A stretch of DNA of 64,000 bases from NCBI GenBank assembly GCA_023653115.1, contig JAMNXO010000001.1:310001-374000 (forward strand), in the 5' to 3' direction. The notes beneath the pieces were generated by a model. It did not search any database. It was given only the letters and a program-made list of their open reading frames with translations, and was not told the DNA's origin. The position numbers and the translations under genes are program-made. This document shows, piece after piece, positions 1 to 64,000 of this stretch (its first letter is position 1; each line of letters begins with the position of its first letter). Origin of the DNA: Erythrobacter sp. (lineage in GTDB: Bacteria > Pseudomonadota > Alphaproteobacteria > Sphingomonadales > Sphingomonadaceae).

Positions 1-404
1 CGTCCCACAATCTCGCGGTAGAAGATGTTCGCCAACTGCCCCGCGAGCGATCCGCCCGCGCTGCCGGGGAAGCTGCGATTGAGGTCGCGCCGGTCGGGCA
101 GGTAGCGCGAATGGGTGATGAAGCCGAAGATATTGGCGACCGGCACCAGCAGCACCGTGCCGGCCAACGCCTGCGGATCGATCTCCTGCGCCAGCCGCTG
201 GATCACCGCCGTGCCGACAATCTCGTCGCCGTGGATGGCCGCGCTCACGAAGATCGCCGGGCCGGGCCTGGCGCCGTGCAGCACCCTCACCGCTAGCGAC
301 GAGGCGGTGCCGGTGGCCAGGGTGGTGATCGGAAAGGCCAGATCGCGCGTGGTGCCGGGCGCAATATCCTCGCCGGCGATGGTGAATGGTTGAACCTGAT
401 CCAT
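1..404 (-). CDS. Succinylglutamate desuccinylase/aspartoacylase family protein (M14-like), partial, C-terminus beyond window edge
   Basis: Reverse-strand reading from ATG at 404: MDQVQPFTIAGEDIAPGTTRDLAFPITTLATGTASSLAVRVLHGARPGPAIFVSAAIHGDEIVGTAVIQRLAQEIDPQALAGTVLLVPVANIFGF...; HGDE metal-binding motif; runs off the left edge. Confidence 0.8.
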   Translation of the reverse strand, partial: MDQVQPFTIAGEDIAPGTTRDLAFPITTLATGTASSLAVRVLHGARPGPAIFVSAAIHGDEIVGTAVIQRLAQEIDPQALAGTVLLVPVANIFGFITHSRYLPDRRDLNRSFPGSAGGSLAGQLANIFYREIVG

Positions 405-516
405 GATGCGCGTCGCCCCCTCGACCTGCCCCGCAAGCGCCAAGGAGTAACGCGCAAGTTGCCAAAGCGCAAAGCCCCTCGCTTTTTCCCGCGCCGGTGC
501 CTACATCGCGCGTCCC

Positions 517-999
517 ATGGCACGCCCCAAACCCGTCACCTTCGACAAGCTCAAGATCGTCGCCGAGAACCGCCGCGCGCGGTTCGATTACTATATCGAG
601 GATACCTTCGAGGCCGGGCTCGCCTTGCAGGGCACCGAGGTTAAGGCGCTCAGGGCGGGCGAGGCGAGCATTGCCGAAAGCTATGCCGAGGTGAAGGATG
701 GGCAGGTGTGGCTGATCAACGCCAACATCCCCGAATACAGCCACGGCAACCGCCTCAACCACGAACCGCGCCGCCCGCGCAAACTGCTGCTGCACGAGCG
801 CGAGATCGAAAAGTTCGTCGGTGCGGTGGAGCGCAAGGGCATGACGCTGGTGCCGCTGATGGTCTATTTCAACAGCACCGGCCGGGCCAAGGTCGAACTG
901 GCGCTCGCCAAGGGCAAGCAGACCCACGACAAGCGCGCCACGATCAAGGACCGCGACTGGAAACGCGACAAGGCGCGGTTGATGCGCGACAAGGGTTGA
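517..999 (+). CDS. smpB: SsrA-binding protein SmpB
   Basis: 160 aa; [62 protein letters not shown] and C-terminal [26 protein letters not shown] are SmpB signatures. Confidence 0.97.
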
Positions 1000-1188
1000 G
1001 CGCGCGGGGCTGAGCGGGCGGGCCTGAACGGACGGGACTGAGCGGGCAGCGCTGAAAAAATCACGGTTTGCGCCGGATTCACCTACTGGTCAGGAACCCG
1101 ATGCTACCCATATGCGCTACATGGTTCCTGTGATGATTCCCGTTCTGCCAGCTGTGACGAGCCGTGCGCCTGAGCGCCGGGGCGGGGC

Positions 1189-1806
1189 GTGCCTGTGACG
1201 CAGTCTGAATCGCCCAAGCCAAGTGTCTCGAAACGCTCGAAGACCTGGGCGATGGACATCATCCGCAAAAATACGCCGACCCGTGAGGAAATGGCCGAGA
1301 ACAAGTATCTCGCTCCGATCGCGCACCGCTTTCTTTCGCCCGAATTGTGGCGCTTCACCCGCCGCTCGGTGCCGCGCGGCGTGGCGCTCGGGCTGTTTGC
1401 GGCCTTCATCATTCCGCTGGGGCAGATTTTCCTGTCGGCCTTTCTCGCCTTGCCGATGCGCGCCAATGTGCCGCTGGCGGCCTTGGTGACCTTCGTGACC
1501 AACCCCTTCACGCTGCCTTTCTGGCTGGTGATCGCCAACCGCATCGGCGACTTCACCTTGCGCTTCGATGCCACCGCGCCGGCCGTGGCCAGCGCCAAAG
1601 CCAATAGCGGGGTCTGGGCCTTCCTGATGGATGCCTATCAGGTCGCCGGTGCCACGGTGGTGGGTTATCTGGTGCTTTCGCTCGTCGCTCCGGGGGTGGG
1701 CTATGTGGTGTCCGGCTGGGTGTGGCGCGCTGTGGTGGCGCGCAAACGCGCCAAACGGTTGAAGGTGATGGAAGCCCGGCTCGACCAGCGGCTCGGGGCG
1801 CGTTAG
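1189..1806 (+). CDS. DUF2062 domain-containing membrane protein
   Basis: 205 aa; RRSVPRGVALGLFAAFIIPLGQIFLSAFLALPMRANVPLAALVTFVTNPFTLPFWLVIANRIG resembles DUF2062. Confidence 0.85.
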   Translation: MPVTQSESPKPSVSKRSKTWAMDIIRKNTPTREEMAENKYLAPIAHRFLSPELWRFTRRSVPRGVALGLFAAFIIPLGQIFLSAFLALPMRANVPLAALVTFVTNPFTLPFWLVIANRIGDFTLRFDATAPAVASAKANSGVWAFLMDAYQVAGATVVGYLVLSLVAPGVGYVVSGWVWRAVVARKRAKRLKVMEARLDQRLGAR

Positions 1807-1828
1807 GGACGGGAGCTGACCGGGCGCG

Positions 1829-4399
1829 ATGCGCGCTACGGTCGCGATCCAGCCACAGGAACACCCGCGCTTGTCCGAGCCCAGCCGCCGCATTCCCCGA
1901 CGCCCGGAGCTTCCCGCGAGCGGCCAGCTGGAAAGCCTGGCTGCGCTCGCGCCGTCTTCCACGCTTCTGATGGGCCTCGCCGGCGCGCTGGTGGTGAGTG
2001 CGGCAGTGCTGTTTCTGGCGACCTCGAGCTGGCTGGTGGCGCTGGCGTTCCTGCTCGGGGTCGGCGTGCTGCTCGGTGCGGGATTGGTGTTCGAGCGGAT
2101 GCGCACCGCGCCTGCGACCGATCAACTCGCTCCGCCGGACTGGACAGTAACCGTCGCCGCGATCGAGCAGGCCGGCGAAGCCGTCGCCATTACCGACCGC
2201 GCCAACCGTCTCGTGTGTGCCAACAGCCAGTTTCTCGAAAGCTTCGGCGTCAGCGCCGCGCCCCCCGCGCTGCCGTTCGCGCGCGAGGCACTTGAGGTGG
2301 TGACCCGGCTGGCGCGCGATGCCTGGCGTGACGGAGCCGCCGCGATCGAACTGCTCCCCATGCCCGAAGGCGAGGTGGACTGGCAGATCTCCGCCATGCG
2401 CGCAGGGCGGGGCGAGGACCATCTGGTCTGGCGGCTGCGCCCGCTGACCCGCGCCAGCAGCGTGAGCCTGGGCGCGCTCGATCTCGCCGGACCTTTCGGC
2501 AAGATGCTCAGCCGGGCGGGAATCGAGACCGCGATCACCACGGCCGACGGCATTATCCGCGCTGTCAGCGCCGGGTTTGCCGAGCGCGCCGCAGGTGATG
2601 ATCGCGCCACCTTGATGGGGCAGGACTTCGTCAGCTTCCTGCGCAGCGACGAGCGTGACCGCATCTTCTTCGCCCGCGAAGGGCGCGGCGGCACCCCGCA
2701 GACGCTGGTCGACGTGCCGCTGATCGATCCTTCCACCCAGACCGTGCCTGCCGGGCCGGACGAGGCGACCTCGCTGATGCTCCTGATCGATTCGGGTGTC
2801 GGCATCGGCTCGGGCTGGGATGGCACCGCGCAGGCCGGGGTCGCGCAGCTTGACGCGCTGCTCGGACAATTGCCGCTCGGCCTCGCCATGACCGACCGTG
2901 ACGGGCGCTTCCTGTTCGGTAACGAGGCGTTCCTGCGCGCGGTCGCCCGCGAAGGGCGGGGGCTGCCCGCCTTCCCGACCGATCTGGTCACGCGCGAGGA
3001 CAAGCCCGCGCTGTCCGACGCGGTGCGCCGCCACGGGCGCGGGCCTTCGACCAGCGGCGACGTCGCGGTGCGGCTGGTGAACAGCCCGGAAGAACCTGTC
3101 TCCCTCGGCCTGGCCGGCGTGCGCGGGCTGGGCGAGGCAGCGGTGCTTTTGAGCCTTGCGGATTCAAGCCAGGAAAACCAGCTGCGCCGTCAGGTCGCGC
3201 AGGCCACCAAGATGCAGGCGGTCGGCCAGCTCGCCGGCGGGGTCGCGCATGACTTCAACAACGTGCTGACCGCGATCATCGGCACCTGCGATCTGATGCT
3301 GCTGCGCCATATCCCGGGCGACAGCGACTACGACGATATCCAGCAGATCCGCGCCAATTCGAACGGCGCCGCCGCGCTCACCCGCCAGCTGCTCGCCTTC
3401 TCGCGCCAGCAGACCCTGCGCCCCGAAGTCATCCAGCTGCCCGATGTGGTGAGCGAGGTCAGCCCGCTGATCAAGCGCCTGCTGGGCGAGAAGATCACCT
3501 ATTACGTCCAGCATGACCGCAATCTCGGACCGGTGCGGGCTGACCCGCAGCAGCTCGAACAGGTGATCATGAACCTCGCCGTCAACGCGCGGGATGCGAT
3601 CCAGTCGCGCGGGAATGGCACCGGCCGGATCTCGTTGTTCACCCGCCACCTGCACGCGACCGAGGTGGTGCAGCTGGGTTCCGAAGTGCTGCCTGCGGCC
3701 GATTACACCGTGCTGATCGTGCAGGACACCGGCGGCGGCATCCCTCCGCACGTGCTGCCCAAGCTGTTCGAACCGTTCTTCACCACCAAGGAACAGGGCA
3801 AGGGCACCGGCCTCGGCCTGTCGACCGCCTACGGGATCGTCAAGCAATCGGGCGGCTTCATCTTTGCCGACAACACCAAGGACAAGTCCGGCCACCCGAC
3901 AGGCGCGCGCTTCACGGTCTATTTCCCGGTGCATCGCGGCGAGGTGCCCAAAAAGCGCGAGGTCAAGGCGCCGCTGATCTCGTCCGAATGGTCGGCCGGC
4001 GGCAAGGTGCTGCTGGTGGAAGACGAGGACATGGTGCGCGCCGTCGCCGAACGGGCGCTGGTGCGTGCAGGCTATGATGTAAAGGCCTGCGCCAATGGCG
4101 AGGAGGGGCTGGCGGCCATCACCGAAGGCACGGTGCAGTTCGATATCGTGGTCAGCGATGTGGTGATGCCGGGGATGGATGGCCCCGCGATGGTGCGCGC
4201 CATCCGCGCACGGCTGCCGAAAATGCCCGTGCTGTTCATGTCGGGCTATGCCGAGGAACAGCTGCGCCGGGACATCGACATTCCCGATATGCACTTCATT
4301 CCCAAACCCTTCAGCGTGGCCGCCATCGGCGACAAGGTCGGCGCGGTTCTGCGCCAGGCGCGGACCGATCAGGCCGAAGCCGAAGCGGCCGCCAAGTAA
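1829..4399 (+). CDS. cckA: Hybrid sensor histidine kinase, CckA-type (TM-PAS-HisKA-HATPase-REC)
   Basis: 856 aa; H-box VGQLAGGVAHDFNNVLTAIIGTCDLMLLRH, N/G boxes MNLAVNARDAI...GTGLGLSTAYGIVKQSGG, C-terminal receiver VLLVEDEDMVRAVAERAL...VVSDVVMPGMDG. Confidence 0.92.
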   Translation: MRATVAIQPQEHPRLSEPSRRIPRRPELPASGQLESLAALAPSSTLLMGLAGALVVSAAVLFLATSSWLVALAFLLGVGVLLGAGLVFERMRTAPATDQLAPPDWTVTVAAIEQAGEAVAITDRANRLVCANSQFLESFGVSAAPPALPFAREALEVVTRLARDAWRDGAAAIELLPMPEGEVDWQISAMRAGRGEDHLVWRLRPLTRASSVSLGALDLAGPFGKMLSRAGIETAITTADGIIRAVSAGFAERAAGDDRATLMGQDFVSFLRSDERDRIFFAREGRGGTPQTLVDVPLIDPSTQTVPAGPDEATSLMLLIDSGVGIGSGWDGTAQAGVAQLDALLGQLPLGLAMTDRDGRFLFGNEAFLRAVAREGRGLPAFPTDLVTREDKPALSDAVRRHGRGPSTSGDVAVRLVNSPEEPVSLGLAGVRGLGEAAVLLSLADSSQENQLRRQVAQATKMQAVGQLAGGVAHDFNNVLTAIIGTCDLMLLRHIPGDSDYDDIQQIRANSNGAAALTRQLLAFSRQQTLRPEVIQLPDVVSEVSPLIKRLLGEKITYYVQHDRNLGPVRADPQQLEQVIMNLAVNARDAIQSRGNGTGRISLFTRHLHATEVVQLGSEVLPAADYTVLIVQDTGGGIPPHVLPKLFEPFFTTKEQGKGTGLGLSTAYGIVKQSGGFIFADNTKDKSGHPTGARFTVYFPVHRGEVPKKREVKAPLISSEWSAGGKVLLVEDEDMVRAVAERALVRAGYDVKACANGEEGLAAITEGTVQFDIVVSDVVMPGMDGPAMVRAIRARLPKMPVLFMSGYAEEQLRRDIDIPDMHFIPKPFSVAAIGDKVGAVLRQARTDQAEAEAAAK

Positions 4400-4440
4400 G
4401 AGCACGCAAGCTTTTGCCGGGCTTGTAGGAAATTATTTTC

Positions 4441-4455
4441 GTTCCCCCCTTGTTC
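4441..4455 (+). promoter_or_regulatory. Putative LexA/SOS box (GTTC-N7-GTTC) upstream of recA
   Basis: GTTCcccccttGTTC read directly; matches the alphaproteobacterial LexA consensus GTTCN7GTTC; about 90 bp upstream of recA ATG. Confidence 0.75.
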
Positions 4456-4542
4456 CAGTAGAACAAATGCGATACATCGCAATCCCAAGGACGGTCGTCG
4501 AAAACTGGTGACCGCCTCTAGGCAAGCGAAGGAGCGCGTGCG

Positions 4543-5607
4543 ATGGCTACGTCATTGAAGCTGGTAGATAAGGAAAAAGACGTGGATCGTCAGAAGGCTC
4601 TCGAAGCCGCGCTCGCACAGATTGACCGGGCTTTCGGCAAGGGTTCGGCGATGAAGCTGGGCCAGAAGGAAACCATGCAGGTCGAAGCGATTTCGACCGG
4701 CTCGCTCGGGCTCGACATCGCGCTGGGCGTGGGCGGTTTGCCCAAGGGCCGCGTGATCGAAGTCTATGGTCCGGAAAGCTCGGGCAAGACCACGCTGGCA
4801 CTGCACGTGATTGCCGAGGCCCAGAAGGCCGGCGGCACCGCAGCCTTCGTCGATGCCGAACACGCGCTCGATCCGGTCTATGCCAAGAAGCTCGGCGTCA
4901 ACATTGATGAACTGATCGTCTCGCAGCCTGATACCGGCGAACAGGCGCTCGAAATCGTCGACACGCTGGTGCGTTCTAACGCGATTGACGTGCTGGTGGT
5001 CGATTCGGTCGCGGCGCTGGTGCCGCGCGCGGAAATCGAAGGCGAGATGGGCGATTCGCACGTCGGCTTGCAGGCTCGCCTGATGAGCCAGTCGCTGCGC
5101 AAGCTGACCGGCTCGATCAACCGCTCCAAGTGCATGGTGATCTTCATCAACCAGCTGCGCATGAAGATCGGCGTGATGTACGGCAATCCGGAAACCACCA
5201 CCGGTGGCAACGCGCTCAAGTTCTACGCGTCCGTCCGGCTCGACATCCGCCGCACCGGCCAGATCAAGGACCGTGACGAGATTATCGGCAACACCACCCG
5301 CGTGAAGGTGGTCAAGAACAAGGTTGCCCCGCCGTTCAAGCAGGTCGAATTCGACATCATGTATGGCGAAGGCATCTCCAAGATCGGGGAAATTCTCGAT
5401 CTTGGCGTCAAGGCCGGCATCGTGGAGAAGTCGGGGAGCTGGTTCTCCTACGATTCCATCCGCATCGGTCAGGGCCGCGAGAACGCCAAGACCTTCCTCA
5501 AGGAAAATGCAGAACTTTGCGACCGCCTGGAAGCTGCGATCCGCAGCCGGACCGACGCGGTGGCCGGGGAGATGATGACAGGGCCGGACGCGGACCCCGA
5601 AGACTGA
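4543..5607 (+). CDS. recA: Recombinase RecA
   Basis: 354 aa; [79 protein letters not shown]. Confidence 0.99.
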
Positions 5608-5676
5608 TCCCCAAGCGGGCGTGCGCGCGGAGTGTCCCCTCCGTGCCTGTCCCATGGCGCCCGGAAACCCGGAAAG

Positions 5677-5715
5677 CCGGCACGAGACCTCTCTCCAGGG
5701 CTCGGGCCGGTTTTT
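5677..5715 (+). terminator. Rho-independent terminator downstream of recA
   Basis: CCGGCACGAG ... CTCGGGCCGG (10-bp arms, one mismatch) followed by TTTTT. Confidence 0.7.
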
Positions 5716-5853
5716 CGTTTCCGCAGCCGGGGCTGCACAGCGCCTTTGCCGCGCTGCAATTGTGGATCAGCGGCAACACTCAGGAGGTGCGGTGAAGCGT
5801 GGCCTATGCGCGCTCCATTGCCTAACGCCCTCGCATTGCCTAACTGCACCGCC

Positions 5854-8511
5854 ATGAGCTCTACCAACGAAATCCGCCGGTCCTTCCTCGACTATTTCGG
5901 CAAGGCCGGACACGCCGTCACGCCGAGCGCGCCGCTCGTTCCCTACAACGATCCGACGCTGATGTTCGTCAACGCCGGGATGGTGCCGTTCAAAAACGTG
6001 TTCACCGGGCTCGAGACCCCGCCCGCGCCGCGCGCCGCCTCCTCGCAGAAATGTGTGCGCGCCGGGGGCAAGCACAATGATCTCGACAATGTCGGCTACA
6101 CCGCGCGGCACCACACCTTCTTCGAGATGCTCGGCAACTTCTCGTTCGGTGACTATTTCAAGGAACAGGCGATCGCGCACGCCTGGACACTGCTGACCGG
6201 CGAATGGGGCCTGCCCAAGGACCGGCTCACCGTCACTGTCTACCATACGGATGACGAAGCCGCCGGCCTGTGGCGCAAGATCGCCGGCCTGCGGGAAGAA
6301 CGCATCATCCGCATCAGCACCAATGACAACTTCTGGTCGATGGGCGACACCGGCCCCTGCGGGCCGTGTTCGGAAATCTTCTACGATCACGGCGACCACA
6401 TCTTCGGCGGCCCTCCCGGCAGCCCGGACGAGGATGGTGACCGCTTCGTCGAGATCTGGAACCTTGTGTTCATGCAATACGAGCAGCAGGCCGATGGCAC
6501 CCGCCGCGATCTGCCCAAGCCCTCGATCGACACCGGCATGGGGATCGAGCGCGTCGCTGCTGTCCTGCAGGGCGTCCACGACAACTACGACACTGACACC
6601 TTCAAGGCGCTGATCGCGGCCTCGGAAGGCCTCACCAATGTCGCCGCCAAGGGCGATTCGGCCGCCAGCCACCGCGTGATCGCCGATCACCTGCGTTCGG
6701 TCAGCTTCCTGATGGCCGACGGCGTGCTGCCGTCGAACGAGGGCCGCGGCTATGTGCTGCGCCGGATCATGCGCCGCGCGATGCGCCATGCGCACCTTTT
6801 GGGCGCAGCCGAGCCCCTGATGCACCGCCTCGTGCCTGCGCTCGTGACCGAGATGGGCGCTGCTTACCCCGAGCTTTCGCGCGGGCAGGCGCTGATCGAG
6901 GAAGTGCTCGAGCGCGAGGAAACCCAGTTCCGCCGCACGCTCGACAAGGGCCTCAAACTGCTCGACGAAGCCACCGGCGACATGACGACTGGCGGCGAGC
7001 TCGACGGCGAAATCGCCTTCCGCCTCTACGACACCTTCGGCTTCCCCTATGATCTTACCGAAGACGCCCTGCGCGCCCGCGGCATCGGGGTGGACCGCGA
7101 GGGCTTTGACGCCGCGATGGCGCGCCAGAAGGCGGCGGCGCGTGCGGCGTGGAAGGGCTCGGGCGAAGCGGCCTCGGGCGAAGTCTGGTTCGACATTGCC
7201 GAGCGCGAAGGCGCGACCGAATTCACCGGCTATGCCGCCACCAGCGGCGAGGGCCGCGTGGTCGCCATCGTCAAGGGCGGGGCTGAAGTCCAGCAGGCCG
7301 GCGCGGGCGACGAGGTGGTGATCCTCACCAACCAGACCCCGTTCTACGGCGAAAGCGGCGGCCAGACCGGCGATGCCGGCAGCATGGCGAACCTCGCCGG
7401 GTTCAAGGCCAGCGTCACCGACACTGCCAAGCCGCTGGGCCGCCTCCACGCGCATCAGGTGCGCATCGCAGCCGGCGCGATTGCGGTCGGCGACACGGTC
7501 GAGCTCAAGGTCGATGCCGAGCGGCGTGACCGGATCCGCGCCAACCATTCGGCCACCCACTTGGTTCACGCCGCGCTGCGCAACCGGCTCGGCGGGCACG
7601 TGACCCAGAAGGGCAGCATGGTCGCCGAAGACCGGCTGCGCTTCGACTTCTCGCAACCCGTCGCGCTGACCCCTGAGGACATCGCGGCGATCGAGGCCGA
7701 GGTGAACGCCGAAATCCGCGCCAACGAAACGGTCGGCACCCGGCTGATGACCCCGGACGATGCGGTGGCCGCGGGCGCGTTGGCGCTGTTCGGCGAGAAA
7801 TATGGCGACGAAGTCCGCGTGCTCTCGATGGGCCGTTCCAGCCGCGAAGGCCGGACCTATTCGGTCGAACTGTGCGGCGGCACCCATGTGCGCGCAACGG
7901 GCGATATCGGGGTATTCCGGATCGTTTCGGAGAGCGCGGTGTCCTCGGGCGTGCGCCGGATCGAGGCGTTGACGGGCGAGGCTGCGCGCGCCTGGCTGGT
8001 GGCACGCGAGGATGCGCTCAAGGCAGCGGCGGGCGTGATCCGTGCGATGCCGGAGGAAGTGCCTGCGCGGCTCGCGGCGCTGATGGACGAGCGCAAGCGG
8101 CTCGAAAAGGAACTGGCCGAAGCCAAGAAGGCGCTCGCGCTGGGCGGCGGCGGGACGGGCGGGGATGCAGCGCCGGCCGACGAAGCGATCGCGGGCGTGG
8201 CTTTCAGCGGTCAGGTGCTGGGTGGGCTCGATCCCAAGGAACTGCGCCCGCTGCTCGATGCGGCCAAGCAGCGCATGGGTTCGGGCGTGGCGGTGATGAT
8301 CGCGGTCAACGATGGCAAGGCGAGTATCGCCGCTGCCGTTACGGATGACCTCACCGCGCGCTTCAGCGCGGTCGATCTGGTGCGCGCAGGCGTGGAAGCC
8401 CTCGGCGGCAAGGGCGGCGGCGGTCGGCCCGACATGGCGCAGGGCGGCGGCCCTGATGGCGACAAGGCGGCCGAGGCGCTGGCTGCGGTCAGGGCCGTGC
8501 TGGCGGGATGA
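5854..8511 (+). CDS. alaS: Alanyl-tRNA synthetase
   Basis: [52 protein letters not shown]...; ORF opens at 5632 but the conserved N-terminus begins at 5854; [12 protein letters not shown] editing motif and C-terminal DHHA1 region. Confidence 0.98.
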
Positions 8512-9266
8512 GGCGACGCGGCCTCGGCTGTATGGCCGCGCTGGCCGCGCTGGCGGGGGCTCCGGCCGCATCGCAGGAAATGCCGGGCCTCACCTTCGGC
8601 GGGACTCTGTTCGATGTGACAGGCGCGGGGACGCTTGAACTTGGCACCATCGACGATGTGTTGCAGCCATTTGCGCGGGATTTCCAGAAGGGGCGCGAAC
8701 GGCTCGCGGTTGAGGTCACGGTGGACCGTGACGGGACCGTGATAGATTGCAGGACCAAAGCCTCACCGATCCTGGCCGAAGCGGGCCAAGCTGTTTGCGC
8801 CAATGCGGTGAAGGCCGGACGGTTCCGCCAATATCCGCAGCTTGTGCTGGATTATACTCGGGCGACCTATGGATTTGCGATCCGCGCCATGCGCGAACAA
8901 CCGGGCAAGGGCGCGCAATTCCTGATCAGCCCGGACTTTCCGCTGAGTAGGATATCCATCCGCTTTGGCAGCGATCCCATCCCGCCCGAGGGGCAGCGGC
9001 TCAAGATTACCGATCTTGTGGCAACCCCGATGGAATATCCCCGCGAGGCGCTGCAAAACGAAATCGAAGCGCGGGTTATGGTTGCGGTCACTTTCGGCGT
9101 GGATGGCCGCACCAAAACTTGCCGCCCGGTTTATTCGTCGAATACGTCCCGGATGGCTTACGAGACCTGTCTCGCCGCACGCCGGGGGTTTCGATTGATC
9201 AGTCCGCCGGACGAGCGCCCGTTCAATTGGATAACCACCTGGAAACTGGCTGACTCATCCTCCTAA
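8508..9266 (+). CDS. Hypothetical protein with signal peptide and two TonB-like/energy-transducer-like segments
   Basis: 252 aa; N-terminal hydrophobic [55 protein letters not shown] resembles a TonB C-terminal fold; 4-bp overlap with alaS stop. Confidence 0.6.
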
Positions 9267-11032
9267 CCCGCCGCGCTGTTGGTTGTCCGCAGCTTCGGCT
9301 TTTCCGTCAGCCCGCCCTCGCGCTCCAGCTGTTCGCGGAATTCGTCGCGCTTGGCGTGAATCGAGGCGATCACCGGCCCCATCGCCACGCCGATATCGAC
9401 CAGCACGGCTTCGGACAGTTGCAGCGAGCTTTCCAGCGTCTCTGGCACCGCATGGCTCGCCCCTGCGCGGTACAAGGTCGCGGCGTGATCCATGTCACGG
9501 GCGCGGGCAACGATCAGCAGATCGGGATAGGCCTGCCTAAGCTTGGTGACGAGACGCTGGGCGAGCACCGGCTCGTCCATCGTCAGCACCACTGCGGGCG
9601 CGTTTTCGACCCCGAGCCGCGCCAGCGTGCCGCGCCGAGCGGCATCGCCGAAGGTGGCGCGGTAGCCGTCCTGCCGGGCGACGGCAATCAGGTCGGGGTT
9701 GGAATCGATCATCACATAGGGCCTGGCATGGGTGTGCATCATATCGGCCACCAGCCTGCCGACGCGCCCGCCGCCGACGATAATGGTGCGCGCCTCGGCG
9801 TCATCATCCCCGCCCGGGAGCTGCGGCGCATGGTCCACCCGGCGCGCGATCATCCGCCCGAGCTTGGCCAGCAGCGGGGTGATGGTGAGGCCGATCGCCG
9901 TGACGGTCTGCCAGAATTGCGCGGTATCGGTGTCGATCACCAGCGCCGCCGTGGCAGCTGCCAGCACGATCAGCGATGTCTCGCTGGGGCTGGCCATCAT
10001 CACGCCGGTCTCGGCGGCGGTGCTGCGCCGCGCGCCCATCAGCCGCAGCAATACGCCGGTGACCAGCGCCTTGAACGTCAGCACGCCCACCACGGCGAGG
10101 GCAAGCGCGCCGATCTGCTCGGTGATCTCCACCAGATTGATGCTCATGCCGATGGTGATCAGGAACACGCCCAAGGCAAGGCCCTTGAACGGCTCCATGA
10201 TCAGTTCGACTTCGGTGTGATATTCGGTTTCGGCGATCAGCAGGCCCGCAATCAGCGCGCCGACGATGGGCGAGAGGCCGACCAGCGCCGTGGCAAGGCT
10301 CGCGCCGATCACCACCAGCAGCGAGGCGGAAAGGAACAGTTCGGGGCTCTTGGTGCGGGCGGCCTGCGCGAACAGGCGGGGCAGGGCAAAGCGCCCCACC
10401 ACCAGCAGCACCGCGATCACCAATCCGCCTTGCCACAGCGTGGTGATCAGGCCCGCCCAGCCTTCCCCTTGCGCATTGGGGGCAAGCGCGCCGAGGATAA
10501 AGATGATCGGCACGATCATGATGTCCTCGAACAGCAGCATCGAGAGTGCCGCGCGGCCCACCGGCGTGCGGGTGCCTGATAGCGGCAGCACAATCGCGGT
10601 CGAGGAGAAGGCCAGCGCAAAGCCCAGCGCCAGCGCGCCAGAAGTGCTCATGTCGCTCACGAAGCCAAGGAACACAGCGAGCGATGAGCCGATGATGATC
10701 AGCTCGAGCGCACCGAGCCCGAACACCAGCCGCCGCAATTGCCACAGGCGGTTGAACGACAGCTCCAGCCCGATCGCGAACAGCAGCAGCACGATGCCGA
10801 AATCGGCAAACGGTGTGAGCACCTCGGGATTGGTGATGGTGATGTGCTCGATCCACGGCACACGCGCCACCAGCGAGCCGAGCCCGAACGGGCCGACCGC
10901 AACGCCGATCAGGATGAAACCGATGATCGGGGTGATGCGAAAGCGCGCGAAGACCGGAATCACGATCCCGGCTGCGCCAAGGATCACCAGCGCATCGGAC
11001 AGGAACGGGGTAGGGGTGAGTTCGCCAGCCAC
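9263..11032 (-). CDS. CPA2-family monovalent cation:proton antiporter with C-terminal TrkA-N/RCK domain (KefB/YbaL-like)
   Basis: 589 aa; Na_H_exchanger-like TM region plus ARTIIVGGGRVGRLVADMMHTHARPYVMIDSNPDLIAVARQDGYRATFGDAARRGTLARLGVENAPAVVLTMDEP. Confidence 0.9.
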   Translation of the reverse strand: MAGELTPTPFLSDALVILGAAGIVIPVFARFRITPIIGFILIGVAVGPFGLGSLVARVPWIEHITITNPEVLTPFADFGIVLLLFAIGLELSFNRLWQLRRLVFGLGALELIIIGSSLAVFLGFVSDMSTSGALALGFALAFSSTAIVLPLSGTRTPVGRAALSMLLFEDIMIVPIIFILGALAPNAQGEGWAGLITTLWQGGLVIAVLLVVGRFALPRLFAQAARTKSPELFLSASLLVVIGASLATALVGLSPIVGALIAGLLIAETEYHTEVELIMEPFKGLALGVFLITIGMSINLVEITEQIGALALAVVGVLTFKALVTGVLLRLMGARRSTAAETGVMMASPSETSLIVLAAATAALVIDTDTAQFWQTVTAIGLTITPLLAKLGRMIARRVDHAPQLPGGDDDAEARTIIVGGGRVGRLVADMMHTHARPYVMIDSNPDLIAVARQDGYRATFGDAARRGTLARLGVENAPAVVLTMDEPVLAQRLVTKLRQAYPDLLIVARARDMDHAATLYRAGASHAVPETLESSLQLSEAVLVDIGVAMGPVIASIHAKRDEFREQLEREGGLTEKPKLRTTNSAAG

Positions 11033-11086
11033 GTCATCGGCTTACCGCGCCGCGAAGGTGCTGTCACTTGCAGTGTGCGGGGGCGG

Positions 11087-12679
11087 CTAACGTTCCTCGC
11101 CAAGTGGGTCCTTGATGTTGCCGACGCGCTTGTCCCACTCGATCCGGTAGAGATCGAAGCGGCGATCGGCGAGGTTCTGCACCGTGCCCTCGGCCCGCGC
11201 CCAGCTGAGATCGGCAAGGTTGACGTCGCTGATGGTCAGCGTCTCGACATTCTCGGATGCCTCGGCCGCAATCCCGTCGCGCGCGAAGGGAAAATCGCAG
11301 GGTGTGAGGATGCAGCTCTGGGCGTATTGGATGTCCATGTTGGCGACATTGGGCAGGTTGCCGACATTGCCGCTCATCACCACAAAGCACTGGTTTTCAA
11401 TCGCCCGCGCCTGCGAGCAATAGCGCACCCGCATATAGCCTTGGCGGCTGTCGGTGCAGAACGGCACGAAGATGATCCGCGCGCCTTCGTCCACCAGCCG
11501 GCGGGCGAGTTCAGGGAATTCGCTGTCGTAACAGATCAGCACGCCGATCGGCCCGCAATCGGTGGGGATCGCATCGATGCTGTCGCCGCCCTTGATGTTC
11601 CACCAATAGGCTTCGTTGGGAGTGGGGTGGATCTTCTCCTGCGCGTGGATCGATCCGTCGCGCAGGCAGACATAGGCGACATTGTGAATGTCGCCATCGG
11701 GCATCCGGGTGGGGTGCGATCCGCCGATGATGTTGATATTGAACGCCAGCGCCATCTCCGACAACCGCTGGCGAATGCGCGGGGTGTAGTCGCTGAGCGT
11801 TTCGATCGCTTCCAGCGGGGTCAGTTCCTTGGGTTCGGCCGACAGCAGCATCACCGTGAACATTTCCGGAAAGACGATGAAGTCCGCTTCGTAATCGGCG
11901 GCAACATCGACGAAATATTCGATCTGCTTCATGAATTCATCGAAGCCCGAGACAGCGCGTGATTGCAGCTGGCAGGTGGCGATGCGGACGCTTTCGACAT
12001 CGCGCGGCAGGCGGTGCTTGGGCGGGGATTCGCTGTCGACATAGGGGTTGCGCCAGACCATCCGCACCGCATTGCCGCGGCTGGCCTTGTCCTCGGGCAG
12101 GTAGCGCGGAAGGATGCCCTGCGGCTCGAATCCGTTGGCCAGCTGGAAGCGCAGCACCGGATCGTGGATCTTGCTGTCGATTACGAGGCCAAGATATTGC
12201 TCGGGGCTTTCGGCGCGATTGGCCTTGCGGCGCTTGGCGCGGGCATAGCCCGGCATCCGCCCGCCGAACACGATCCCGGTAAGGTCGAGCCGCTCCGCCA
12301 GTGCGCGGCGTTCTTCATAGAGCCGCCGCCCCAGCCGCGTGCCGCGCACCTGCGGATCGACGCAAAGCTCATAGCCGTATAGCCAGTCGCCGGTCGGATC
12401 GTGGCGACTGCCAAAGCCGTTGCCGGTCACCTCGTCCCAGGTGTGATTCGACAGCGCCACGCGCTCGTCGAGCCGCATCGAGGCGCAATACCCCACCACC
12501 GCGCCATCGAACAGCGCGACAAAGCAGCCTTCGGGATAGTTGTTGATCTGCCCGCGGATTTCGCCCTGCGTATAGGCGGGCAGATCATCATAGGCACGGC
12601 GGACCAACTCGCCGATCGCCCGCACGTCCTTCAGTTTCGCCTGACGAATTTCAAGCCGCGCGGTTGATCTGCTTGCCAA
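11087..12679 (-). CDS. Bifunctional GNAT N-acetyltransferase / carbon-nitrogen hydrolase
   Basis: 530 aa; N-terminal GNAT domain (VRGTRLGRRLYEERRALAERLDLTGIVFGGRMPGY) followed by nitrilase domain (DFIVFPEMFTVMLLS...GPIGVLICYDSEFPELARRLVDEGA). Confidence 0.9.
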   Translation of the reverse strand: MASRSTARLEIRQAKLKDVRAIGELVRRAYDDLPAYTQGEIRGQINNYPEGCFVALFDGAVVGYCASMRLDERVALSNHTWDEVTGNGFGSRHDPTGDWLYGYELCVDPQVRGTRLGRRLYEERRALAERLDLTGIVFGGRMPGYARAKRRKANRAESPEQYLGLVIDSKIHDPVLRFQLANGFEPQGILPRYLPEDKASRGNAVRMVWRNPYVDSESPPKHRLPRDVESVRIATCQLQSRAVSGFDEFMKQIEYFVDVAADYEADFIVFPEMFTVMLLSAEPKELTPLEAIETLSDYTPRIRQRLSEMALAFNINIIGGSHPTRMPDGDIHNVAYVCLRDGSIHAQEKIHPTPNEAYWWNIKGGDSIDAIPTDCGPIGVLICYDSEFPELARRLVDEGARIIFVPFCTDSRQGYMRVRYCSQARAIENQCFVVMSGNVGNLPNVANMDIQYAQSCILTPCDFPFARDGIAAEASENVETLTISDVNLADLSWARAEGTVQNLADRRFDLYRIEWDKRVGNIKDPLGEER

Positions 12680-12700
12680 GGTTCCTCCTCGCGCCGGGCC

Positions 12701-13924
12701 TTAAGCCTGGCTGGCCATTTCCTTTTCGAGGTTCTGCACGATCGTCTCGAAGAACTGCTCGGTGGTCTGCCATGCCTGACCGGGGCCGATCAGCAGCGCC
12801 AGATCCTTGGTCATGTAGCCCTTTTCGACGGTCTGGATGCAGACCCGCTCGAGCGTTTCGGCAAACTTGACCACATCGGGCGTGCCGTCGAACTTGCCGC
12901 GATACATCAGCCCGCGCGTCCACGCGAAGATCGAGGCGATCGGGTTGGTCGAGGTCGCCTTGCCCTGCTGGTGCTGGCGGTAATGGCGGGTGACGGTGCC
13001 ATGCGCGGCTTCGGCCTCGACGGTCTTGCCATCGGGGCTGAGCAGCACAGAGGTCATCAGGCCGAGCGAGCCGAAGCCCTGCGCCACGGTGTCCGACTGC
13101 ACGTCGCCGTCGTAGTTCTTGCACGCCCAGACGAACTTGCCCGACCACTTGAGCGCCGAGGCGACCATGTCGTCGATCAGGCGGTGTTCGTAGACGATGC
13201 CCGCGGCCTTGAACTGTTCGGCAAAGCCTTCGGTGTCGAACACTTCCTGGAACAGGTCCTTGAAGCGCCCGTCATAGGCCTTGAGGATGGTGTTCTTGGT
13301 GGAGAGATACACCGGCCAGCCTAGGTTGAGGCCGTAGTTGAAGCTCGAACGGGCGAAGTCGCGGATCGAATCGTCGAGGTTGTACATCGCCATCGCCACA
13401 CCGGCGCTGGGGAAGTCGAATACGTCGAGATCAATCTTGTCGCCATTGTCGCCGTCCCACACCAGCCGCAGCTTGCCCGGGCCCGGGATCAGGGTGTCGG
13501 TGGCCTTGTACTGGTCGCCAAAGGCATGGCGGCCGACAACGATCGGATCGGTCCAGCCCGGCACGAGGCGAGGGACGTTCTCGATCACGATCGGCTCGCG
13601 GAAAACCACGCCGCCCAGGATGTTGCGGATCGTGCCGTTGGGCGACTTCCACATCTTCTTGAGGCCGAATTCCTCGACGCGCTGTTCGTCAGGGGTGATG
13701 GTGGCGCACTTCACGCCGACACCGTACTGCTTGATCGCGTTGGCGGAATCGATGGTGACCTGATCGTCGGTCGCATCGCGATTCTCGATCGAGAGGTCGT
13801 AATAGTGCAGATCAATGTCGAGATAGGGCAGGATCAGCCTTTCGCGGATCCACTGCCAGATGATCCGGGTCATCTCGTCCCCGTCGAGTTCGACCACCGG
13901 GTTGGCGACTTTGATTTTCTGCAT
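12701..13924 (-). CDS. icd: NADP-dependent isocitrate dehydrogenase
   Basis: 407 aa; [57 protein letters not shown] typical of alphaproteobacterial NADP-IDH. Confidence 0.97.
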
Positions 13925-14118
13925 GGCTGTTGCCCTATCCTTCTTGCCCCGTCTGCGCAGGGCTGTGATTGACCGACAGGAAGTTGTTCAGAGCCCGTCC
14001 AAAGGCTCAAAGATCCCGCGCGGGCTTTAGCAGAGGAGCGCGGCCTTGCAAGGCGGGGCTGCCGCAAATGAATGGCAACGGGTGTTGCGCCCCGTGCAAG
14101 TCGTTGGCGCGCCAGACA

Positions 14119-14147
14119 CAAAAAAGCCCGCCGGGTGAGGGCGGGCC
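14119..14147 (-). terminator. Rho-independent terminator downstream of tRNA-Val (minus strand)
   Basis: Minus strand GCCCGCC-CTCACCC-GGCGGGC-TTTTTT. Confidence 0.75.
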
Positions 14148-14178
14148 ATTTGCCAATCCAGCCTTCAGGCCGATCCGA

Positions 14179-14253
14179 TGGTGGGCGTAGCAAGGATTGA
14201 ACTTGCGACCCCTACGATGTCAACATAGTGCTCTACCACTGAGCTATACGCCC
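14179..14253 (-). tRNA. tRNA-Val (anticodon GAC)
   Basis: Minus strand GGGCGTATAGCTCAGTGGTAGAGCACTATGTTGACATCGTAGGGGTCGCAAGTTCAATCCTTGCTACGCCCACCA; cloverleaf arms fold; anticodon loop TTGACAT; CCA encoded. Confidence 0.95.
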
Positions 14254-14339
14254 GCACCATCGGCCTCGCCCCTCTCGGAGCGGACCGGCCCTTTATCGCA
14301 GCCCTTTGGAAGGTGCAAGCGATTCGAGCCGTGCAAATA

Positions 14340-14729
14340 TCAAACCCGCGCCTCGCCTGCATCCTCGAACATGCGCTCCACTTCGAGCACCAGATCGCGC
14401 AGGTGGAACGGCTTGGACAGCACCTTGGCGGTGGGCTGTTCGCGGGTGGCGCGCAAGCTCACTGCGGCAAAGCCGGTGATGAACATCACCTTGGTGTGCG
14501 GCGAGATCTCCGCGCAGCGCTGGGCGAGTTCGATTCCGTCCATTTCCGGCATGACGATGTCGGACAACAGCAGATCGAAATCGCCGGTTTCAAGCAGGGG
14601 GATCGCCTCTGTGCCGCGGTCAACCGCGCTCACCCGGTAACCGGCATTGGTCAGCGCACGTTCGAGATAGGTGCGCATCGCCTCTTCGTCTTCGGCGAGC
14701 AGGATGCGCGGGGAATTGGTCGATGTCAT
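14340..14729 (-). CDS. cpdR: CpdR-like single-domain response regulator
   Basis: 129 aa from ATG at 14729: MTSTNSPRILLAEDEEAMRTYLERALTNAGYRVSAVDRGTEAIPLLETGDFDLLLSDIVMPEMDGIELAQRCAEISPHTKVMFITGFAAVSL...KPFHLRDLVLEVERMF; receiver domain only. Confidence 0.88.
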   Translation of the reverse strand: MTSTNSPRILLAEDEEAMRTYLERALTNAGYRVSAVDRGTEAIPLLETGDFDLLLSDIVMPEMDGIELAQRCAEISPHTKVMFITGFAAVSLRATREQPTAKVLSKPFHLRDLVLEVERMFEDAGEARV

Positions 14730-14858
14730 GCCAGCCGTATAGCACGGCGGATTTAAGAAATCTTTCCTTCGTGCTCGCGAAAAAGCTGGCGTTAGCCGCT
14801 GGCGGCGGGCGATCAGGCTTTGACAGTGCCCGGCAAAGGCGGCAGCAAGGCAGGCGAC

Positions 14859-15860
14859 ATGTCGCGCTTGTCCCCCGGCCCTCACCTCGAACCCGATCCC
14901 GCAACGCCGGGAGAGGGCGCGCGCGTCAGCGGCGGGCAGGTGCCGGGGCTGGAGGGAAGGGCGGCCTACACCTTTGCCGCGCCGCGCCAGATGCGTTTGC
15001 CCGTGCTGGTTGCGGTGCCGCACGCAGGGCGCGCCTATCCCGCAGCGGTGCTCGATCGGATGCGTGATCCGCAGGGCGCGCAATTGCGGCTGGAGGACCG
15101 GCTGGTGGACCGGCTCGGCCGGATGATCGCGCAGGCGACCGGGGCTGGCCTGCTGATCGCCCATGCGCCGCGCGCGCTGATGGATCTCAACCGCGCCGAA
15201 GACGATATCGACTGGGACATGATCGAGGGCGGCCGGCCTGACGATCTGGCAGCGCAGCCCGCCGCCTCCGGCACCGCGGCGAACGGCAACCGCCGCGCGC
15301 GCAGCGGGCTCGGGCTGGTGCCGCGCCGTCTGCCGGGCTCGGGCGAGATATGGCGGGGGCGGCTGGCGCGCAGCGAACTGGCCGCACGCATTGCCGGCAT
15401 CCACCGCGCCTACCACAGCTTTCTTGCCGACGAGCTTGCCCGCATCCGCAAGGTGTGGGGCGCAGCGCTGCTGATCGATCTGCATTCGATGCCGCCGCTG
15501 CGGCCGGTCGATGGCGAAGAGCACGCCCCGCAGCTTGTGCTTGGCGACCGGTTCGGCGTCACCTGCCACCCCAGTTTGATGGGCGCAGCGCTGCGCCATC
15601 TTGAGGCCCGCGGGCTACCTGCCGCGCAGAACCGGCCCTATTCGGGCGGCTATGTGCTCGATCGCCATGGCGCGCCGCAGCACGGGGTTCATGCCGTGCA
15701 GGTCGAAGTGTGCCGTGCGGCCTATCTCGATCACCGCCTGGCAGAACCGGGCGAGGGGCTGGCGGGCATGGCCGCCGCGCTGGCCGATCTGGTGCGGGTG
15801 ATGGGAGCCGAGACGGCGCTGCTCGGCGGCGGCGAGAGCCTTCAGCAGGCGGCCGAATAG
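14859..15860 (+). CDS. N-formylglutamate amidohydrolase
   Basis: LPVLVAVPHAGRAYP...LLIAHAPRALMDLNRAEDDIDWDMI...GAALLIDLHSMPPL...NRPYSGGYVLDRHGAPQHGVHAVQVEVCRAAYLD. Confidence 0.9.
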   Translation: MSRLSPGPHLEPDPATPGEGARVSGGQVPGLEGRAAYTFAAPRQMRLPVLVAVPHAGRAYPAAVLDRMRDPQGAQLRLEDRLVDRLGRMIAQATGAGLLIAHAPRALMDLNRAEDDIDWDMIEGGRPDDLAAQPAASGTAANGNRRARSGLGLVPRRLPGSGEIWRGRLARSELAARIAGIHRAYHSFLADELARIRKVWGAALLIDLHSMPPLRPVDGEEHAPQLVLGDRFGVTCHPSLMGAALRHLEARGLPAAQNRPYSGGYVLDRHGAPQHGVHAVQVEVCRAAYLDHRLAEPGEGLAGMAAALADLVRVMGAETALLGGGESLQQAAE

Positions 15861-15948
15861 TCTCGCTCAAAGAAAACGGGCGGCCCTGCCACGCAGAACC
15901 GCCCGCCTTTATCTGTGCATCAGGCCCGTGCAGGCCCGGCGCGTCAGC

Positions 15949-16728
15949 TCAATTGGCTGCGCCTTGCAGTTCCGGCATCCTGCCGAGCGACATCTGGCGC
16001 TCGAAGATGGTGCGCATCAGGTTGAGCGAGAACAGGTGGGCGTGGATGATGATCAGCATGCCGTTCTTGTTCAGCTCTTCGAGGGTGGCAGCCGGCAGTT
16101 CGCGCAGCTTTTCCTCGTTCACCATCTGGAAGCCGCGATAGACGAACGGCTTTTCCGGCTGATCGTTGCGGGTGATGGCGATTTCGCCGTCCATCAGGAT
16201 GCCGAGCTTCTTGAGCTCGTCCATGAACTGCTTGGTGCGCTGGCCGGCTTCTTCGAAGCGGCGGCAGAATTCGAGCACGCCCTGCGTGTATTCGGTGGGC
16301 GCGGCGGCTTCGTCGAACAGCGCGAGGCCTTCGTCACGCTTGCCGATGAAGTTGACGGTCGGATCGAAGCAGAGCGACAGCTCTTCGGCATCCGGACGCA
16401 GCTTGGCGAGCATGAAGGGGTAGCGGCGCACATAGGCCGGAACGTAAACAAGGCTGGTCAGCTTGTTGTCGTCGCCCATGAAGGTGTTGACGCCTTCGTT
16501 GAGCCCGAACAGCGCGATCGGCAGCGGGGTGTCACCGGCGGTGAACACGATCGGGTAGTGGCGCTGGGCATCGATGAACTCGTCGGTGGTCACCGGCACA
16601 GCATGGGTCTGGCCGAGAAACGCCGCGTCTTCGAGCGTGCCGACCTTCCAGTCGGCATGGTCGCGGCTGTTGAGCGGCAGGAGGTCGTTGTAGAACAGCG
16701 GAAGTTGCGGTTGCGGCGCGCTGGCCAT
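15949..16728 (-). CDS. SapC family protein
   Basis: 259 aa; LPLFYNDLLPLNSRDHADWKV...AVPVTTDEFIDAQRHYPIVFTAGDTPLPIALFGLNEGVNTFM resembles the SapC family. Confidence 0.85.
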   Translation of the reverse strand: MASAPQPQLPLFYNDLLPLNSRDHADWKVGTLEDAAFLGQTHAVPVTTDEFIDAQRHYPIVFTAGDTPLPIALFGLNEGVNTFMGDDNKLTSLVYVPAYVRRYPFMLAKLRPDAEELSLCFDPTVNFIGKRDEGLALFDEAAAPTEYTQGVLEFCRRFEEAGQRTKQFMDELKKLGILMDGEIAITRNDQPEKPFVYRGFQMVNEEKLRELPAATLEELNKNGMLIIIHAHLFSLNLMRTIFERQMSLGRMPELQGAAN

Positions 16729-16816
16729 GAATTCGTCTCCGAGAAAAATCAGTTGCGGGCGATCCCTGCGGCAGGGCTCCCCCGCCGGACGGGGCGCGCT
16801 GTAGGCGTTTGCGGGC

Positions 16817-18292
16817 CTAGGTGCAAGCCGCAGGGGGCGTCATCACCAGCTTGCCGGGATTGAGCAGACCGTGCGGATCAAGCGCCTGCTTGACGCTGCG
16901 CATCAGCGCCAGCGCCACCGGATCATGCAGCCGCGCCAGCTCTGCCACCTTCATCTGCCCGATCCCGTGCTCGGCGCTGATCGATCCGCCCCATTGCTTG
17001 ACCAGATCATAAACCGCGCCGCTTACCGCCTTGCCCTCTGCCTCCTCCCACGCGCCGCGCATTGCGCCTGCCGGGGCAAGCACGTGGAAATGGACATTGC
17101 CATCGCCCAGATGGCCGAAGGCGACGGCACAGGTGCCGGGAAAGGCGGCCTCGATCGCGGGGCTGGCGGCAAGGATGAATTCGGGCATCCGCTCGACCGG
17201 CACCGAGATATCGTGCTGCATCGCCGGACCCAGCGCGCGTTCGGCGGCCGAGATGGAATCGCGCAGCAGCCAGAAATCCTCGGCCTGGCGCTCGTTGGCG
17301 GCAATCACCGCGTCGGCCAGCAAGCCGTCTTCCATCGCCGCGGCAAGGCTGGCTTCGAGCCGGTCGCGCAAGGCGGCGCTGTCCATGCCGGGCGAAACGC
17401 ATTCGATCAGCGCGTTCCAGCCGTGGCGCTCGGCCAGCGGGGCGCGGGCGGCGGGCAGGTGGGCGAGCACGGAATCGAGGCAATGCGCCGGCACCACCTC
17501 GAAGCCTTCGAGGGCCTCGCCCATGTCACGCTCCACCCGCCGCAGCAGGCTGCGCGCGTCGGTGATGGTGGCAAGCCCGGTCCACGCCGTCACACGGCCG
17601 GTGGGCGCCGGCAGCAGGCGCAGCGTTGCCGCGGTGATGATCCCGAGCGTGCCTTCCGAACCGATCAGCAGCTGCTTCAAGTCAAACCCGCGATTGTCCT
17701 TCTTGAGCGGGGTGAGCGCATCGAACACCGCACCATCGGCCAGCACCGCTTCCAGCCCCAGAACCTGCGCGCGCATCGTGCCGTGGCGCAGCACCTGCGT
17801 GCCGCCGGCATTGGTCGACACCAGCCCGCCGATGGTCGCCGAACCCTTGCCGCCCAGTGTCAGCGGGAAGCGCAGGCCTGCGTTGCCGGCGAGATCGTGG
17901 AGGCGCTGGAGGATTACGCCCGCCTCGCACACCACTTGCCCGGCTTCAGCATCGAGATGGCGGACCGCGTCCATGCGCCTGAGGCTCAGCAGCAGCGCGG
18001 TGCCGGTGGCATCGGGGGTCGCGCCGCCTGCCATGCCGCTATTGCCGCCCTGCGGGACGATCGGCACGCCATGCGCCGCACACAGCTTCACGAGCGCGGC
18101 GACTTCGGGGGTTGAGGCGGGCGAGGCGAGGGCGAGCGCGCGCCCGGTGTAGCGCCCGCGCCAGTCGGTCAGCCAGGCGTCCATCCGCTCAGGATCGCTG
18201 GTCAGTCCGCGCGGGCCGAGCAGGCGCGCGGCATCGGCAAGAAAGGCGGCGGAATCCGGGGCAGAAAGGGGCGCGTCCATTGTTGCGCCCAT
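16817..18292 (-). CDS. FAD-binding oxidoreductase (GlcD / D-2-hydroxyacid dehydrogenase-like)
   Basis: 491 aa; GVPIVPQGGNSGMAGGATPDATGTALLLSLRRMD... FAD_binding_4; C-terminal YDLVKQWGGSISAEHGIGQMKVAELARLHDPVALALMRSVKQALDPHGLLNPGK. Confidence 0.92.
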   Translation of the reverse strand: MGATMDAPLSAPDSAAFLADAARLLGPRGLTSDPERMDAWLTDWRGRYTGRALALASPASTPEVAALVKLCAAHGVPIVPQGGNSGMAGGATPDATGTALLLSLRRMDAVRHLDAEAGQVVCEAGVILQRLHDLAGNAGLRFPLTLGGKGSATIGGLVSTNAGGTQVLRHGTMRAQVLGLEAVLADGAVFDALTPLKKDNRGFDLKQLLIGSEGTLGIITAATLRLLPAPTGRVTAWTGLATITDARSLLRRVERDMGEALEGFEVVPAHCLDSVLAHLPAARAPLAERHGWNALIECVSPGMDSAALRDRLEASLAAAMEDGLLADAVIAANERQAEDFWLLRDSISAAERALGPAMQHDISVPVERMPEFILAASPAIEAAFPGTCAVAFGHLGDGNVHFHVLAPAGAMRGAWEEAEGKAVSGAVYDLVKQWGGSISAEHGIGQMKVAELARLHDPVALALMRSVKQALDPHGLLNPGKLVMTPPAACT

Positions 18293-18441
18293 GCCACAGT
18301 CTGCGGCAAATGTGCCAGAGGTTTTGCGCTGGCGGTCAAGCCAGTTAAGCCGGGGTTCAATTGCCGACGTTAGGCGGGATGGCGGCGCAAACCGCGCTCA
18401 CGCCCCGCCTTGTGCCTTTCCGGGAGACAGCTTCAACCGCC

Positions 18442-19008
18442 ATGCACAGCCTGTTTGTCCTTGCAGCGCCGATTGCGCTGATGCTGCCATGGGCAGCCGG
18501 GACAGATGCGCCTGCGCGCGGCGCGCCTTCCGCTCCGCAATGCGAGGCGGCGGGCCAATCGGCCGCTCCGGCGCCGGTGCAGGGGGTCAATCCGCTATCG
18601 GCAATGCGCAGCCAGCAGATCGCGCGGCAGGTGCGGATCGAGCAGCGCGTAGTGGTGCGGATCGCGCCGGCTTCCTCGGCGGTGCGGCAGAATATGCTCG
18701 CCGAACTGCCCCAGCGCGCGATTTCCTCGCGGTTCGAGGAAGCGGGCAAGGAAAAATGCGTGCCCCTCGAGGGCATCGCCGGGGTGCAGACCGGCAGTGG
18801 CAACCGGCTGGTGCTGTTCCTGCGCGACCGGCGGATGATCTCGGTCAACCTCGAAAAATCGTGCCGTGCGCGCGACTTCTACTCGGGCTTTTATGTCGAG
18901 CGCCGCAAGGACGGGCGGTTGTGCGTTGATCGGGACAAGCTGCAATCGCGCACCGGCGTGCGCTGCGAGGTGGAATCGATGCGCCGGCTGGTCGAAGTGC
19001 GCGACTAG
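18442..19008 (+). CDS. Hypothetical secreted/periplasmic protein
   Basis: ORF to 19008; likely start at 18442 gives a signal-peptide-like MHSLFVLAAPIALMLPWAAGTDA. Confidence 0.6.
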   Translation: MHSLFVLAAPIALMLPWAAGTDAPARGAPSAPQCEAAGQSAAPAPVQGVNPLSAMRSQQIARQVRIEQRVVVRIAPASSAVRQNMLAELPQRAISSRFEEAGKEKCVPLEGIAGVQTGSGNRLVLFLRDRRMISVNLEKSCRARDFYSGFYVERRKDGRLCVDRDKLQSRTGVRCEVESMRRLVEVRD

Positions 19009-19151
19009 CCAGACCGCGACCGAGCGCGCGTTTCCTTGACTTTCGTGCCCGTTTAAGGGAAAGGCGCGGCGGCCTGAAGCTGCGCGCGGCGCGCAAGGGT
19101 CAGCAATCCCGGCAGCGACCCTGCCCGCTATTCTCGGACACCACACACCGC

Positions 19152-20630
19152 ATGACCTTCGCCGATCTCGGCCTTTCGCCTGAATTGCTCAAAGCCGTCG
19201 AGGATGCGGGCTACACCACGCCGACCGCGATCCAGGCGCAGGCGATCCCCACCGTGCTGATGATGCGCGACCTGATCGGCATTGCCCAGACCGGCACCGG
19301 CAAGACGGCCAGCTTCGTGCTTCCGATGATCGACGTCATGGCCTCGGGCCGCCGCCGCGCGCTGATGCCGCGTTCGCTGATCCTCGAACCGACCCGCGAG
19401 CTCGCCGCTCAGGTGGCCGAGAATTTCGAGAAATACGGCAAGAACCACGATCTCAAGATGGCGCTGCTGATTGGCGGCGTGCAGATGGGTGACCAGCTCA
19501 AGGCCCTGTCGGACGGGGTCGACGTGCTGATCGCTACCCCGGGCCGCCTGATGGACCTGTTCGAGCGCGGCAAGATCATGCTCAATGGCTGCGAGCTGCT
19601 GGTGATCGACGAGGCCGACCGGATGCTCGACATGGGCTTCATCCCGGACATCGAGTTCATCTGCTCCAAGCTGCCCGAAACCCGCCAGACGATGCTGTTC
19701 TCGGCCACCATGCCGCCGCCGATCGAGAAGCTGTCGAAGAAGTTTCTGACCAATCCCAAGCGGATCGAAGTCAGCCGCGCCGCCTCGACCAACGCCGATA
19801 TCACCGCCTTCAAGGTTCCGGTTAAATCGCGCGCGAAGAAGGACACTTTGCGGTGGTTCCTCGAGAATGATCTCGTCGAAACTGCGATCATCTTTGCCAA
19901 CCGCAAGACCACCGTGCGGGAATTGAACCAGAGCCTGACCCGGTTCGGCTTCCGCTCTTCCGAGATCCACGGCGACATGGACCAGTCCAGCCGGATCAAG
20001 GAGCTGGAACGCTTCAAGGCGGGCGAGGTCAATATTCTCGTGGCGTCGGATGTTGCCGCGCGCGGCCTCGACATCAAGGGCGTCAGCCACGTGTTCAACT
20101 ACGACACGCCGTGGCACCCCGATGATTACGTCCACCGCATCGGCCGCACAGGACGCGCCGGCGCCAAGGGCCGGGCTTTCACCTTCGTTTCGGAAGAAGA
20201 CGCCGAAGCGATCAGCAATGTCGAAAAGCTCACCGGCAGCGCGATCAAGGTGTTCGGCAAGGAAGACGTGCGCGTTGACCTCAGCGAAGTGATCGCCAAG
20301 GCCGAAGCCGCCCAGGCCGAGGCCCCGCGCGAGGCCTCCCGCGAAGAGCGTGAGGAACGCAAGCCGCGCCGGTCGCGCGAAGACCGCGAGCCGCGCGAGG
20401 AACGCACTCCGCGTGAAGAGCGCGCTCCGCGTGAAGAACGTGCTCCCCGCGAGGAACGTGCTCCCCGCGAAGAACGCCCGCGCCGCGAGCGATCCGCTCC
20501 GCGCACCGATCAGGTCACGGCCAGCGACGATCGCAAGCCGCGTCGCCGCTATTCGGAAGACGACGCGCCCGTGCCCGCCGGCGAATGGAACGGCCCGCGC
20601 CCGGCGTTCCTCGACATCAGCTTCGACTGA
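19152..20630 (+). CDS. DEAD/DEAH-box RNA helicase with Arg/Glu-rich repeat tail
   Basis: 492 aa; AQTGTGKTASFVLPMI, PTRELAAQ, VIDEADRMLDMGF, SATMP, HRIGRTGRAG; C-terminal (REERAP)n repeats. Confidence 0.95.
   Translation: MTFADLGLSPELLKAVEDAGYTTPTAIQAQAIPTVLMMRDLIGIAQTGTGKTASFVLPMIDVMASGRRRALMPRSLILEPTRELAAQVAENFEKYGKNHDLKMALLIGGVQMGDQLKALSDGVDVLIATPGRLMDLFERGKIMLNGCELLVIDEADRMLDMGFIPDIEFICSKLPETRQTMLFSATMPPPIEKLSKKFLTNPKRIEVSRAASTNADITAFKVPVKSRAKKDTLRWFLENDLVETAIIFANRKTTVRELNQSLTRFGFRSSEIHGDMDQSSRIKELERFKAGEVNILVASDVAARGLDIKGVSHVFNYDTPWHPDDYVHRIGRTGRAGAKGRAFTFVSEEDAEAISNVEKLTGSAIKVFGKEDVRVDLSEVIAKAEAAQAEAPREASREEREERKPRRSREDREPREERTPREERAPREERAPREERAPREERPRRERSAPRTDQVTASDDRKPRRRYSEDDAPVPAGEWNGPRPAFLDISFD
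20390..20480 (+). repeat. Degenerate 18-bp in-frame tandem repeat encoding REERAP/REERTP
   Basis: Consecutive units CGCGAGGAACGCACTCCG CGTGAAGAGCGCGCTCCG CGTGAAGAACGTGCTCCC CGCGAGGAACGTGCTCCC CGCGAAGAACGC. Confidence 0.85.
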
Positions 20631-20678
20631 GGCGCTTAACGCTTTCTTCGCCACTGCCGCGCTAGGCCTGCGGGCGTC

Positions 20679-21509
20679 ATGGACGCCTTTCTCGAAGCCC
20701 TGCGCGAAACCGTCAGCGATCCGCTTCCGGCGGCGCTGGTGTTTGCGGTGCTCGCGCTAATCGTCAAGCGCGACAAGGTGTGGGCCGGCCTCGTCGCCGC
20801 CCGGCGCGAGATCGGCACCAATCTGGGACTTTTGCTGTTCAACGGGGTGGTGCTGATGCCGCTCCTGGCGCTGCCGATGGCGGCCTATCGCGATCTGATC
20901 CCGCGCATGCCCGAACTGATGGAATTCTGGTCCGGCGTCCCGGTGATCGCGGTGGCGATCCTGGCGCTCGTGATGATCGATTTTGCCGCCTATTGGCGCC
21001 ACCGCTTCGAGCACAGTCCCCAATTGTGGCGCATTCATGCGACCCACCACGCCGACGAGGCGATGAACTGGCTCACGCTGCATCGCAAGCATCCGCTTGG
21101 CGAGGTGATGAGCATGCTTATCGATCTCGTCCCGGTGCTGCTGCTGGGGCTGCCGATCTGGGCGATCGTGCTCGCGGGGCTTGTGCGTTCGTGGTGGGGC
21201 TATTTGATCCACGCCGATGTGCCTTGGACATTGGGGCCGGTGGGCAAGGTGATGATGTCGCCTGCCGCGCACCGCCTGCACCACATCCGCGACGAGGCGC
21301 TGATGGGCGCGAATTACGGCAACACCATCACGCTGTGGGACCGTTTGTTCGGCACCTACACCGATCCTGCCCCTTACGTGAACTGCGAGACCGGCATCGC
21401 CGAGGGCACCCGCGATGTGGCAGGCGAATTGCTGCGGCCGTTCGAAGCGCGCTACTGGCGGCAAGCGGGGCCGGAGGCGGCGACGATTGCCGCCACTGAA
21501 GCACCCTGA
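20679..21509 (+). CDS. Sterol desaturase/fatty acid hydroxylase family membrane protein
   Basis: 276 aa; His clusters DFAAYWRHRFEHSPQLWRIHATHHADEAMNW, HRKHP, HRLHHIRDEALMGANYGNTITLWDRLFGTY. Confidence 0.92.
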   Translation: MDAFLEALRETVSDPLPAALVFAVLALIVKRDKVWAGLVAARREIGTNLGLLLFNGVVLMPLLALPMAAYRDLIPRMPELMEFWSGVPVIAVAILALVMIDFAAYWRHRFEHSPQLWRIHATHHADEAMNWLTLHRKHPLGEVMSMLIDLVPVLLLGLPIWAIVLAGLVRSWWGYLIHADVPWTLGPVGKVMMSPAAHRLHHIRDEALMGANYGNTITLWDRLFGTYTDPAPYVNCETGIAEGTRDVAGELLRPFEARYWRQAGPEAATIAATEAP

Positions 21510-21517
21510 GCGCGGCC

Positions 21518-22147
21518 ATGCTGCGACATCTGCGCGGCTGGCTGGATGACAAGCGCCGCGATGCGCATGATGCCTCACTCCTGCGCAAGATCGAGCAGCA
21601 TGGCTGGACGGCCAACTACGTCTTCGACAAGCGCGATCCCAACCATCGCGATTTTGCCTATACGATCGGCTTCAGCGATTTCGGCGCACCCGAACTGATC
21701 GTCTTTGATCTCGATGCGCAGTTCATCAATGGCCTGTTCTGGCAGTATTTCCATTATCTCAAGTCGGGTCAGGAACTGGTCGACGGTCTCGTCTTCCGGC
21801 CCAGCGACATGCCCGGGTTCGAGTGCACGCTGCGCAAGGCGGTGAGGCCCGAGACATGGGAGCAGCACGTGTTCGATGCGATGCGGTACTCCCGGACACA
21901 GGGGCGCGAAGACAGGCCGCCGGTGATGCAGATCGTCTGGCCGAGCGCGTCGAGCGGACATTATCCCTGGTCGCCGGGCTGTCCGCAGGACTACGGAGAA
22001 ATCCAGCCCCAGCTTTATGAGAGCGCGCCGCCTGAAGGCGCACCCGTGTTCGACGCGATCGCCTATCCCACCACCTTCACAAAGCTGTCCAGCACACGTT
22101 TCTCGCCCGCATTCTCGAACAGGATGGTGAGCTTGTTGCCTTCCTGA
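21518..22147 (+). CDS. DUF4262 domain-containing protein
   Basis: 209 aa; IEQHGWTANYVFDKRDPNHRDFAYTIGFSDFGAPELIVFDLD...; convergent overlap with uvrD 3' end. Confidence 0.75.
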   Translation: MLRHLRGWLDDKRRDAHDASLLRKIEQHGWTANYVFDKRDPNHRDFAYTIGFSDFGAPELIVFDLDAQFINGLFWQYFHYLKSGQELVDGLVFRPSDMPGFECTLRKAVRPETWEQHVFDAMRYSRTQGREDRPPVMQIVWPSASSGHYPWSPGCPQDYGEIQPQLYESAPPEGAPVFDAIAYPTTFTKLSSTRFSPAFSNRMVSLLPS

Positions 22148-24369
22148 TCGATGACGCATCCGGTGCCGAACTTGTCGTGGCTCACCATCGCGCCGATCGC
22201 GATGTCGCTGCGGGCAGGGGCGGCAAAGCTGGCGGCCGAGCGGGTGTTTTCGCGCACCCGGGCAGGCTTGGTCTCGTAGCCCGAGGTCAGCGCCCGCTGC
22301 CAGCCGGGGCCGCGGGTTTGGGCCTTGGACGGGTAATCGCGCGCGACATGGGCGAAGGGGTCTTCCTGCTCGCTCCAGTTGGCGCGCCACAGGCTGGCCC
22401 CGCCGGTAAGCGTGGTTTCCTGATCAATATGTTCGGCCGGCAAATCCTCGATAAAGCGCGAGGGGATCGAACTCACCCATTGGCCATAGATGCGGCGGTT
22501 GGCGGCGTGGAGGATGGTGCAATGCCGCCGTGCGCGGGTGATCGCCACGTAAGCGAGGCGGCGCTCCTCCTCGAGACTGGCGAGCCCGCCTTCGTCGATC
22601 GCGCGCTGGCTGGGGAACACGCCTTCCTCCCAGCCGACGCAGAACACATTGTCGAACTCCAGGCCCTTGGCAGCGTGGATCGTCATGATCGTTACCGTCT
22701 CGCCGGCGTCCGATCGGTCATTGTCCATGACGAGGCTGACATGCTCGAGGAAATCGCCGAGCGTGGCGTATTCCTCCATCGCGCGCGCGAGTTCGGAGAG
22801 GTTCTCGGCGCGGCCTGCGCTCTCGGGCGAACGGTCGGCGGCGAGCATGGCGTTGTAGCCCGCTTCTTCCAGCACCAGCCGCAGAAGATCGGATGGCGAG
22901 AGCACCTCGGCCTGCTCGCGCCAGTGCAGGAACTGCCGCAGCAAGCCGCCGATGGTGATCGCGGTGCGCTTGGGCAGTTCATCGCTGTCGGCCAGTTGCA
23001 GCGCCGCGGCGGCCAGCGGCAGTCCGGTGCGGCGCGCATGGCTGTGCATCTGCTCCAGCGCCTTCGCCCCGAGCCCGCGCTTGGGCTGGTTGTGGATGCG
23101 TTCGAACGCCAGATCGTCTTGCGGCTGGGCGATGAGGCGCAGATAGGCGAGCGCATCGCGGATTTCGGCGCGTTCATAAAAGCGGAAGCCGCCGATGATG
23201 CGGTAGTTGATCCCGATTTGGATGAACCGGTCTTCAAACTCGCGGGTCTGGTATTGCGCGCGCACCAGAATGGCGACCTGATCGAGCGCTGCGCCTTCGC
23301 GTTCCAGCCGCTCGATCGCCTCACCCACCCGGCGCGCTTCCTCGGGCGCGTCCCACACGCCGATGACCTTGACCTTGTCGCCGCCGTTCACCTCGGTCCA
23401 CAGCGTCTTGTCATGGCGCTGCGAATTGGCGCGGATCAGGCCTGATGCTGCACCCAGAATATGCGGAGTGGAGCGGTAATTCTGTTCGAGCCGGATCACC
23501 TCGGCGCCTGGAAAATCCTTTTCGAACCGCAGGATATTGGCGACTTCCGCGCCGCGCCAGGAATAGATCGACTGGTCATCATCGCCGACGACGCAGATGT
23601 TCTTGTGCTCCTGCGCGAGCAGCCGCAGCCACAGATACTGGACTGCGTTGGTATCCTGATATTCGTCCACCATGATGTAGCGGAAGGCGCGCTGGTAGTG
23701 GCTCAGGATGTCGTAATGGCTGCGCAGGATGTTGAGCATGTGCAGCATCAGATCGCCGAAATCGCAGGCGTTGAGCTGGCGCAGGCGTTCCTGATAGCGG
23801 GTGTAGAGCGCGGTGCCGCGGCCATTGGCATAGGCCTCGTTCTCCACCGCATCGAGATCGGCGGGGTTGAGGCCGCGGTTCTTCCAGCGATCGATCAGAC
23901 CGGCCAGCTGGCGCGCAGGCCAGCGCTTTTCATCAAGCTCGGCCTCGGCGATCAGCTGCTTCAGCAGCCGCAGCTGATCATCGGTGTCGATGATGGTGTA
24001 ATTGTGCTGCAGCCCCACCAGTTCGGCATGGCGGCGCAGCATCTTGGCGCAGATCGAATGGAAGGTGCCGAGCCACGGCAGGCCTTCTGCCGCCGGGCCC
24101 AGCAGATGGCCGACCCGCTCGCGCATTTCGCGCGCGGCCTTGTTGGTGAAGGTGACGCACAGGATCTGCGAGGGGAACGCCCGCCGCGTCGCCACCAGAT
24201 GCGTCAGCCGCGCGGTGAGCGCCGCGGTCTTGCCCGTGCCCGCGCCCGCCAGCATCAGCACCGGGCCCTCGGTCGCAAGCACAGCGGCGCGCTGCGGCGG
24301 ATTGAGCCGCGCGGCATAGGCAGGCACCGGATCATGGGCCGGGACAGATGGGGGCAAAGTCGTGCTCAT
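22063..24369 (-). CDS. uvrD: UvrD/PcrA-type ATP-dependent DNA helicase
   Basis: Start taken at MSTTLPPSVPAHDPVPAYAARLNPPQRAAVLATEGPVLMLAGAGTGKTAALTARLTHLV; SF1 motifs VDEYQDTN, GDDDQSIYSWRGA, TIHAAKGLEFDNVF. The ORF extends to 24423, but that extension would run over the LexA-like box. Confidence 0.95.
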   Translation of the reverse strand: MSTTLPPSVPAHDPVPAYAARLNPPQRAAVLATEGPVLMLAGAGTGKTAALTARLTHLVATRRAFPSQILCVTFTNKAAREMRERVGHLLGPAAEGLPWLGTFHSICAKMLRRHAELVGLQHNYTIIDTDDQLRLLKQLIAEAELDEKRWPARQLAGLIDRWKNRGLNPADLDAVENEAYANGRGTALYTRYQERLRQLNACDFGDLMLHMLNILRSHYDILSHYQRAFRYIMVDEYQDTNAVQYLWLRLLAQEHKNICVVGDDDQSIYSWRGAEVANILRFEKDFPGAEVIRLEQNYRSTPHILGAASGLIRANSQRHDKTLWTEVNGGDKVKVIGVWDAPEEARRVGEAIERLEREGAALDQVAILVRAQYQTREFEDRFIQIGINYRIIGGFRFYERAEIRDALAYLRLIAQPQDDLAFERIHNQPKRGLGAKALEQMHSHARRTGLPLAAAALQLADSDELPKRTAITIGGLLRQFLHWREQAEVLSPSDLLRLVLEEAGYNAMLAADRSPESAGRAENLSELARAMEEYATLGDFLEHVSLVMDNDRSDAGETVTIMTIHAAKGLEFDNVFCVGWEEGVFPSQRAIDEGGLASLEEERRLAYVAITRARRHCTILHAANRRIYGQWVSSIPSRFIEDLPAEHIDQETTLTGGASLWRANWSEQEDPFAHVARDYPSKAQTRGPGWQRALTSGYETKPARVRENTRSAASFAAPARSDIAIGAMVSHDKFGTGCVIDQEGNKLTILFENAGEKRVLDSFVKVVG

Positions 24370-24379
24370 GGTCTCATGC

Positions 24380-24394
24380 GAACAGGTAGGGAAC
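24380..24394 (-). promoter_or_regulatory. Putative LexA/SOS box (GTTC-N7-GTTC on minus strand) upstream of uvrD
   Basis: Plus-strand GAACaggtaggGAAC, ending 11 bp before the uvrD ATG (24369); same spacing as the recA box. Confidence 0.7.
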
Positions 24395-24442
24395 ATTGTC
24401 GGCGCGGGCAAGCGCCTTGGCACAGCTTATCGACGGTGCGGC

Positions 24443-24997
24443 TCAGGCGGCAGGCGCGGCGAGCCGGAACAGGCTGAGCTTGGCCTTGCCAACCTTGCGC
24501 ATCGTATCGAGCGCGAGGCCGTTGATCGCCGGATCCTCGTTGAACGCGGTTTCGAGGCTGATCCAGGTCTGCGGGCCGATCCAGCCGAGGCGCAGCAGCC
24601 GGTCGAGCGCCACTTCGCCCGCGCCCGAGTGATAGGGCGGATCAGCGAAGATCAGATCGAGCGGCTGGTTTGCGGCGCGCAATTGCGTGGCGGAACCGGC
24701 CTCGACCCGCGCCTTGTCGCGGGCGCCGAGCGTGGTGATATTGGCGCGGATCGCATCGAGCGCTGGGCGGTCCTGCTCGACAAACAGGCACGTCGCCGCC
24801 CCGCGCGAGAGCGCTTCCAGCCCGAGCGCGCCGGATCCTGCAAACAGATCGGCGACCTGCAAGCCTTCGAAATCGCCGAGCCGGCTCACCAGCATCGAAA
24901 ACAGCGTCTCGCGCGTGCGGTCGGCCGTGGGACGGGTGGCATCGCCCTTGGGCGCGACCAGCTTGCGACCGCGCCATTCGCCAGCGATGATCCTCAC
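24443..24997 (-). CDS. rsmD: 16S rRNA (guanine(966)-N(2))-methyltransferase RsmD
   Basis: 184 aa; MRIIAGEWRGRKLVAPKGDATRPTADRTRETLFSML...DLFAGSGALGLEALSRGA...DLIFADPPY. Confidence 0.95.
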   Translation of the reverse strand: MRIIAGEWRGRKLVAPKGDATRPTADRTRETLFSMLVSRLGDFEGLQVADLFAGSGALGLEALSRGAATCLFVEQDRPALDAIRANITTLGARDKARVEAGSATQLRAANQPLDLIFADPPYHSGAGEVALDRLLRLGWIGPQTWISLETAFNEDPAINGLALDTMRKVGKAKLSLFRLAAPAA

Positions 24998-26166
24998 TTG
25001 CGCGGACCCCGCGGCGGGGTGTTGCCGCGCGTCGGGGCCGGACGCTTGCGTGATGGTGAGCGCGTGCCGGTGGGCGAGCCCGGGCCTCTGCGCGGTGCGT
25101 TCGTCAGGGTCTCGTTGCCCTTTCGCGGCGCTGGTCCTGCGCGATCAGCGCCCTTGCGCGGCGGCGTGGCAGCGCGATCAGAGCCCTTGTTAGAGGCGGT
25201 CGCAGGACGACCGGGGCCTTTGCGTGCCTGAGAACGCTGGGGGCGTGCGGCGGCATCATCATCCTTGCGCGGCGCAGGGCGTGCGGACGGCGCTTTGTGC
25301 GGCGCAGGTCGCGCTGGACGCGGCGGTTTGGCGGGCGCGGGAGCCGGGGCGGCGATCACGACCTTGTCCGCCTTCTTCACCCCGCCGCGCGGGATCGGCG
25401 TGCCGGTCATCTCGGACAGGAAATGCGCTACCGGCTTGCCGGTCAGTTCGACCGCCTGCCCACGCGGCAGATCACCGATGTTGAACGGGCCGTATCCGGT
25501 GCGGATCAGGCGGTTGACCTGCAATCCGAGATATTCGAGCACGCGCCGCACTTCGCGGTTCTTGCCCTCGGTGATGGTTATCTCGATCCAGAGATTGCGG
25601 CCCGAACTGCGTTCAAGATTGGCGTTGATCGAGCCATAGCGCACCCCGTCAATCTCCACCCCGTCCATCAGGTCTTCCAGCTGGCTTTGGGTCACCACAC
25701 CGAAGGCGCGGGCGCGGTAGGTGCGCGGCACCTTGGTGGCGGGCAGTTCCATCGTGCGCTTCAAACCGCCGTCATTGGTGAGCAGCAGCAGGCCTTCGGT
25801 GTTGAGATCGAGCCGTCCGACCGGGATCAGCCGCGGCGTGCCCGCGGGCAAGGCATTGCGCAGGGCGGCGTAGATGGTGGGGCGGCCAGCCGGATCACGC
25901 TCGGCGGTGATGAGGCCGGTGGGCTTGTTGAAGGCGAACAGGCGGGTCGCTTCGGCAGCGGCAACGGGTTTGCCGTCAACGGTGACGCCTTTCAGGCTTG
26001 CCAAGATCGTGGCCGGGGTATCCAGCACCGTGCCGTCCAGCGCCACGCGCCCTTCGGCAATCATCCGCTCGATCTCGCGCCGGCTGGCGATCCCGGCACG
26101 GGCGAGCAGCTTGGCGATACGGTCCCCTTCGGGACGGTCGGTGGAGCGGGGGGGCAGGGTGGGCAT
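24994..26166 (-). CDS. Pseudouridine synthase (RsuA/RluB/RluE family) with long basic C-terminal tail
   Basis: 390 aa; S4 domain IAKLLARAGIASRREIERMIAEGRVALDG, IPVGRLDLNTEGLLLLTNDGGL; tail rich in P/A/R/K. Confidence 0.93.
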   Translation of the reverse strand: MPTLPPRSTDRPEGDRIAKLLARAGIASRREIERMIAEGRVALDGTVLDTPATILASLKGVTVDGKPVAAAEATRLFAFNKPTGLITAERDPAGRPTIYAALRNALPAGTPRLIPVGRLDLNTEGLLLLTNDGGLKRTMELPATKVPRTYRARAFGVVTQSQLEDLMDGVEIDGVRYGSINANLERSSGRNLWIEITITEGKNREVRRVLEYLGLQVNRLIRTGYGPFNIGDLPRGQAVELTGKPVAHFLSEMTGTPIPRGGVKKADKVVIAAPAPAPAKPPRPARPAPHKAPSARPAPRKDDDAAARPQRSQARKGPGRPATASNKGSDRAATPPRKGADRAGPAPRKGNETLTNAPRRGPGSPTGTRSPSRKRPAPTRGNTPPRGPRK

Positions 26167-26184
26167 GGCGCGGCGACTAGGCGT

Positions 26185-27345
26185 TCAACCCGCCGCCCGC
26201 AAGGCTTCAGCCACGATCTGGTCAAACCGCGCAATCCCGCCTTCGAGCGTGCCGAGCGTCAGGTGGGTGATCGCGCCCGAGGAAAGCCCCTGCTGGCCGA
26301 GTTCGGCAGCGCGGAAATCCTCGCTCGCGAAGACCCCGCCATCGAGCAGGTTCCAGCTCCTTTCCCAATGCGCCAGCGCCTTTTCGGTGGCCGGGGCCTC
26401 GGGAATGAGCATGAAATCTTCCACCAGCGTAAGGTCTGCCGCCTGCGGCATCAGCACCATCACGTTCACATAATCGGGGCTGGGTACGATGATCGTGGCG
26501 GGCAGCAGCTGGTAGGCGAAGGTCACCACGCGCCGCAATTCGTGCATATTGGTGAGATCGACCTCGGCCATCTCCTCCAGCCGCCCGACGGCGGAACGCT
26601 GGTGCGGGCCGATCTGGTCGCCTGCGGTGATCCCGTCCTTGAAGAACGGGCCGATGGTGGCAGCGTGCAGGCGGGTGACATGGTAGCTTTCAAGGAAGGC
26701 ATCCATGATCAGCTTCCAGTTGCCGCGCACCGTGTGCAGCTTACGCCGGAACAGATGCGCCCCGCCAAGGCCGAAGCTGTCGAGATCGCCGCCTACGGCT
26801 TGTGCATGGGTGAAGTCGGCCCCTTCGGCTGGCGCGAACCAGATCAAGCCGCCCGCCTCGATGTTGGGCAGTTCCACGAGGCCATAATCGCCCTTGTCCA
26901 TGCCGGGGAAGGTCTCGGGCCGGGGCAGGGCCATAAGGCCTCCGTCGAGCCGGTAGGTCCAGGCGTGATAGGGGCAGACGAGCCGCTTGGCGCATTGCAC
27001 CTCGCTGCCCTCGACCAGTCGCGTGCCGCGGTGGCGGCAGACGTTGAGGAACACGTGGGCGCGGCCCTCGGCGTCGCGGGTGATCAGCAGCGGGCGGCCG
27101 GTGGCATCATGCGGCACCGCCATGCCGGGCTCGGGCAGCAGCGCGGAGGGGCAGATGACCTGCGGCAGGCGATCGAACAGCGCCGCCTTCTCGCGCCCGA
27201 AGTGATCGGGGCAGGTGTAGTTGCTCGCCGGCACCGTCTGGATGCCGCCTGCGACTTTGCCGATCCCGTCCCGGATCGCCTCGGCCAGTGCCAATTGCCC
27301 GGCGGTGGGGCGCAAATTGGGCATATCTGTTGTGGCAGCGTTCAT
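26185..27345 (-). CDS. Aromatic ring-hydroxylating (Rieske) oxygenase alpha subunit
   Basis: 386 aa; Rieske motif NVCRHRGTRLVEGSEVQCAKRLVCPYHAWTYRLDGGL, catalytic ESYHVTRLHAATIGPFF. Confidence 0.92.
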   Translation of the reverse strand: MNAATTDMPNLRPTAGQLALAEAIRDGIGKVAGGIQTVPASNYTCPDHFGREKAALFDRLPQVICPSALLPEPGMAVPHDATGRPLLITRDAEGRAHVFLNVCRHRGTRLVEGSEVQCAKRLVCPYHAWTYRLDGGLMALPRPETFPGMDKGDYGLVELPNIEAGGLIWFAPAEGADFTHAQAVGGDLDSFGLGGAHLFRRKLHTVRGNWKLIMDAFLESYHVTRLHAATIGPFFKDGITAGDQIGPHQRSAVGRLEEMAEVDLTNMHELRRVVTFAYQLLPATIIVPSPDYVNVMVLMPQAADLTLVEDFMLIPEAPATEKALAHWERSWNLLDGGVFASEDFRAAELGQQGLSSGAITHLTLGTLEGGIARFDQIVAEALRAAG

Positions 27346-27416
27346 CGCTCTTTTCTCATCCTCTCAACCCGGCCTAGTGTGGCACGAAACCGGGCCAGAG
27401 CAAATCTCCGGCCGCA

Positions 27417-29147
27417 ATGATGGGATCGTCAATGGCTGAAGCCGCCCTCGAACACCCCACGCGCCTGTCGCGCTGGCTGACGCTGATGGCCTCGCTGCGC
27501 CATCCCAAGACCGGCTATGTGCTGTTGTTCGGGTTCGCCTCGGGCCTGCCCTACGCGCTGCTGCTCGGCACGCTTTACGCGTGGCTGACCGACGCCAAGG
27601 TCGATGTCGAGACGATGGGCGTGTTCTCGCTGATTGGCCTCGCCTACGCCTTCAAGTTCCTGTGGTCGCCCGCACTGGACCGGGTCGATCTGCCGGGCCT
27701 GCGCAAGCTCGGCAAGCGCAAGCAGTGGATCGTGACCGCGCAATTGCTGCTGGGCGGCATTCTGGTGGTGCTGTCGCTGCTCGATCCGTTGTCCTCGCTC
27801 GGTGTGTTCTCGCTGCTGGCGGGGATCGGCGCCTTTGCCAGCGCCACACAGGACGTGGTGATCGATGCGTGGCGCGTCGATGTCGCGGACGAAGTGGCGA
27901 CAATCGACATCCTCTCGACCGTGTTCCAGATGGGCTACCGCGTCGCCGCGCTGGTGGGCGGGGCGCTCGCGCTGTTCATGGCCGAGCGGCTGGGCTGGCC
28001 GACGGTGTTCGCCAGCATGGGCGGGATCCTGCTGTTCGTGGGCTTCCTCGGCCTGTTCGCCCCGGATGCCGAGCGCAGTGCTGCCACGCTGGCGGACGAG
28101 CGCAGCAATCTCGGCACGCTGCGGCAGGCGGGCCAAATGACCCCGCGGGTGCGCGCTATGGCGCTCGGCGCGGTGGCCTTGCTGTGGGGCTGGGCGCTGG
28201 TGACGGTGCTGGTGTTCATGGTCCGCTCGCTGGCGGCAACACCCGAAACGCGGCCGGACTCGACCGAGTTCGTGACGCAGATGGGCCCGCTGATCGTGAT
28301 CGCCACCGTGGTAATCCCCGGGCTGATTGCCGGCTGGCTTGAAGCGATGCGCAAGCAGGGCCGCCATGTGCTGACCGCCGATGCGCCCGCGCGCACGGCT
28401 TACGACACCGCGCTCGATCACGGTTACCGCGCGCTGATCCTGCCCTTGGCCGAGATTATCGGGCGGCTGAAATGGGCTGCCGTGCTGGTGATCGCGCTGG
28501 TGCTGTCCTACCGCATCACTGACGCGATCTGGGGCAGCTTTGCCTACCCGTTCTATTTGGGCGAGCTGCAATATACCAAGGACGAGGTGGCGATCGCCTC
28601 CAAGTTCTTCGGGGTCGGCGCGCTGATCGTGGGCCTTGCGCTCGGCGGCACGCTGCTGACGGTGATCGGCCGCATGACCACGCTGACGCTGGGCGCGGTG
28701 ATCGCGGCGCTCACCAACCTGCTCTACGCCGATCTCGCCATTGGCGGCGCGCGGATGCAGCTGGCGAGCGACCTTACCGGCTTCACCTGGCTCGCGGGGC
28801 AATTCGGCGCGGACGACCGGATGGCGCGGCTGATGCTGACCATCGGGGCGGAGAACATCGCGGTCGGCATCGCGGGGGCGGCGTTTGTCGCCTACCTCTC
28901 GAGCGTGGTCGCCAAGGGATATAGCGCGGTGCAATATGCGCTGCTGTCCTCGCTGACGATGCTGGTGGGGACGCTGGGCCGCCCGGCGCTCGGCCAGATG
29001 ATCGAGGAGCGCGGCTATTACGACGTCTTCCTTCTGACAACCGCGATCGGACTGTTTGCTGTGGCGCTGTGCGTGCTGGAATGGGTGCGGCAGGCGCGCT
29101 CGGGCAGGCCGGAGAATGCGCCCCCGCCGGAGCCGGAACTGGTCTAG
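27417..29147 (+). CDS. AmpG-like MFS transporter (muropeptide permease family); likely start 27432
   Basis: 576 aa; PKTGYVLLFGFASGLPYALLLGTLYAWLTDAKVDVETMGVFSLIGLAYAFKFLWSPALDRV typical of AmpG. Confidence 0.88.
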   Translation: MMGSSMAEAALEHPTRLSRWLTLMASLRHPKTGYVLLFGFASGLPYALLLGTLYAWLTDAKVDVETMGVFSLIGLAYAFKFLWSPALDRVDLPGLRKLGKRKQWIVTAQLLLGGILVVLSLLDPLSSLGVFSLLAGIGAFASATQDVVIDAWRVDVADEVATIDILSTVFQMGYRVAALVGGALALFMAERLGWPTVFASMGGILLFVGFLGLFAPDAERSAATLADERSNLGTLRQAGQMTPRVRAMALGAVALLWGWALVTVLVFMVRSLAATPETRPDSTEFVTQMGPLIVIATVVIPGLIAGWLEAMRKQGRHVLTADAPARTAYDTALDHGYRALILPLAEIIGRLKWAAVLVIALVLSYRITDAIWGSFAYPFYLGELQYTKDEVAIASKFFGVGALIVGLALGGTLLTVIGRMTTLTLGAVIAALTNLLYADLAIGGARMQLASDLTGFTWLAGQFGADDRMARLMLTIGAENIAVGIAGAAFVAYLSSVVAKGYSAVQYALLSSLTMLVGTLGRPALGQMIEERGYYDVFLLTTAIGLFAVALCVLEWVRQARSGRPENAPPPEPELV

Positions 29148-30442
29148 TCCGGCAGCTCGTCGTTGAGCCTGAGCACCTCGCCAGCGAGGTAGAGCGAACC
29201 GGCGATGAGGACGGGCAGCCCGTCATCGGCGATCATCGCCATCGCGCTCGGCACATCCGGGGCGGGGCGAGCATTGCTGCCGAAGGCCTCGGCCGCGTGC
29301 CAGTCATGCCCAGGCACCGGCACCGCAGTGATACTCGCCAGAGTGTCTGCAAGAGGGCCGATCAGCGAGGCGGGATCCTTGCCCTCGATCATCCCGATCA
29401 CGAGGTGCAGGCGCTGGCCCGCGAAGTGTGCGCCCAGCATCGCGCCTGCCTGCGGGTTGTGCCCGCCATCAAGCCAGACTTCGCGGGTGCCAGTGAGCGG
29501 CCCCGCTTTGAGACGCTGCATCCTTGCAGGCCAGCGGGTCGCCCGCATGCCTCTGGCCACAGCCAGCGGACCAACCGCCACCCGGTCCTGATGCTGGATC
29601 ATGGCGAGCGCCAGCCCGGCATTCTCCACCTGATGCGCGCCCGCTAGTGCGGGGCGAGGGATCGTGAAGGTGCCCGCCTGATCACGATACGTTGTCATGG
29701 CGCCCGGCCGCACATCCCAGGCATCGCCGCACATTGCCAGCGGTGCGCCTGCGCGAGTGGCAGCAGCAATCACCTCGCGGTTGGACTCGGGGCGGTAGGA
29801 TAGCGTCACCAGCGGCACGCCGCGCTTGGCGATTCCTGCCTTCTCGAACGCGATGCGCGCCATCGGCTCCGTGGGCACGCCGTCCTCGGGCGCGAGCAGG
29901 AAGCGTTCGTGATCGAGGCCGAGCGCGGCGATCCCGCAGGCCGCCAGCACCTCGGGTTCGAGCACATTGGTCGCATCAAACCGCCCGCCCATGCCGACTT
30001 CGACCACGCAGGCATCTGCTGGCACGCGGCTGAAGGCTAGGAAGGCTGCGGCGATGGTGACTTCGAAGAAACTCGGGCCGAGGTCCGCGCCTGCATCAAG
30101 CACCTCAGCCAGCACCGCCGCCAAAGCCTCGTCAGAGATCAGCTCCCCCGCCAGCCGGATGCGCTCGTTGTAGCGCACGAGATGCGGCGAGGTGGTGACG
30201 TGGACCTTATAGCCTTCCGCCTCCAGCATCGCGCGCAGGAAGGCGCAAGTCGATCCCTTGCCATTGGTGCCCGCCACGTGGAACACCGGGGGCAGCGCAC
30301 GATGCGGATTGCCGAGACGGTCCAGCAGGGCGCGGATCGTCTCCAGCCCCAGCCGTCCCTGCGGCACGCTGAGCGCGCTCAGCCGATCAAGCTGCGCCTG
30401 AACGCGCGGGTCGTCCGACCGTCCGAAATCGAGCGGTTTCAC
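29144..30442 (-). CDS. folC: Bifunctional folylpolyglutamate synthase/dihydrofolate synthase
   Basis: 432 aa; VFHVAGTNGKGSTCAFLRAMLEAEGYKVHVTTSPHLVRYNERI. Confidence 0.95.
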   Translation of the reverse strand: MKPLDFGRSDDPRVQAQLDRLSALSVPQGRLGLETIRALLDRLGNPHRALPPVFHVAGTNGKGSTCAFLRAMLEAEGYKVHVTTSPHLVRYNERIRLAGELISDEALAAVLAEVLDAGADLGPSFFEVTIAAAFLAFSRVPADACVVEVGMGGRFDATNVLEPEVLAACGIAALGLDHERFLLAPEDGVPTEPMARIAFEKAGIAKRGVPLVTLSYRPESNREVIAAATRAGAPLAMCGDAWDVRPGAMTTYRDQAGTFTIPRPALAGAHQVENAGLALAMIQHQDRVAVGPLAVARGMRATRWPARMQRLKAGPLTGTREVWLDGGHNPQAGAMLGAHFAGQRLHLVIGMIEGKDPASLIGPLADTLASITAVPVPGHDWHAAEAFGSNARPAPDVPSAMAMIADDGLPVLIAGSLYLAGEVLRLNDELPD

Positions 30443-30455
30443 GGCAAGGCGCGGG

Positions 30456-31307
30456 TCAGGCCGCCTTCACGGGTTGAAGATAGTCGAGCACCTGCGCCAG
30501 CGTCGCCTTCAGCTCCCAGCGCGGCACCACCATATCGACCATGCCGTGCTTGTGGAGATATTCGGCACGCTGGAAGCCCTCGGGCAGCTGCTCGCGGATC
30601 GTGTCCTGGATCACGCGCTGGCCCGCAAAGCCGATCAGCGCGCCCGGCTCGGCAATGTGAATGTCGCCGAGCATCGCGTAGCTCGCGGTCACCCCGCCGG
30701 TGGTCGGGTCAGTCAGCACCACGATATAGGGCAGGCCTGCGGTCTTCAGCCGCCGCGTCATCACTGTCGCGCGCGGCATCTGCATCAGGGAGAGGATACC
30801 CTCCTGCATCCGCGCGCCGCCCGCCGCCGTCACCACGATATAGGCGCAGTGGCGATCCAGCGCCTTTTGCGCGCCCTCGCAGAAGGCCTGTCCCACGGCC
30901 ATGCCCATCGAGCCGCCCATGAAGCTGAAGTCCTGCACGCCGACCACGGCAGGCCGGTTGTCGATCATGCCCGAGCCGACCACGAAGGCATCCTCATGCG
31001 GGTTCGCCGCGCGCGCGGCCTTGAGGCGATCAGTGTACTTCTTGGTGTCCTTGAACTGCAGCGGGTCTTCGGTGACCTTGGGGAGCGGCAGCAGCTCGAA
31101 ACCGGGATCAAGCAGCAGCCCCAGCCGCGCATCCGCGCCGATCCGCCCGTGATGCTCGCATTTCGGGCAGACGCTGAGGTTGTCTTCGTACTCGGCGACG
31201 AACAGCATTTCCTGGCACGAGGGGCACTTGATCCACAGATCCTTCTCCGTGGTCTTCTTCTCGTTGCTGAAGCCGAGCGTGCTGCGGACGCGGGTGAACC
31301 AGTTCAT
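30456..31307 (-). CDS. accD: Acetyl-CoA carboxylase carboxyltransferase subunit beta
   Basis: 283 aa; zinc ribbon [55 protein letters not shown]. Confidence 0.97.
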
Positions 31308-32101
31308 TCGGTTTGCTCCTGTCGGGCGGCGTGGACGGCCGCGGCGAGGGCCGAAGTCAGCTCCCTTAGCTTGGCCGGAGCGTTAGCGCCATATTCGCCG
31401 CAGATTTCCACCAGCGCCGAGCCGACCACGACCCCATCTGCCACCTTGGCGATAGCAGCGGCCTGCTCGGGCGTGCGCACGCCGAAGCCGACCGCGATCG
31501 GCAGGGTGGTCGATTGCTTGAGCCGTGCCACGGCCTTTTCGATGCTCGCCTGCACGGCCTGCTGCTTGCCGGTGATCCCGGCGACCGAGACGTAATAGAG
31601 GAACCCTTCGGAGCCCGCGAGCACCTGCGGCAGGCGCGCGGCGTCGGTGGTGGGGGTGGCGAGGCGGATCGGGGCGATGCCCTTGGCGCGCAGAGCCGGG
31701 CCGAGCGCGTCGTCCTCCTCGGGCGGAATGTCGACGCAGATCACGCCGTCCACGCCCGCAGCAGCAGCGGCCTCAGCGAACCATTCCGGCCCGCGCCGCA
31801 CCATCGGGTTGGCATAGCCCATCAGCACCAGCGGCACCTGCGGGTGCCGGGCGCGGAATTCGGTGGCGTAGCGCAGCACGTCGGCGGTGGTGGTGCCTGC
31901 GCCGAGGCTGCGCAGATTGGCGCTCTGGATCGCGGAGCCATCGGCCATCGGATCGGTGAAGGGCATGCCCAGCTCGATCACATCCGCGCCAGCTTCCACC
32001 AGCGCATCGAGATTGGCCGCGGTGTCGCCATCACCCGCGGTGATGAAGCAGACGAGCGCGGGGCGGGGGGCGGCGAAAGTTGTGGCGAGGCGGTTAGTCA
32101 T
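31304..32101 (-). CDS. trpA: Tryptophan synthase alpha chain
   Basis: [66 protein letters not shown]; start inside the longer ORF, ATGA overlap with the upstream small ORF. Confidence 0.96.
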
Positions 32102-32319
32102 TTCGCAGAGGTCCACCAAGCCCATGTAGTCACCACCATACAAATCCCGAAAGCAACGATAAACACCAGTATCGCCCAAATCTCAGTTGCCGATGGAAAC
32201 ACATCTGCAAAACTGTCACTACCAAACCGCGCTTCTTCTGCGATGTGTCTGGTTGCCAACGAACCAAGCATGACAACTTGGAGCAGAAGCACAATTGCTA
32301 ACTTCCAATCTCTCTTCAC
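32098..32319 (-). CDS. Small two-TM hypothetical membrane protein inside the trp operon
   Basis: 73 aa [73 protein letters not shown]; stop overlaps trpA ATG (ATGA). Confidence 0.6.
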   Translation of the reverse strand: MKRDWKLAIVLLLQVVMLGSLATRHIAEEARFGSDSFADVFPSATEIWAILVFIVAFGICMVVTTWAWWTSAK

Positions 32320-32344
32320 GATGTGACCCCAGACATTAATGCAT

Positions 32345-32423
32345 CGTCATTGCGAGCGTAGCGAAGCAATCCATGGACCAGCGCCATGGATTGCCGCGTC
32401 GCCTTCGGCTCCTCGCAATGACG
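32345..32423. repeat. Dispersed palindromic repeat, copy 1
   Basis: CGTCATTGCGAGCGTAGCGAAGCAATCCATGG...CCATGGATTGCCGCGTCGCCTTCGGCTCCTCGCAATGACG; inverted arms; second copy at 61686-61762. Confidence 0.85.
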
Positions 32424-32434
32424 AGCGGTGGGCC

Positions 32435-33682
32435 TCAAAGCTCCACCCCAAGCTTCTCCGCCACGGTGAAGATGTCCTTGTCACCGCGCCCGCACAGATT
32501 CATCAGCACGATGCTGTCCTTGGGCATGGTCGGCGCGACCTTCGCTACTGCCGCTATGGCGTGCGAGGGTTCCAGTGCGGGGATGATCCCCTCGGTGCGG
32601 CAGAGCAGCTGGAAGCCTTCCAGCGCCTCGTCATCGGTGACGGCGGTGTAGTCGACGCGGCCCGATTCCTTGAGCCACGCGTGCTCTGGCCCGATGCCGG
32701 GGTAATCGAGGCCTGCGCTAATCGAGTGGCCTTCGGTGATCTGGCCGTCTGCGTCCTGCAGCAGATAGGTGCGGTTGCCGTGGAGCACGCCGGGCGATCC
32801 GCCGAGCAGGCTGGCGGCGTGTTCGTCGCCGTCGAGGCCGTGGCCCGCCGCTTCGACACCGAGCATCTTCACCGAGGGATCATCGAGGAAGGGGTGGAAC
32901 AGCCCCAGCGCATTCGATCCGCCGCCGATGCAGGCGACCAGCAGGTCGGGCAGGCGGCCGGTGCGGCTCAGCATCTGCGCGCGCGCTTCCTTGCCGATCA
33001 CGCTCTGGAAGTTGCGGACCATCTCCGGATAGGGGTGCGGACCGGCGGCGGTGCCGATGATGTAGAAGGTGTCGTGGACATTCGCGACCCAGTCGCGCAG
33101 CCCTTCGTTCATCGCGTCCTTCAGCGTCGCGCCGCCGCTGGTGACAGGGATCACTTCGGCGCCCAGCAGCTTCATGCGGAACACGTTGGGCGCCTGCCGC
33201 TTCACGTCCTCGGCGCCCATGTAGATCACGCAAGGCAGGCCGAAGCGCGCGCACACCGTGGCGGTGGCGACCCCGTGCTGGCCCGCGCCGGTCTCAGCGA
33301 TGATGCGGGTCTTGCCCATGCGCATCGCCAGCAGGATTTGCCCGATGCAATTGTTGATCTTGTGCGCGCCCGTGTGATTGAGCTCGTCGCGCTTGAACCA
33401 CACCTGCGCGCCGCCCCCAGGATTCCCTTGGGAATCCGCCAGCAAACGGAGCTCTTCGGTGATGCGCGGGGCGAAGTAGAGCGGGCTGGGGCGGCCGACA
33501 TAATGCTCCAGCAGGTCGTCAAATTCGGCCTGGAATGCCGGATCGGCCTGCGCCTTGCGATATTCGCGATCGAGATCGAGCACCAGCGGCATCAGCGTCT
33601 CGGCGACATAGCGTCCGCCGAACTGGCCGAAATGGCCGCGGTCATCAGGCTGGGTGCGGAAGGAATTGAGGTGCGTGTTCAT
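32435..33682 (-). CDS. trpB: Tryptophan synthase beta chain
   Basis: [41 protein letters not shown]...[15 protein letters not shown]...GGGSNALG. Confidence 0.97.
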
Positions 33683-34311
33683 AGGCGGGCGGCTTTGCAG
33701 AAGGCGGCGATTCTGTCCACGTCCTTGATGCCGGGCGCGCTTTCGACGCCGGAGGACGTGTCGACGAGCGGCGCGCTGGTGAGGCGGATGGCCTCCGCGA
33801 CATTGGCGGGGGTGAGCCCGCCGGCAAGGCCCCACGGTGTCGGCGCCTTGTAGGCTTTGAGCAGATCCCAGTCGAAGCGCGTGCCATTGCCGCCGGGCAG
33901 GCCCGAGGCGGGCGCATCAAACAGCAGCCGGTCAGCCGCACCGTGGAAGCGGGCGGCGTCCGCAAGCGATTCTGCGTCCCGCACGCCGAGCGCGCGCCAT
34001 GCGGCGATGCCGGTCGCAGCGCGAAAGCGGGCGAGGGTTTCGGGCGTTTCGCTGCCGTGGAACTGCACGACATCAGGGCGCACCTCGCGCACCGCCTCGG
34101 CAAGTAGCGCGGACGAAGGGTTCACCACCAGCAGCACCGTCTTGACGTGCGGCGGTATCAACCCGCGCAGCCGCGCAGCATCGGCGAGGCTCAGATGGCG
34201 CGGGCTCTTTTCGAAATGGACGAGGCCGACATAATCCGCGCCTGCCTGCACCGCAGCGGCGAGGGTTTCGGGGGTCGAAAGCCCGCAGATTTTGACAAGT
34301 GCGCCCGGCAT
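33679..34311 (-). CDS. trpF: Phosphoribosylanthranilate isomerase
   Basis: [41 protein letters not shown]...[10 protein letters not shown]...[12 protein letters not shown]. Confidence 0.95.
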
Positions 34312-34321
34312 CGCAGCGTCC

Positions 34322-34828
34322 CTACGCGGCTCCGAGCGGCTTTTCCAGCACCGCAAAGGTCACCGGCGGATCGCGCAGCACGGGGAAGGGGCGCGTCTCG
34401 CCGGTGCGCCGATAACCGCGCCGCTCATACCACGCGATCAGGCTGTCACGGCTGTCGATCACGGTCATCTCCATCGCGGCGATGCCCAGCCTTCGGGCGT
34501 GGTCTTCCGCCGCATCGAGCAGCCGCCGCCCGAGGCCTGACGACTGGAGCAGCGGGGAAACACACAGCATCCCGAGATAGCCCAGCGTCCCGTCCTTGCG
34601 GGTGACCGCCACGCAGCCGATCAGCTGATCATCATCCCGCGCGGTCAGGATCGTGACGGCAGGATCGTCCAGCAGCGCCTCGACCTCGCCCGGCGCGGTC
34701 CGCTCGTCATCGAGAATATCCGCCTCGTGGTTCCACCCCTGACGCGCCGAATCCCCGCGATAGGCGGCTTCGAGCAGGGCCTTCAACGCGGGCGCGTCCT
34801 CCGAGGACGCCTCCACAATGGCGATCAA
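34322..34828 (-). CDS. GNAT family N-acetyltransferase
   Basis: IAIVEASSEDAPALKALLEAAY...GYLGMLCVSPLLQSSGLGRRLLDAAEDHARRLGIAAMEMTVIDSRDSLIAWYERRGYRRTGETRPFP; probable TTG start overlapping the pyrF stop (TTGA). Confidence 0.85.
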   Translation of the reverse strand: MIAIVEASSEDAPALKALLEAAYRGDSARQGWNHEADILDDERTAPGEVEALLDDPAVTILTARDDDQLIGCVAVTRKDGTLGYLGMLCVSPLLQSSGLGRRLLDAAEDHARRLGIAAMEMTVIDSRDSLIAWYERRGYRRTGETRPFPVLRDPPVTFAVLEKPLGAA

Positions 34829-35499
34829 AGCGTGCCCTCGATTGCCCGCGCCGCTGCCACCGGATCCTCCGCACGGCTGATCGGGCGGCCGATTACCAGC
34901 ACGCTCGCGCCATTGTCGCGCGCCTGACGGGGGGTGACGACGCGCTTCTGGTCGCCGGTGCCGCCGCCAGTGGGGCGCAGGCCGGGGACAACGAAGTAGC
35001 CGTCTTTCCAGGCCTTCTTGACCATGCCGACCTCTTGGCCCGAGCACACGATCCCGTCGAGCCCCGCCGCATGGGCAAGCTCAGCCAGCCGCATCACCTG
35101 CGTTTCGGCGCTGCCATAGACCCCGGTGGCGGTCAGATCATTGGTGTCGAGGCTGGTGAGCATGGTCACTGCCACCACCTTGGTGCCGTTGGCGGCGGCT
35201 GCCTTGGCATCCTCCATCATCGCGCGCCCGCCGCTGGCGTGGACGGTGACGATCGCGGGTTCATAGACATGGATCGCCTGCATCGCGGCGGCGACCGTGT
35301 TGGGGATGTCGTGAAACTTGAGATCAAGGAAGATCGGCAGGCCGAGATGCGCGATCTCATGCACGCCGTGGCTGCCGTGGGCGCAGAAGAACTCGAGGCC
35401 GAGCTTCACGCCGCCGATATGCGCCTTGACCTTGCTGACCAGCGCCTTGGCGGGCTCAAGCTGCGGAATGTCGAGCGCGAGATAGACCGGATTGCTCAT
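34825..35499 (-). CDS. pyrF: Orotidine 5'-phosphate decarboxylase
   Basis: 224 aa; MSNPVYLALDIPQLEPAKALVSKVKAHIGGVKLGLEFFCAHG...IFLDLKFHDIPNTVAAAM. Confidence 0.96.
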   Translation of the reverse strand: MSNPVYLALDIPQLEPAKALVSKVKAHIGGVKLGLEFFCAHGSHGVHEIAHLGLPIFLDLKFHDIPNTVAAAMQAIHVYEPAIVTVHASGGRAMMEDAKAAAANGTKVVAVTMLTSLDTNDLTATGVYGSAETQVMRLAELAHAAGLDGIVCSGQEVGMVKKAWKDGYFVVPGLRPTGGGTGDQKRVVTPRQARDNGASVLVIGRPISRAEDPVAAARAIEGTL

Positions 35500-35885
35500 T
35501 CGCCCGCTCCCGCATCGGCAATGTCTGACGGGCTCAACGGATCGGCGGTTTCTGCCGGTTTTGTCACAGGATTATCCACAGGTGTATCGACAGGAGTGGC
35601 GGAGGTCGCCGGGGTTTGCGGTTCGTGATGGCGGGCGAGCGCAGTGTGCTTGAGCGAGTTCTCCAGCGCCTTGACCCGGCGATTGAGGCCCCATTTCACG
35701 CTGAGGTGATAGGCCCAGAGCGGCACGAATCCGAGCGCGAAGGCCAGCAGCACCAGCACCGGCACCTTGGTTTCCAGCACGAGATTCTGCCACAGCGTCA
35801 GTTCGACCGGCTGCCAATTGTAGATCGCAAAGATCAGGAAGCCGACGGCGGCGAGAACCCAGATGATGGTGCGTAGGATCTTCAC
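35496..35885 (-). CDS. LapA (DUF1049) domain-containing membrane protein
   Basis: 129 aa; MKILRTIIWVLAAVGFLIFAIYNWQPVELTLWQNLVLETKVPVLVLLAFALGFVPLWAYH. Confidence 0.85.
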   Translation of the reverse strand: MKILRTIIWVLAAVGFLIFAIYNWQPVELTLWQNLVLETKVPVLVLLAFALGFVPLWAYHLSVKWGLNRRVKALENSLKHTALARHHEPQTPATSATPVDTPVDNPVTKPAETADPLSPSDIADAGAGE

Positions 35886-35975
35886 GTCGCGCGCCTCTCC
35901 CGATGGCCCAGTGCGCCGCCGAACCTAGGCGATTTGACGCCTGTGTCCAGCATCCACGCCTGCGGGCGCAGGGCC

Positions 35976-37289
35976 TCAGCCGAACACCCGCGCGAAGATC
36001 GTGTCGACCTGCGCGAAGTGGTAGGCGAGATCGAACTTTTCCTCGAGCTCGGCCTCGGGCAGCGCGGCGGTGACGTCCGGATCGGCCTTGAGCAGATCAA
36101 GCAGCGAAAGCGTACCGCCGCTCTCCCACACCTTCATCGCGTTACGCTGTACGAGGGCATAGGCGTCCTCGCGGCTGACGCCCGCCTGCGTCAGTGCCAG
36201 CAGCACGCGCTGCGAATGGACGAGGCCGCCCATGCTGTCCAAGTTCTTGAGCATCCGTTCGGGGTAGATCAGCAGCTTTTCGACCACGCCGGTCAGGCGA
36301 GCGAGTGCGAAATCGAGCGTGATCGTGGCGTCCGGGCCGATGAAGCGCTCCACCGACGAGTGCGAGATATCGCGCTCGTGCCACAGCGCGACATTCTCCA
36401 GCGCGGGTAGGGCATAGGCACGGATCATGCGCGCCTGGCCCGTGAGGTTTTCGGTCAGGATCGGGTTGCGCTTGTGCGGCATGGCCGACGAACCCTTCTG
36501 GCCGGGCGAGAAGTATTCCTCCGCCTCCAGCACCTCGGTGCGCTGGAGGTGGCGGATTTCGACCGCGAGCCGCTCGATGCTGCCGGCCACCACGGCGAGC
36601 GTGGCGAAATACATTGCGTGGCGATCGCGCGGGATCACCTGCGTGCTGACGGGCTCGATAGCGAGGCCGAGCTTTTCGGCGACGTGTGCTTCAACCGCCG
36701 GATCGACATTGGCAAAGGTGCCGACCGCGCCGGAGATCGCGCAGGTGGCGATTTCCTTGCGCGCGGCGACCAGCCGGTCGCGGCAACGGTCAAACTCGGC
36801 ATAGGCCTGCGCCAGCTTCAGCCCGAAGGTGACCGGCTCGGCATGGATGCCGTGGCTGCGGCCGATGGTGGGGGTGTATTTATGCTCCATTGCGCGGGTC
36901 TTGATCGCGGCGAGCAGCGCGTCGACATCATCGATCAGCATATCGGTCGCGCGGGCCAATTGCACCGAAAGCGTGGTGTCGAGCACGTCGGAGCTGGTCA
37001 TGCCCTGATGCATGAAGCGCGCCTCGTCGCCCACCTGCTCGGCCACCCAGGTGAGGAAGGCGATCACATCATGCTTGGTGACGGCTTCGATCGCGTCGAT
37101 TGCGGCGACGTCGATGGCGGGATTGGTCGCCCACCAGTCCCACAGCGCCTTGGCCGCGCTGGCGGGGACGACGCCGAGTTCGCCGAGCTTCTCGGTCGCA
37201 TGGGCCTCGATCTCGAACCAGATGCGATACTTTGCCTCCGGCTCCCACAGGGCGGTCATGGCGGGACGGGCGTAGCGGGGGACCATCAT
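35976..37289 (-). CDS. purB: Adenylosuccinate lyase
   Basis: MMVPRYARPAMTALWEPEAKYRIWFEIEAHATEKLGELG...GQKGSSAMPHKRNPILTENLTGQARMIRAYA. Confidence 0.97.
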   Translation of the reverse strand: MMVPRYARPAMTALWEPEAKYRIWFEIEAHATEKLGELGVVPASAAKALWDWWATNPAIDVAAIDAIEAVTKHDVIAFLTWVAEQVGDEARFMHQGMTSSDVLDTTLSVQLARATDMLIDDVDALLAAIKTRAMEHKYTPTIGRSHGIHAEPVTFGLKLAQAYAEFDRCRDRLVAARKEIATCAISGAVGTFANVDPAVEAHVAEKLGLAIEPVSTQVIPRDRHAMYFATLAVVAGSIERLAVEIRHLQRTEVLEAEEYFSPGQKGSSAMPHKRNPILTENLTGQARMIRAYALPALENVALWHERDISHSSVERFIGPDATITLDFALARLTGVVEKLLIYPERMLKNLDSMGGLVHSQRVLLALTQAGVSREDAYALVQRNAMKVWESGGTLSLLDLLKADPDVTAALPEAELEEKFDLAYHFAQVDTIFARVFG

Positions 37290-37388
37290 CAACTCCGGTT
37301 GGGCAGGGTGTTGCGGGCGCGGTAGGCAAGCACGCCCGCCAAGGCAAGGGCGGCCGCACCCCCGATCAACACGCGCACAAGCTGCGGA

Positions 37389-39296
37389 TCACTGCTGGAT
37401 CAGGCTTGCATCGATGGTGGCGGCCACCCGGTTGGCGGCGGTCCGCGTCAGGTGATGCGCGTCCCAGTAGTTGAGCACGCCGTCCTGCACCACGCGGCAG
37501 CGCCCGGCAGGGCAAAGCGGCGCGGCGGCGTCGACAAAGGTAAAGCGCGGATCGCGCGCGGCGAGGGCCCGCAAGGCGGCGTTTATGGCGATGCCCTGCG
37601 CCTTGGCAGCGGGGTAGGACGTGGGGCAGACGGCATTGCGGAAGGCGCGGCAGCGCAGCCAGCCGTCAAACATCGGTTCGGCGGCGGTCTGGGCCGAGGG
37701 AGTGTTGCCGATCAGGATGATCCGCGTGCCCTGCGGCAGCTGGTTGGCGAGCTGTTCGAGGCTAGCCGCGATCGCGCGCAATCCGGCTGCGCTGTCGGGT
37801 TCAACGAGGGTTTCGGAATCGCCCTCGACGATCATGCGATCCCACAGCTGCGCCCAGATGATGGTGCGCACCCCGCGCTCCTGCGCCAACGCAACGAGGC
37901 GCGCGGGCATTGCCCGGCACTCTTCGCCCCCCGGATCGCTCGCCCGCAGATTGGCAAGCCCGGGCGCGGACAGGCACGAGGTCTTGGCAAGCAGCGCGCC
38001 CTTGCCAAAGCGGGCTGTCAGCGCGGCGTGATATTGCATCGCGTGGCTATCGCCATAGAGCACGAAGGGCAGCGGCCCGGCGGGCGGAATGATGACCGGC
38101 TCGGGCACAGGGAGCGGCCGCTCGCCGCCAAAGCGCGCCGCCTCGGTTATGCTGGCCGAACTCAGCAGCCGCAGATGGCCCGCCAAGCCAGCCGCCGCCG
38201 GCAGCGCCAGCGCGAGGCCGCAGGCAGTCAGCAGCGCCCCGCGCCCTGCCAGCAAGCGGCGCTGGCGCACCGGTTGTTCCAGCCAGCGATAGGATGCCCA
38301 GCCGAACACCACCGACGCGGCCACCAGCGCCATGGTTACCGCCAACGGCAAGTCGCCGAACCAGATATAGCGCGCCAGCTCCAGCAAGGGCTGGTGCCAC
38401 AGATAAATGCCGAAGCTCACCAGCCCGAGCCATGTCAGCGGCGGCAAGGCGAGCAGCCGCCCCGCCGCATTGGCAGGCACGGCAAACAGGATCACCAGCG
38501 CCGTGCCCAGCACCGGCAGCAGAAACATGACGCCGGGCGCAGGGGTCTCCGGCGTGATCAGCACGAATCCCGCCGCGATCAGCCCCAATCCGGCCAGCGC
38601 CGGCAGCCCCCGCGCCCCGGGGCGCAAGGCGGCGGGCAGCAGCGCGCAAACCGCGCCCAGCGCAAACTCCCACAAGCGCGCAGGCAGCAGATAGAACGCG
38701 GCCAGCGGCGAAAACTGCACCAGCGCCAGCGCCAGCACAAAACTTGCCAGCCCGAACAGCGCCACCATCGGCAGCATCGCCACGGGCTTCCAGCGGCGGC
38801 ACAGGATCAGCGCCAGCGGGAACACCAGATAGAACTGTTCCTCCACCCCCAATGTCCAGGTGTGGAGCAGTGGCTTCATCCCCGCCGCGGAGTAGAAATA
38901 GTCGACCTCGCGCGCATACAGCAAGTTCGAGCCGAACAGCGCCGAGGCGGTAAGGCTTTGGGCAAAGGGCTTGAAATCCTCGGGGCTGAGCACCGCCCAG
39001 GCCGCGATGCCCGTCGCCGCCAGCATCACCGCCAGCGCCGGCACGATCCGCCGCAGCCGCCGTTCAAGAAAGCGCCACTGGCTGAAGCGTCCCTCGGCCA
39101 TTTCGGCCGCGATGATCCCGGTGATGAGATAGCCGCTGATCACGAAGAACACATCGACCCCGGTGAAGCCGCCGGGCAGCGCAGCCAGCCCGGCGTGATG
39201 CGCCACCACGCCGCCGACAGCCAGCGCGCGCAGACCGTCGATCTCGGGGCGATAGGAGGAGCGGCCCGGTGGTGCCGGGCCGTCGGCTACGGTCAT
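37389..39296 (-). CDS. Acyltransferase 3 family protein with C-terminal SGNH domain (OafA/YrhL-like)
   Basis: 635 aa; SYRPEIDGLRALAVGGVVAHHAGLAALPGGFTGVDVFFVISGYLITGIIAAEM...; SGNH part LPFVLYGDSHAMQYHAAL. Confidence 0.93.
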   Translation of the reverse strand: MTVADGPAPPGRSSYRPEIDGLRALAVGGVVAHHAGLAALPGGFTGVDVFFVISGYLITGIIAAEMAEGRFSQWRFLERRLRRIVPALAVMLAATGIAAWAVLSPEDFKPFAQSLTASALFGSNLLYAREVDYFYSAAGMKPLLHTWTLGVEEQFYLVFPLALILCRRWKPVAMLPMVALFGLASFVLALALVQFSPLAAFYLLPARLWEFALGAVCALLPAALRPGARGLPALAGLGLIAAGFVLITPETPAPGVMFLLPVLGTALVILFAVPANAAGRLLALPPLTWLGLVSFGIYLWHQPLLELARYIWFGDLPLAVTMALVAASVVFGWASYRWLEQPVRQRRLLAGRGALLTACGLALALPAAAGLAGHLRLLSSASITEAARFGGERPLPVPEPVIIPPAGPLPFVLYGDSHAMQYHAALTARFGKGALLAKTSCLSAPGLANLRASDPGGEECRAMPARLVALAQERGVRTIIWAQLWDRMIVEGDSETLVEPDSAAGLRAIAASLEQLANQLPQGTRIILIGNTPSAQTAAEPMFDGWLRCRAFRNAVCPTSYPAAKAQGIAINAALRALAARDPRFTFVDAAAPLCPAGRCRVVQDGVLNYWDAHHLTRTAANRVAATIDASLIQQ

Positions 39297-40105
39297 CAGA
39301 TCAGTCCCTTGGCCCTGAGACTGGTATGCCCCTCGCGCCCGATGATGACGTGATCGTGGACGGTGACGCCGAGCAGGCGACCGGCTTCGGCAATGCGCTG
39401 GGTAATCTGGATATCGGCGCGGCTCGGTTCGGGGCTACCCGAGGGGTGATTATGGACGAGGATCATTGCGCTGGCGCCCACATCCATCGCCCGGCGGATC
39501 ACTTCGCGCGGGTGGATTGCCGCCTCGTCGATCGAGCCGTCACCCAGATGATGATCCTCGATCAAACGGTTCTTGGTATCGAGATAGAGAATGCGCACGC
39601 GCTCCACCGTGAGATGCGCCATGTCGGTGGTAAGGTAGTCGATCAGCGCCTGCCAGCTGGATAGCACCGGCTTCTTGATGATTTCGCCGCGGGTCATCCG
39701 CCGGGCCGCGATGGCGACCGCTTTGAGCGCCGCCGCGCTGGTTTCGCCCACGCCTTTGACGCGCTGCATCGCCTTGGGATCAGCATTGAGCACGCCTGCA
39801 AGACTGCCGAATTGCGCAATCAGCGCCTTGGCTTGCGGTTTGGTGTCGCCCTGCTTGATCGCGGCGAACAGCAGATATTCGAGCACTTCGTAATCGGCCA
39901 GCGCCTCGGCCCCGCCGGTCAGCAGCCGTTCGCGCAGACGTGCGCGGTGGCCTTCGCCAGCAGCCTTGCCGGCGTCGGAGCGCGGTTGCGGCTCTGCACC
40001 AAAATCAAACCCGTCTTCAGCTTGCGGCAATGCGACCCCCGACAGGAACTCCTGCAAGCTCTTACATTGCCTTTGGGCAGCGATACGCGCAAGGGTTGGG
40101 AACAA
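39296..40105 (-). CDS. radC: RadC/JAB-domain DNA repair-like protein (start codon uncertain)
   Basis: LADYEVLEYLLFAAIKQGDTKPQAKALIAQFGSLAGVLNADPKAMQRVKGVGETSAAALKAV...ILVHNHPSGSPEPSRADIQITQRIAEAGRLLGVTVHDHVIIG; ORF start is a TTG touching the divergent gene's ATG. Confidence 0.92.
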   Translation of the reverse strand: MFPTLARIAAQRQCKSLQEFLSGVALPQAEDGFDFGAEPQPRSDAGKAAGEGHRARLRERLLTGGAEALADYEVLEYLLFAAIKQGDTKPQAKALIAQFGSLAGVLNADPKAMQRVKGVGETSAAALKAVAIAARRMTRGEIIKKPVLSSWQALIDYLTTDMAHLTVERVRILYLDTKNRLIEDHHLGDGSIDEAAIHPREVIRRAMDVGASAMILVHNHPSGSPEPSRADIQITQRIAEAGRLLGVTVHDHVIIGREGHTSLRAKGLI

Positions 40106-43100
40106 TGCCGGTGGCAGATGCGCAGCAGATCGATGAGCCGCAGGGCAGCGGCGGGCGGCGGCTCTGGCCGCGGCGGTGGCGCACCCGAATCGCAGCGGGT
40201 ATTGCGGCGGTAGCGATTGTCGGCGGCAGCGCCTCGTGGATCGACCGCAATCGCATCGTGCGCGACATCGTTGACGATTATCTCGCCGAAAGCGGCGTGG
40301 CCGCGAATTACGACATCATCAGCATCGCTCCGCACCGGCAGGTGATCGAGAACCTCGTTGTCGGTAATCCGGCGCGGCCCGATTTCACCGCGCGGCGAAT
40401 GGTGATCGAAACCGGGATCGGCTGGGCCGGGCCCGAACTGCGACGCGTGAGCGTCGAGGGCGCACGCGTTTATGCCACCTACACCGGAGGCAAGTTGAGC
40501 CTCGGCGCGCTCGATCCTCTGATTTTTACCGACAGCGAGGAGCCGCCAGCGCTGCCCGCCATCGATCTGGTTCTGCGTGATGCGCGCGCCTTGCTGCTGA
40601 GCGATTACGGCGCCGTTGGCGTGAAGCTGGAAGGGGCGGGCAGGCTTGATGACGGCTTTGCTGGCACGCTGGCAGCAAGCGCGCCGGGTGCAGGGATCGA
40701 TGGCTGCCGTGCCGAGGAAGCGACGCTCTATGGCACACTCACCACCAAGAATGGCGCGCCGCGGCTCGATGGTCCGTTGCGGCTGGCGGGGCTCGACTGC
40801 GGCGGCGCTGTGCTTGCGCGCGCCGACATTGGCACCCGGCTGACGCTGCGACGCGATTTTGCCGGGGCCGAGGGGGATTTCGCGCTGACGGGCGCAGGCC
40901 TCTCCTATGCCGCGCTGACCAGCCAGACGCTAAGTGGCACGGGGCGCGTGACTTGGTCGGGCGAGGGGCTGGTGGCGGCGCATGATCTGGCACTCGCGGG
41001 GATCGCGGCTCCGCAAGGCACGCTCGCGCGTCTGACGAGCGAGGGCACATGGCGCGGCAGCAGTGACGCGGCACGCGGGCAATGGCAGGGGAACCTGCGC
41101 GGCACAGGCCTTTCGGCTGACGCGGCGCTGGGGCCAGCACTGGCGGCGGCGCAGGACAGCGCGCAGGGCACGCTGATTGCACCCCTGATCGCCAAGGCGC
41201 GCGGCGGGCTGGCGGCGGCGCTATCGGGCGCGGCGTTCGAGGCCGAGGCGATTATCCGCCACAAGGGCGAGGGCGTTTCGCTGGTCATCCCGGCAGCCCA
41301 GCTTGCCAGCCGCAGGGGCGAGCGGGTGCTGGCGCTTTCGCAGGTCAGCGCGGGGATTGCTGCGAGCGGGCTCACTGGCCTGCGCGGGAATGTGCTGGCG
41401 GGCGGGGCAGGTCTGCCCAACATCAATGGCCGGATGGAGCAGGGCGCGGACGGCAGCTGGTCGCTGCGCCTCGCCATGGCTGAATATAGTTCTGGTGCGA
41501 ACCAGTTGGCGATCCCGCGCCTTGCGGTGCGTCAGGCGCCCGGCGGCACGCTGCGATTCGAAGGGTTGGTGAGCGCGAGCGGCGATCTTCCCGGCGGTGC
41601 GGTGAGCGGGCTTGATGTGCCGATGGAAGGCAGCTGGTCGGCGGCGCGCGGGCTGGCGCTTGGCACGCGTTGCACCGCTGTGCGGTTCCGCTCGTTGGCG
41701 CTGTCGGGTCTGGCGCTGCCGGGGCAAGGCCTCACCCTCTGTCCCCAAGACGGCGCGCCGCTGCTGGCTTACCGCGACAGCTTGAGGATCGCCGCAAGCA
41801 CCGGCCCGCTGACGCTGACAGGCACGCTCGGGGAAAGCCCCGCCCGGTTTGCTGCCGACAAGGTGCTGCTGCGCTATCCCGAACCTTTCGCGGTCGAGGG
41901 CCTCACCGCCCGCATTGGCGCTGGGGGCAGCGAAGCGCGCCTTTCTGCCGCGACGCTGACAGGCAGCCTGTCGGGCGACATCGGCGGGGCCTTCGCAGGC
42001 GGCGCGGCGCAACTTGAGGCGGTGCCGCTCGATCTGGGCGCATTGGCCGGGCGCTGGTCCTTTGCCGAGGGCGTGTTGCGGGTGGAGGAGGGCGTCTTCA
42101 CCCTCACCGACCGTCCGCCCGAAGGCGGTGCGCGGTTCAATCCGCTCGCCGCGCGCGGGGCGGTGCTTACCCTTGCCGACAACGCGATCACCGCGCGCGC
42201 CAGCTTGCGCCACCCGGGGTCCGACCGGCTGGTGGCCGAGGTCGATATTGTCCATGATCTCGGCACCGCAGTCGGAAGCGCACGGCTTGGCGTCCCTGGG
42301 GTGGCCTTCGACCAGCGGCTCCAGCCCGAGGATCTGACCTATCTCGCCAAGGGTGTGATCGCCTTTGCTGATGGCACCGTCAGCGGCACCGGCCGGATCG
42401 ACTGGCGCGGCGAGGATATCACCAGCAGCGGCACCTTCGCCAGCGACGGACTGGACTTTGCCGCCGCTTTCGGCCCGGTGCGGGGCCTCAAGGGCGAGGT
42501 GCGCTTCACCGATCTCATCAACCTCACCACCGCGCCCGACCAGCGCCTCGCCATCGCTGCCATCAATCCGGGGATCGAAGTGCTCGCCGGGACCGTGCAG
42601 TTCGAATTGCGCGATGCCACGCTGCTCAGCCTTGAAGACGCGCGTTTCCCCTTCATGGGCGGCGAATTGCGGATGCGCCCGCTGGCGATGGATTTCGGCC
42701 AGCCCGAGGAACGGCGCTACGTGTTCGAGATCATCGGATTGGATGCGGCGACCTTCGTGACGCAGATGGAGCTGACCAATTTGGGCGCCACCGGCACCTT
42801 TGATGGTACGGTGCCGATTATCTTCGATGCCGATGGCAATGGCCGGATCGAACAGGGCCTGCTGCTGAGCCGCGCGGGCGGCGGCAATGTCGCCTATATC
42901 GGCGAGCTGACCTACGAGGATCTGGGGGCTATGGGCAATTATGCCTTCTCGGCGCTGCGCTCGCTCGATTACCGGCAGATGAGCATTGGCCTCAACGGCA
43001 ATCTGGCCGGCGAGATCATCACCAATTTCGATTTCGACGGTGTGCGGCAGGGGGCCGGCACCAGCCAGAACTTCATCACCCGCCGCCTCGCCAAGCTGCC

Positions 43101-43290
43101 GATCCGCTTCAAGGTCAATGTCCGCTCGGAGAATTTCTACGAGCTGGCCACCATGGTCCGCTCGTTCTGGGATGCCGATTTCCTCGGTAATCCCGTCGAC
43201 AAGGGGCTGCTCAAGGCGGAAAATGGCCGCTTCGTGCCGGCGGCCCCGCAAAAACCTGTTCAACCTCCCGAAAGCGAAAGCCAGCCATGA
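40105..43290 (+). CDS. ydbH: YdbH-like AsmA-family (intermembrane transport) protein
   Basis: About 1061 aa from ATG 40105 (ORF opens 39940); single N-terminal TM and long beta-rich body; C-terminal FDGTVPIIFDADGNGRIEQGLLLSRAGGGNVAYIGEL...; followed by ynbE and ydbL homologs. Confidence 0.85.
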   Translation: MPVADAQQIDEPQGSGGRRLWPRRWRTRIAAGIAAVAIVGGSASWIDRNRIVRDIVDDYLAESGVAANYDIISIAPHRQVIENLVVGNPARPDFTARRMVIETGIGWAGPELRRVSVEGARVYATYTGGKLSLGALDPLIFTDSEEPPALPAIDLVLRDARALLLSDYGAVGVKLEGAGRLDDGFAGTLAASAPGAGIDGCRAEEATLYGTLTTKNGAPRLDGPLRLAGLDCGGAVLARADIGTRLTLRRDFAGAEGDFALTGAGLSYAALTSQTLSGTGRVTWSGEGLVAAHDLALAGIAAPQGTLARLTSEGTWRGSSDAARGQWQGNLRGTGLSADAALGPALAAAQDSAQGTLIAPLIAKARGGLAAALSGAAFEAEAIIRHKGEGVSLVIPAAQLASRRGERVLALSQVSAGIAASGLTGLRGNVLAGGAGLPNINGRMEQGADGSWSLRLAMAEYSSGANQLAIPRLAVRQAPGGTLRFEGLVSASGDLPGGAVSGLDVPMEGSWSAARGLALGTRCTAVRFRSLALSGLALPGQGLTLCPQDGAPLLAYRDSLRIAASTGPLTLTGTLGESPARFAADKVLLRYPEPFAVEGLTARIGAGGSEARLSAATLTGSLSGDIGGAFAGGAAQLEAVPLDLGALAGRWSFAEGVLRVEEGVFTLTDRPPEGGARFNPLAARGAVLTLADNAITARASLRHPGSDRLVAEVDIVHDLGTAVGSARLGVPGVAFDQRLQPEDLTYLAKGVIAFADGTVSGTGRIDWRGEDITSSGTFASDGLDFAAAFGPVRGLKGEVRFTDLINLTTAPDQRLAIAAINPGIEVLAGTVQFELRDATLLSLEDARFPFMGGELRMRPLAMDFGQPEERRYVFEIIGLDAATFVTQMELTNLGATGTFDGTVPIIFDADGNGRIEQGLLLSRAGGGNVAYIGELTYEDLGAMGNYAFSALRSLDYRQMSIGLNGNLAGEIITNFDFDGVRQGAGTSQNFITRRLAKLPIRFKVNVRSENFYELATMVRSFWDADFLGNPVDKGLLKAENGRFVPAAPQKPVQPPESESQP

Positions 43291-43565
43291 TGCACACCGA
43301 ATTGACCGCGCCGAGCCACGCTGCCACATCTCGCCGCCCAAGCAGGGCAGAGGAACAGCACGTGGAACGGCAGGGTAAAGGGAAGCGCCGGGCCATGTTG
43401 GCAGGGGTCGCGATCCTTTCGGCAAGTCTGGGCGGTTGCATCAATATTGCCGCTCCTGACGAGCCGATCGTGATCGAGCTCAACATCAACATCCGGCAGG
43501 AAGTGATCTACCGGCTGGCGGAAGACGCGGCCAACACGATTGACGAGAACGCGGACATTTTCTGA
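43287..43565 (+). CDS. ynbE: YnbE-like outer-membrane lipoprotein
   Basis: 92 aa; lipobox-like ILSASLGGC followed by INIAAPDEPIVIELNINIRQEVIYRLAEDAANTIDENADIF; ATGA overlap with ydbH. Confidence 0.88.
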   Translation: MMHTELTAPSHAATSRRPSRAEEQHVERQGKGKRRAMLAGVAILSASLGGCINIAAPDEPIVIELNINIRQEVIYRLAEDAANTIDENADIF

Positions 43566-43610
43566 GGGCCTACCGCTTCGCTACTTGAGGCCCGACGAGT
43601 CCGGTTTTCC

Positions 43611-44006
43611 ATGGGAGAAATGACAGTGCGCAATTCCATTCTTGCAGGCTTTGCCAGTCTCGCCGCCATCGGCCTGGTGGCCACCCCTGTCCTTGCGCAG
43701 CGCGATCCGGCCTACGCCGCTGCGCGCTCGGCGGGCAAGGTTGGCGAGCAGGCGGACGGCTATCTCGGCATCGTCGGGGCGGCCGATCCGGCGCTGCAGC
43801 GCCTGGTCGACGACATCAATATCAAGCGCCGCGCGGTCTATGCCGAAAAAGCAAAGGAAAACAACGCCACGCTCGAAGCTTACGCGCTCACCGCCGGGTG
43901 TCAGGCTGTTGCCCGCACCACGCCGGGCGAGAAGTATCGCGCGCCTGACGGCAGCTGGCAGACCCGCACGGATGCCGCGCCGATCCGCGATCCGCGGTGT
44001 CCCTAG
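43611..44006 (+). CDS. ydbL: YdbL family (DUF1318) periplasmic protein
   Basis: 131 aa; signal peptide and YAAARSAGKVGEQADGYLGIVGAADPALQRLVDDINIKRRAVYAEKAKENNATLEAYALTAGCQ. Confidence 0.88.
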   Translation: MGEMTVRNSILAGFASLAAIGLVATPVLAQRDPAYAAARSAGKVGEQADGYLGIVGAADPALQRLVDDINIKRRAVYAEKAKENNATLEAYALTAGCQAVARTTPGEKYRAPDGSWQTRTDAAPIRDPRCP

Positions 44007-44133
44007 TTTCTCGCACTTGCACAAAACTCAGCCGTCTCGATGTTGACACCTTTCTAGCCCCCTTCTAAGGGGGCGGCGCCCTCGGCGGGCACCTGGTTGC
44101 GCGTGTCTTGTCGTTCCCTCTAAGGAGCATGGC

Positions 44134-44481
44134 ATGAGCGACGAGAAACCCGCCCGAGAACCTATCGTCGAGGATGCGCGGATTGACGCGCTCGAAGCGC
44201 GGCTGAAAGCCGCACGCGAGCGTGAAGAGCAGCGTAACCGGCCGACAGTGCAGGGGACCGATGCGAATTACCGCAGCGGCAACCGCGCGCTGGCCAGCCT
44301 CCTCGGCGGGATTATCGGCGGCCTGGTTATCGGCTTTGCGGTTGACGCACTCGCCGGAATCGCGCCCTGGGGTCTGTTGACCGGACTGTTCCTCGGAACC
44401 GCATCGGCCTTCAGAAGCATTATCCTTGCGGCGAAGACACGTCCCGAGGGGCAGGCTGACGGGCAGGACAAGCAGGATTAA
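44134..44481 (+). CDS. AtpZ/AtpI-type ATP synthase accessory protein
   Basis: 115 aa; two TM region SLLGGIIGGLVIGFAVDALAGIAPWGLLTGLFLGTASAFRSI directly before atpB. Confidence 0.85.
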   Translation: MSDEKPAREPIVEDARIDALEARLKAAREREEQRNRPTVQGTDANYRSGNRALASLLGGIIGGLVIGFAVDALAGIAPWGLLTGLFLGTASAFRSIILAAKTRPEGQADGQDKQD

Positions 44482-44517
44482 ACCCGCTTGACCACCGGCA
44501 GACCGCCTTCAGGGGCG

Positions 44518-44533
44518 TGTTTCATGTGAAACA
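44518..44533. promoter_or_regulatory. parS-like 16-mer TGTTTCATGTGAAACA
   Basis: One mismatch from the canonical chromosomal parS TGTTTCACGTGAAACA; lies between atpI-like stop and atpB RBS. Confidence 0.5.
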
Positions 44534-44549
44534 TTTGAGGACCCAGATC

Positions 44550-45341
44550 GTGGCAGCCGAAGAAGGCAAGGTCGATCCGATGAAGCAGTTCACCATCGAG
44601 CCCCTGTTCGGCTCGGATTGGCAACTTGCGGACGGGTTCAACATCGCATTCACCAATTCCGCCCTGTGGATGGCGATCACCGCCGTCGTGGTGTGGGTGT
44701 TTGTTGCCGGCGGCATGAAGCGCCAGCTGGTGCCGGGTCGCTGGCAGATGGCGGTCGAGACCATGACCGGCTTCATCGACGATATGCTCGAAGCCAACAT
44801 CGGCAAGGCCGGGCGCAAGTATGTGCCCTACATCTTCTCGCTCTTCATGTTCATCCTGTTCGGGAACCTCCTCGGCCTCGTGCCGGTCGGCGTGATCCCC
44901 GGGGTGCATGCCTTTACCTTCACCAGCCACTTCACCGTTACCGGCGTGCTGGCGATCCTCAGCTTCTCGATCGTGCTGATCGTCGGCTTCTGGAAGCACG
45001 GCTTCCACTTCTTCTCGCTGTTCGTGCCCAAGGACACGCCGTTCGTGATGGCGATCTTCATCGCCCCGATCGAGTTTGTGTCCTTCATGGTGCGCCCCTT
45101 CAGCCTCGCCCTGCGCCTGTTTGTGGCGATGATGGCGGGCCACGTGCTGCTCAAAGTGCTGGCAAGCTTCGTCATTGCCGGCGGCGGTGCCGGCCCGGCG
45201 CTGGGCGCTGCGGTGGGCATTCCTAGCTTTGTGCTGATGGTCGCCATCAGCGCGCTCGAAATCCTCGTCGCCGGCATCCAGGCCTATGTGTTTGCGCTGC
45301 TGACCTCGCTGTATATCAACGACGCGGAAAACCTTCACTGA
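44550..45341 (+). CDS. atpB: F0F1 ATP synthase subunit A
   Basis: VAAEEGKVDPMKQFTIEPLFGSDWQLADGFNIAFTNSALWM...; GTG start preceded by TGAGGA; ORF could open at 44517. Confidence 0.95.
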   Translation: MAAEEGKVDPMKQFTIEPLFGSDWQLADGFNIAFTNSALWMAITAVVVWVFVAGGMKRQLVPGRWQMAVETMTGFIDDMLEANIGKAGRKYVPYIFSLFMFILFGNLLGLVPVGVIPGVHAFTFTSHFTVTGVLAILSFSIVLIVGFWKHGFHFFSLFVPKDTPFVMAIFIAPIEFVSFMVRPFSLALRLFVAMMAGHVLLKVLASFVIAGGGAGPALGAAVGIPSFVLMVAISALEILVAGIQAYVFALLTSLYINDAENLH

Positions 45342-45405
45342 GAGCCCCTCGGGCTTTCTTCGATACCCTCACTAACAATCAGATTTTTCTAAGGAGTTTA
45401 TTACC

Positions 45406-45630
45406 ATGGACGCACAAGCTGCAGCTCTTCTGGGTGCCGGTCTCGCGGCGATCGGTGCCGGTCTCGCCGCTCTGGGCGTGGGCAACGTGTTTGCCTCGTT
45501 CCTCGAAGGCGCGCTGCGTAACCCGGGTGCTGCCGACGCGCAGCAGGGTCGTCTGTTCATCGGCTTCGCGGCCGCCGAACTGCTCGGCCTGCTGGCCTTC
45601 GTCATCGCCGTTCTGCTGATCTTCGGCTAA
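45406..45630 (+). CDS. atpE: F0F1 ATP synthase subunit C
   Basis: 74 aa; AAALLGAGLAAIGAGLAALGVGNVFASFLEGALRNPGAADAQQGRLFIGFAAAELLGLLAFVIAVLLIFG. Confidence 0.97.
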   Translation: MDAQAAALLGAGLAAIGAGLAALGVGNVFASFLEGALRNPGAADAQQGRLFIGFAAAELLGLLAFVIAVLLIFG

Positions 45631-45725
45631 GACCGGCATGCAAGTGGCCGGGCGGCACGGGACAACCGTGCCCCCGGCGCTTACAATGTTTCGGTGCCAT
45701 GGCTTTGCGCAGATAAAGGTCGATA

Positions 45726-46220
45726 ATGCCTCAGATCGTTCAAATTGCTGACACGCTCACCAGCCAGGTCTTCTGGCTGCTGGTGTTCTTCGGCCTGACC
45801 TTCCTCGTTGTGGGGTTGGGCATGGTGCCGAAGATCATGGGCACCGTCGACCTGCGCGACAAGCAGATCGCTGACGACCTCGCTGAGGCGCAGGCCGCCC
45901 GCGATGCCGCCGACAGCGAGGAAGCAGCCTGGCGCAAGCGCGAGAACGACAATCGCGCCGCAGCCCAGGGAGTGATCGCCGAAGCCAAGGCCGCCGGTGC
46001 CAAGGCATCCGGTGCCAAGCTGAGCAAGGCCCAGAAGCGGCTCGACACCCGTCTCGCCAAGGCTGAAACCGCGATCGAAGCCGCGCGCAGCAGCGCCATG
46101 GCTGAGATCGAGGCAGTGGCCGCCGATGCTGCACGCGATATCGTCGCCCGCATCGCCGGTGCGACCGTTGAACCCGCCGCTGCCGAGGCTGCGGTCAAGG
46201 AGGTAATGGCGCATGGCTGA
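45726..46220 (+). CDS. F0F1 ATP synthase subunit B'
   Basis: 164 aa; QIADTLTSQVFWLLVFFGLTFLVVGLGMVPKI followed by a coiled-coil Ala-rich body. Confidence 0.93.
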   Translation: MPQIVQIADTLTSQVFWLLVFFGLTFLVVGLGMVPKIMGTVDLRDKQIADDLAEAQAARDAADSEEAAWRKRENDNRAAAQGVIAEAKAAGAKASGAKLSKAQKRLDTRLAKAETAIEAARSSAMAEIEAVAADAARDIVARIAGATVEPAAAEAAVKEVMAHG

Positions 46221-46743
46221 TATTCTCGCTCTGCTCGCCAGCGGCGCCGAGGGCCACGCCGAACCTTCGGTGCTGGGGCTCGACTCCTACCAATGGGTCG
46301 CGCTTGCGATGCTCGTGCTGGTCGGGGTGTTTGTGTGGAAGAAGGTCCCCGGCCTGATCACCGGCGGGCTTGATGCCAAGATCGCCGCGATCCGCGCCGC
46401 GCTCGACGAAGCCAAGGCGCTGCGCGCCGAGGCCGAAGCGCTGCGGGCCGAATATGCCGCCAAGATCGCCGGCGCCGAAAAGGACGCTGAAGCGATGCTG
46501 GCCGGTGCCCGCGAAGAAGCGGACGCGATCCTCGCCAAGGCCGAAGCCGATAGCGAAGTGATGGTCGCCCGCCGCCAGCGCATGGCCGAGGACAAGATCG
46601 CTGCGGCCGAGCGCGCTGCAATCGCCGAGGTGAAGGCCAAGGCCGTAACCGCCGCTGCGGCCGCCTCGAAGCTGCTGATCGCCAAGGCGCACGACAAGAA
46701 GGCCGACAAGAAGCTTGCGGACGAGGTTATCTCCTCGCTGTAA
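46213..46743 (+). CDS. atpF: F0F1 ATP synthase subunit B
   Basis: 176 aa; LDSYQWVALAMLVLVGVFVWKKVPGLITGGLDAKIAAIRAALDEAKALRAEAEAL. Confidence 0.94.
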   Translation: MADILALLASGAEGHAEPSVLGLDSYQWVALAMLVLVGVFVWKKVPGLITGGLDAKIAAIRAALDEAKALRAEAEALRAEYAAKIAGAEKDAEAMLAGAREEADAILAKAEADSEVMVARRQRMAEDKIAAAERAAIAEVKAKAVTAAAAASKLLIAKAHDKKADKKLADEVISSL

Positions 46744-46770
46744 AGCGCACCAGTTTTCCGGTTCGGAGAG

Positions 46771-46799
46771 GGGGGCGGTCCAACGAGGCCGCCCTTTTT
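46771..46799 (+). terminator. Rho-independent terminator of atp operon
   Basis: GGGCGG-tccaacgagg-CCGCCC-TTTTT. Confidence 0.75.
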
Positions 46800-46862
46800 C
46801 TTTGGTGCGCAGCGGCTGTGGCTGCTTGACGGTTCTGGCCGCGCTCCCTTAGCCTTGTCGCC

Positions 46863-47357
46863 ATGAACACAGCCGTAGTTATCGCAGCAACTTTGCTGGC
46901 AGGGCTGGCCGCTGCACCCGCCGCTTGGGGCGCGCAGGCCGCGCCGATCATGCTATGGGGCCAATTCACCACCGCCACCCCCAAGGCGGAAGCCAAGACA
47001 TTCATGAACAGCCTGCCGAAACGACATCTCGAGGTGATCCCGGGATGCCCCGCGCCGTTCGGCTATCGCAGCGGGAAGGGCGGGCTGGTCACAATCTCGT
47101 TCATGGGATCGCAGGCCCCGGCCGAATGCTTCCCGAGGCTCCGCGCGCAGTTCGAGGCTGAATTGGGCGAGCCCGAACTGGATACGGCCCCCTTCGGCTC
47201 AGTCATCGGCTATGGCGGCGGGGGCGTGCTCGACACGACATCGACAGGGCTGATGCTGGTCTGGCGCGAGGGAGACAAAAAGACCAAGCTGATCAGGACG
47301 CCCTATGGCGGGTACAATCTGATCTTCACCGTGCGCGAGGACAAATACCTCTACTGA
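46863..47357 (+). CDS. Hypothetical secreted protein
   Basis: 164 aa; signal peptide-like MNTAVVIAATLLAGLAAAPAAWGAQ. Confidence 0.6.
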   Translation: MNTAVVIAATLLAGLAAAPAAWGAQAAPIMLWGQFTTATPKAEAKTFMNSLPKRHLEVIPGCPAPFGYRSGKGGLVTISFMGSQAPAECFPRLRAQFEAELGEPELDTAPFGSVIGYGGGGVLDTTSTGLMLVWREGDKKTKLIRTPYGGYNLIFTVREDKYLY

Positions 47358-47366
47358 GCGTCAGGC

Positions 47367-48347
47367 CTAGCTGCCTGGCACGAACACCACTTTGCCCACC
47401 AGCCCGCGGCTCGCCATCGCCGCGAAGCCTTCGCGCCAGCGGGACAGCGGCAGGATACGGTCTATCGCCGGGGTGATGCGGACTTCTTCGGCCAGCACGG
47501 TGATGGCGTTCTGGATCGCGCGTCCGCGTTCTGGGAAGCGGCGGACATATTCGCCGGCGCGCAGGCCGACGATGCTGAAACCCTTGATCAGCGGGATGTT
47601 GGTCGAGATGTCGGCGATCCGCCCGCTCGTGAAGCCGACCACCATCAGCTTGCCACCGAAAGCGACGCAGCGGGTTGATTCGTCGAATACGTCGCCGCCC
47701 ACAGGATCGAACACGATATCGGCGAGCGCGCCTCCGGTGAGATCGGCCACAGCCTCGCGAAAGCGCCCTTCGGCCAGGATCACGGAGTCCGGCGCGGCGA
47801 GGGAGGCGATCCGCTCGGACTTGTCCGCGCTGCCGGTGGTGGCGATCACCTTTGCCCCCAGCGCGCGGGCCAGATCGCAGGCGGCAAGGCCTACGCCGCC
47901 GCTCGCGCCGTGAACCAGCACCCATTGGCCTTCGCGCAATCCGCCAAGTTCGACGAGGCTGGTGTAAGCGGTCGAATAGGCCGCGCCCATCGCGGCCGCG
48001 GCGGGAAAGTCCATGCCGCGCGGCATGGCGGAGAGCTTGCCGGCCGCAACGCTGGCGATCTCGGCAAAGGCGCCGGTCTTGTTGCCGCCCATCACCCTGT
48101 CGCCGGGCGCAAAACCGCTTGCCGGATCGGCCTCGATCACTTCGCCGGCAAATTCGAGGCCGCTGGTGAAGGGCACCTCGGGTTTGAACTGGTATTCCCC
48201 GCGCGTCATCAACAGGTCGGGGAAGTTCAATGAGGCGGCGCGCACCTGCACCAGCACCTCGCCGGACGCGCGGGTGGGGGCAGGGATGTCGGCGAGCAGC
48301 ACACCGGACAAATCGCCCGACAGCTGTTCGACCCTGAGGGCCTGCAT
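47367..48347 (-). CDS. NADPH:quinone oxidoreductase / zinc-type alcohol dehydrogenase-like protein
   Basis: 326 aa; VLVHGASGGVGLAACDLARALGAKVIATTGSADKSERI MDR NAD(P)-binding motif. Confidence 0.92.
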   Translation of the reverse strand: MQALRVEQLSGDLSGVLLADIPAPTRASGEVLVQVRAASLNFPDLLMTRGEYQFKPEVPFTSGLEFAGEVIEADPASGFAPGDRVMGGNKTGAFAEIASVAAGKLSAMPRGMDFPAAAAMGAAYSTAYTSLVELGGLREGQWVLVHGASGGVGLAACDLARALGAKVIATTGSADKSERIASLAAPDSVILAEGRFREAVADLTGGALADIVFDPVGGDVFDESTRCVAFGGKLMVVGFTSGRIADISTNIPLIKGFSIVGLRAGEYVRRFPERGRAIQNAITVLAEEVRITPAIDRILPLSRWREGFAAMASRGLVGKVVFVPGS

Positions 48348-48351
48348 CGTG

Positions 48352-49107
48352 CTAGAAATTGTCCTTGGCCGCCCGCAAGGCCGCGAAGGTCTCGTAGGGC
48401 GCAGTGCCGCCCCATTTGGCCATCATCGCCGGGTCATCGGCGCGCAGGAATGGGTTGGTGGCAAGCTCGCGTTCGAGCGTGGTGGGCACGGTCCATTCAT
48501 TGCGCGCGCGCTTGGCCGCGATTTCATCGGCATAGGCGGCAAGAGCAGCGTTGGCAGGATCGGCATGGAGTGCGAACTTCGCGTTCGATGCGGTATATTC
48601 GTGCGCGCAGTAGAGCAGGGTTGCTGGCGGCAGCGCCTTGATGCGGCTGAGGCTGTCCCAAAACTGCTGCGGCTCGCCTTCGAACATTCGCCCGCAGCCC
48701 AGCGCGAACACCGAATCGCCCACAAAGGCGACGCCTGCGTCGGCCAGGTGATAGGCGATGTGGCCATTGGTGTGGCCCGAGACATCGATCACGGCCGCTT
48801 CCACCTTGCCCAGCATTACCGTATCGCCGTGGCTGACGATACGGTCGATCGGGAACTTGCCGGAGATTTCGGCCGGGCCGGTGATGGTGCAGCCGGTTGC
48901 TGCCTTGATGGCTTCGTTGCCGCCGGCGTGATCGGGGTGCCAGTGGGTGTTCCAGATCTGGGTGATGCGCCAACCCTTCATGTCCGCTTCGAGCAGATAG
49001 GCCTTGGCATCGGGGGTGTCGATCGCCGCAGTCTCGTGACTGTCGGTGTCGTGGACGAGGTAGCCGTAGTTATCACTAAGGCAGGCGAACTGGTGAACAT
49101 GGATCAT
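48352..49107 (-). CDS. gloB: Hydroxyacylglutathione hydrolase (glyoxalase II)
   Basis: MIHVHQFACLSDNYGYLVHDTDSHETAAIDTPDAKAYL...IWNTHWHPDHAGGNEAIKAATG...GHTNGHIAYHL. Confidence 0.95.
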   Translation of the reverse strand: MIHVHQFACLSDNYGYLVHDTDSHETAAIDTPDAKAYLLEADMKGWRITQIWNTHWHPDHAGGNEAIKAATGCTITGPAEISGKFPIDRIVSHGDTVMLGKVEAAVIDVSGHTNGHIAYHLADAGVAFVGDSVFALGCGRMFEGEPQQFWDSLSRIKALPPATLLYCAHEYTASNAKFALHADPANAALAAYADEIAAKRARNEWTVPTTLERELATNPFLRADDPAMMAKWGGTAPYETFAALRAAKDNF

Positions 49108-49138
49108 GGGCGCGACCTTACAGGGGCCGCCCATAAAG

Positions 49139-49177
49139 GAAAAGGCCCGCCGCTCCGGTTTGGAGGGCGGGCCTTTG
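49139..49177 (-). terminator. Hairpin downstream of rpsA (minus strand), distal
   Basis: AAAGGCCCGCC...GGCGGGCCTTT inverted repeat. Confidence 0.65.
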
Positions 49178-49186
49178 AATTTCGGA

Positions 49187-49213
49187 GGCGCCCGCCCACA
49201 GGGGGCGGGCGCC
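49187..49213 (-). terminator. Hairpin immediately downstream of rpsA stop (minus strand)
   Basis: Perfect 11-bp stem GGCGCCCGCCC/GGGCGGGCGCC; no strong U tract on either side. Confidence 0.5.
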
Positions 49214-49222
49214 TCAAGAGTG

Positions 49223-50929
49223 TTATTCGCTGCCCTTCTTGAGCGCGGCGCCGAGGATGTCGCCCAGCGACGCACCCGAATCCGACGAACCGAACTGGGC
49301 CACAGCTTCCTTTTCTTCGGAAATCTGACGCGCCTTGATCGAGAAGTTCGGCTTCTTCGAACGATCGAAGCCGATCACCATCGCATCGACCTTGCTGCCG
49401 ACCTGGAAGCGGTCCGGACGCTGCTCGTCGCGGTCACGGCCGAGATCCGAACGCTTGATGAAGCCGGTCGCGCCGTCTTCGCCAACCTGCACTTCCAACC
49501 CGCCGTCACGCACTTCGAGCACGGTGACAGTGACAGTCTGGTTCTTGCGCAGCGAACCGCCGCTGGTCGCGCCTTCAGCCGAAGGTGCGCCCTTTTCGAG
49601 CTGCTTCATGCCAAGGCTGATGCGCTCCTTGTCGACATCGACATCAAGCACGATGGCCTTGACCATTTCGCCCTTGCGGTGAAGCGCCAGCGCATCTTCG
49701 CCCGAGATGCCCCAGGCGATGTCCGACATGTGAACCATGCCGTCGACGTCGCCATCGAGACCGATGAACAGGCCGAATTCGGTAGCGTTCTTGACTTCGC
49801 CTTCGACTTCGGTGCCGACCGGGTGCTTTTCAGCGAACTCGTCCCACGGATTGCGCTGGGCCTGCTTGAGGCCGAGGCTGATGCGACGCTTGTCGCTGTC
49901 GACTTCGAGCACCATGACTTCGACTTCCTGCGAGGTCGAGACGATCTTGCCCGGGTGGACGTTCTTCTTGGTCCAGCTCATTTCCGAAACGTGGACAAGG
50001 CCTTCGATCCCGGCTTCCAGCTCCACGAAGGCGCCGTATTCGGTGATGTTGGTGACCTGGCCCGACAGCTTCATGCCGACCGGATACTTGGCAGCAACGC
50101 CATCCCACGGATCGCTTTCCAGCTGCTTCATGCCGAGGCTGATGCGCTGGGTTTCGGCGTTGATGCGGACGATCTGCACCTTCACGGTGTCGCCGATGGC
50201 GATCACTTCGCTCGGGTGGTTGACGCGCTTGTAGCTCATGTCGGTGACATGGAGCAGGCCGTCGATGCCGCCGAGATCGACGAAGGCGCCGTAATCGGTG
50301 ATATTCTTGACGACGCCGTCGATGATCTGGCCTTCGGCGAGATCATTGATGAGTTCGCTGCGCTGTTCGGCACGGGTTTCTTCGAGCACTGCGCGGCGCG
50401 AGACCACGATGTTGCCGCGGCGACGATCCATCTTGAGGATCTGGAACGGCTGCGGCACGTCCATCAGCGGGGTGACATCGCGCACGGGGCGAATGTCGAC
50501 CTGCGAGCCGGGCAGGAAGGCCACGGCGCCATCGAGGTCAACGGTGAAGCCGCCCTTGACGCGGCCGAAGATGCGGCCTTCGACGCGCTTGCCTTCGCCG
50601 AATTCGCTTTCAAGCTTGTCCCAGGCGGCTTCGCGGCGGGCGCGGTCGCGGCTGAGCATGGCTTCGCCATCGGCGTTCTCGACGCGGTCAACGAAGACTT
50701 CGACTTCGCCGCCGACGGCAAGGCCGTGGTCATCTTCGCCGCGGGCGAATTCCTTGAGGGGGATGCGGCCTTCGCTCTTGAGGCCGACGTCGATCACGGC
50801 GTAGCCGTTCTCGATTGCGGTGATGGTGCCCTTGACGACGCGGCCTTCAAAGCCGTCTTCGCCGGCACCGCCGAGTTGTTCGTTGAGCATCGCCTCGAAA
50901 TCGGCGCGGGTGGGCATTTGGGTTGCCAT
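49223..50929 (-). CDS. rpsA: 30S ribosomal protein S1
   Basis: 568 aa; repeated S1 domains, e.g. GIDGLLHVTDMSYKRVNHPSEVIAIGDTVKVQIVRINAETQRISLGMKQLESDPW. Confidence 0.97.
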   Translation of the reverse strand: MATQMPTRADFEAMLNEQLGGAGEDGFEGRVVKGTITAIENGYAVIDVGLKSEGRIPLKEFARGEDDHGLAVGGEVEVFVDRVENADGEAMLSRDRARREAAWDKLESEFGEGKRVEGRIFGRVKGGFTVDLDGAVAFLPGSQVDIRPVRDVTPLMDVPQPFQILKMDRRRGNIVVSRRAVLEETRAEQRSELINDLAEGQIIDGVVKNITDYGAFVDLGGIDGLLHVTDMSYKRVNHPSEVIAIGDTVKVQIVRINAETQRISLGMKQLESDPWDGVAAKYPVGMKLSGQVTNITEYGAFVELEAGIEGLVHVSEMSWTKKNVHPGKIVSTSQEVEVMVLEVDSDKRRISLGLKQAQRNPWDEFAEKHPVGTEVEGEVKNATEFGLFIGLDGDVDGMVHMSDIAWGISGEDALALHRKGEMVKAIVLDVDVDKERISLGMKQLEKGAPSAEGATSGGSLRKNQTVTVTVLEVRDGGLEVQVGEDGATGFIKRSDLGRDRDEQRPDRFQVGSKVDAMVIGFDRSKKPNFSIKARQISEEKEAVAQFGSSDSGASLGDILGAALKKGSE

Positions 50930-51163
50930 AAGTCAGGTTAGTCCTGTGTTCGTTGTGCTACCGGCCACCGGTTTTTCCGGGGTCTTAAACTGCTTCCCGT
51001 GCACCATTGCGCGGGCTGGCAGGGCAAGAGGCCGTTCGTCTCCGCGAGGCCTCATGCCGCCGCGAAGGTTCCTTCAACCAAGAATGATTGCCAGAACGGC
51101 CGCGCGCCTAGGCGAGGGACGCGTAAAATGCAAGGAGATTGCGGCGATCCGCGAGGCTTCCTG

Positions 51164-51775
51164 TCAGCGCCGCAGCGCGCCGAGCTGGCGGTTGTGGAGG
51201 CCGGTCAGCGCGATCAGTGCAATCGTCGCACCCACCAGACACATCAGCATATCCCACTGGGTATCCCAGGGATCGCCCTGCGTGCCGAGGAATTCGTCCG
51301 CGCCCTGGCCGAGCATCATCGCTGCGCCGAATTCGATCAATTCGTAGGTCGCGCTGACCGCAAGGCAGCAGGCGAGCACCAGCACCTGCAGCAGCGCGCC
51401 GCGATGCAGGCCGCCCCCGCGGATCAGCAATTCGCGCAAGACAATCGCGGGAACGAAGCCCTGCATCAGATGCCCGAAGCGGTCATAGGGATTGCGCGCG
51501 AGATCGAACCATTCCTGCACTTCAAAGCCGATCGGCATGCGGGCGTAGGTGTAGGCTCCGCCCAGCATCAGCACGAGTCCGTGAAATCCGATCAGCGCGA
51601 GCGCGAGACCGGTCAGCGGAAACCGCCGGGCGGTGACCCACAGCACGGGTAGCGCGATCAGCACGGGCGCTACCTCCATCCACCATGTTGCGCGGTCATA
51701 GGGTTGCCAGCCTGATGCGGCGAGCGCCGCCAGCCACACCAGCGACAAGGCGGTCAGGCCGCGGCGAGCCATCAT
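51164..51775 (-). CDS. DUF2238 (YjdF-like) membrane protein
   Basis: 203 aa; FPLTGLALALIGFHGLVLMLGGAYTYARMPIGFEVQEWFDLARNPYDRFGHLMQGFVPAIVLRELLIR...GTQGDPWDTQWDMLMCLVGA. Confidence 0.88.
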   Translation of the reverse strand: MMARRGLTALSLVWLAALAASGWQPYDRATWWMEVAPVLIALPVLWVTARRFPLTGLALALIGFHGLVLMLGGAYTYARMPIGFEVQEWFDLARNPYDRFGHLMQGFVPAIVLRELLIRGGGLHRGALLQVLVLACCLAVSATYELIEFGAAMMLGQGADEFLGTQGDPWDTQWDMLMCLVGATIALIALTGLHNRQLGALRR

Positions 51776-52401
51776 TGGGCGCGGCTCAGTTTATGCTGAA
51801 CCGCCTCGATTGCCGCTTCGATCGCGGCATCGCGGCCAAAGTGCGTGGTGTCGATCACCAGCGCATCAGGGGCGGCCATCAACGGTGCATCCTTGCGGCC
51901 CATGTCGCGCGCGTCGCGAGCGGCAATGTCGCGCTCGATATCGGCCAGCAACGCCGCGATCCCGCGCCCCTGCATCTCCAGCCAGCGGCGGCGCGCGCGT
52001 TCCGCCACGCTGGCGGTCACGAACAGCTTCACCGGGGCCTCGGGCGCGATGACGGTGCCGATGTCGCGTCCGTCGAGCACTGCACCGCCGTCCTGCAAGG
52101 CAAAGGCGCGTTGACGTTCATAAAGCGCGCGGCGGACGGCGGGGTGCACCGACACGCGGCTTGCAAACCCGCCCACCTCTTCGGACCGCAGAATGTCGTC
52201 ATCGAGCAGGGAATCGGCAAAGTCGCAGGCGGACAGTGCCTCGCTTGCATTATCGGGATCGTCGCCGTTCAACTGCACCTGCCGCCCGACTGCGCGGTAG
52301 AGCAGCCCGGTATCAAGATGCGGCAGACCGAAATGCGCCGCGAGCGCCTTGGCGATGGTGCCTTTGCCTGAAGCGGTGGGCCCGTCGACAGCGATAATCA
52401 C
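51772..52401 (-). CDS. cmk: Cytidylate kinase
   Basis: 209 aa; MIIAVDGPTASGKGTIAKALAAHFGLPHLDTGLLYRAVG...DGRDIGTVIAPEAPVKLFVTAS. Confidence 0.96.
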   Translation of the reverse strand: MIIAVDGPTASGKGTIAKALAAHFGLPHLDTGLLYRAVGRQVQLNGDDPDNASEALSACDFADSLLDDDILRSEEVGGFASRVSVHPAVRRALYERQRAFALQDGGAVLDGRDIGTVIAPEAPVKLFVTASVAERARRRWLEMQGRGIAALLADIERDIAARDARDMGRKDAPLMAAPDALVIDTTHFGRDAAIEAAIEAVQHKLSRAQ

Positions 52402-53714
52402 GCGGCCGCCTCGGCCAGCAGTCCCATGAAGGTCGGGAAGCTGGTGTTGATCGGGCTGGTATCGTCAACGCTGACACCATCGCGGCTGACGAGCCCTGCG
52501 ACCGCCATGCTCATCGCGATGCGGTGATCGAGCATCGTCTTGACGCGGGCGTTGGCGCTGCCGCGCAGCGGCTCGCCGCCGGTGCCGTGGATGGTTAGAC
52601 CGTCCTCGTGTTCCTCGACCCGCGCGCCGACGCTGCTCAAGGCGGTGGCCATGGTGCTGAGGCGGTCGCTTTCCTTGACCCGTAGTTCCTCAAGGCCCGA
52701 CGTGCGGGTGGTGCCGCTTGCCAGCGCGGCGGCGACGAAAAGCACCGGAAACTCGTCGATCATGCTGGGCGCAATCGCGGGGTCGACATCGATGCCGGTC
52801 AGCGCCGCGTGGCGGACGCGCAAGTCCGCGACCGGCTCCCCGCCGACCTCGCGCGCGTCCACCTCGGTAATATCCGCGCCCATCTGCCGCAGCACGGCAA
52901 GCAGGCCTGCGCGGGTCGGGTTGAGGCCGACGTTGAGGATGGTAAGGTCGCTCCCTGGCACCAGTGTTGCCGCGACCATGAAGAAGGCAGCGGACGAGGG
53001 ATCGCCCGGAACCACCACATCCATCGGCTTGAGGTCGGCCTCGCCGTGGATGGCAATCACTTTCTCGCCGTTCTCCTCGCCCACTTCGAGCCGCGCGCCG
53101 AAGCCGGTCAGCATCCGCTCGGTATGGTCGCGGGTGGGGACGGGCTCGATCACGCGGGTGATGCCGGGTGTGTTGAGCCCGGCCAGCAGCACCGCGCTTT
53201 TGACCTGCGCGCTGGCCACCGGCAGTCGATAGGTGATCGGCACGGCGGGGCTTGCGCCGCGCAGCATCAGGGGCAGGGTGCCGCCCCCCGAGGCTTCGAT
53301 GCCCGCGCCCATCTGCGACAACGGATCGATCACGCGGCCCATCGGGCGGCCCGAAAGGCTCGCATCGCCGATGAAGGTTGCCGTGATCGCATGGCTCGCC
53401 ACCAGGCCCATCAGGAGGCGAGTGGAGGTGCCCGAATTGCCCATGTCGAGCGCGGACTTGGGTTCGAGCAGGCTGCCGAGCCCTGCGCCATGGACGGTCC
53501 ATGTTCCATCATCCGCGCGGATGATATCGGCCCCGAACTGGCGCATCGCGGCAGCGGTCGCCAGCACGTCTTCACCTTCGAGCAGGCCGGTGATGCGGCT
53601 CTGGCCCACGGCGAGGCCCGAGAACATCAGCGCGCGGTGGCTGATCGACTTGTCGCCCGGCACGCGGATAGTCCCGCGCAAGGGGTTGGCGGCGGCGAAA
53701 GTGTGGCTGGTCAT
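52398..53714 (-). CDS. aroA: 3-phosphoshikimate 1-carboxyvinyltransferase
   Basis: MTSHTFAAANPLRGTIRVPGDKSISHRALMFSGLAVGQSRITGLLEGEDVLATAAAMRQFGA...; start inside the longer ORF. Confidence 0.96.
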   Translation of the reverse strand: MTSHTFAAANPLRGTIRVPGDKSISHRALMFSGLAVGQSRITGLLEGEDVLATAAAMRQFGADIIRADDGTWTVHGAGLGSLLEPKSALDMGNSGTSTRLLMGLVASHAITATFIGDASLSGRPMGRVIDPLSQMGAGIEASGGGTLPLMLRGASPAVPITYRLPVASAQVKSAVLLAGLNTPGITRVIEPVPTRDHTERMLTGFGARLEVGEENGEKVIAIHGEADLKPMDVVVPGDPSSAAFFMVAATLVPGSDLTILNVGLNPTRAGLLAVLRQMGADITEVDAREVGGEPVADLRVRHAALTGIDVDPAIAPSMIDEFPVLFVAAALASGTTRTSGLEELRVKESDRLSTMATALSSVGARVEEHEDGLTIHGTGGEPLRGSANARVKTMLDHRIAMSMAVAGLVSRDGVSVDDTSPINTSFPTFMGLLAEAAA

Positions 53715-53886
53715 CAGGCGGCGGTCTTTGACAGCGCCCTGCGCTTCTGGCAAGGCGCGCCGCGCGCGGGGCCGCACGCTCTTGATAAAGAGCTTGCCGG
53801 AACCCACTATCCTGACGCAACCCGACGCGAATTTGCGCAAGTTTTCGCCCGCCCCTGCAGGGGTTGGCCTGTATTGAGGAATAAAG

Positions 53887-54228
53887 ATGGCAAAGCCCGA
53901 ATGGGGTACCAAGCGTACCTGCCCCAAGTGCGGGGAGCGGTTCTACGATCTCGGCAAGGATGATCCGGTGACCTGCATCGAATGTGGCGACACCTGGTCG
54001 CCCGAGCCGGTGCTCAAGTCCAAGCAGCCGATTCCCTTCGAAGAAGAGAAGAAGGTTGATGCCGACGCCGACGCCGATCTGGGCGGCGACGAGGATATCG
54101 ACGATCTGGAAGATATCGAAGACATCGACGAAGACGGCGATTCGCCCGATAACGACGTCGATCTCGGCGGGGACGACGATCTCGGCGTTGCCACCGGCAC
54201 CGGCGAAGACAACGAAGACGAAATCTGA
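53887..54228 (+). CDS. TIGR02300 family protein (zinc ribbon, acidic C-terminus)
   Basis: 113 aa; MAKPEWGTKRTCPKCGERFYDLGKDDPVTCIECGDTWSPEPVLKSKQP then Asp/Glu-rich tail. Confidence 0.9.
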   Translation: MAKPEWGTKRTCPKCGERFYDLGKDDPVTCIECGDTWSPEPVLKSKQPIPFEEEKKVDADADADLGGDEDIDDLEDIEDIDEDGDSPDNDVDLGGDDDLGVATGTGEDNEDEI

Positions 54229-54316
54229 TTTTTCATCTTGCAAAGGTGAGGCGGCCCTTCTAATGGCCGCCTCCCGCAGGCAGGGCGCTTCGTTCTGCTT
54301 GCACGATGACTGGTTC

Positions 54317-54392
54317 GGGGCCTTAGCTCAGCTGGGAGAGCGCAACACTGGCAGTGTTGAGGTCAGCGGTTCGATCCCGCTAGGCTCCACCA
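54317..54392 (+). tRNA. tRNA-Ala (anticodon GGC)
   Basis: GGGGCCTTAGCTCAGCTGGGAGAGCGCAACACTGGCAGTGTTGAGGTCAGCGGTTCGATCCCGCTAGGCTCCACCA; anticodon loop CTGGCAG; CCA encoded. Confidence 0.95.
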
Positions 54393-54438
54393 ATCATCCT
54401 GATCAAAGTCGAAGAATTGGCTGCCTGAGGCAGCTCCC

Positions 54439-54480
54439 TTCGCAACGCTGGCCGACGAGGTTTCGTCCGCCGGCGTTTTT
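54439..54480 (+). terminator. Terminator downstream of tRNA-Ala
   Basis: AACGCTGGCCGACGAGGTTTCGTCCGCCGGCGTTTTT; G-U tolerant stem plus T-run. Confidence 0.65.
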
Positions 54481-54523
54481 CGCATGATGCGGGCGCTGCG
54501 GCACCCGCGAGGAGAAGTTGGCG

Positions 54524-56002
54524 ATGTTCGACACGCTGTCCGACCGTCTTGGCGGGGTCTTTGACAAGCTCAAGGGCCGTGGCGCATTGCGCGAGCAGGA
54601 CGTGCGCGACGCCATGCGCGAGGTGCGGATCGCGCTGCTCGAAGCCGATGTCGCGCTCCCCGTCGCCCGCCGCTTCATCGATGCCGTTACCGAAAAGGCC
54701 GTGGGGCAGGATGTGCTGCGCTCGGTCACGCCGGGCCAGCAGGTCATCAAGATCGTCCATGACGAGCTGGTGGAAACGCTCGGCGGGACCGAGACCGAGG
54801 GCCTGAACCTCGACGCCAAGCCGCCGGTCGTGATCATGATGGTCGGCCTGCAGGGCTCGGGGAAAACCACCACCACTGCCAAGCTCGCCAAGCTGATCCG
54901 CGAACGCCACGGCAAGAAGGCCCTGATGGCCTCGCTCGACGTCAATCGTCCGGCCGCGCAGGAACAGCTCGCGGTGCTGGGCGGGCAGGTCGAAGTGGCG
55001 ACCTTGCCGATCGTTGCGGGCCAGCAGCCGGTCGATATTGCGCGCCGTGCGATGGAAGCGGCACGCTTGCAGAACTTCGACGTGCTGCTGCTCGATACCG
55101 CGGGCCGTCTGCACGTTGATGACGCGCTGATGGCCGAGATGAAGGCCGTGGCCGGCGTTTCGGCCCCGAATGAAGTGCTGCTGGTGGTCGATTCGCTCAC
55201 CGGCCAGGACGCGGTCAACGTCGCGCAGAGCTTCAGCGGCGAAGTGCCGCTGACCGGCGTTGTGCTGACCCGCATGGACGGCGATGCCCGCGGCGGCGCG
55301 GCGCTCTCCATGCGCGCAGTCACCGGCAAGCCGATCAAGTTTGCCGGCACCGGCGAAAAGCTCGACGCGATCGAAGTGTTCCGCCCCGGCAGCGTGGCCG
55401 ACCGCATTCTCGGCATGGGCGATGTTGTCAGCCTGGTCGAAAAGGCCGCGGCGACGATCAAGGAAGCCGACGCCGAAAAGATGGCGCGCAACCTCGAGAA
55501 GGGCAAATTCGATCTCGACGATCTCGCGATGCAACTGAAGCAGATGCGCGCGATGGGCGGCCTCGGGATGCTGGCGGGCATGATGCCGGGCATGAAAAAG
55601 GCCAAGGCCGCGATGGCCAATTCGGGCATGGACGACAAGGTGCTGGTGCACATGGAAGCGATCATCTCCTCGATGACGGCCAAGGAACGCGCCAATCCCG
55701 ATCTGATGAACGCCAAGCGCAAGAAGCGCGTCGCAGCCGGCAGCGGCACCGATGTGCAGACGGTCAACAAGGTGCTGAAGATGCATCAGGAAATGGCCCG
55801 CGCGATGAAGCAGATCAAGAAGATGGGCGGATTGAAGGGCCTCGCCTCGATGTTCGGCGCTGGTGGCGGCGGGATGGGCGGAATGCCCGGTTCCGGCGGC
55901 CCGATGGGCGGCATGGGCGGGGGCGGTCTGCCCGGTCTTGGCGGCCCCGGAGGGATGGGCGGATTGCCCGGTCTCGGTGGCCCGCCCCGCATCAAGAAAT
56001 AG
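54524..56002 (+). CDS. ffh: Signal recognition particle protein Ffh
   Basis: MFDTLSDRLGGVFDKLKGRGALREQDVRDAMREVRIALLEADVALPVARRFI...GLQGSGKTTTTAKLAKLI; M-domain; Gly/Met/Pro-rich tail. Confidence 0.97.
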   Translation: MFDTLSDRLGGVFDKLKGRGALREQDVRDAMREVRIALLEADVALPVARRFIDAVTEKAVGQDVLRSVTPGQQVIKIVHDELVETLGGTETEGLNLDAKPPVVIMMVGLQGSGKTTTTAKLAKLIRERHGKKALMASLDVNRPAAQEQLAVLGGQVEVATLPIVAGQQPVDIARRAMEAARLQNFDVLLLDTAGRLHVDDALMAEMKAVAGVSAPNEVLLVVDSLTGQDAVNVAQSFSGEVPLTGVVLTRMDGDARGGAALSMRAVTGKPIKFAGTGEKLDAIEVFRPGSVADRILGMGDVVSLVEKAAATIKEADAEKMARNLEKGKFDLDDLAMQLKQMRAMGGLGMLAGMMPGMKKAKAAMANSGMDDKVLVHMEAIISSMTAKERANPDLMNAKRKKRVAAGSGTDVQTVNKVLKMHQEMARAMKQIKKMGGLKGLASMFGAGGGGMGGMPGSGGPMGGMGGGGLPGLGGPGGMGGLPGLGGPPRIKK

Positions 56003-56062
56003 TTTTAGTTCAGCAGTTTAAGTTCAGAAATTTAATCAATTCCAATCGAAAGGTAGTATCCC

Positions 56063-56605
56063 ATGTCCATTTCCATCCGGCTTTCGCGCGGCGGTGCCAA
56101 GAAGCGTCCCTATTACCGCATCGTCGTCGCCAACAGCCGCAGCCCGCGCGACGGCAAGTATCTCGAGCAGATCGGCACCTACAACCCGCTGCTCGCCAAG
56201 GATTCGCCCGAGCGCATCAAGCTCGTCGAAGACCGCGCCCGCTACTGGCTCGGCGTTGGCGCACAGCCGACCGATCGCGTCGCCCGCTTCCTCGATGCCG
56301 CCGGCATCCTGGAGCGCGCTGCTCGCGTGAACCCCAAGAAGGGCGAGCCGGGCGAGAAGGCCAAGGAGCGCGCAGAAGAGCGTGCGGCCAAGATTGCCGA
56401 AGCCGAAGAAGCTGCACGCGCCGCTGAAGAAGAAGCCAAGGCCGCTGCTGCCGCTCCGGCGGTTGAAGAAGCGCCCGCCGCTGAAGAAGCCGCTGCCGAA
56501 GAAGCGCCCGCCGCTGAAGAAGCTGCCGCTGAAGAAGCGCCGGCTGCTGAAGAAGCACCTGCTGCTGAAGAAGCCCCGGCTGCCGACGAGCAGGCTGAAG
56601 GCTGA
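56063..56605 (+). CDS. rpsP: 30S ribosomal protein S16 with long Ala/Glu-rich C-terminal extension
   Basis: [44 protein letters not shown]; residues past ~85 are (EEAPAA)n-like. Confidence 0.96.
56460..56590 (+). repeat. In-frame degenerate tandem repeat encoding [11 protein letters not shown] in the rpsP tail
   Basis: Repeated GAAGAAGCGCCCGCCGCT / GAAGAAGCCGCTGCC / GAAGAAGCACCTGCTGCT units. Confidence 0.8.
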
Positions 56606-56613
56606 TTTTGGCC

Positions 56614-57114
56614 ATGACCAAGCCCGTCACCCTCGCCGCCATTGCCGGCGCGCACGGGGTGGCGGGCGAGGTGCGTCTGAAGCTGTTCGGCGAGGGTGTC
56701 GCGGGCCTGTCCTGCTACAAGACCTTCAACGACGGCGCGCTGACGCTGCTCAAGATCCGCGACGACGGCAAGGGCGGGGCGGTTGCCCGCTTTGCCGAAT
56801 GCACCTCGCGCGCCGATGCCGAAAGGCTGCGCGGCACCGTGCTCACTGTGCCGCGCGAGGCGCTGCCCCCGCTGGCCGAGGGTGAGTTCTACCACGCCGA
56901 TCTGCTGGGGCTGCCGGTGGTCACCGATGCGGGCGAGGCGGTCGGTACGGTTCTCGCCATCGAGAATTTCGGCGCGACCGACATCATCGAGATTACCCGC
57001 GCACCTGTCCCCGAGAAGGGGCCGAAAACCTTCATGGTGCCGATGATCCCCGCCGCTGTGCTGGAGTGGGATGAACAGCGGCTTGTGATCGCGGCAGGAT
57101 TCGCCGAAGATTAG
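56614..57114 (+). CDS. rimM: 16S rRNA processing protein RimM
   Basis: MTKPVTLAAIAGAHGVAGEVRLKLFGEG...LPPLAEGEFYHADLLGLPVVTDAGEAVGTVLAIENFGATDIIEI. Confidence 0.95.
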   Translation: MTKPVTLAAIAGAHGVAGEVRLKLFGEGVAGLSCYKTFNDGALTLLKIRDDGKGGAVARFAECTSRADAERLRGTVLTVPREALPPLAEGEFYHADLLGLPVVTDAGEAVGTVLAIENFGATDIIEITRAPVPEKGPKTFMVPMIPAAVLEWDEQRLVIAAGFAED

Positions 57115-57117
57115 GGC

Positions 57118-57663
57118 GTGAGCCCACCGCGCGACGAACTCTGGCACCGCATTGCGGCCCATGACATCGGGCCTTCCGACGCATCGCTGAGTTTTGCCGC
57201 CCGGCTTGCCCGCGAGAACCGCTGGAGCCATGCCCATGCCGAGGCGGTGATCGGCGAGTATAAACGCTTCTGCTACCTCGCACTGACCGCCGGCCACGAG
57301 GTCACCCCGTCCGACGCGGTCGATCAGGCATGGCACCTGCATCTTACCTACAGCCGCGACTACTGGCAGAGCTTTTGCCCGGACGTGCTGCGCGCCGATA
57401 TGCACCACGGCCCGACCAAGGGCGGGGCGGCCGAGCGCGACCGGTTCTACCACCAATATGCCGCCACGCTCGCCGCCTACGAGGCTGCCTTTGGCTCCGC
57501 GCCCCCCGCCGCTATCTGGCCGGCTGCACAGCGCCGCTTTTCTGTCGATCCAAAAGCAGTGCGTGTTAACTTTTCCGATGGTATCTTCCTGTCACGCCGG
57601 GTCGCGCTGGCGCTGGGTCTGATCTTCCTCATGGTAGGCTGGCTCGCGGGAAGGATTGTGTGA
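57118..57663 (+). CDS. Glycine-rich-domain protein (GRDP)-like with C-terminal TM
   Basis: 181 aa; EVTPSDAVDQAWHLHLTYSRDYWQSFCPDVLRADMHHGPTKGG...; C-terminal TM VALALGLIFLMVGWLAGRIV; GTG start 3 nt after the rimM stop. Confidence 0.7.
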   Translation: MSPPRDELWHRIAAHDIGPSDASLSFAARLARENRWSHAHAEAVIGEYKRFCYLALTAGHEVTPSDAVDQAWHLHLTYSRDYWQSFCPDVLRADMHHGPTKGGAAERDRFYHQYAATLAAYEAAFGSAPPAAIWPAAQRRFSVDPKAVRVNFSDGIFLSRRVALALGLIFLMVGWLAGRIV

Positions 57664-58487
57664 TGGAGCTGTTCTCGTCCTGGACGGGCAGCGATTTCTT
57701 GCAGTTTTACATCATGCTGCTGGTGCTGAGTGCCGTGGCAGGGTGGTGGATACCTGCGCAACTTCGCCCCGCCGGCCGCGCGAGCGAATCGCTCGATGCC
57801 GAGGATCTGGCGATGCTCGGCGGCGGGCGCGAGCGGTTTGCCGATTCGCTGCTGGCCGATCTGTTCGTGCGCGGCGGGCTGGCGGCGGTGAGCGCAGGCA
57901 AGTTAGAAGTGGTGCAGCCGGGCCTTCCGGCCAGTCCGGCAGGCAAGGCGCTGCTGGCTTACGGTGCGCCGATTTCGGCCAGCGCGGCGAGCAAGGCGGT
58001 GGGCGTCCATGCCGAGCGGGTCGCCGCACGGCTGCGTCGCAGCGGGCTCTTGCTGCGTCCCGAGGAACTCACCCAATTGCGCTGGCTTTCGATTGCGCCG
58101 TTCTGCGCGCTGCTGCTGCTCGGCCTTTACCGCCAGCGCGCCGGCAGCGCCGAGGGCGAGGCGACCGGCTTTCTGGTGATCCTGATGGTGCTGACGGCGG
58201 GGCTGGCGCTGCTGCGCTTCTTCAAGGTCGATCACCGCACCCGCGCGGGGATTGCGGCGGTGCAGGGCTTTCGGGCGCGGGCCGCACGCCTCTCTGCCGC
58301 ACCGCGTCCCGAAGAGGTGGCAACCGCTGTGGCGCTGTTCGGCACCGGCGTGCTGGTCGGCACCCCGTGGGAGCCGGTCCACGCGATGCGGCACCAGAGC
58401 GGAGGCGGGGACGGCGGCAGCAGCGACAGCAGCAGCGATGGCGGCAGTGACGGCGGCGGCGGTGGCTGCGGTGGTTGCGGGGGCTGA
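57660..58487 (+). CDS. TIGR04222 domain-containing membrane protein
   Basis: 275 aa; LDAEDLAMLGGGRERFADSLLADLFVRGGLAAV...; C-terminal GGDGGSSDSSSDGGSDGGGGGCGGCGG. Confidence 0.78.
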   Translation: MMELFSSWTGSDFLQFYIMLLVLSAVAGWWIPAQLRPAGRASESLDAEDLAMLGGGRERFADSLLADLFVRGGLAAVSAGKLEVVQPGLPASPAGKALLAYGAPISASAASKAVGVHAERVAARLRRSGLLLRPEELTQLRWLSIAPFCALLLLGLYRQRAGSAEGEATGFLVILMVLTAGLALLRFFKVDHRTRAGIAAVQGFRARAARLSAAPRPEEVATAVALFGTGVLVGTPWEPVHAMRHQSGGGDGGSSDSSSDGGSDGGGGGCGGCGG

Positions 58488-58509
58488 CTTCCCGGCGTAA
58501 GCGGCGGGT

Positions 58510-59499
58510 ATGACGAAGCTTCCTGTCGCCATTGTCCAAGCCGCGCCGATCCCGCTCGATTTCCAAGCGGGGATCGACAAGGCTGTGCGTCTGGCGCGTG
58601 AAGCGATCGACAGCGGCGCGCGGGTGGTGGCGTTCGGCGAGACCTTTCTGGGCGGCTATCCGCTGTGGCTCGATGAAGCCCCCGGCGCGGCCTTGTGGGA
58701 CCATCCCGGCACCGAGGCGCTCCATGCAATCATGCTGGAGCAAGCCGTGGTCGCCAATGACGAGCGGCTGCTGCCCTTGCAGGAACTCGCCGATGCGAGC
58801 GGTGCGTCAATCAGCATCGGCGCGCATGAGCGGGTGCGCCGCAGCCTCGTCAACAACCAGCTGACCTTCCGCCCCGGCCTGCCGGTACTCGATCACCGCA
58901 AGCTCGTGCCGACCCATGGCGAGCGCCTGATCTGGGCGCGGGGCGATGGCTCGACGCTGGGGGTGCATCAGGCCGAGTGGGGCCGGCTCGGCACGCTGAT
59001 CTGCTGGGAGCACTGGATGCCGCTCGCACGCGCGGCGATGCACAATCTGGGCGAGGATGTGCACGTGGCGGCATGGCCGACGGTGCGTGAGAGCCACCAG
59101 ATCGCCTCGCGCCATTACGCGATGGAGGGCCGGTGCTTTGTGCTCGCTGCAGGGCTGGTGCAGGTGAAGGATGATCTGCTCGATGGGCTGGAGCGGGTCG
59201 CCCGCGCTCAAGTAGCCGAAGGCGGTAGCGCAACAGAGACTCGCGGCGCAGCGCGTGAGTTGCTGGAGGCGATCCCCGGCGAAGTGCTAAACCGTGGCGG
59301 CTCGCTGATCGCCGCACCCAATGCCCGCGTGATCGCGCAGGCGGGCGAGGGCGAGGAGACGCTCTTCGCCGACTTGGACCTTGACGAAATCGCGGCGGGG
59401 CTGACCACCCTCGATACTGACGGGCATTATGGGCGACCTGATGTGTTCGAGCTGACAGTTGACACGCGGGCGAAGGATGGGGTGAATTGGACTATGTAG
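58510..59499 (+). CDS. Carbon-nitrogen hydrolase (nitrilase family)
   Basis: 329 aa; VVAFGETFLGGYPLWLDEAPGAALWDHPGTEALH...GRLGTLICWEHWMPLARAAMHNLGEDVHVAAWPT nitrilase catalytic E-K-C arrangement. Confidence 0.92.
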   Translation: MTKLPVAIVQAAPIPLDFQAGIDKAVRLAREAIDSGARVVAFGETFLGGYPLWLDEAPGAALWDHPGTEALHAIMLEQAVVANDERLLPLQELADASGASISIGAHERVRRSLVNNQLTFRPGLPVLDHRKLVPTHGERLIWARGDGSTLGVHQAEWGRLGTLICWEHWMPLARAAMHNLGEDVHVAAWPTVRESHQIASRHYAMEGRCFVLAAGLVQVKDDLLDGLERVARAQVAEGGSATETRGAARELLEAIPGEVLNRGGSLIAAPNARVIAQAGEGEETLFADLDLDEIAAGLTTLDTDGHYGRPDVFELTVDTRAKDGVNWTM

Positions 59500-59816
59500 C
59501 CGCATTCGTCGTCGCGCTTGGTATCACGCTTGCCGTCTCGATCCTTGGCGTCATCTTAGCGGTTTTCTGCTGGGCAGCGCTTCGTGGCAGTTCATTCGTA
59601 AGCGACGAGATTGCTCTTATCAAAGCGTGTACAGGACTGTTTCCAACGGGTCTGACATTAGCCGCGCTCGTAGCCCTTTTTCACATATTGAGCGAAGAGA
59701 CCCGTGATACGTATAGTGCCGGCATATCTATCGTGGTGCTCACCGTTGTGCTGGTGTTGAGTATTGGATGGCCTGCTAGCTACCTTGTGGCGCGCCGATT
59801 GACACTTCGCCGCTAG
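59487..59816 (+). CDS. Small hypothetical membrane protein (about 3 TM)
   Basis: 109 aa; MDYVAAFVVALGITLAVSILGVILAVFCWAALRG...; TTG start overlapping the nitrilase 3' end. Confidence 0.55.
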   Translation: MDYVAAFVVALGITLAVSILGVILAVFCWAALRGSSFVSDEIALIKACTGLFPTGLTLAALVALFHILSEETRDTYSAGISIVVLTVVLVLSIGWPASYLVARRLTLRR

Positions 59817-59823
59817 GATACGC

Positions 59824-59880
59824 ATGACCTTCGTCGCCACCATCCTTACGCTCTATCCCGAGATGTTCCCCGGGCCCCTA
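59824..59880 (+). pseudogene. Truncated 5' fragment of trmD (19 codons)
   Basis: ATGACCTTCGTCGCCACCATCCTTACGCTCTATCCCGAGATGTTCCCCGGGCCCCTA encodes [19 protein letters not shown], nearly identical to the trmD N-terminus at 60494 ([19 protein letters not shown]). Confidence 0.85.
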
Positions 59881-59884
59881 GCGC

Positions 59885-60427
59885 TCACTTGGCGCCCCAG
59901 GTGACCGAGTAGGACATGTCTTCACGATAGGCCATCGGCCCGGCACCGTGGTAGAAGCGGTAGAGGCCGGTCTTGGGGATCGTGACTTCCAGCCGCCCGC
60001 TGGTCTTGCCGCTGATAGTATGCATCTCGGGTGTGTGATCGAGCGCGGGCCACGGACGGATATCGATGAAGACCGTGCCGTCGAAGCCCTTCTTGCTGTC
60101 CACCTCGTAGTCGATGAAAGCCTTCTGCCCTTCGAACAGCACCATGGTGCGCGGGCCGGCGGGGATATAGGTCGCGGCCATGCCGTCGCGGCTGTAGTGG
60201 TAGTAGCCGAGATAGGGGAACAAGCCCGAGATGTAGGCCAGCAGCCATGCTACCAGCGGGACGATCACGATCCAGATGCTGAAGCGTATCAACGTGCCGC
60301 GGTATTCGGGGCCGATGCCGCCTTCGTCATCCTCGCCATTGGGCGCGGGGCCGAACAACAGGCCGGCAGCCCAGTCGGACGGACCCGTTTGCCGCTGATT
60401 ATGCATGTCGAACAGACCCATAGTCAT
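59885..60427 (-). CDS. Hypothetical single-TM protein with extracytoplasmic beta-type domain
   Basis: 180 aa; TM FSIWIVIVPLVAWLLAYISGLFPYLGYYH; opposite orientation to the surrounding operon. Confidence 0.7.
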   Translation of the reverse strand: MTMGLFDMHNQRQTGPSDWAAGLLFGPAPNGEDDEGGIGPEYRGTLIRFSIWIVIVPLVAWLLAYISGLFPYLGYYHYSRDGMAATYIPAGPRTMVLFEGQKAFIDYEVDSKKGFDGTVFIDIRPWPALDHTPEMHTISGKTSGRLEVTIPKTGLYRFYHGAGPMAYREDMSYSVTWGAK

Positions 60428-60493
60428 CGCTCTATCCGCACAAGCTTAGCAAATGTTTGACATTGAACATCCTGCGGACAAAGCGCTGTGGAC

Positions 60494-61237
60494 ATGACCT
60501 TCGCCGCCACCATCCTCACACTCTATCCGGAGATGTTCCCCGGGCCGCTCGGGCACTCGCTCGCGGGCCGCGCCATGGCCGATGCCAAGTGGGCTTGCGA
60601 GACGGTGCAGATCCGCGACTTTGCCGAGGACAAACACCGCACCGTCGATGATACGCCCGCAGGCGGCGGAGCGGGGATGGTGCTCAAATGCGATGTGCTG
60701 GCGCGGGCTTTGGATAGCGCACCTGCTGCTGGCCGCCCCATCCTCGCCATGACTCCGCGTGGCAGGCCCATCACCCAAGAGCGCATCCGCGAACTCGCAA
60801 GCGGCCCCGGCGTCATCATCCTGTGCGGCCGGTTCGAAGGCTTTGATGAACGCCTGTTCGAAGCCCGGCCAGAGATCGAGCAGGTCAGCCTCGCCGACAT
60901 TGTGCTTTCCGGCGGCGAGATGGCGGCGCTCACCATCCTTGACGCTTGCATTCGGCTGCTTCCCGGCGTAATGGGCGCGCCTTCCAGCGGAACCGAGGAA
61001 AGCTTCGAGACGGGGCTCCTTGAATATCCGCACTATACCCGACCTCAGGAATGGGAAGGGCGCACGATCCCCGAAGTGCTGCGATCGGGGGATCATGCGA
61101 AGATCGCGGCGTGGCGAAAGCTGCAAAGCGAGAACGACACACGGTTACGCAGGCCGGACTTGTGGGAGCGCTATGAGGGCGCTCGGGTCCAGCCTGCCTC
61201 TGGCGCGCGGCGAAAAGACAAGGAACCGGACCAGTGA
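60494..61237 (+). CDS. trmD: tRNA (guanine-N1)-methyltransferase TrmD
   Basis: [73 protein letters not shown]. Confidence 0.97.
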
Positions 61238-61602
61238 ACCTGATCCAGCAGATTGAAGCCGAAGAAATCGCCAAGTCCGGCAAGGACATCCCCGAATTCC
61301 GCGCAGGCGACACAGTCCGCGTCGGCGTGAAGGTGAAGGAAGGCAACCGCGAGCGTATTCAGGCCTATGAAGGCGTCGTGATCGCCCGCTCGAACCGCGG
61401 CATGGGTTCGAACTTCACCGTCCGCAAGATGAGCTTCGGCGAAGGCGTCGAGCGCGTCTTCCCGCTCTACTCGCCCATCGTCGAAAGCATCACCGTGGTG
61501 CGTCGCGGTGTCGTGCGTCGGGCCAAGCTCTATTACCTGCGCGGCCGCACCGGCAAGAGCGCGCGTATCGCCGAGCGTCGGGACAACACGCCCAAGGCGT
61601 AA
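61234..61602 (+). CDS. rplS: 50S ribosomal protein L19
   Basis: 122 aa; [77 protein letters not shown]. Confidence 0.98.
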
Positions 61603-61624
61603 GGCGTGCCAGCCAGCAATTTCG

Positions 61625-61657
61625 AAGGGCGGCTCCGCAAGGGGCCGCCCTTTTCGT
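61625..61657 (+). terminator. Rho-independent terminator of the rplS operon
   Basis: AAGGGCGGC-tccgcaagg-GGCCGCCCTTTT. Confidence 0.8.
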
Positions 61658-61685
61658 TTGCCTCTTTGCATTCGCATCAAATTGT

Positions 61686-61762
61686 CGTCATTGCGAGCAA
61701 CCGATAGGTTGCGCGGCAATCCATGGTGCGCCGTGGATTGCTTCGCTTCGCTCGCAATGACG
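61686..61762. repeat. Dispersed palindromic repeat, copy 2
   Basis: CGTCATTGCGAGCAACCGATAGGTTGCGCGGCAATCCATGG...CCGTGGATTGCTTCGCTTCGCTCGCAATGACG; same family as 32345-32423. Confidence 0.85.
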
Positions 61763-61776
61763 AGGTTGAGCTTGAG

Positions 61777-63999
61777 ATGCGTTCCCTGCTTTTTGCCGCT
61801 GCCTTACTGTCTGCCCCCGCAATGGCGGAGGATGAAATGACCACCGAATCCCCCACCTTGACTTTCGAGCGGGTGTTCGCATCGCCCGGCCTTGATGGCC
61901 CCGCACCGCGGCAGGTGCGGCTGTCGCCTGATGGCCGCTACCTTACCCTGCTGCGCAACCGCGCCGATGATCGCGAGCGTTATGATCTGTGGGGCTATGA
62001 CATCGAGACCCGCGAATGGCGGATGCTGGTGGATTCGCTCGCGCTGGGATCGGGCCGCGCGCTTTCCGAAGACGAGAAGATGCAGCGCGAGCGGGCGCGG
62101 GTTGCCGGGCTCAAGGGCATCATCGCCTACCAGTGGGCGAGCGACGGGGCAGGCGTGCTGGTGCCGCTGGACGGCGATCTCTACCTCGCCAAGCTGGATG
62201 GCACTGTCACCCGCCTGACCGACACCGAAGGTACCGAGCTCAATCCCCAGCTGTCGAGCAAGGGCGGCTATGTCAGCTTCGTGCGCGACCGGCGGCTGTG
62301 GGTCGGCCCGGTCGGCGCGGAAGCCCAGCCCATCACGCCCGCAGACGAGGCTGAGACGATCCGCTGGGGCGAGGCCGAATTCGTGGCGCAGGAAGAAATG
62401 GCGCGGCTGCAAGGCTATTGGTGGAGCCCTGATGACAGCCGCATCGTCGTGCAGCGCACCGATGAAGCCAGCGTCGGCATCGTCACCCGCGCGGCGATCG
62501 GCGCGAAGGGCACCAAGGTGTTCGACCAGCGCTATCCTGCCGCCGGCACCGATAACGCCGTGGTCGAGCTGTTTGTGATGAACCCCGATGGCTCGGCCAG
62601 CGTGAAGGTCGATCTCGGACTCGATTTCGATATCTACGTCGCCCGCGTCGACTGGGCGCCGGATGGCAGCGCGATCTATGTGCAGCGGCAGGACCGCGCA
62701 CAGACCAAGATCGATGTGCTCAGGGTCGATTCCGTCACGGGGGCGAGCACCGTGTGGTTCACCGAAGCAGCGGCGCGGCCCGATTACTGGGTGAACCTGT
62801 CGGACAATTACCGCTTCCTCAAGGACGGCAGCCTGCTGTGGTGGTCCGAGCGCGACGGCTACGGCCATTTCTACCATTACGCCGGCGGCACATGGACCCA
62901 GCTGACCCGCGGCACCGCGCCCACCACCACGCTGGTGGGCGTGGACGAGGCGGCGGGCACCTTCACCTATCAGGCGGCCAAGGATGTGCTGACCCAGCAG
63001 ATCTACCGTGCGCGGCTTGACGGCACGGGCGAGCCCGAACTGCTGACCGATCCCGCCTTCACCAACGGCGCGAGCATGGATGGGAAGGGGCGGCTGCTCT
63101 ACGTCACGCGCTCAAGCCCCAACCAGCCGCCGCAATCCTATCTGGCGACGCCAGACGGCAAGCAGGTCGCGTGGATCGAGGAGAATGCGGTGGCGGGCGA
63201 GCATCCCTATGCGCCCTTCCTCGCCAGCCATGTCACGCCCGAATACGGCACGATTGCCGCCGAGGATGGCACACCGCTGCACTGGATGATGCTCAAGCCG
63301 AAGATGGAACCGGGCAAGCGTTATCCGGTGTTCTTCCAGCACTATGGCGGACCAGGCCCGCAGACGGTGACCAGGGGCTGGGGCGGGGCGCTGGCGCAGG
63401 CGATCGTCGACAAGGGCTATATCTGGTTCCAGCTCGACAATCGCGGATCGGCGCATCGCGGCGTGGACTTCGAACAACCGCTCTACCGCGCGATGGGCGG
63501 GGCCGAGGTGCGCGACCAGAAGGCCGGAGCGCAATTCCTGAAGGCCCTCGATTTCGTCGATCCCGACAAGGTCGCGATCTATGGCTGGTCCTATGGCGGC
63601 TACATGACGCTGAAGCAGCTCGAAGCCGATCCGGGACTTTATGCGGCGGGCATTTCCGGCGCGCCGGTGACCCGCTGGGAGCTTTACGACACCCATTACA
63701 CCGAACGCTACATGGGCGATCCGCGCGAGGTGCCCGAGGCTTACGAAAAGGCCAGCGCGATCCCCGACGCCACCAAGATCAGCGATCCCTTGCTGCTGAT
63801 CCACGGCATGGCGGACGACAATGTGGTGTTCGAAAACTCGTCCGAATTGATCTCGGTCCTGCAGGAAAACAACGTGCCGTTCGAAATGATGCTCTACCCC
63901 GGCTACACCCACCGTGTCGGCGGGGAGAAGATCGGCCCGCACGTGTGGAACAGCATTTTCCGCTTCCTCGAAGCGCGCGGGGTGACGCCGCCTGAGTAG
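61777..63999 (+). CDS. S9 family peptidase (dipeptidyl peptidase IV-like)
   Basis: MRSLLFAAALLSAPAMAEDEMTTESPTLTFERVFASPGLDGPAPRQVRLSPDGRYLTLLRNR...; catalytic YGWSYGGYMTL, DDNVVF, GYTHRV; start placed after the repeat. Confidence 0.94.
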   Translation: MRSLLFAAALLSAPAMAEDEMTTESPTLTFERVFASPGLDGPAPRQVRLSPDGRYLTLLRNRADDRERYDLWGYDIETREWRMLVDSLALGSGRALSEDEKMQRERARVAGLKGIIAYQWASDGAGVLVPLDGDLYLAKLDGTVTRLTDTEGTELNPQLSSKGGYVSFVRDRRLWVGPVGAEAQPITPADEAETIRWGEAEFVAQEEMARLQGYWWSPDDSRIVVQRTDEASVGIVTRAAIGAKGTKVFDQRYPAAGTDNAVVELFVMNPDGSASVKVDLGLDFDIYVARVDWAPDGSAIYVQRQDRAQTKIDVLRVDSVTGASTVWFTEAAARPDYWVNLSDNYRFLKDGSLLWWSERDGYGHFYHYAGGTWTQLTRGTAPTTTLVGVDEAAGTFTYQAAKDVLTQQIYRARLDGTGEPELLTDPAFTNGASMDGKGRLLYVTRSSPNQPPQSYLATPDGKQVAWIEENAVAGEHPYAPFLASHVTPEYGTIAAEDGTPLHWMMLKPKMEPGKRYPVFFQHYGGPGPQTVTRGWGGALAQAIVDKGYIWFQLDNRGSAHRGVDFEQPLYRAMGGAEVRDQKAGAQFLKALDFVDPDKVAIYGWSYGGYMTLKQLEADPGLYAAGISGAPVTRWELYDTHYTERYMGDPREVPEAYEKASAIPDATKISDPLLLIHGMADDNVVFENSSELISVLQENNVPFEMMLYPGYTHRVGGEKIGPHVWNSIFRFLEARGVTPPE

Positions 64000-64000
64000 T

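Follow-up and report, generated by a model that had tools for sequence, protein, structure and literature searches.

A duplicated trmD start in Erythrobacter as the probable scar of additive insertion into a slot of variable gene content

The minimal mobile elements of Neisseria, by the definition given in PMC3082526, consist of different whole genes between two conserved border genes, vary among strains and are moved by homologous exchange. The T6SS immunity-gene arrays of Vibrio cholerae grow by serial horizontal additions that keep the older genes and shift the ends of border genes, and homology-facilitated illegitimate recombination (HFIR) has been proposed for them (PMC5361080). In Helicobacter pylori, insertion with long target duplication leaves a long direct repeat of a resident gene flanking the insert (Nobusato et al. 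2000, as reported in PMC1643837), and in E. coli experiments, a circularised fragment and a single crossover produced partial duplications of the homologous gene, 109–950 bp long in the sequenced clones (PMC3240628). By analogy, the phenomenon described here seems to be known in kind, with a slot between a nitrilase gene and trmD that would work like a minimal mobile element and scars that resemble insertions with long target duplication. A literature search for gene-transfer hotspots at trmD or rimM returned nothing relevant, and neither this locus nor its scar series was found described in the collection of papers searched.

The stretch of DNA analysed (hereafter, the window) comprises 64,000 nucleotides of a metagenome-assembled genome (MAG) of Erythrobacter sp. 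that is 86% complete and in 65 contigs, and the window junction is known from this one MAG, as assembled. The left border of the slot is a nitrilase-family gene (58510–59499, forward strand; Pfam CN_hydrolase, E 2.5e-37), which is Nit6803-like by NCBIfam, under that model's cut-off. It is preceded on the same strand by a conserved hypothetical ORF, glyr (57118–57663), whose gene order is kept in 52 genomes, and by a TIGR04222 membrane protein gene (57660–58487; NCBIfam E 8.5e-38). The first slot ORF, mem109 (59487–59816, forward strand, 109 aa), starts with TTG and overlaps the end of the nitrilase gene. It encodes a predicted helical membrane protein, modelled by AF2 as three long helices (pLDDT 74), and is akin to slot ORFs of four relatives, G087, G008, G066 and G079 (phmmer 2e-6 to 7e-4). 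The right border is the intact trmD (60494–61237, forward strand), over the cut-offs of NCBIfam PRK00026/TIGR00088. A promoter and terminator scan of the locus gave nothing convincing, and PADLOC returned no defence-system match for the window genes.

Between these borders, 7 nt past the mem109 stop, lies a forward-strand stub (59824–59880) that, on direct reading, repeats trmD codons 1–19, the second copy being at 60494–60550. The initial annotation had reported this duplication and six differences, and all of them were confirmed exactly: of the 57 sites, 6 differ between the copies, GTC/GCC being the nonsynonymous change and the other five being synonymous changes at third positions. The local alignment of stub and trmD scored 43.5 against a maximum of 14 among 428 shuffled or reverse-complement controls, and in a whole-genome search for trmD the stub came up as a second match (E 3.9e-5). 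A fresh tandem copy of trmD was rejected, given the 6 of 57 differing nucleotides and the different flanks. Translation gives a 26-codon open frame (59824–59904, forward strand) that begins at the stub, reads 19 trmD-like residues and then ALTWRPR, and closes at 59902–59904, within the next gene. That gene, rev180 (59885–60427, reverse strand, 180 codons), is the reverse-oriented ORF that had been placed beside the stub end; it was found as described, with its stop codon 4 nt past the stub. The stub in the window is most likely inert.

The relatives compared here belong to Erythrobacter in the GTDB sense, with one genome per species. Searching 114 genus genomes, we found trmD in 109, and the rimM-trmD region was readable in 106, which together with the window gives 107 loci. 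The nitrilase gene is the final conserved gene ahead of trmD in 85 of the 107, window included, so that the slot has two conserved border genes like those of the Neisseria minimal mobile elements. Between nitrilase and trmD, the median gap is 370 nt, with extremes of 3 and 1590 nt; an insert is missing from 12 loci, 53 have gaps of 200–520 nt and 18 exceed 520 nt. Usually, the slot holds one small ORF, mostly for a membrane protein with two to four predicted helices. The 82 mechanically picked slot ORFs fell into 41 BLAST families, 23 of them singletons, matching the different whole genes between borders in Neisseria; a few picks are surely antisense or spurious, such as the window's 'proximal' pick, which is antisense to rev180. 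On the trmD-rplS tree, the slot family labels took 35 changes against a shuffled mean of 35.8, so slot content is without phylogenetic signal, as expected under exchange. Homologous exchange, described for the Neisseria elements, may operate here too, as this tree mismatch would suggest, in a comparison between species rather than among strains. Treating the slot membrane proteins as a single family was abandoned: mem109 matches several of them (1e-3 to 1e-6), but iterating the profile led to the drift that is usual with membrane proteins. Outside Erythrobacter, G206 and G486, from two different genera of the same family, have the slot with a stub, and a second trmD-start match is rare across the remaining genera sampled.

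Two further observations concern slot ORFs. In G109, a distant mem109 relative (E 9e-4) lies in the gap between the TIGR04222 and nitrilase genes, and there may thus be a second slot one gene upstream. In G076, G007, G017 and G004, the slot ORFs end in SVFD or NVFD right before the trmD start; this C-terminus is common to slot proteins of different BLAST families, as if crossovers fell there.

Stubs like that of the window form a series. The trmD head (110 nt) of each genome was aligned to its own upstream 1 kb, and 13 of 107 genomes scored at least 17, with 12 of the 13 matches beginning at the ATG; the same scan with the heads of nitrilase, TIGR04222, glyr and rimM as controls found a stub in 0 of 279. 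Short stubs of 14–18 nt were found in G101 and in six genomes with a REP-like palindrome after the stub, and a weak one in G063. About 20 of the 107 genomes carry a stub in total, including Erythrobacter sp. NAP1 (G024), with G098 on both the score and the palindrome lists. The shortest stubs measure 14 nt and the longest about 100 nt, the downstream sequence is different each time, and some stubs, in G096, G099 and G102, have decayed or lie out of frame. A stub is present in 13 of the 18 slots longer than 520 nt versus 1 to 4 of the 65 shorter ones (Fisher 2e-10 to 3e-8), an enrichment indicating that stubs accompany stacked inserts (two or three). The inserts are flanked by direct repeats of part of the resident gene, as in the H. 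pylori case, and these measure 57 nt in the window and 80–102 nt in G108, G029 and G073. The six palindromes (arms with CTTCGACAAGCTCAGG), found in G003, G091, G104, G093, G098 and G102, lie about 40–140 nt upstream of trmD, or about 560–680 nt in G102, and may themselves insert at the trmD start.

The junctions vary in what follows the trmD head. In G087, G108, G098 and G096, the last nitrilase codons follow it directly or within a few tens of bases, and the G098 locus has this nitrilase tail only, without a full nitrilase. In NAP1, a cassette fragment carries a trmD-like start fused to it, and next come a nitrilase tail and, after that, rev180. The joins of the trmD head with the nitrilase tail and with rev180 are non-homologous. 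In G004/G076, G079, G101 and G103, the short stub shares its reading frame with the cassette ORF that follows and, judging from these reading frames, the captured trmD start is probably the start of the next slot gene. G065 has one cassette; in G101, the first cassette is 92% identical to it and is joined by another that opens with trmD-like codons, which makes them a candidate before/after pair of cassette addition. At about 9 of the 12 judged junctions with a forward gene, the stub is in frame with a nitrilase tail or the following cassette (binomial p 0.004). The set and rules were chosen after inspection and some assignments are tentative, notably that of G073; we treat this bias as a lead and do not count it among the results. 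The insert of G029 lies behind an 81-nt stub and codes for a pair of MazE-fold antitoxin and PIN-domain toxin, the toxin stop overlapping the trmD start; it is comparable with the restriction-modification inserts of H. pylori (PMC1643837). In the rimM-trmD gap of the same genome, a gene that by eye is a LysR-like regulator replaces the nitrilase gene and has an ATGA overlap with the stub.

The gene next to the stub in the window is rare. We detected rev180 in 4 of 114 genus genomes, every copy on the reverse strand and upstream of trmD; a distantly related gene in G339, a genome of another genus, is located away from trmD. The other three copies are 37% identical to that of the window. A spacer of 66–67 nt separates rev180 from trmD in the window (60428–60493, 66 nt), NAP1 and G102, and all three global alignments beat all 500 shuffles, with the window-NAP1 pair just above the null (11.3 vs a maximum of 11.2). 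With the same combination of rev180, spacer and trmD start present in NAP1 and G102, the three behave as a unit. The AF2 model of rev180 has an N-terminal transmembrane helix and a beta-sandwich domain (mean pLDDT 67), and its best Foldseek neighbours include GOLD domains at modest scores; from this model, our guess is a membrane-anchored binding domain. A phage or plasmid origin was considered and dropped, with no match among the phages, plasmids and viral contigs searched.

Considering these data, we regard the stub as a scar that additive insertion left in the variable slot between the nitrilase gene and trmD, with a probability of about 0.8. The window joins two arrangements in series, nitrilase-mem109-trmD start and reverse rev180-66-nt spacer-trmD, and the same serial structure with different inserts is found at the slot in many relatives. 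DNA of a related strain would arrive by transformation, gene transfer agent or otherwise and integrate via homology at trmD or the nitrilase gene on one side, and the other side would be closed by an illegitimate join, or the fragment would be circularised before a single crossover. Either route would leave the recipient genes intact, add the cassette and duplicate the short trmD stretch between crossover and join, and the layout in which nitrilase, cassette A and a truncated trmD precede cassette B and trmD would be expected from additive integration of a fragment with B and a trmD start. The sequence alone appears to fit both an HFIR-type join and circle/single crossover. In the described routes, one homologous side with an illegitimate join, or a ligated circle, gives additive insertion, and the loci here would have arisen in a similar way. 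Classic HFIR is expected to delete recipient DNA by the join, and here that feature is absent; additive products with a duplicated trmD start favour the circle/single-crossover route or an HFIR variant. A circle with a single crossover would also explain the lack of loss and the recurrent joins of trmD head and nitrilase tail, although the duplications here (14–100 nt) are shorter than those of the E. coli circle-route clones (PMC3240628). Several observations limit this account. The window junction comes from a single MAG. The nearest genomes are about 85–90% identical at the locus, too far to place the breakpoint, and the identity profile has no clear step within trmD. Of the two trmD starts, the intact one looks typical of the clade and the stub a little less so. 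To the left of rev180, NAP1 has a nitrilase tail and not a stub, so there may have been several routes of entry for rev180.

Serial stacking of cassettes with border-gene scars between them distinguishes this slot from the Neisseria elements. It is like the V. cholerae arrays in its serial additions with older genes kept, but no secretion system or effector-immunity pair was recognised at the slot, and the most-scarred border gene is an essential tRNA methyltransferase, scarred at its 5' end. Unlike the H. pylori case, a single site is reused for many kinds of insert, and the duplication is always from the trmD start.

The layout of two nitrilase-cassette-trmD units in a row would also be expected from a local tandem duplication of cassette and trmD head in one genome, with one cassette later replaced or diverged, and in G076 the cassettes are indeed similar over the last ~13 codons before the trmD start. 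Within a genome, though, cassettes A and B are unrelated or remote by BLAST, rev180 is another kind of gene on the opposite strand, and of the nitrilase gene the G098 locus contains the tail alone, so we consider this origin distinctly unlikely. Slightly less unlikely, but still improbable, is that the stub is kept as a leader with a regulatory role or as a translational relay, in which its start codon and short reading frame would couple the translation of the neighbours. The in-frame junctions counted above would agree with this, as would stub starts that often overlap the preceding stop as ATGA; against it, the next gene in the window is on the opposite strand, so nothing would be relayed, the stubs have no common length or sequence besides trmD, some of them are decayed or out of frame, and the counting rules were fixed after data inspection. 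The initial annotation had also asked whether the stub is a conserved leader ORF, and it is not: most relatives lack it, and in the others its length and flanks vary.

A site-specific mobile element that targets and restores the trmD 5' end, to which the initial annotation had likened the scar, would account for duplications that begin at the trmD ATG and for the palindrome between the 14–18-nt stub and trmD in six genomes. Integrative elements in gene 5' ends have an integrase and a fixed attachment core; in the loci read, there is no integrase or transposase ORF between stub and trmD, the stub ends vary from about 14 to 100 nt and the insert is different each time. The failure to find rev180 among the phages, plasmids and viral contigs searched speaks against it too, and a sharp left edge at the ATG is also expected where a stub simply abuts the preceding gene. 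The likeness does not hold up in these data, and we judge such an element very unlikely. Least probable of all, to the point of being nearly dismissed, is an artefact of MAG assembly or binning. The MAG is fragmented and the identical junction occurs in no close relative, but the same stub type is found in genomes of one to few contigs, including NAP1 and isolates, stub and trmD differ at six sites, and the unit of rev180, spacer and trmD is common to other assemblies.

An additive insertion scar agrees with the initial annotation's view of an insertion or recombination scar, in that most relatives have neither stub nor rev180; its treatment of the event as isolated did not hold, as the same type of scar recurs at what is a recurrent slot. 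Its argument that mostly synonymous divergence implies a separately evolving functional trmD is weak. Drift after insertion and ordinary allele differences suffice, and of the six differing sites, the rare state is in the stub at four and in the intact gene at one. The proposal that incoming DNA carried the reverse gene together with a replacement trmD 5' end stands in part: rev180, spacer and trmD start do recur together, but either of the two ends may be the foreign one. The intact trmD start is at most 1 nt from several clade members, and none of them comes closer than 4 nt to the stub.

What began as one odd duplication has become a set of over ten different scars, all located at the same position of a core ribosomal/tRNA operon. 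The series opens additive recombination to study in natural genomes, including the join positions, the decay of duplicated ends and how an essential gene stays whole, and it points to hypervariable small membrane proteins whose exchange extends over Erythrobacter and no fewer than two further genera of its family. More speculatively, and in our view doubtfully, the trmD start could be a trap at a standing gene-accretion site, where small membrane-protein genes are stacked, in-frame captures or mini-frames of trmD head and nitrilase tail are kept via coupled translation, and the membrane proteins diversify under selection for novelty, like immunity genes.

Two observations were made outside the slot. 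Over the glyr and TIGR04222 genes of the window (57118–58487), G038 is clearly the nearest genome, with 85–86% identity versus at most 80% for the next, and the neighbouring stretches differ, which suggests that this stretch is a separate recombination tract. In about 25 genus genomes (e.g. at L098, L119 and L147), trmD contains a variable in-frame insert near codon 80, and in some of them it encodes PELVEG or STSSGRT, apparently derived from the same palindromic repeat that follows the 14–18-nt stubs.
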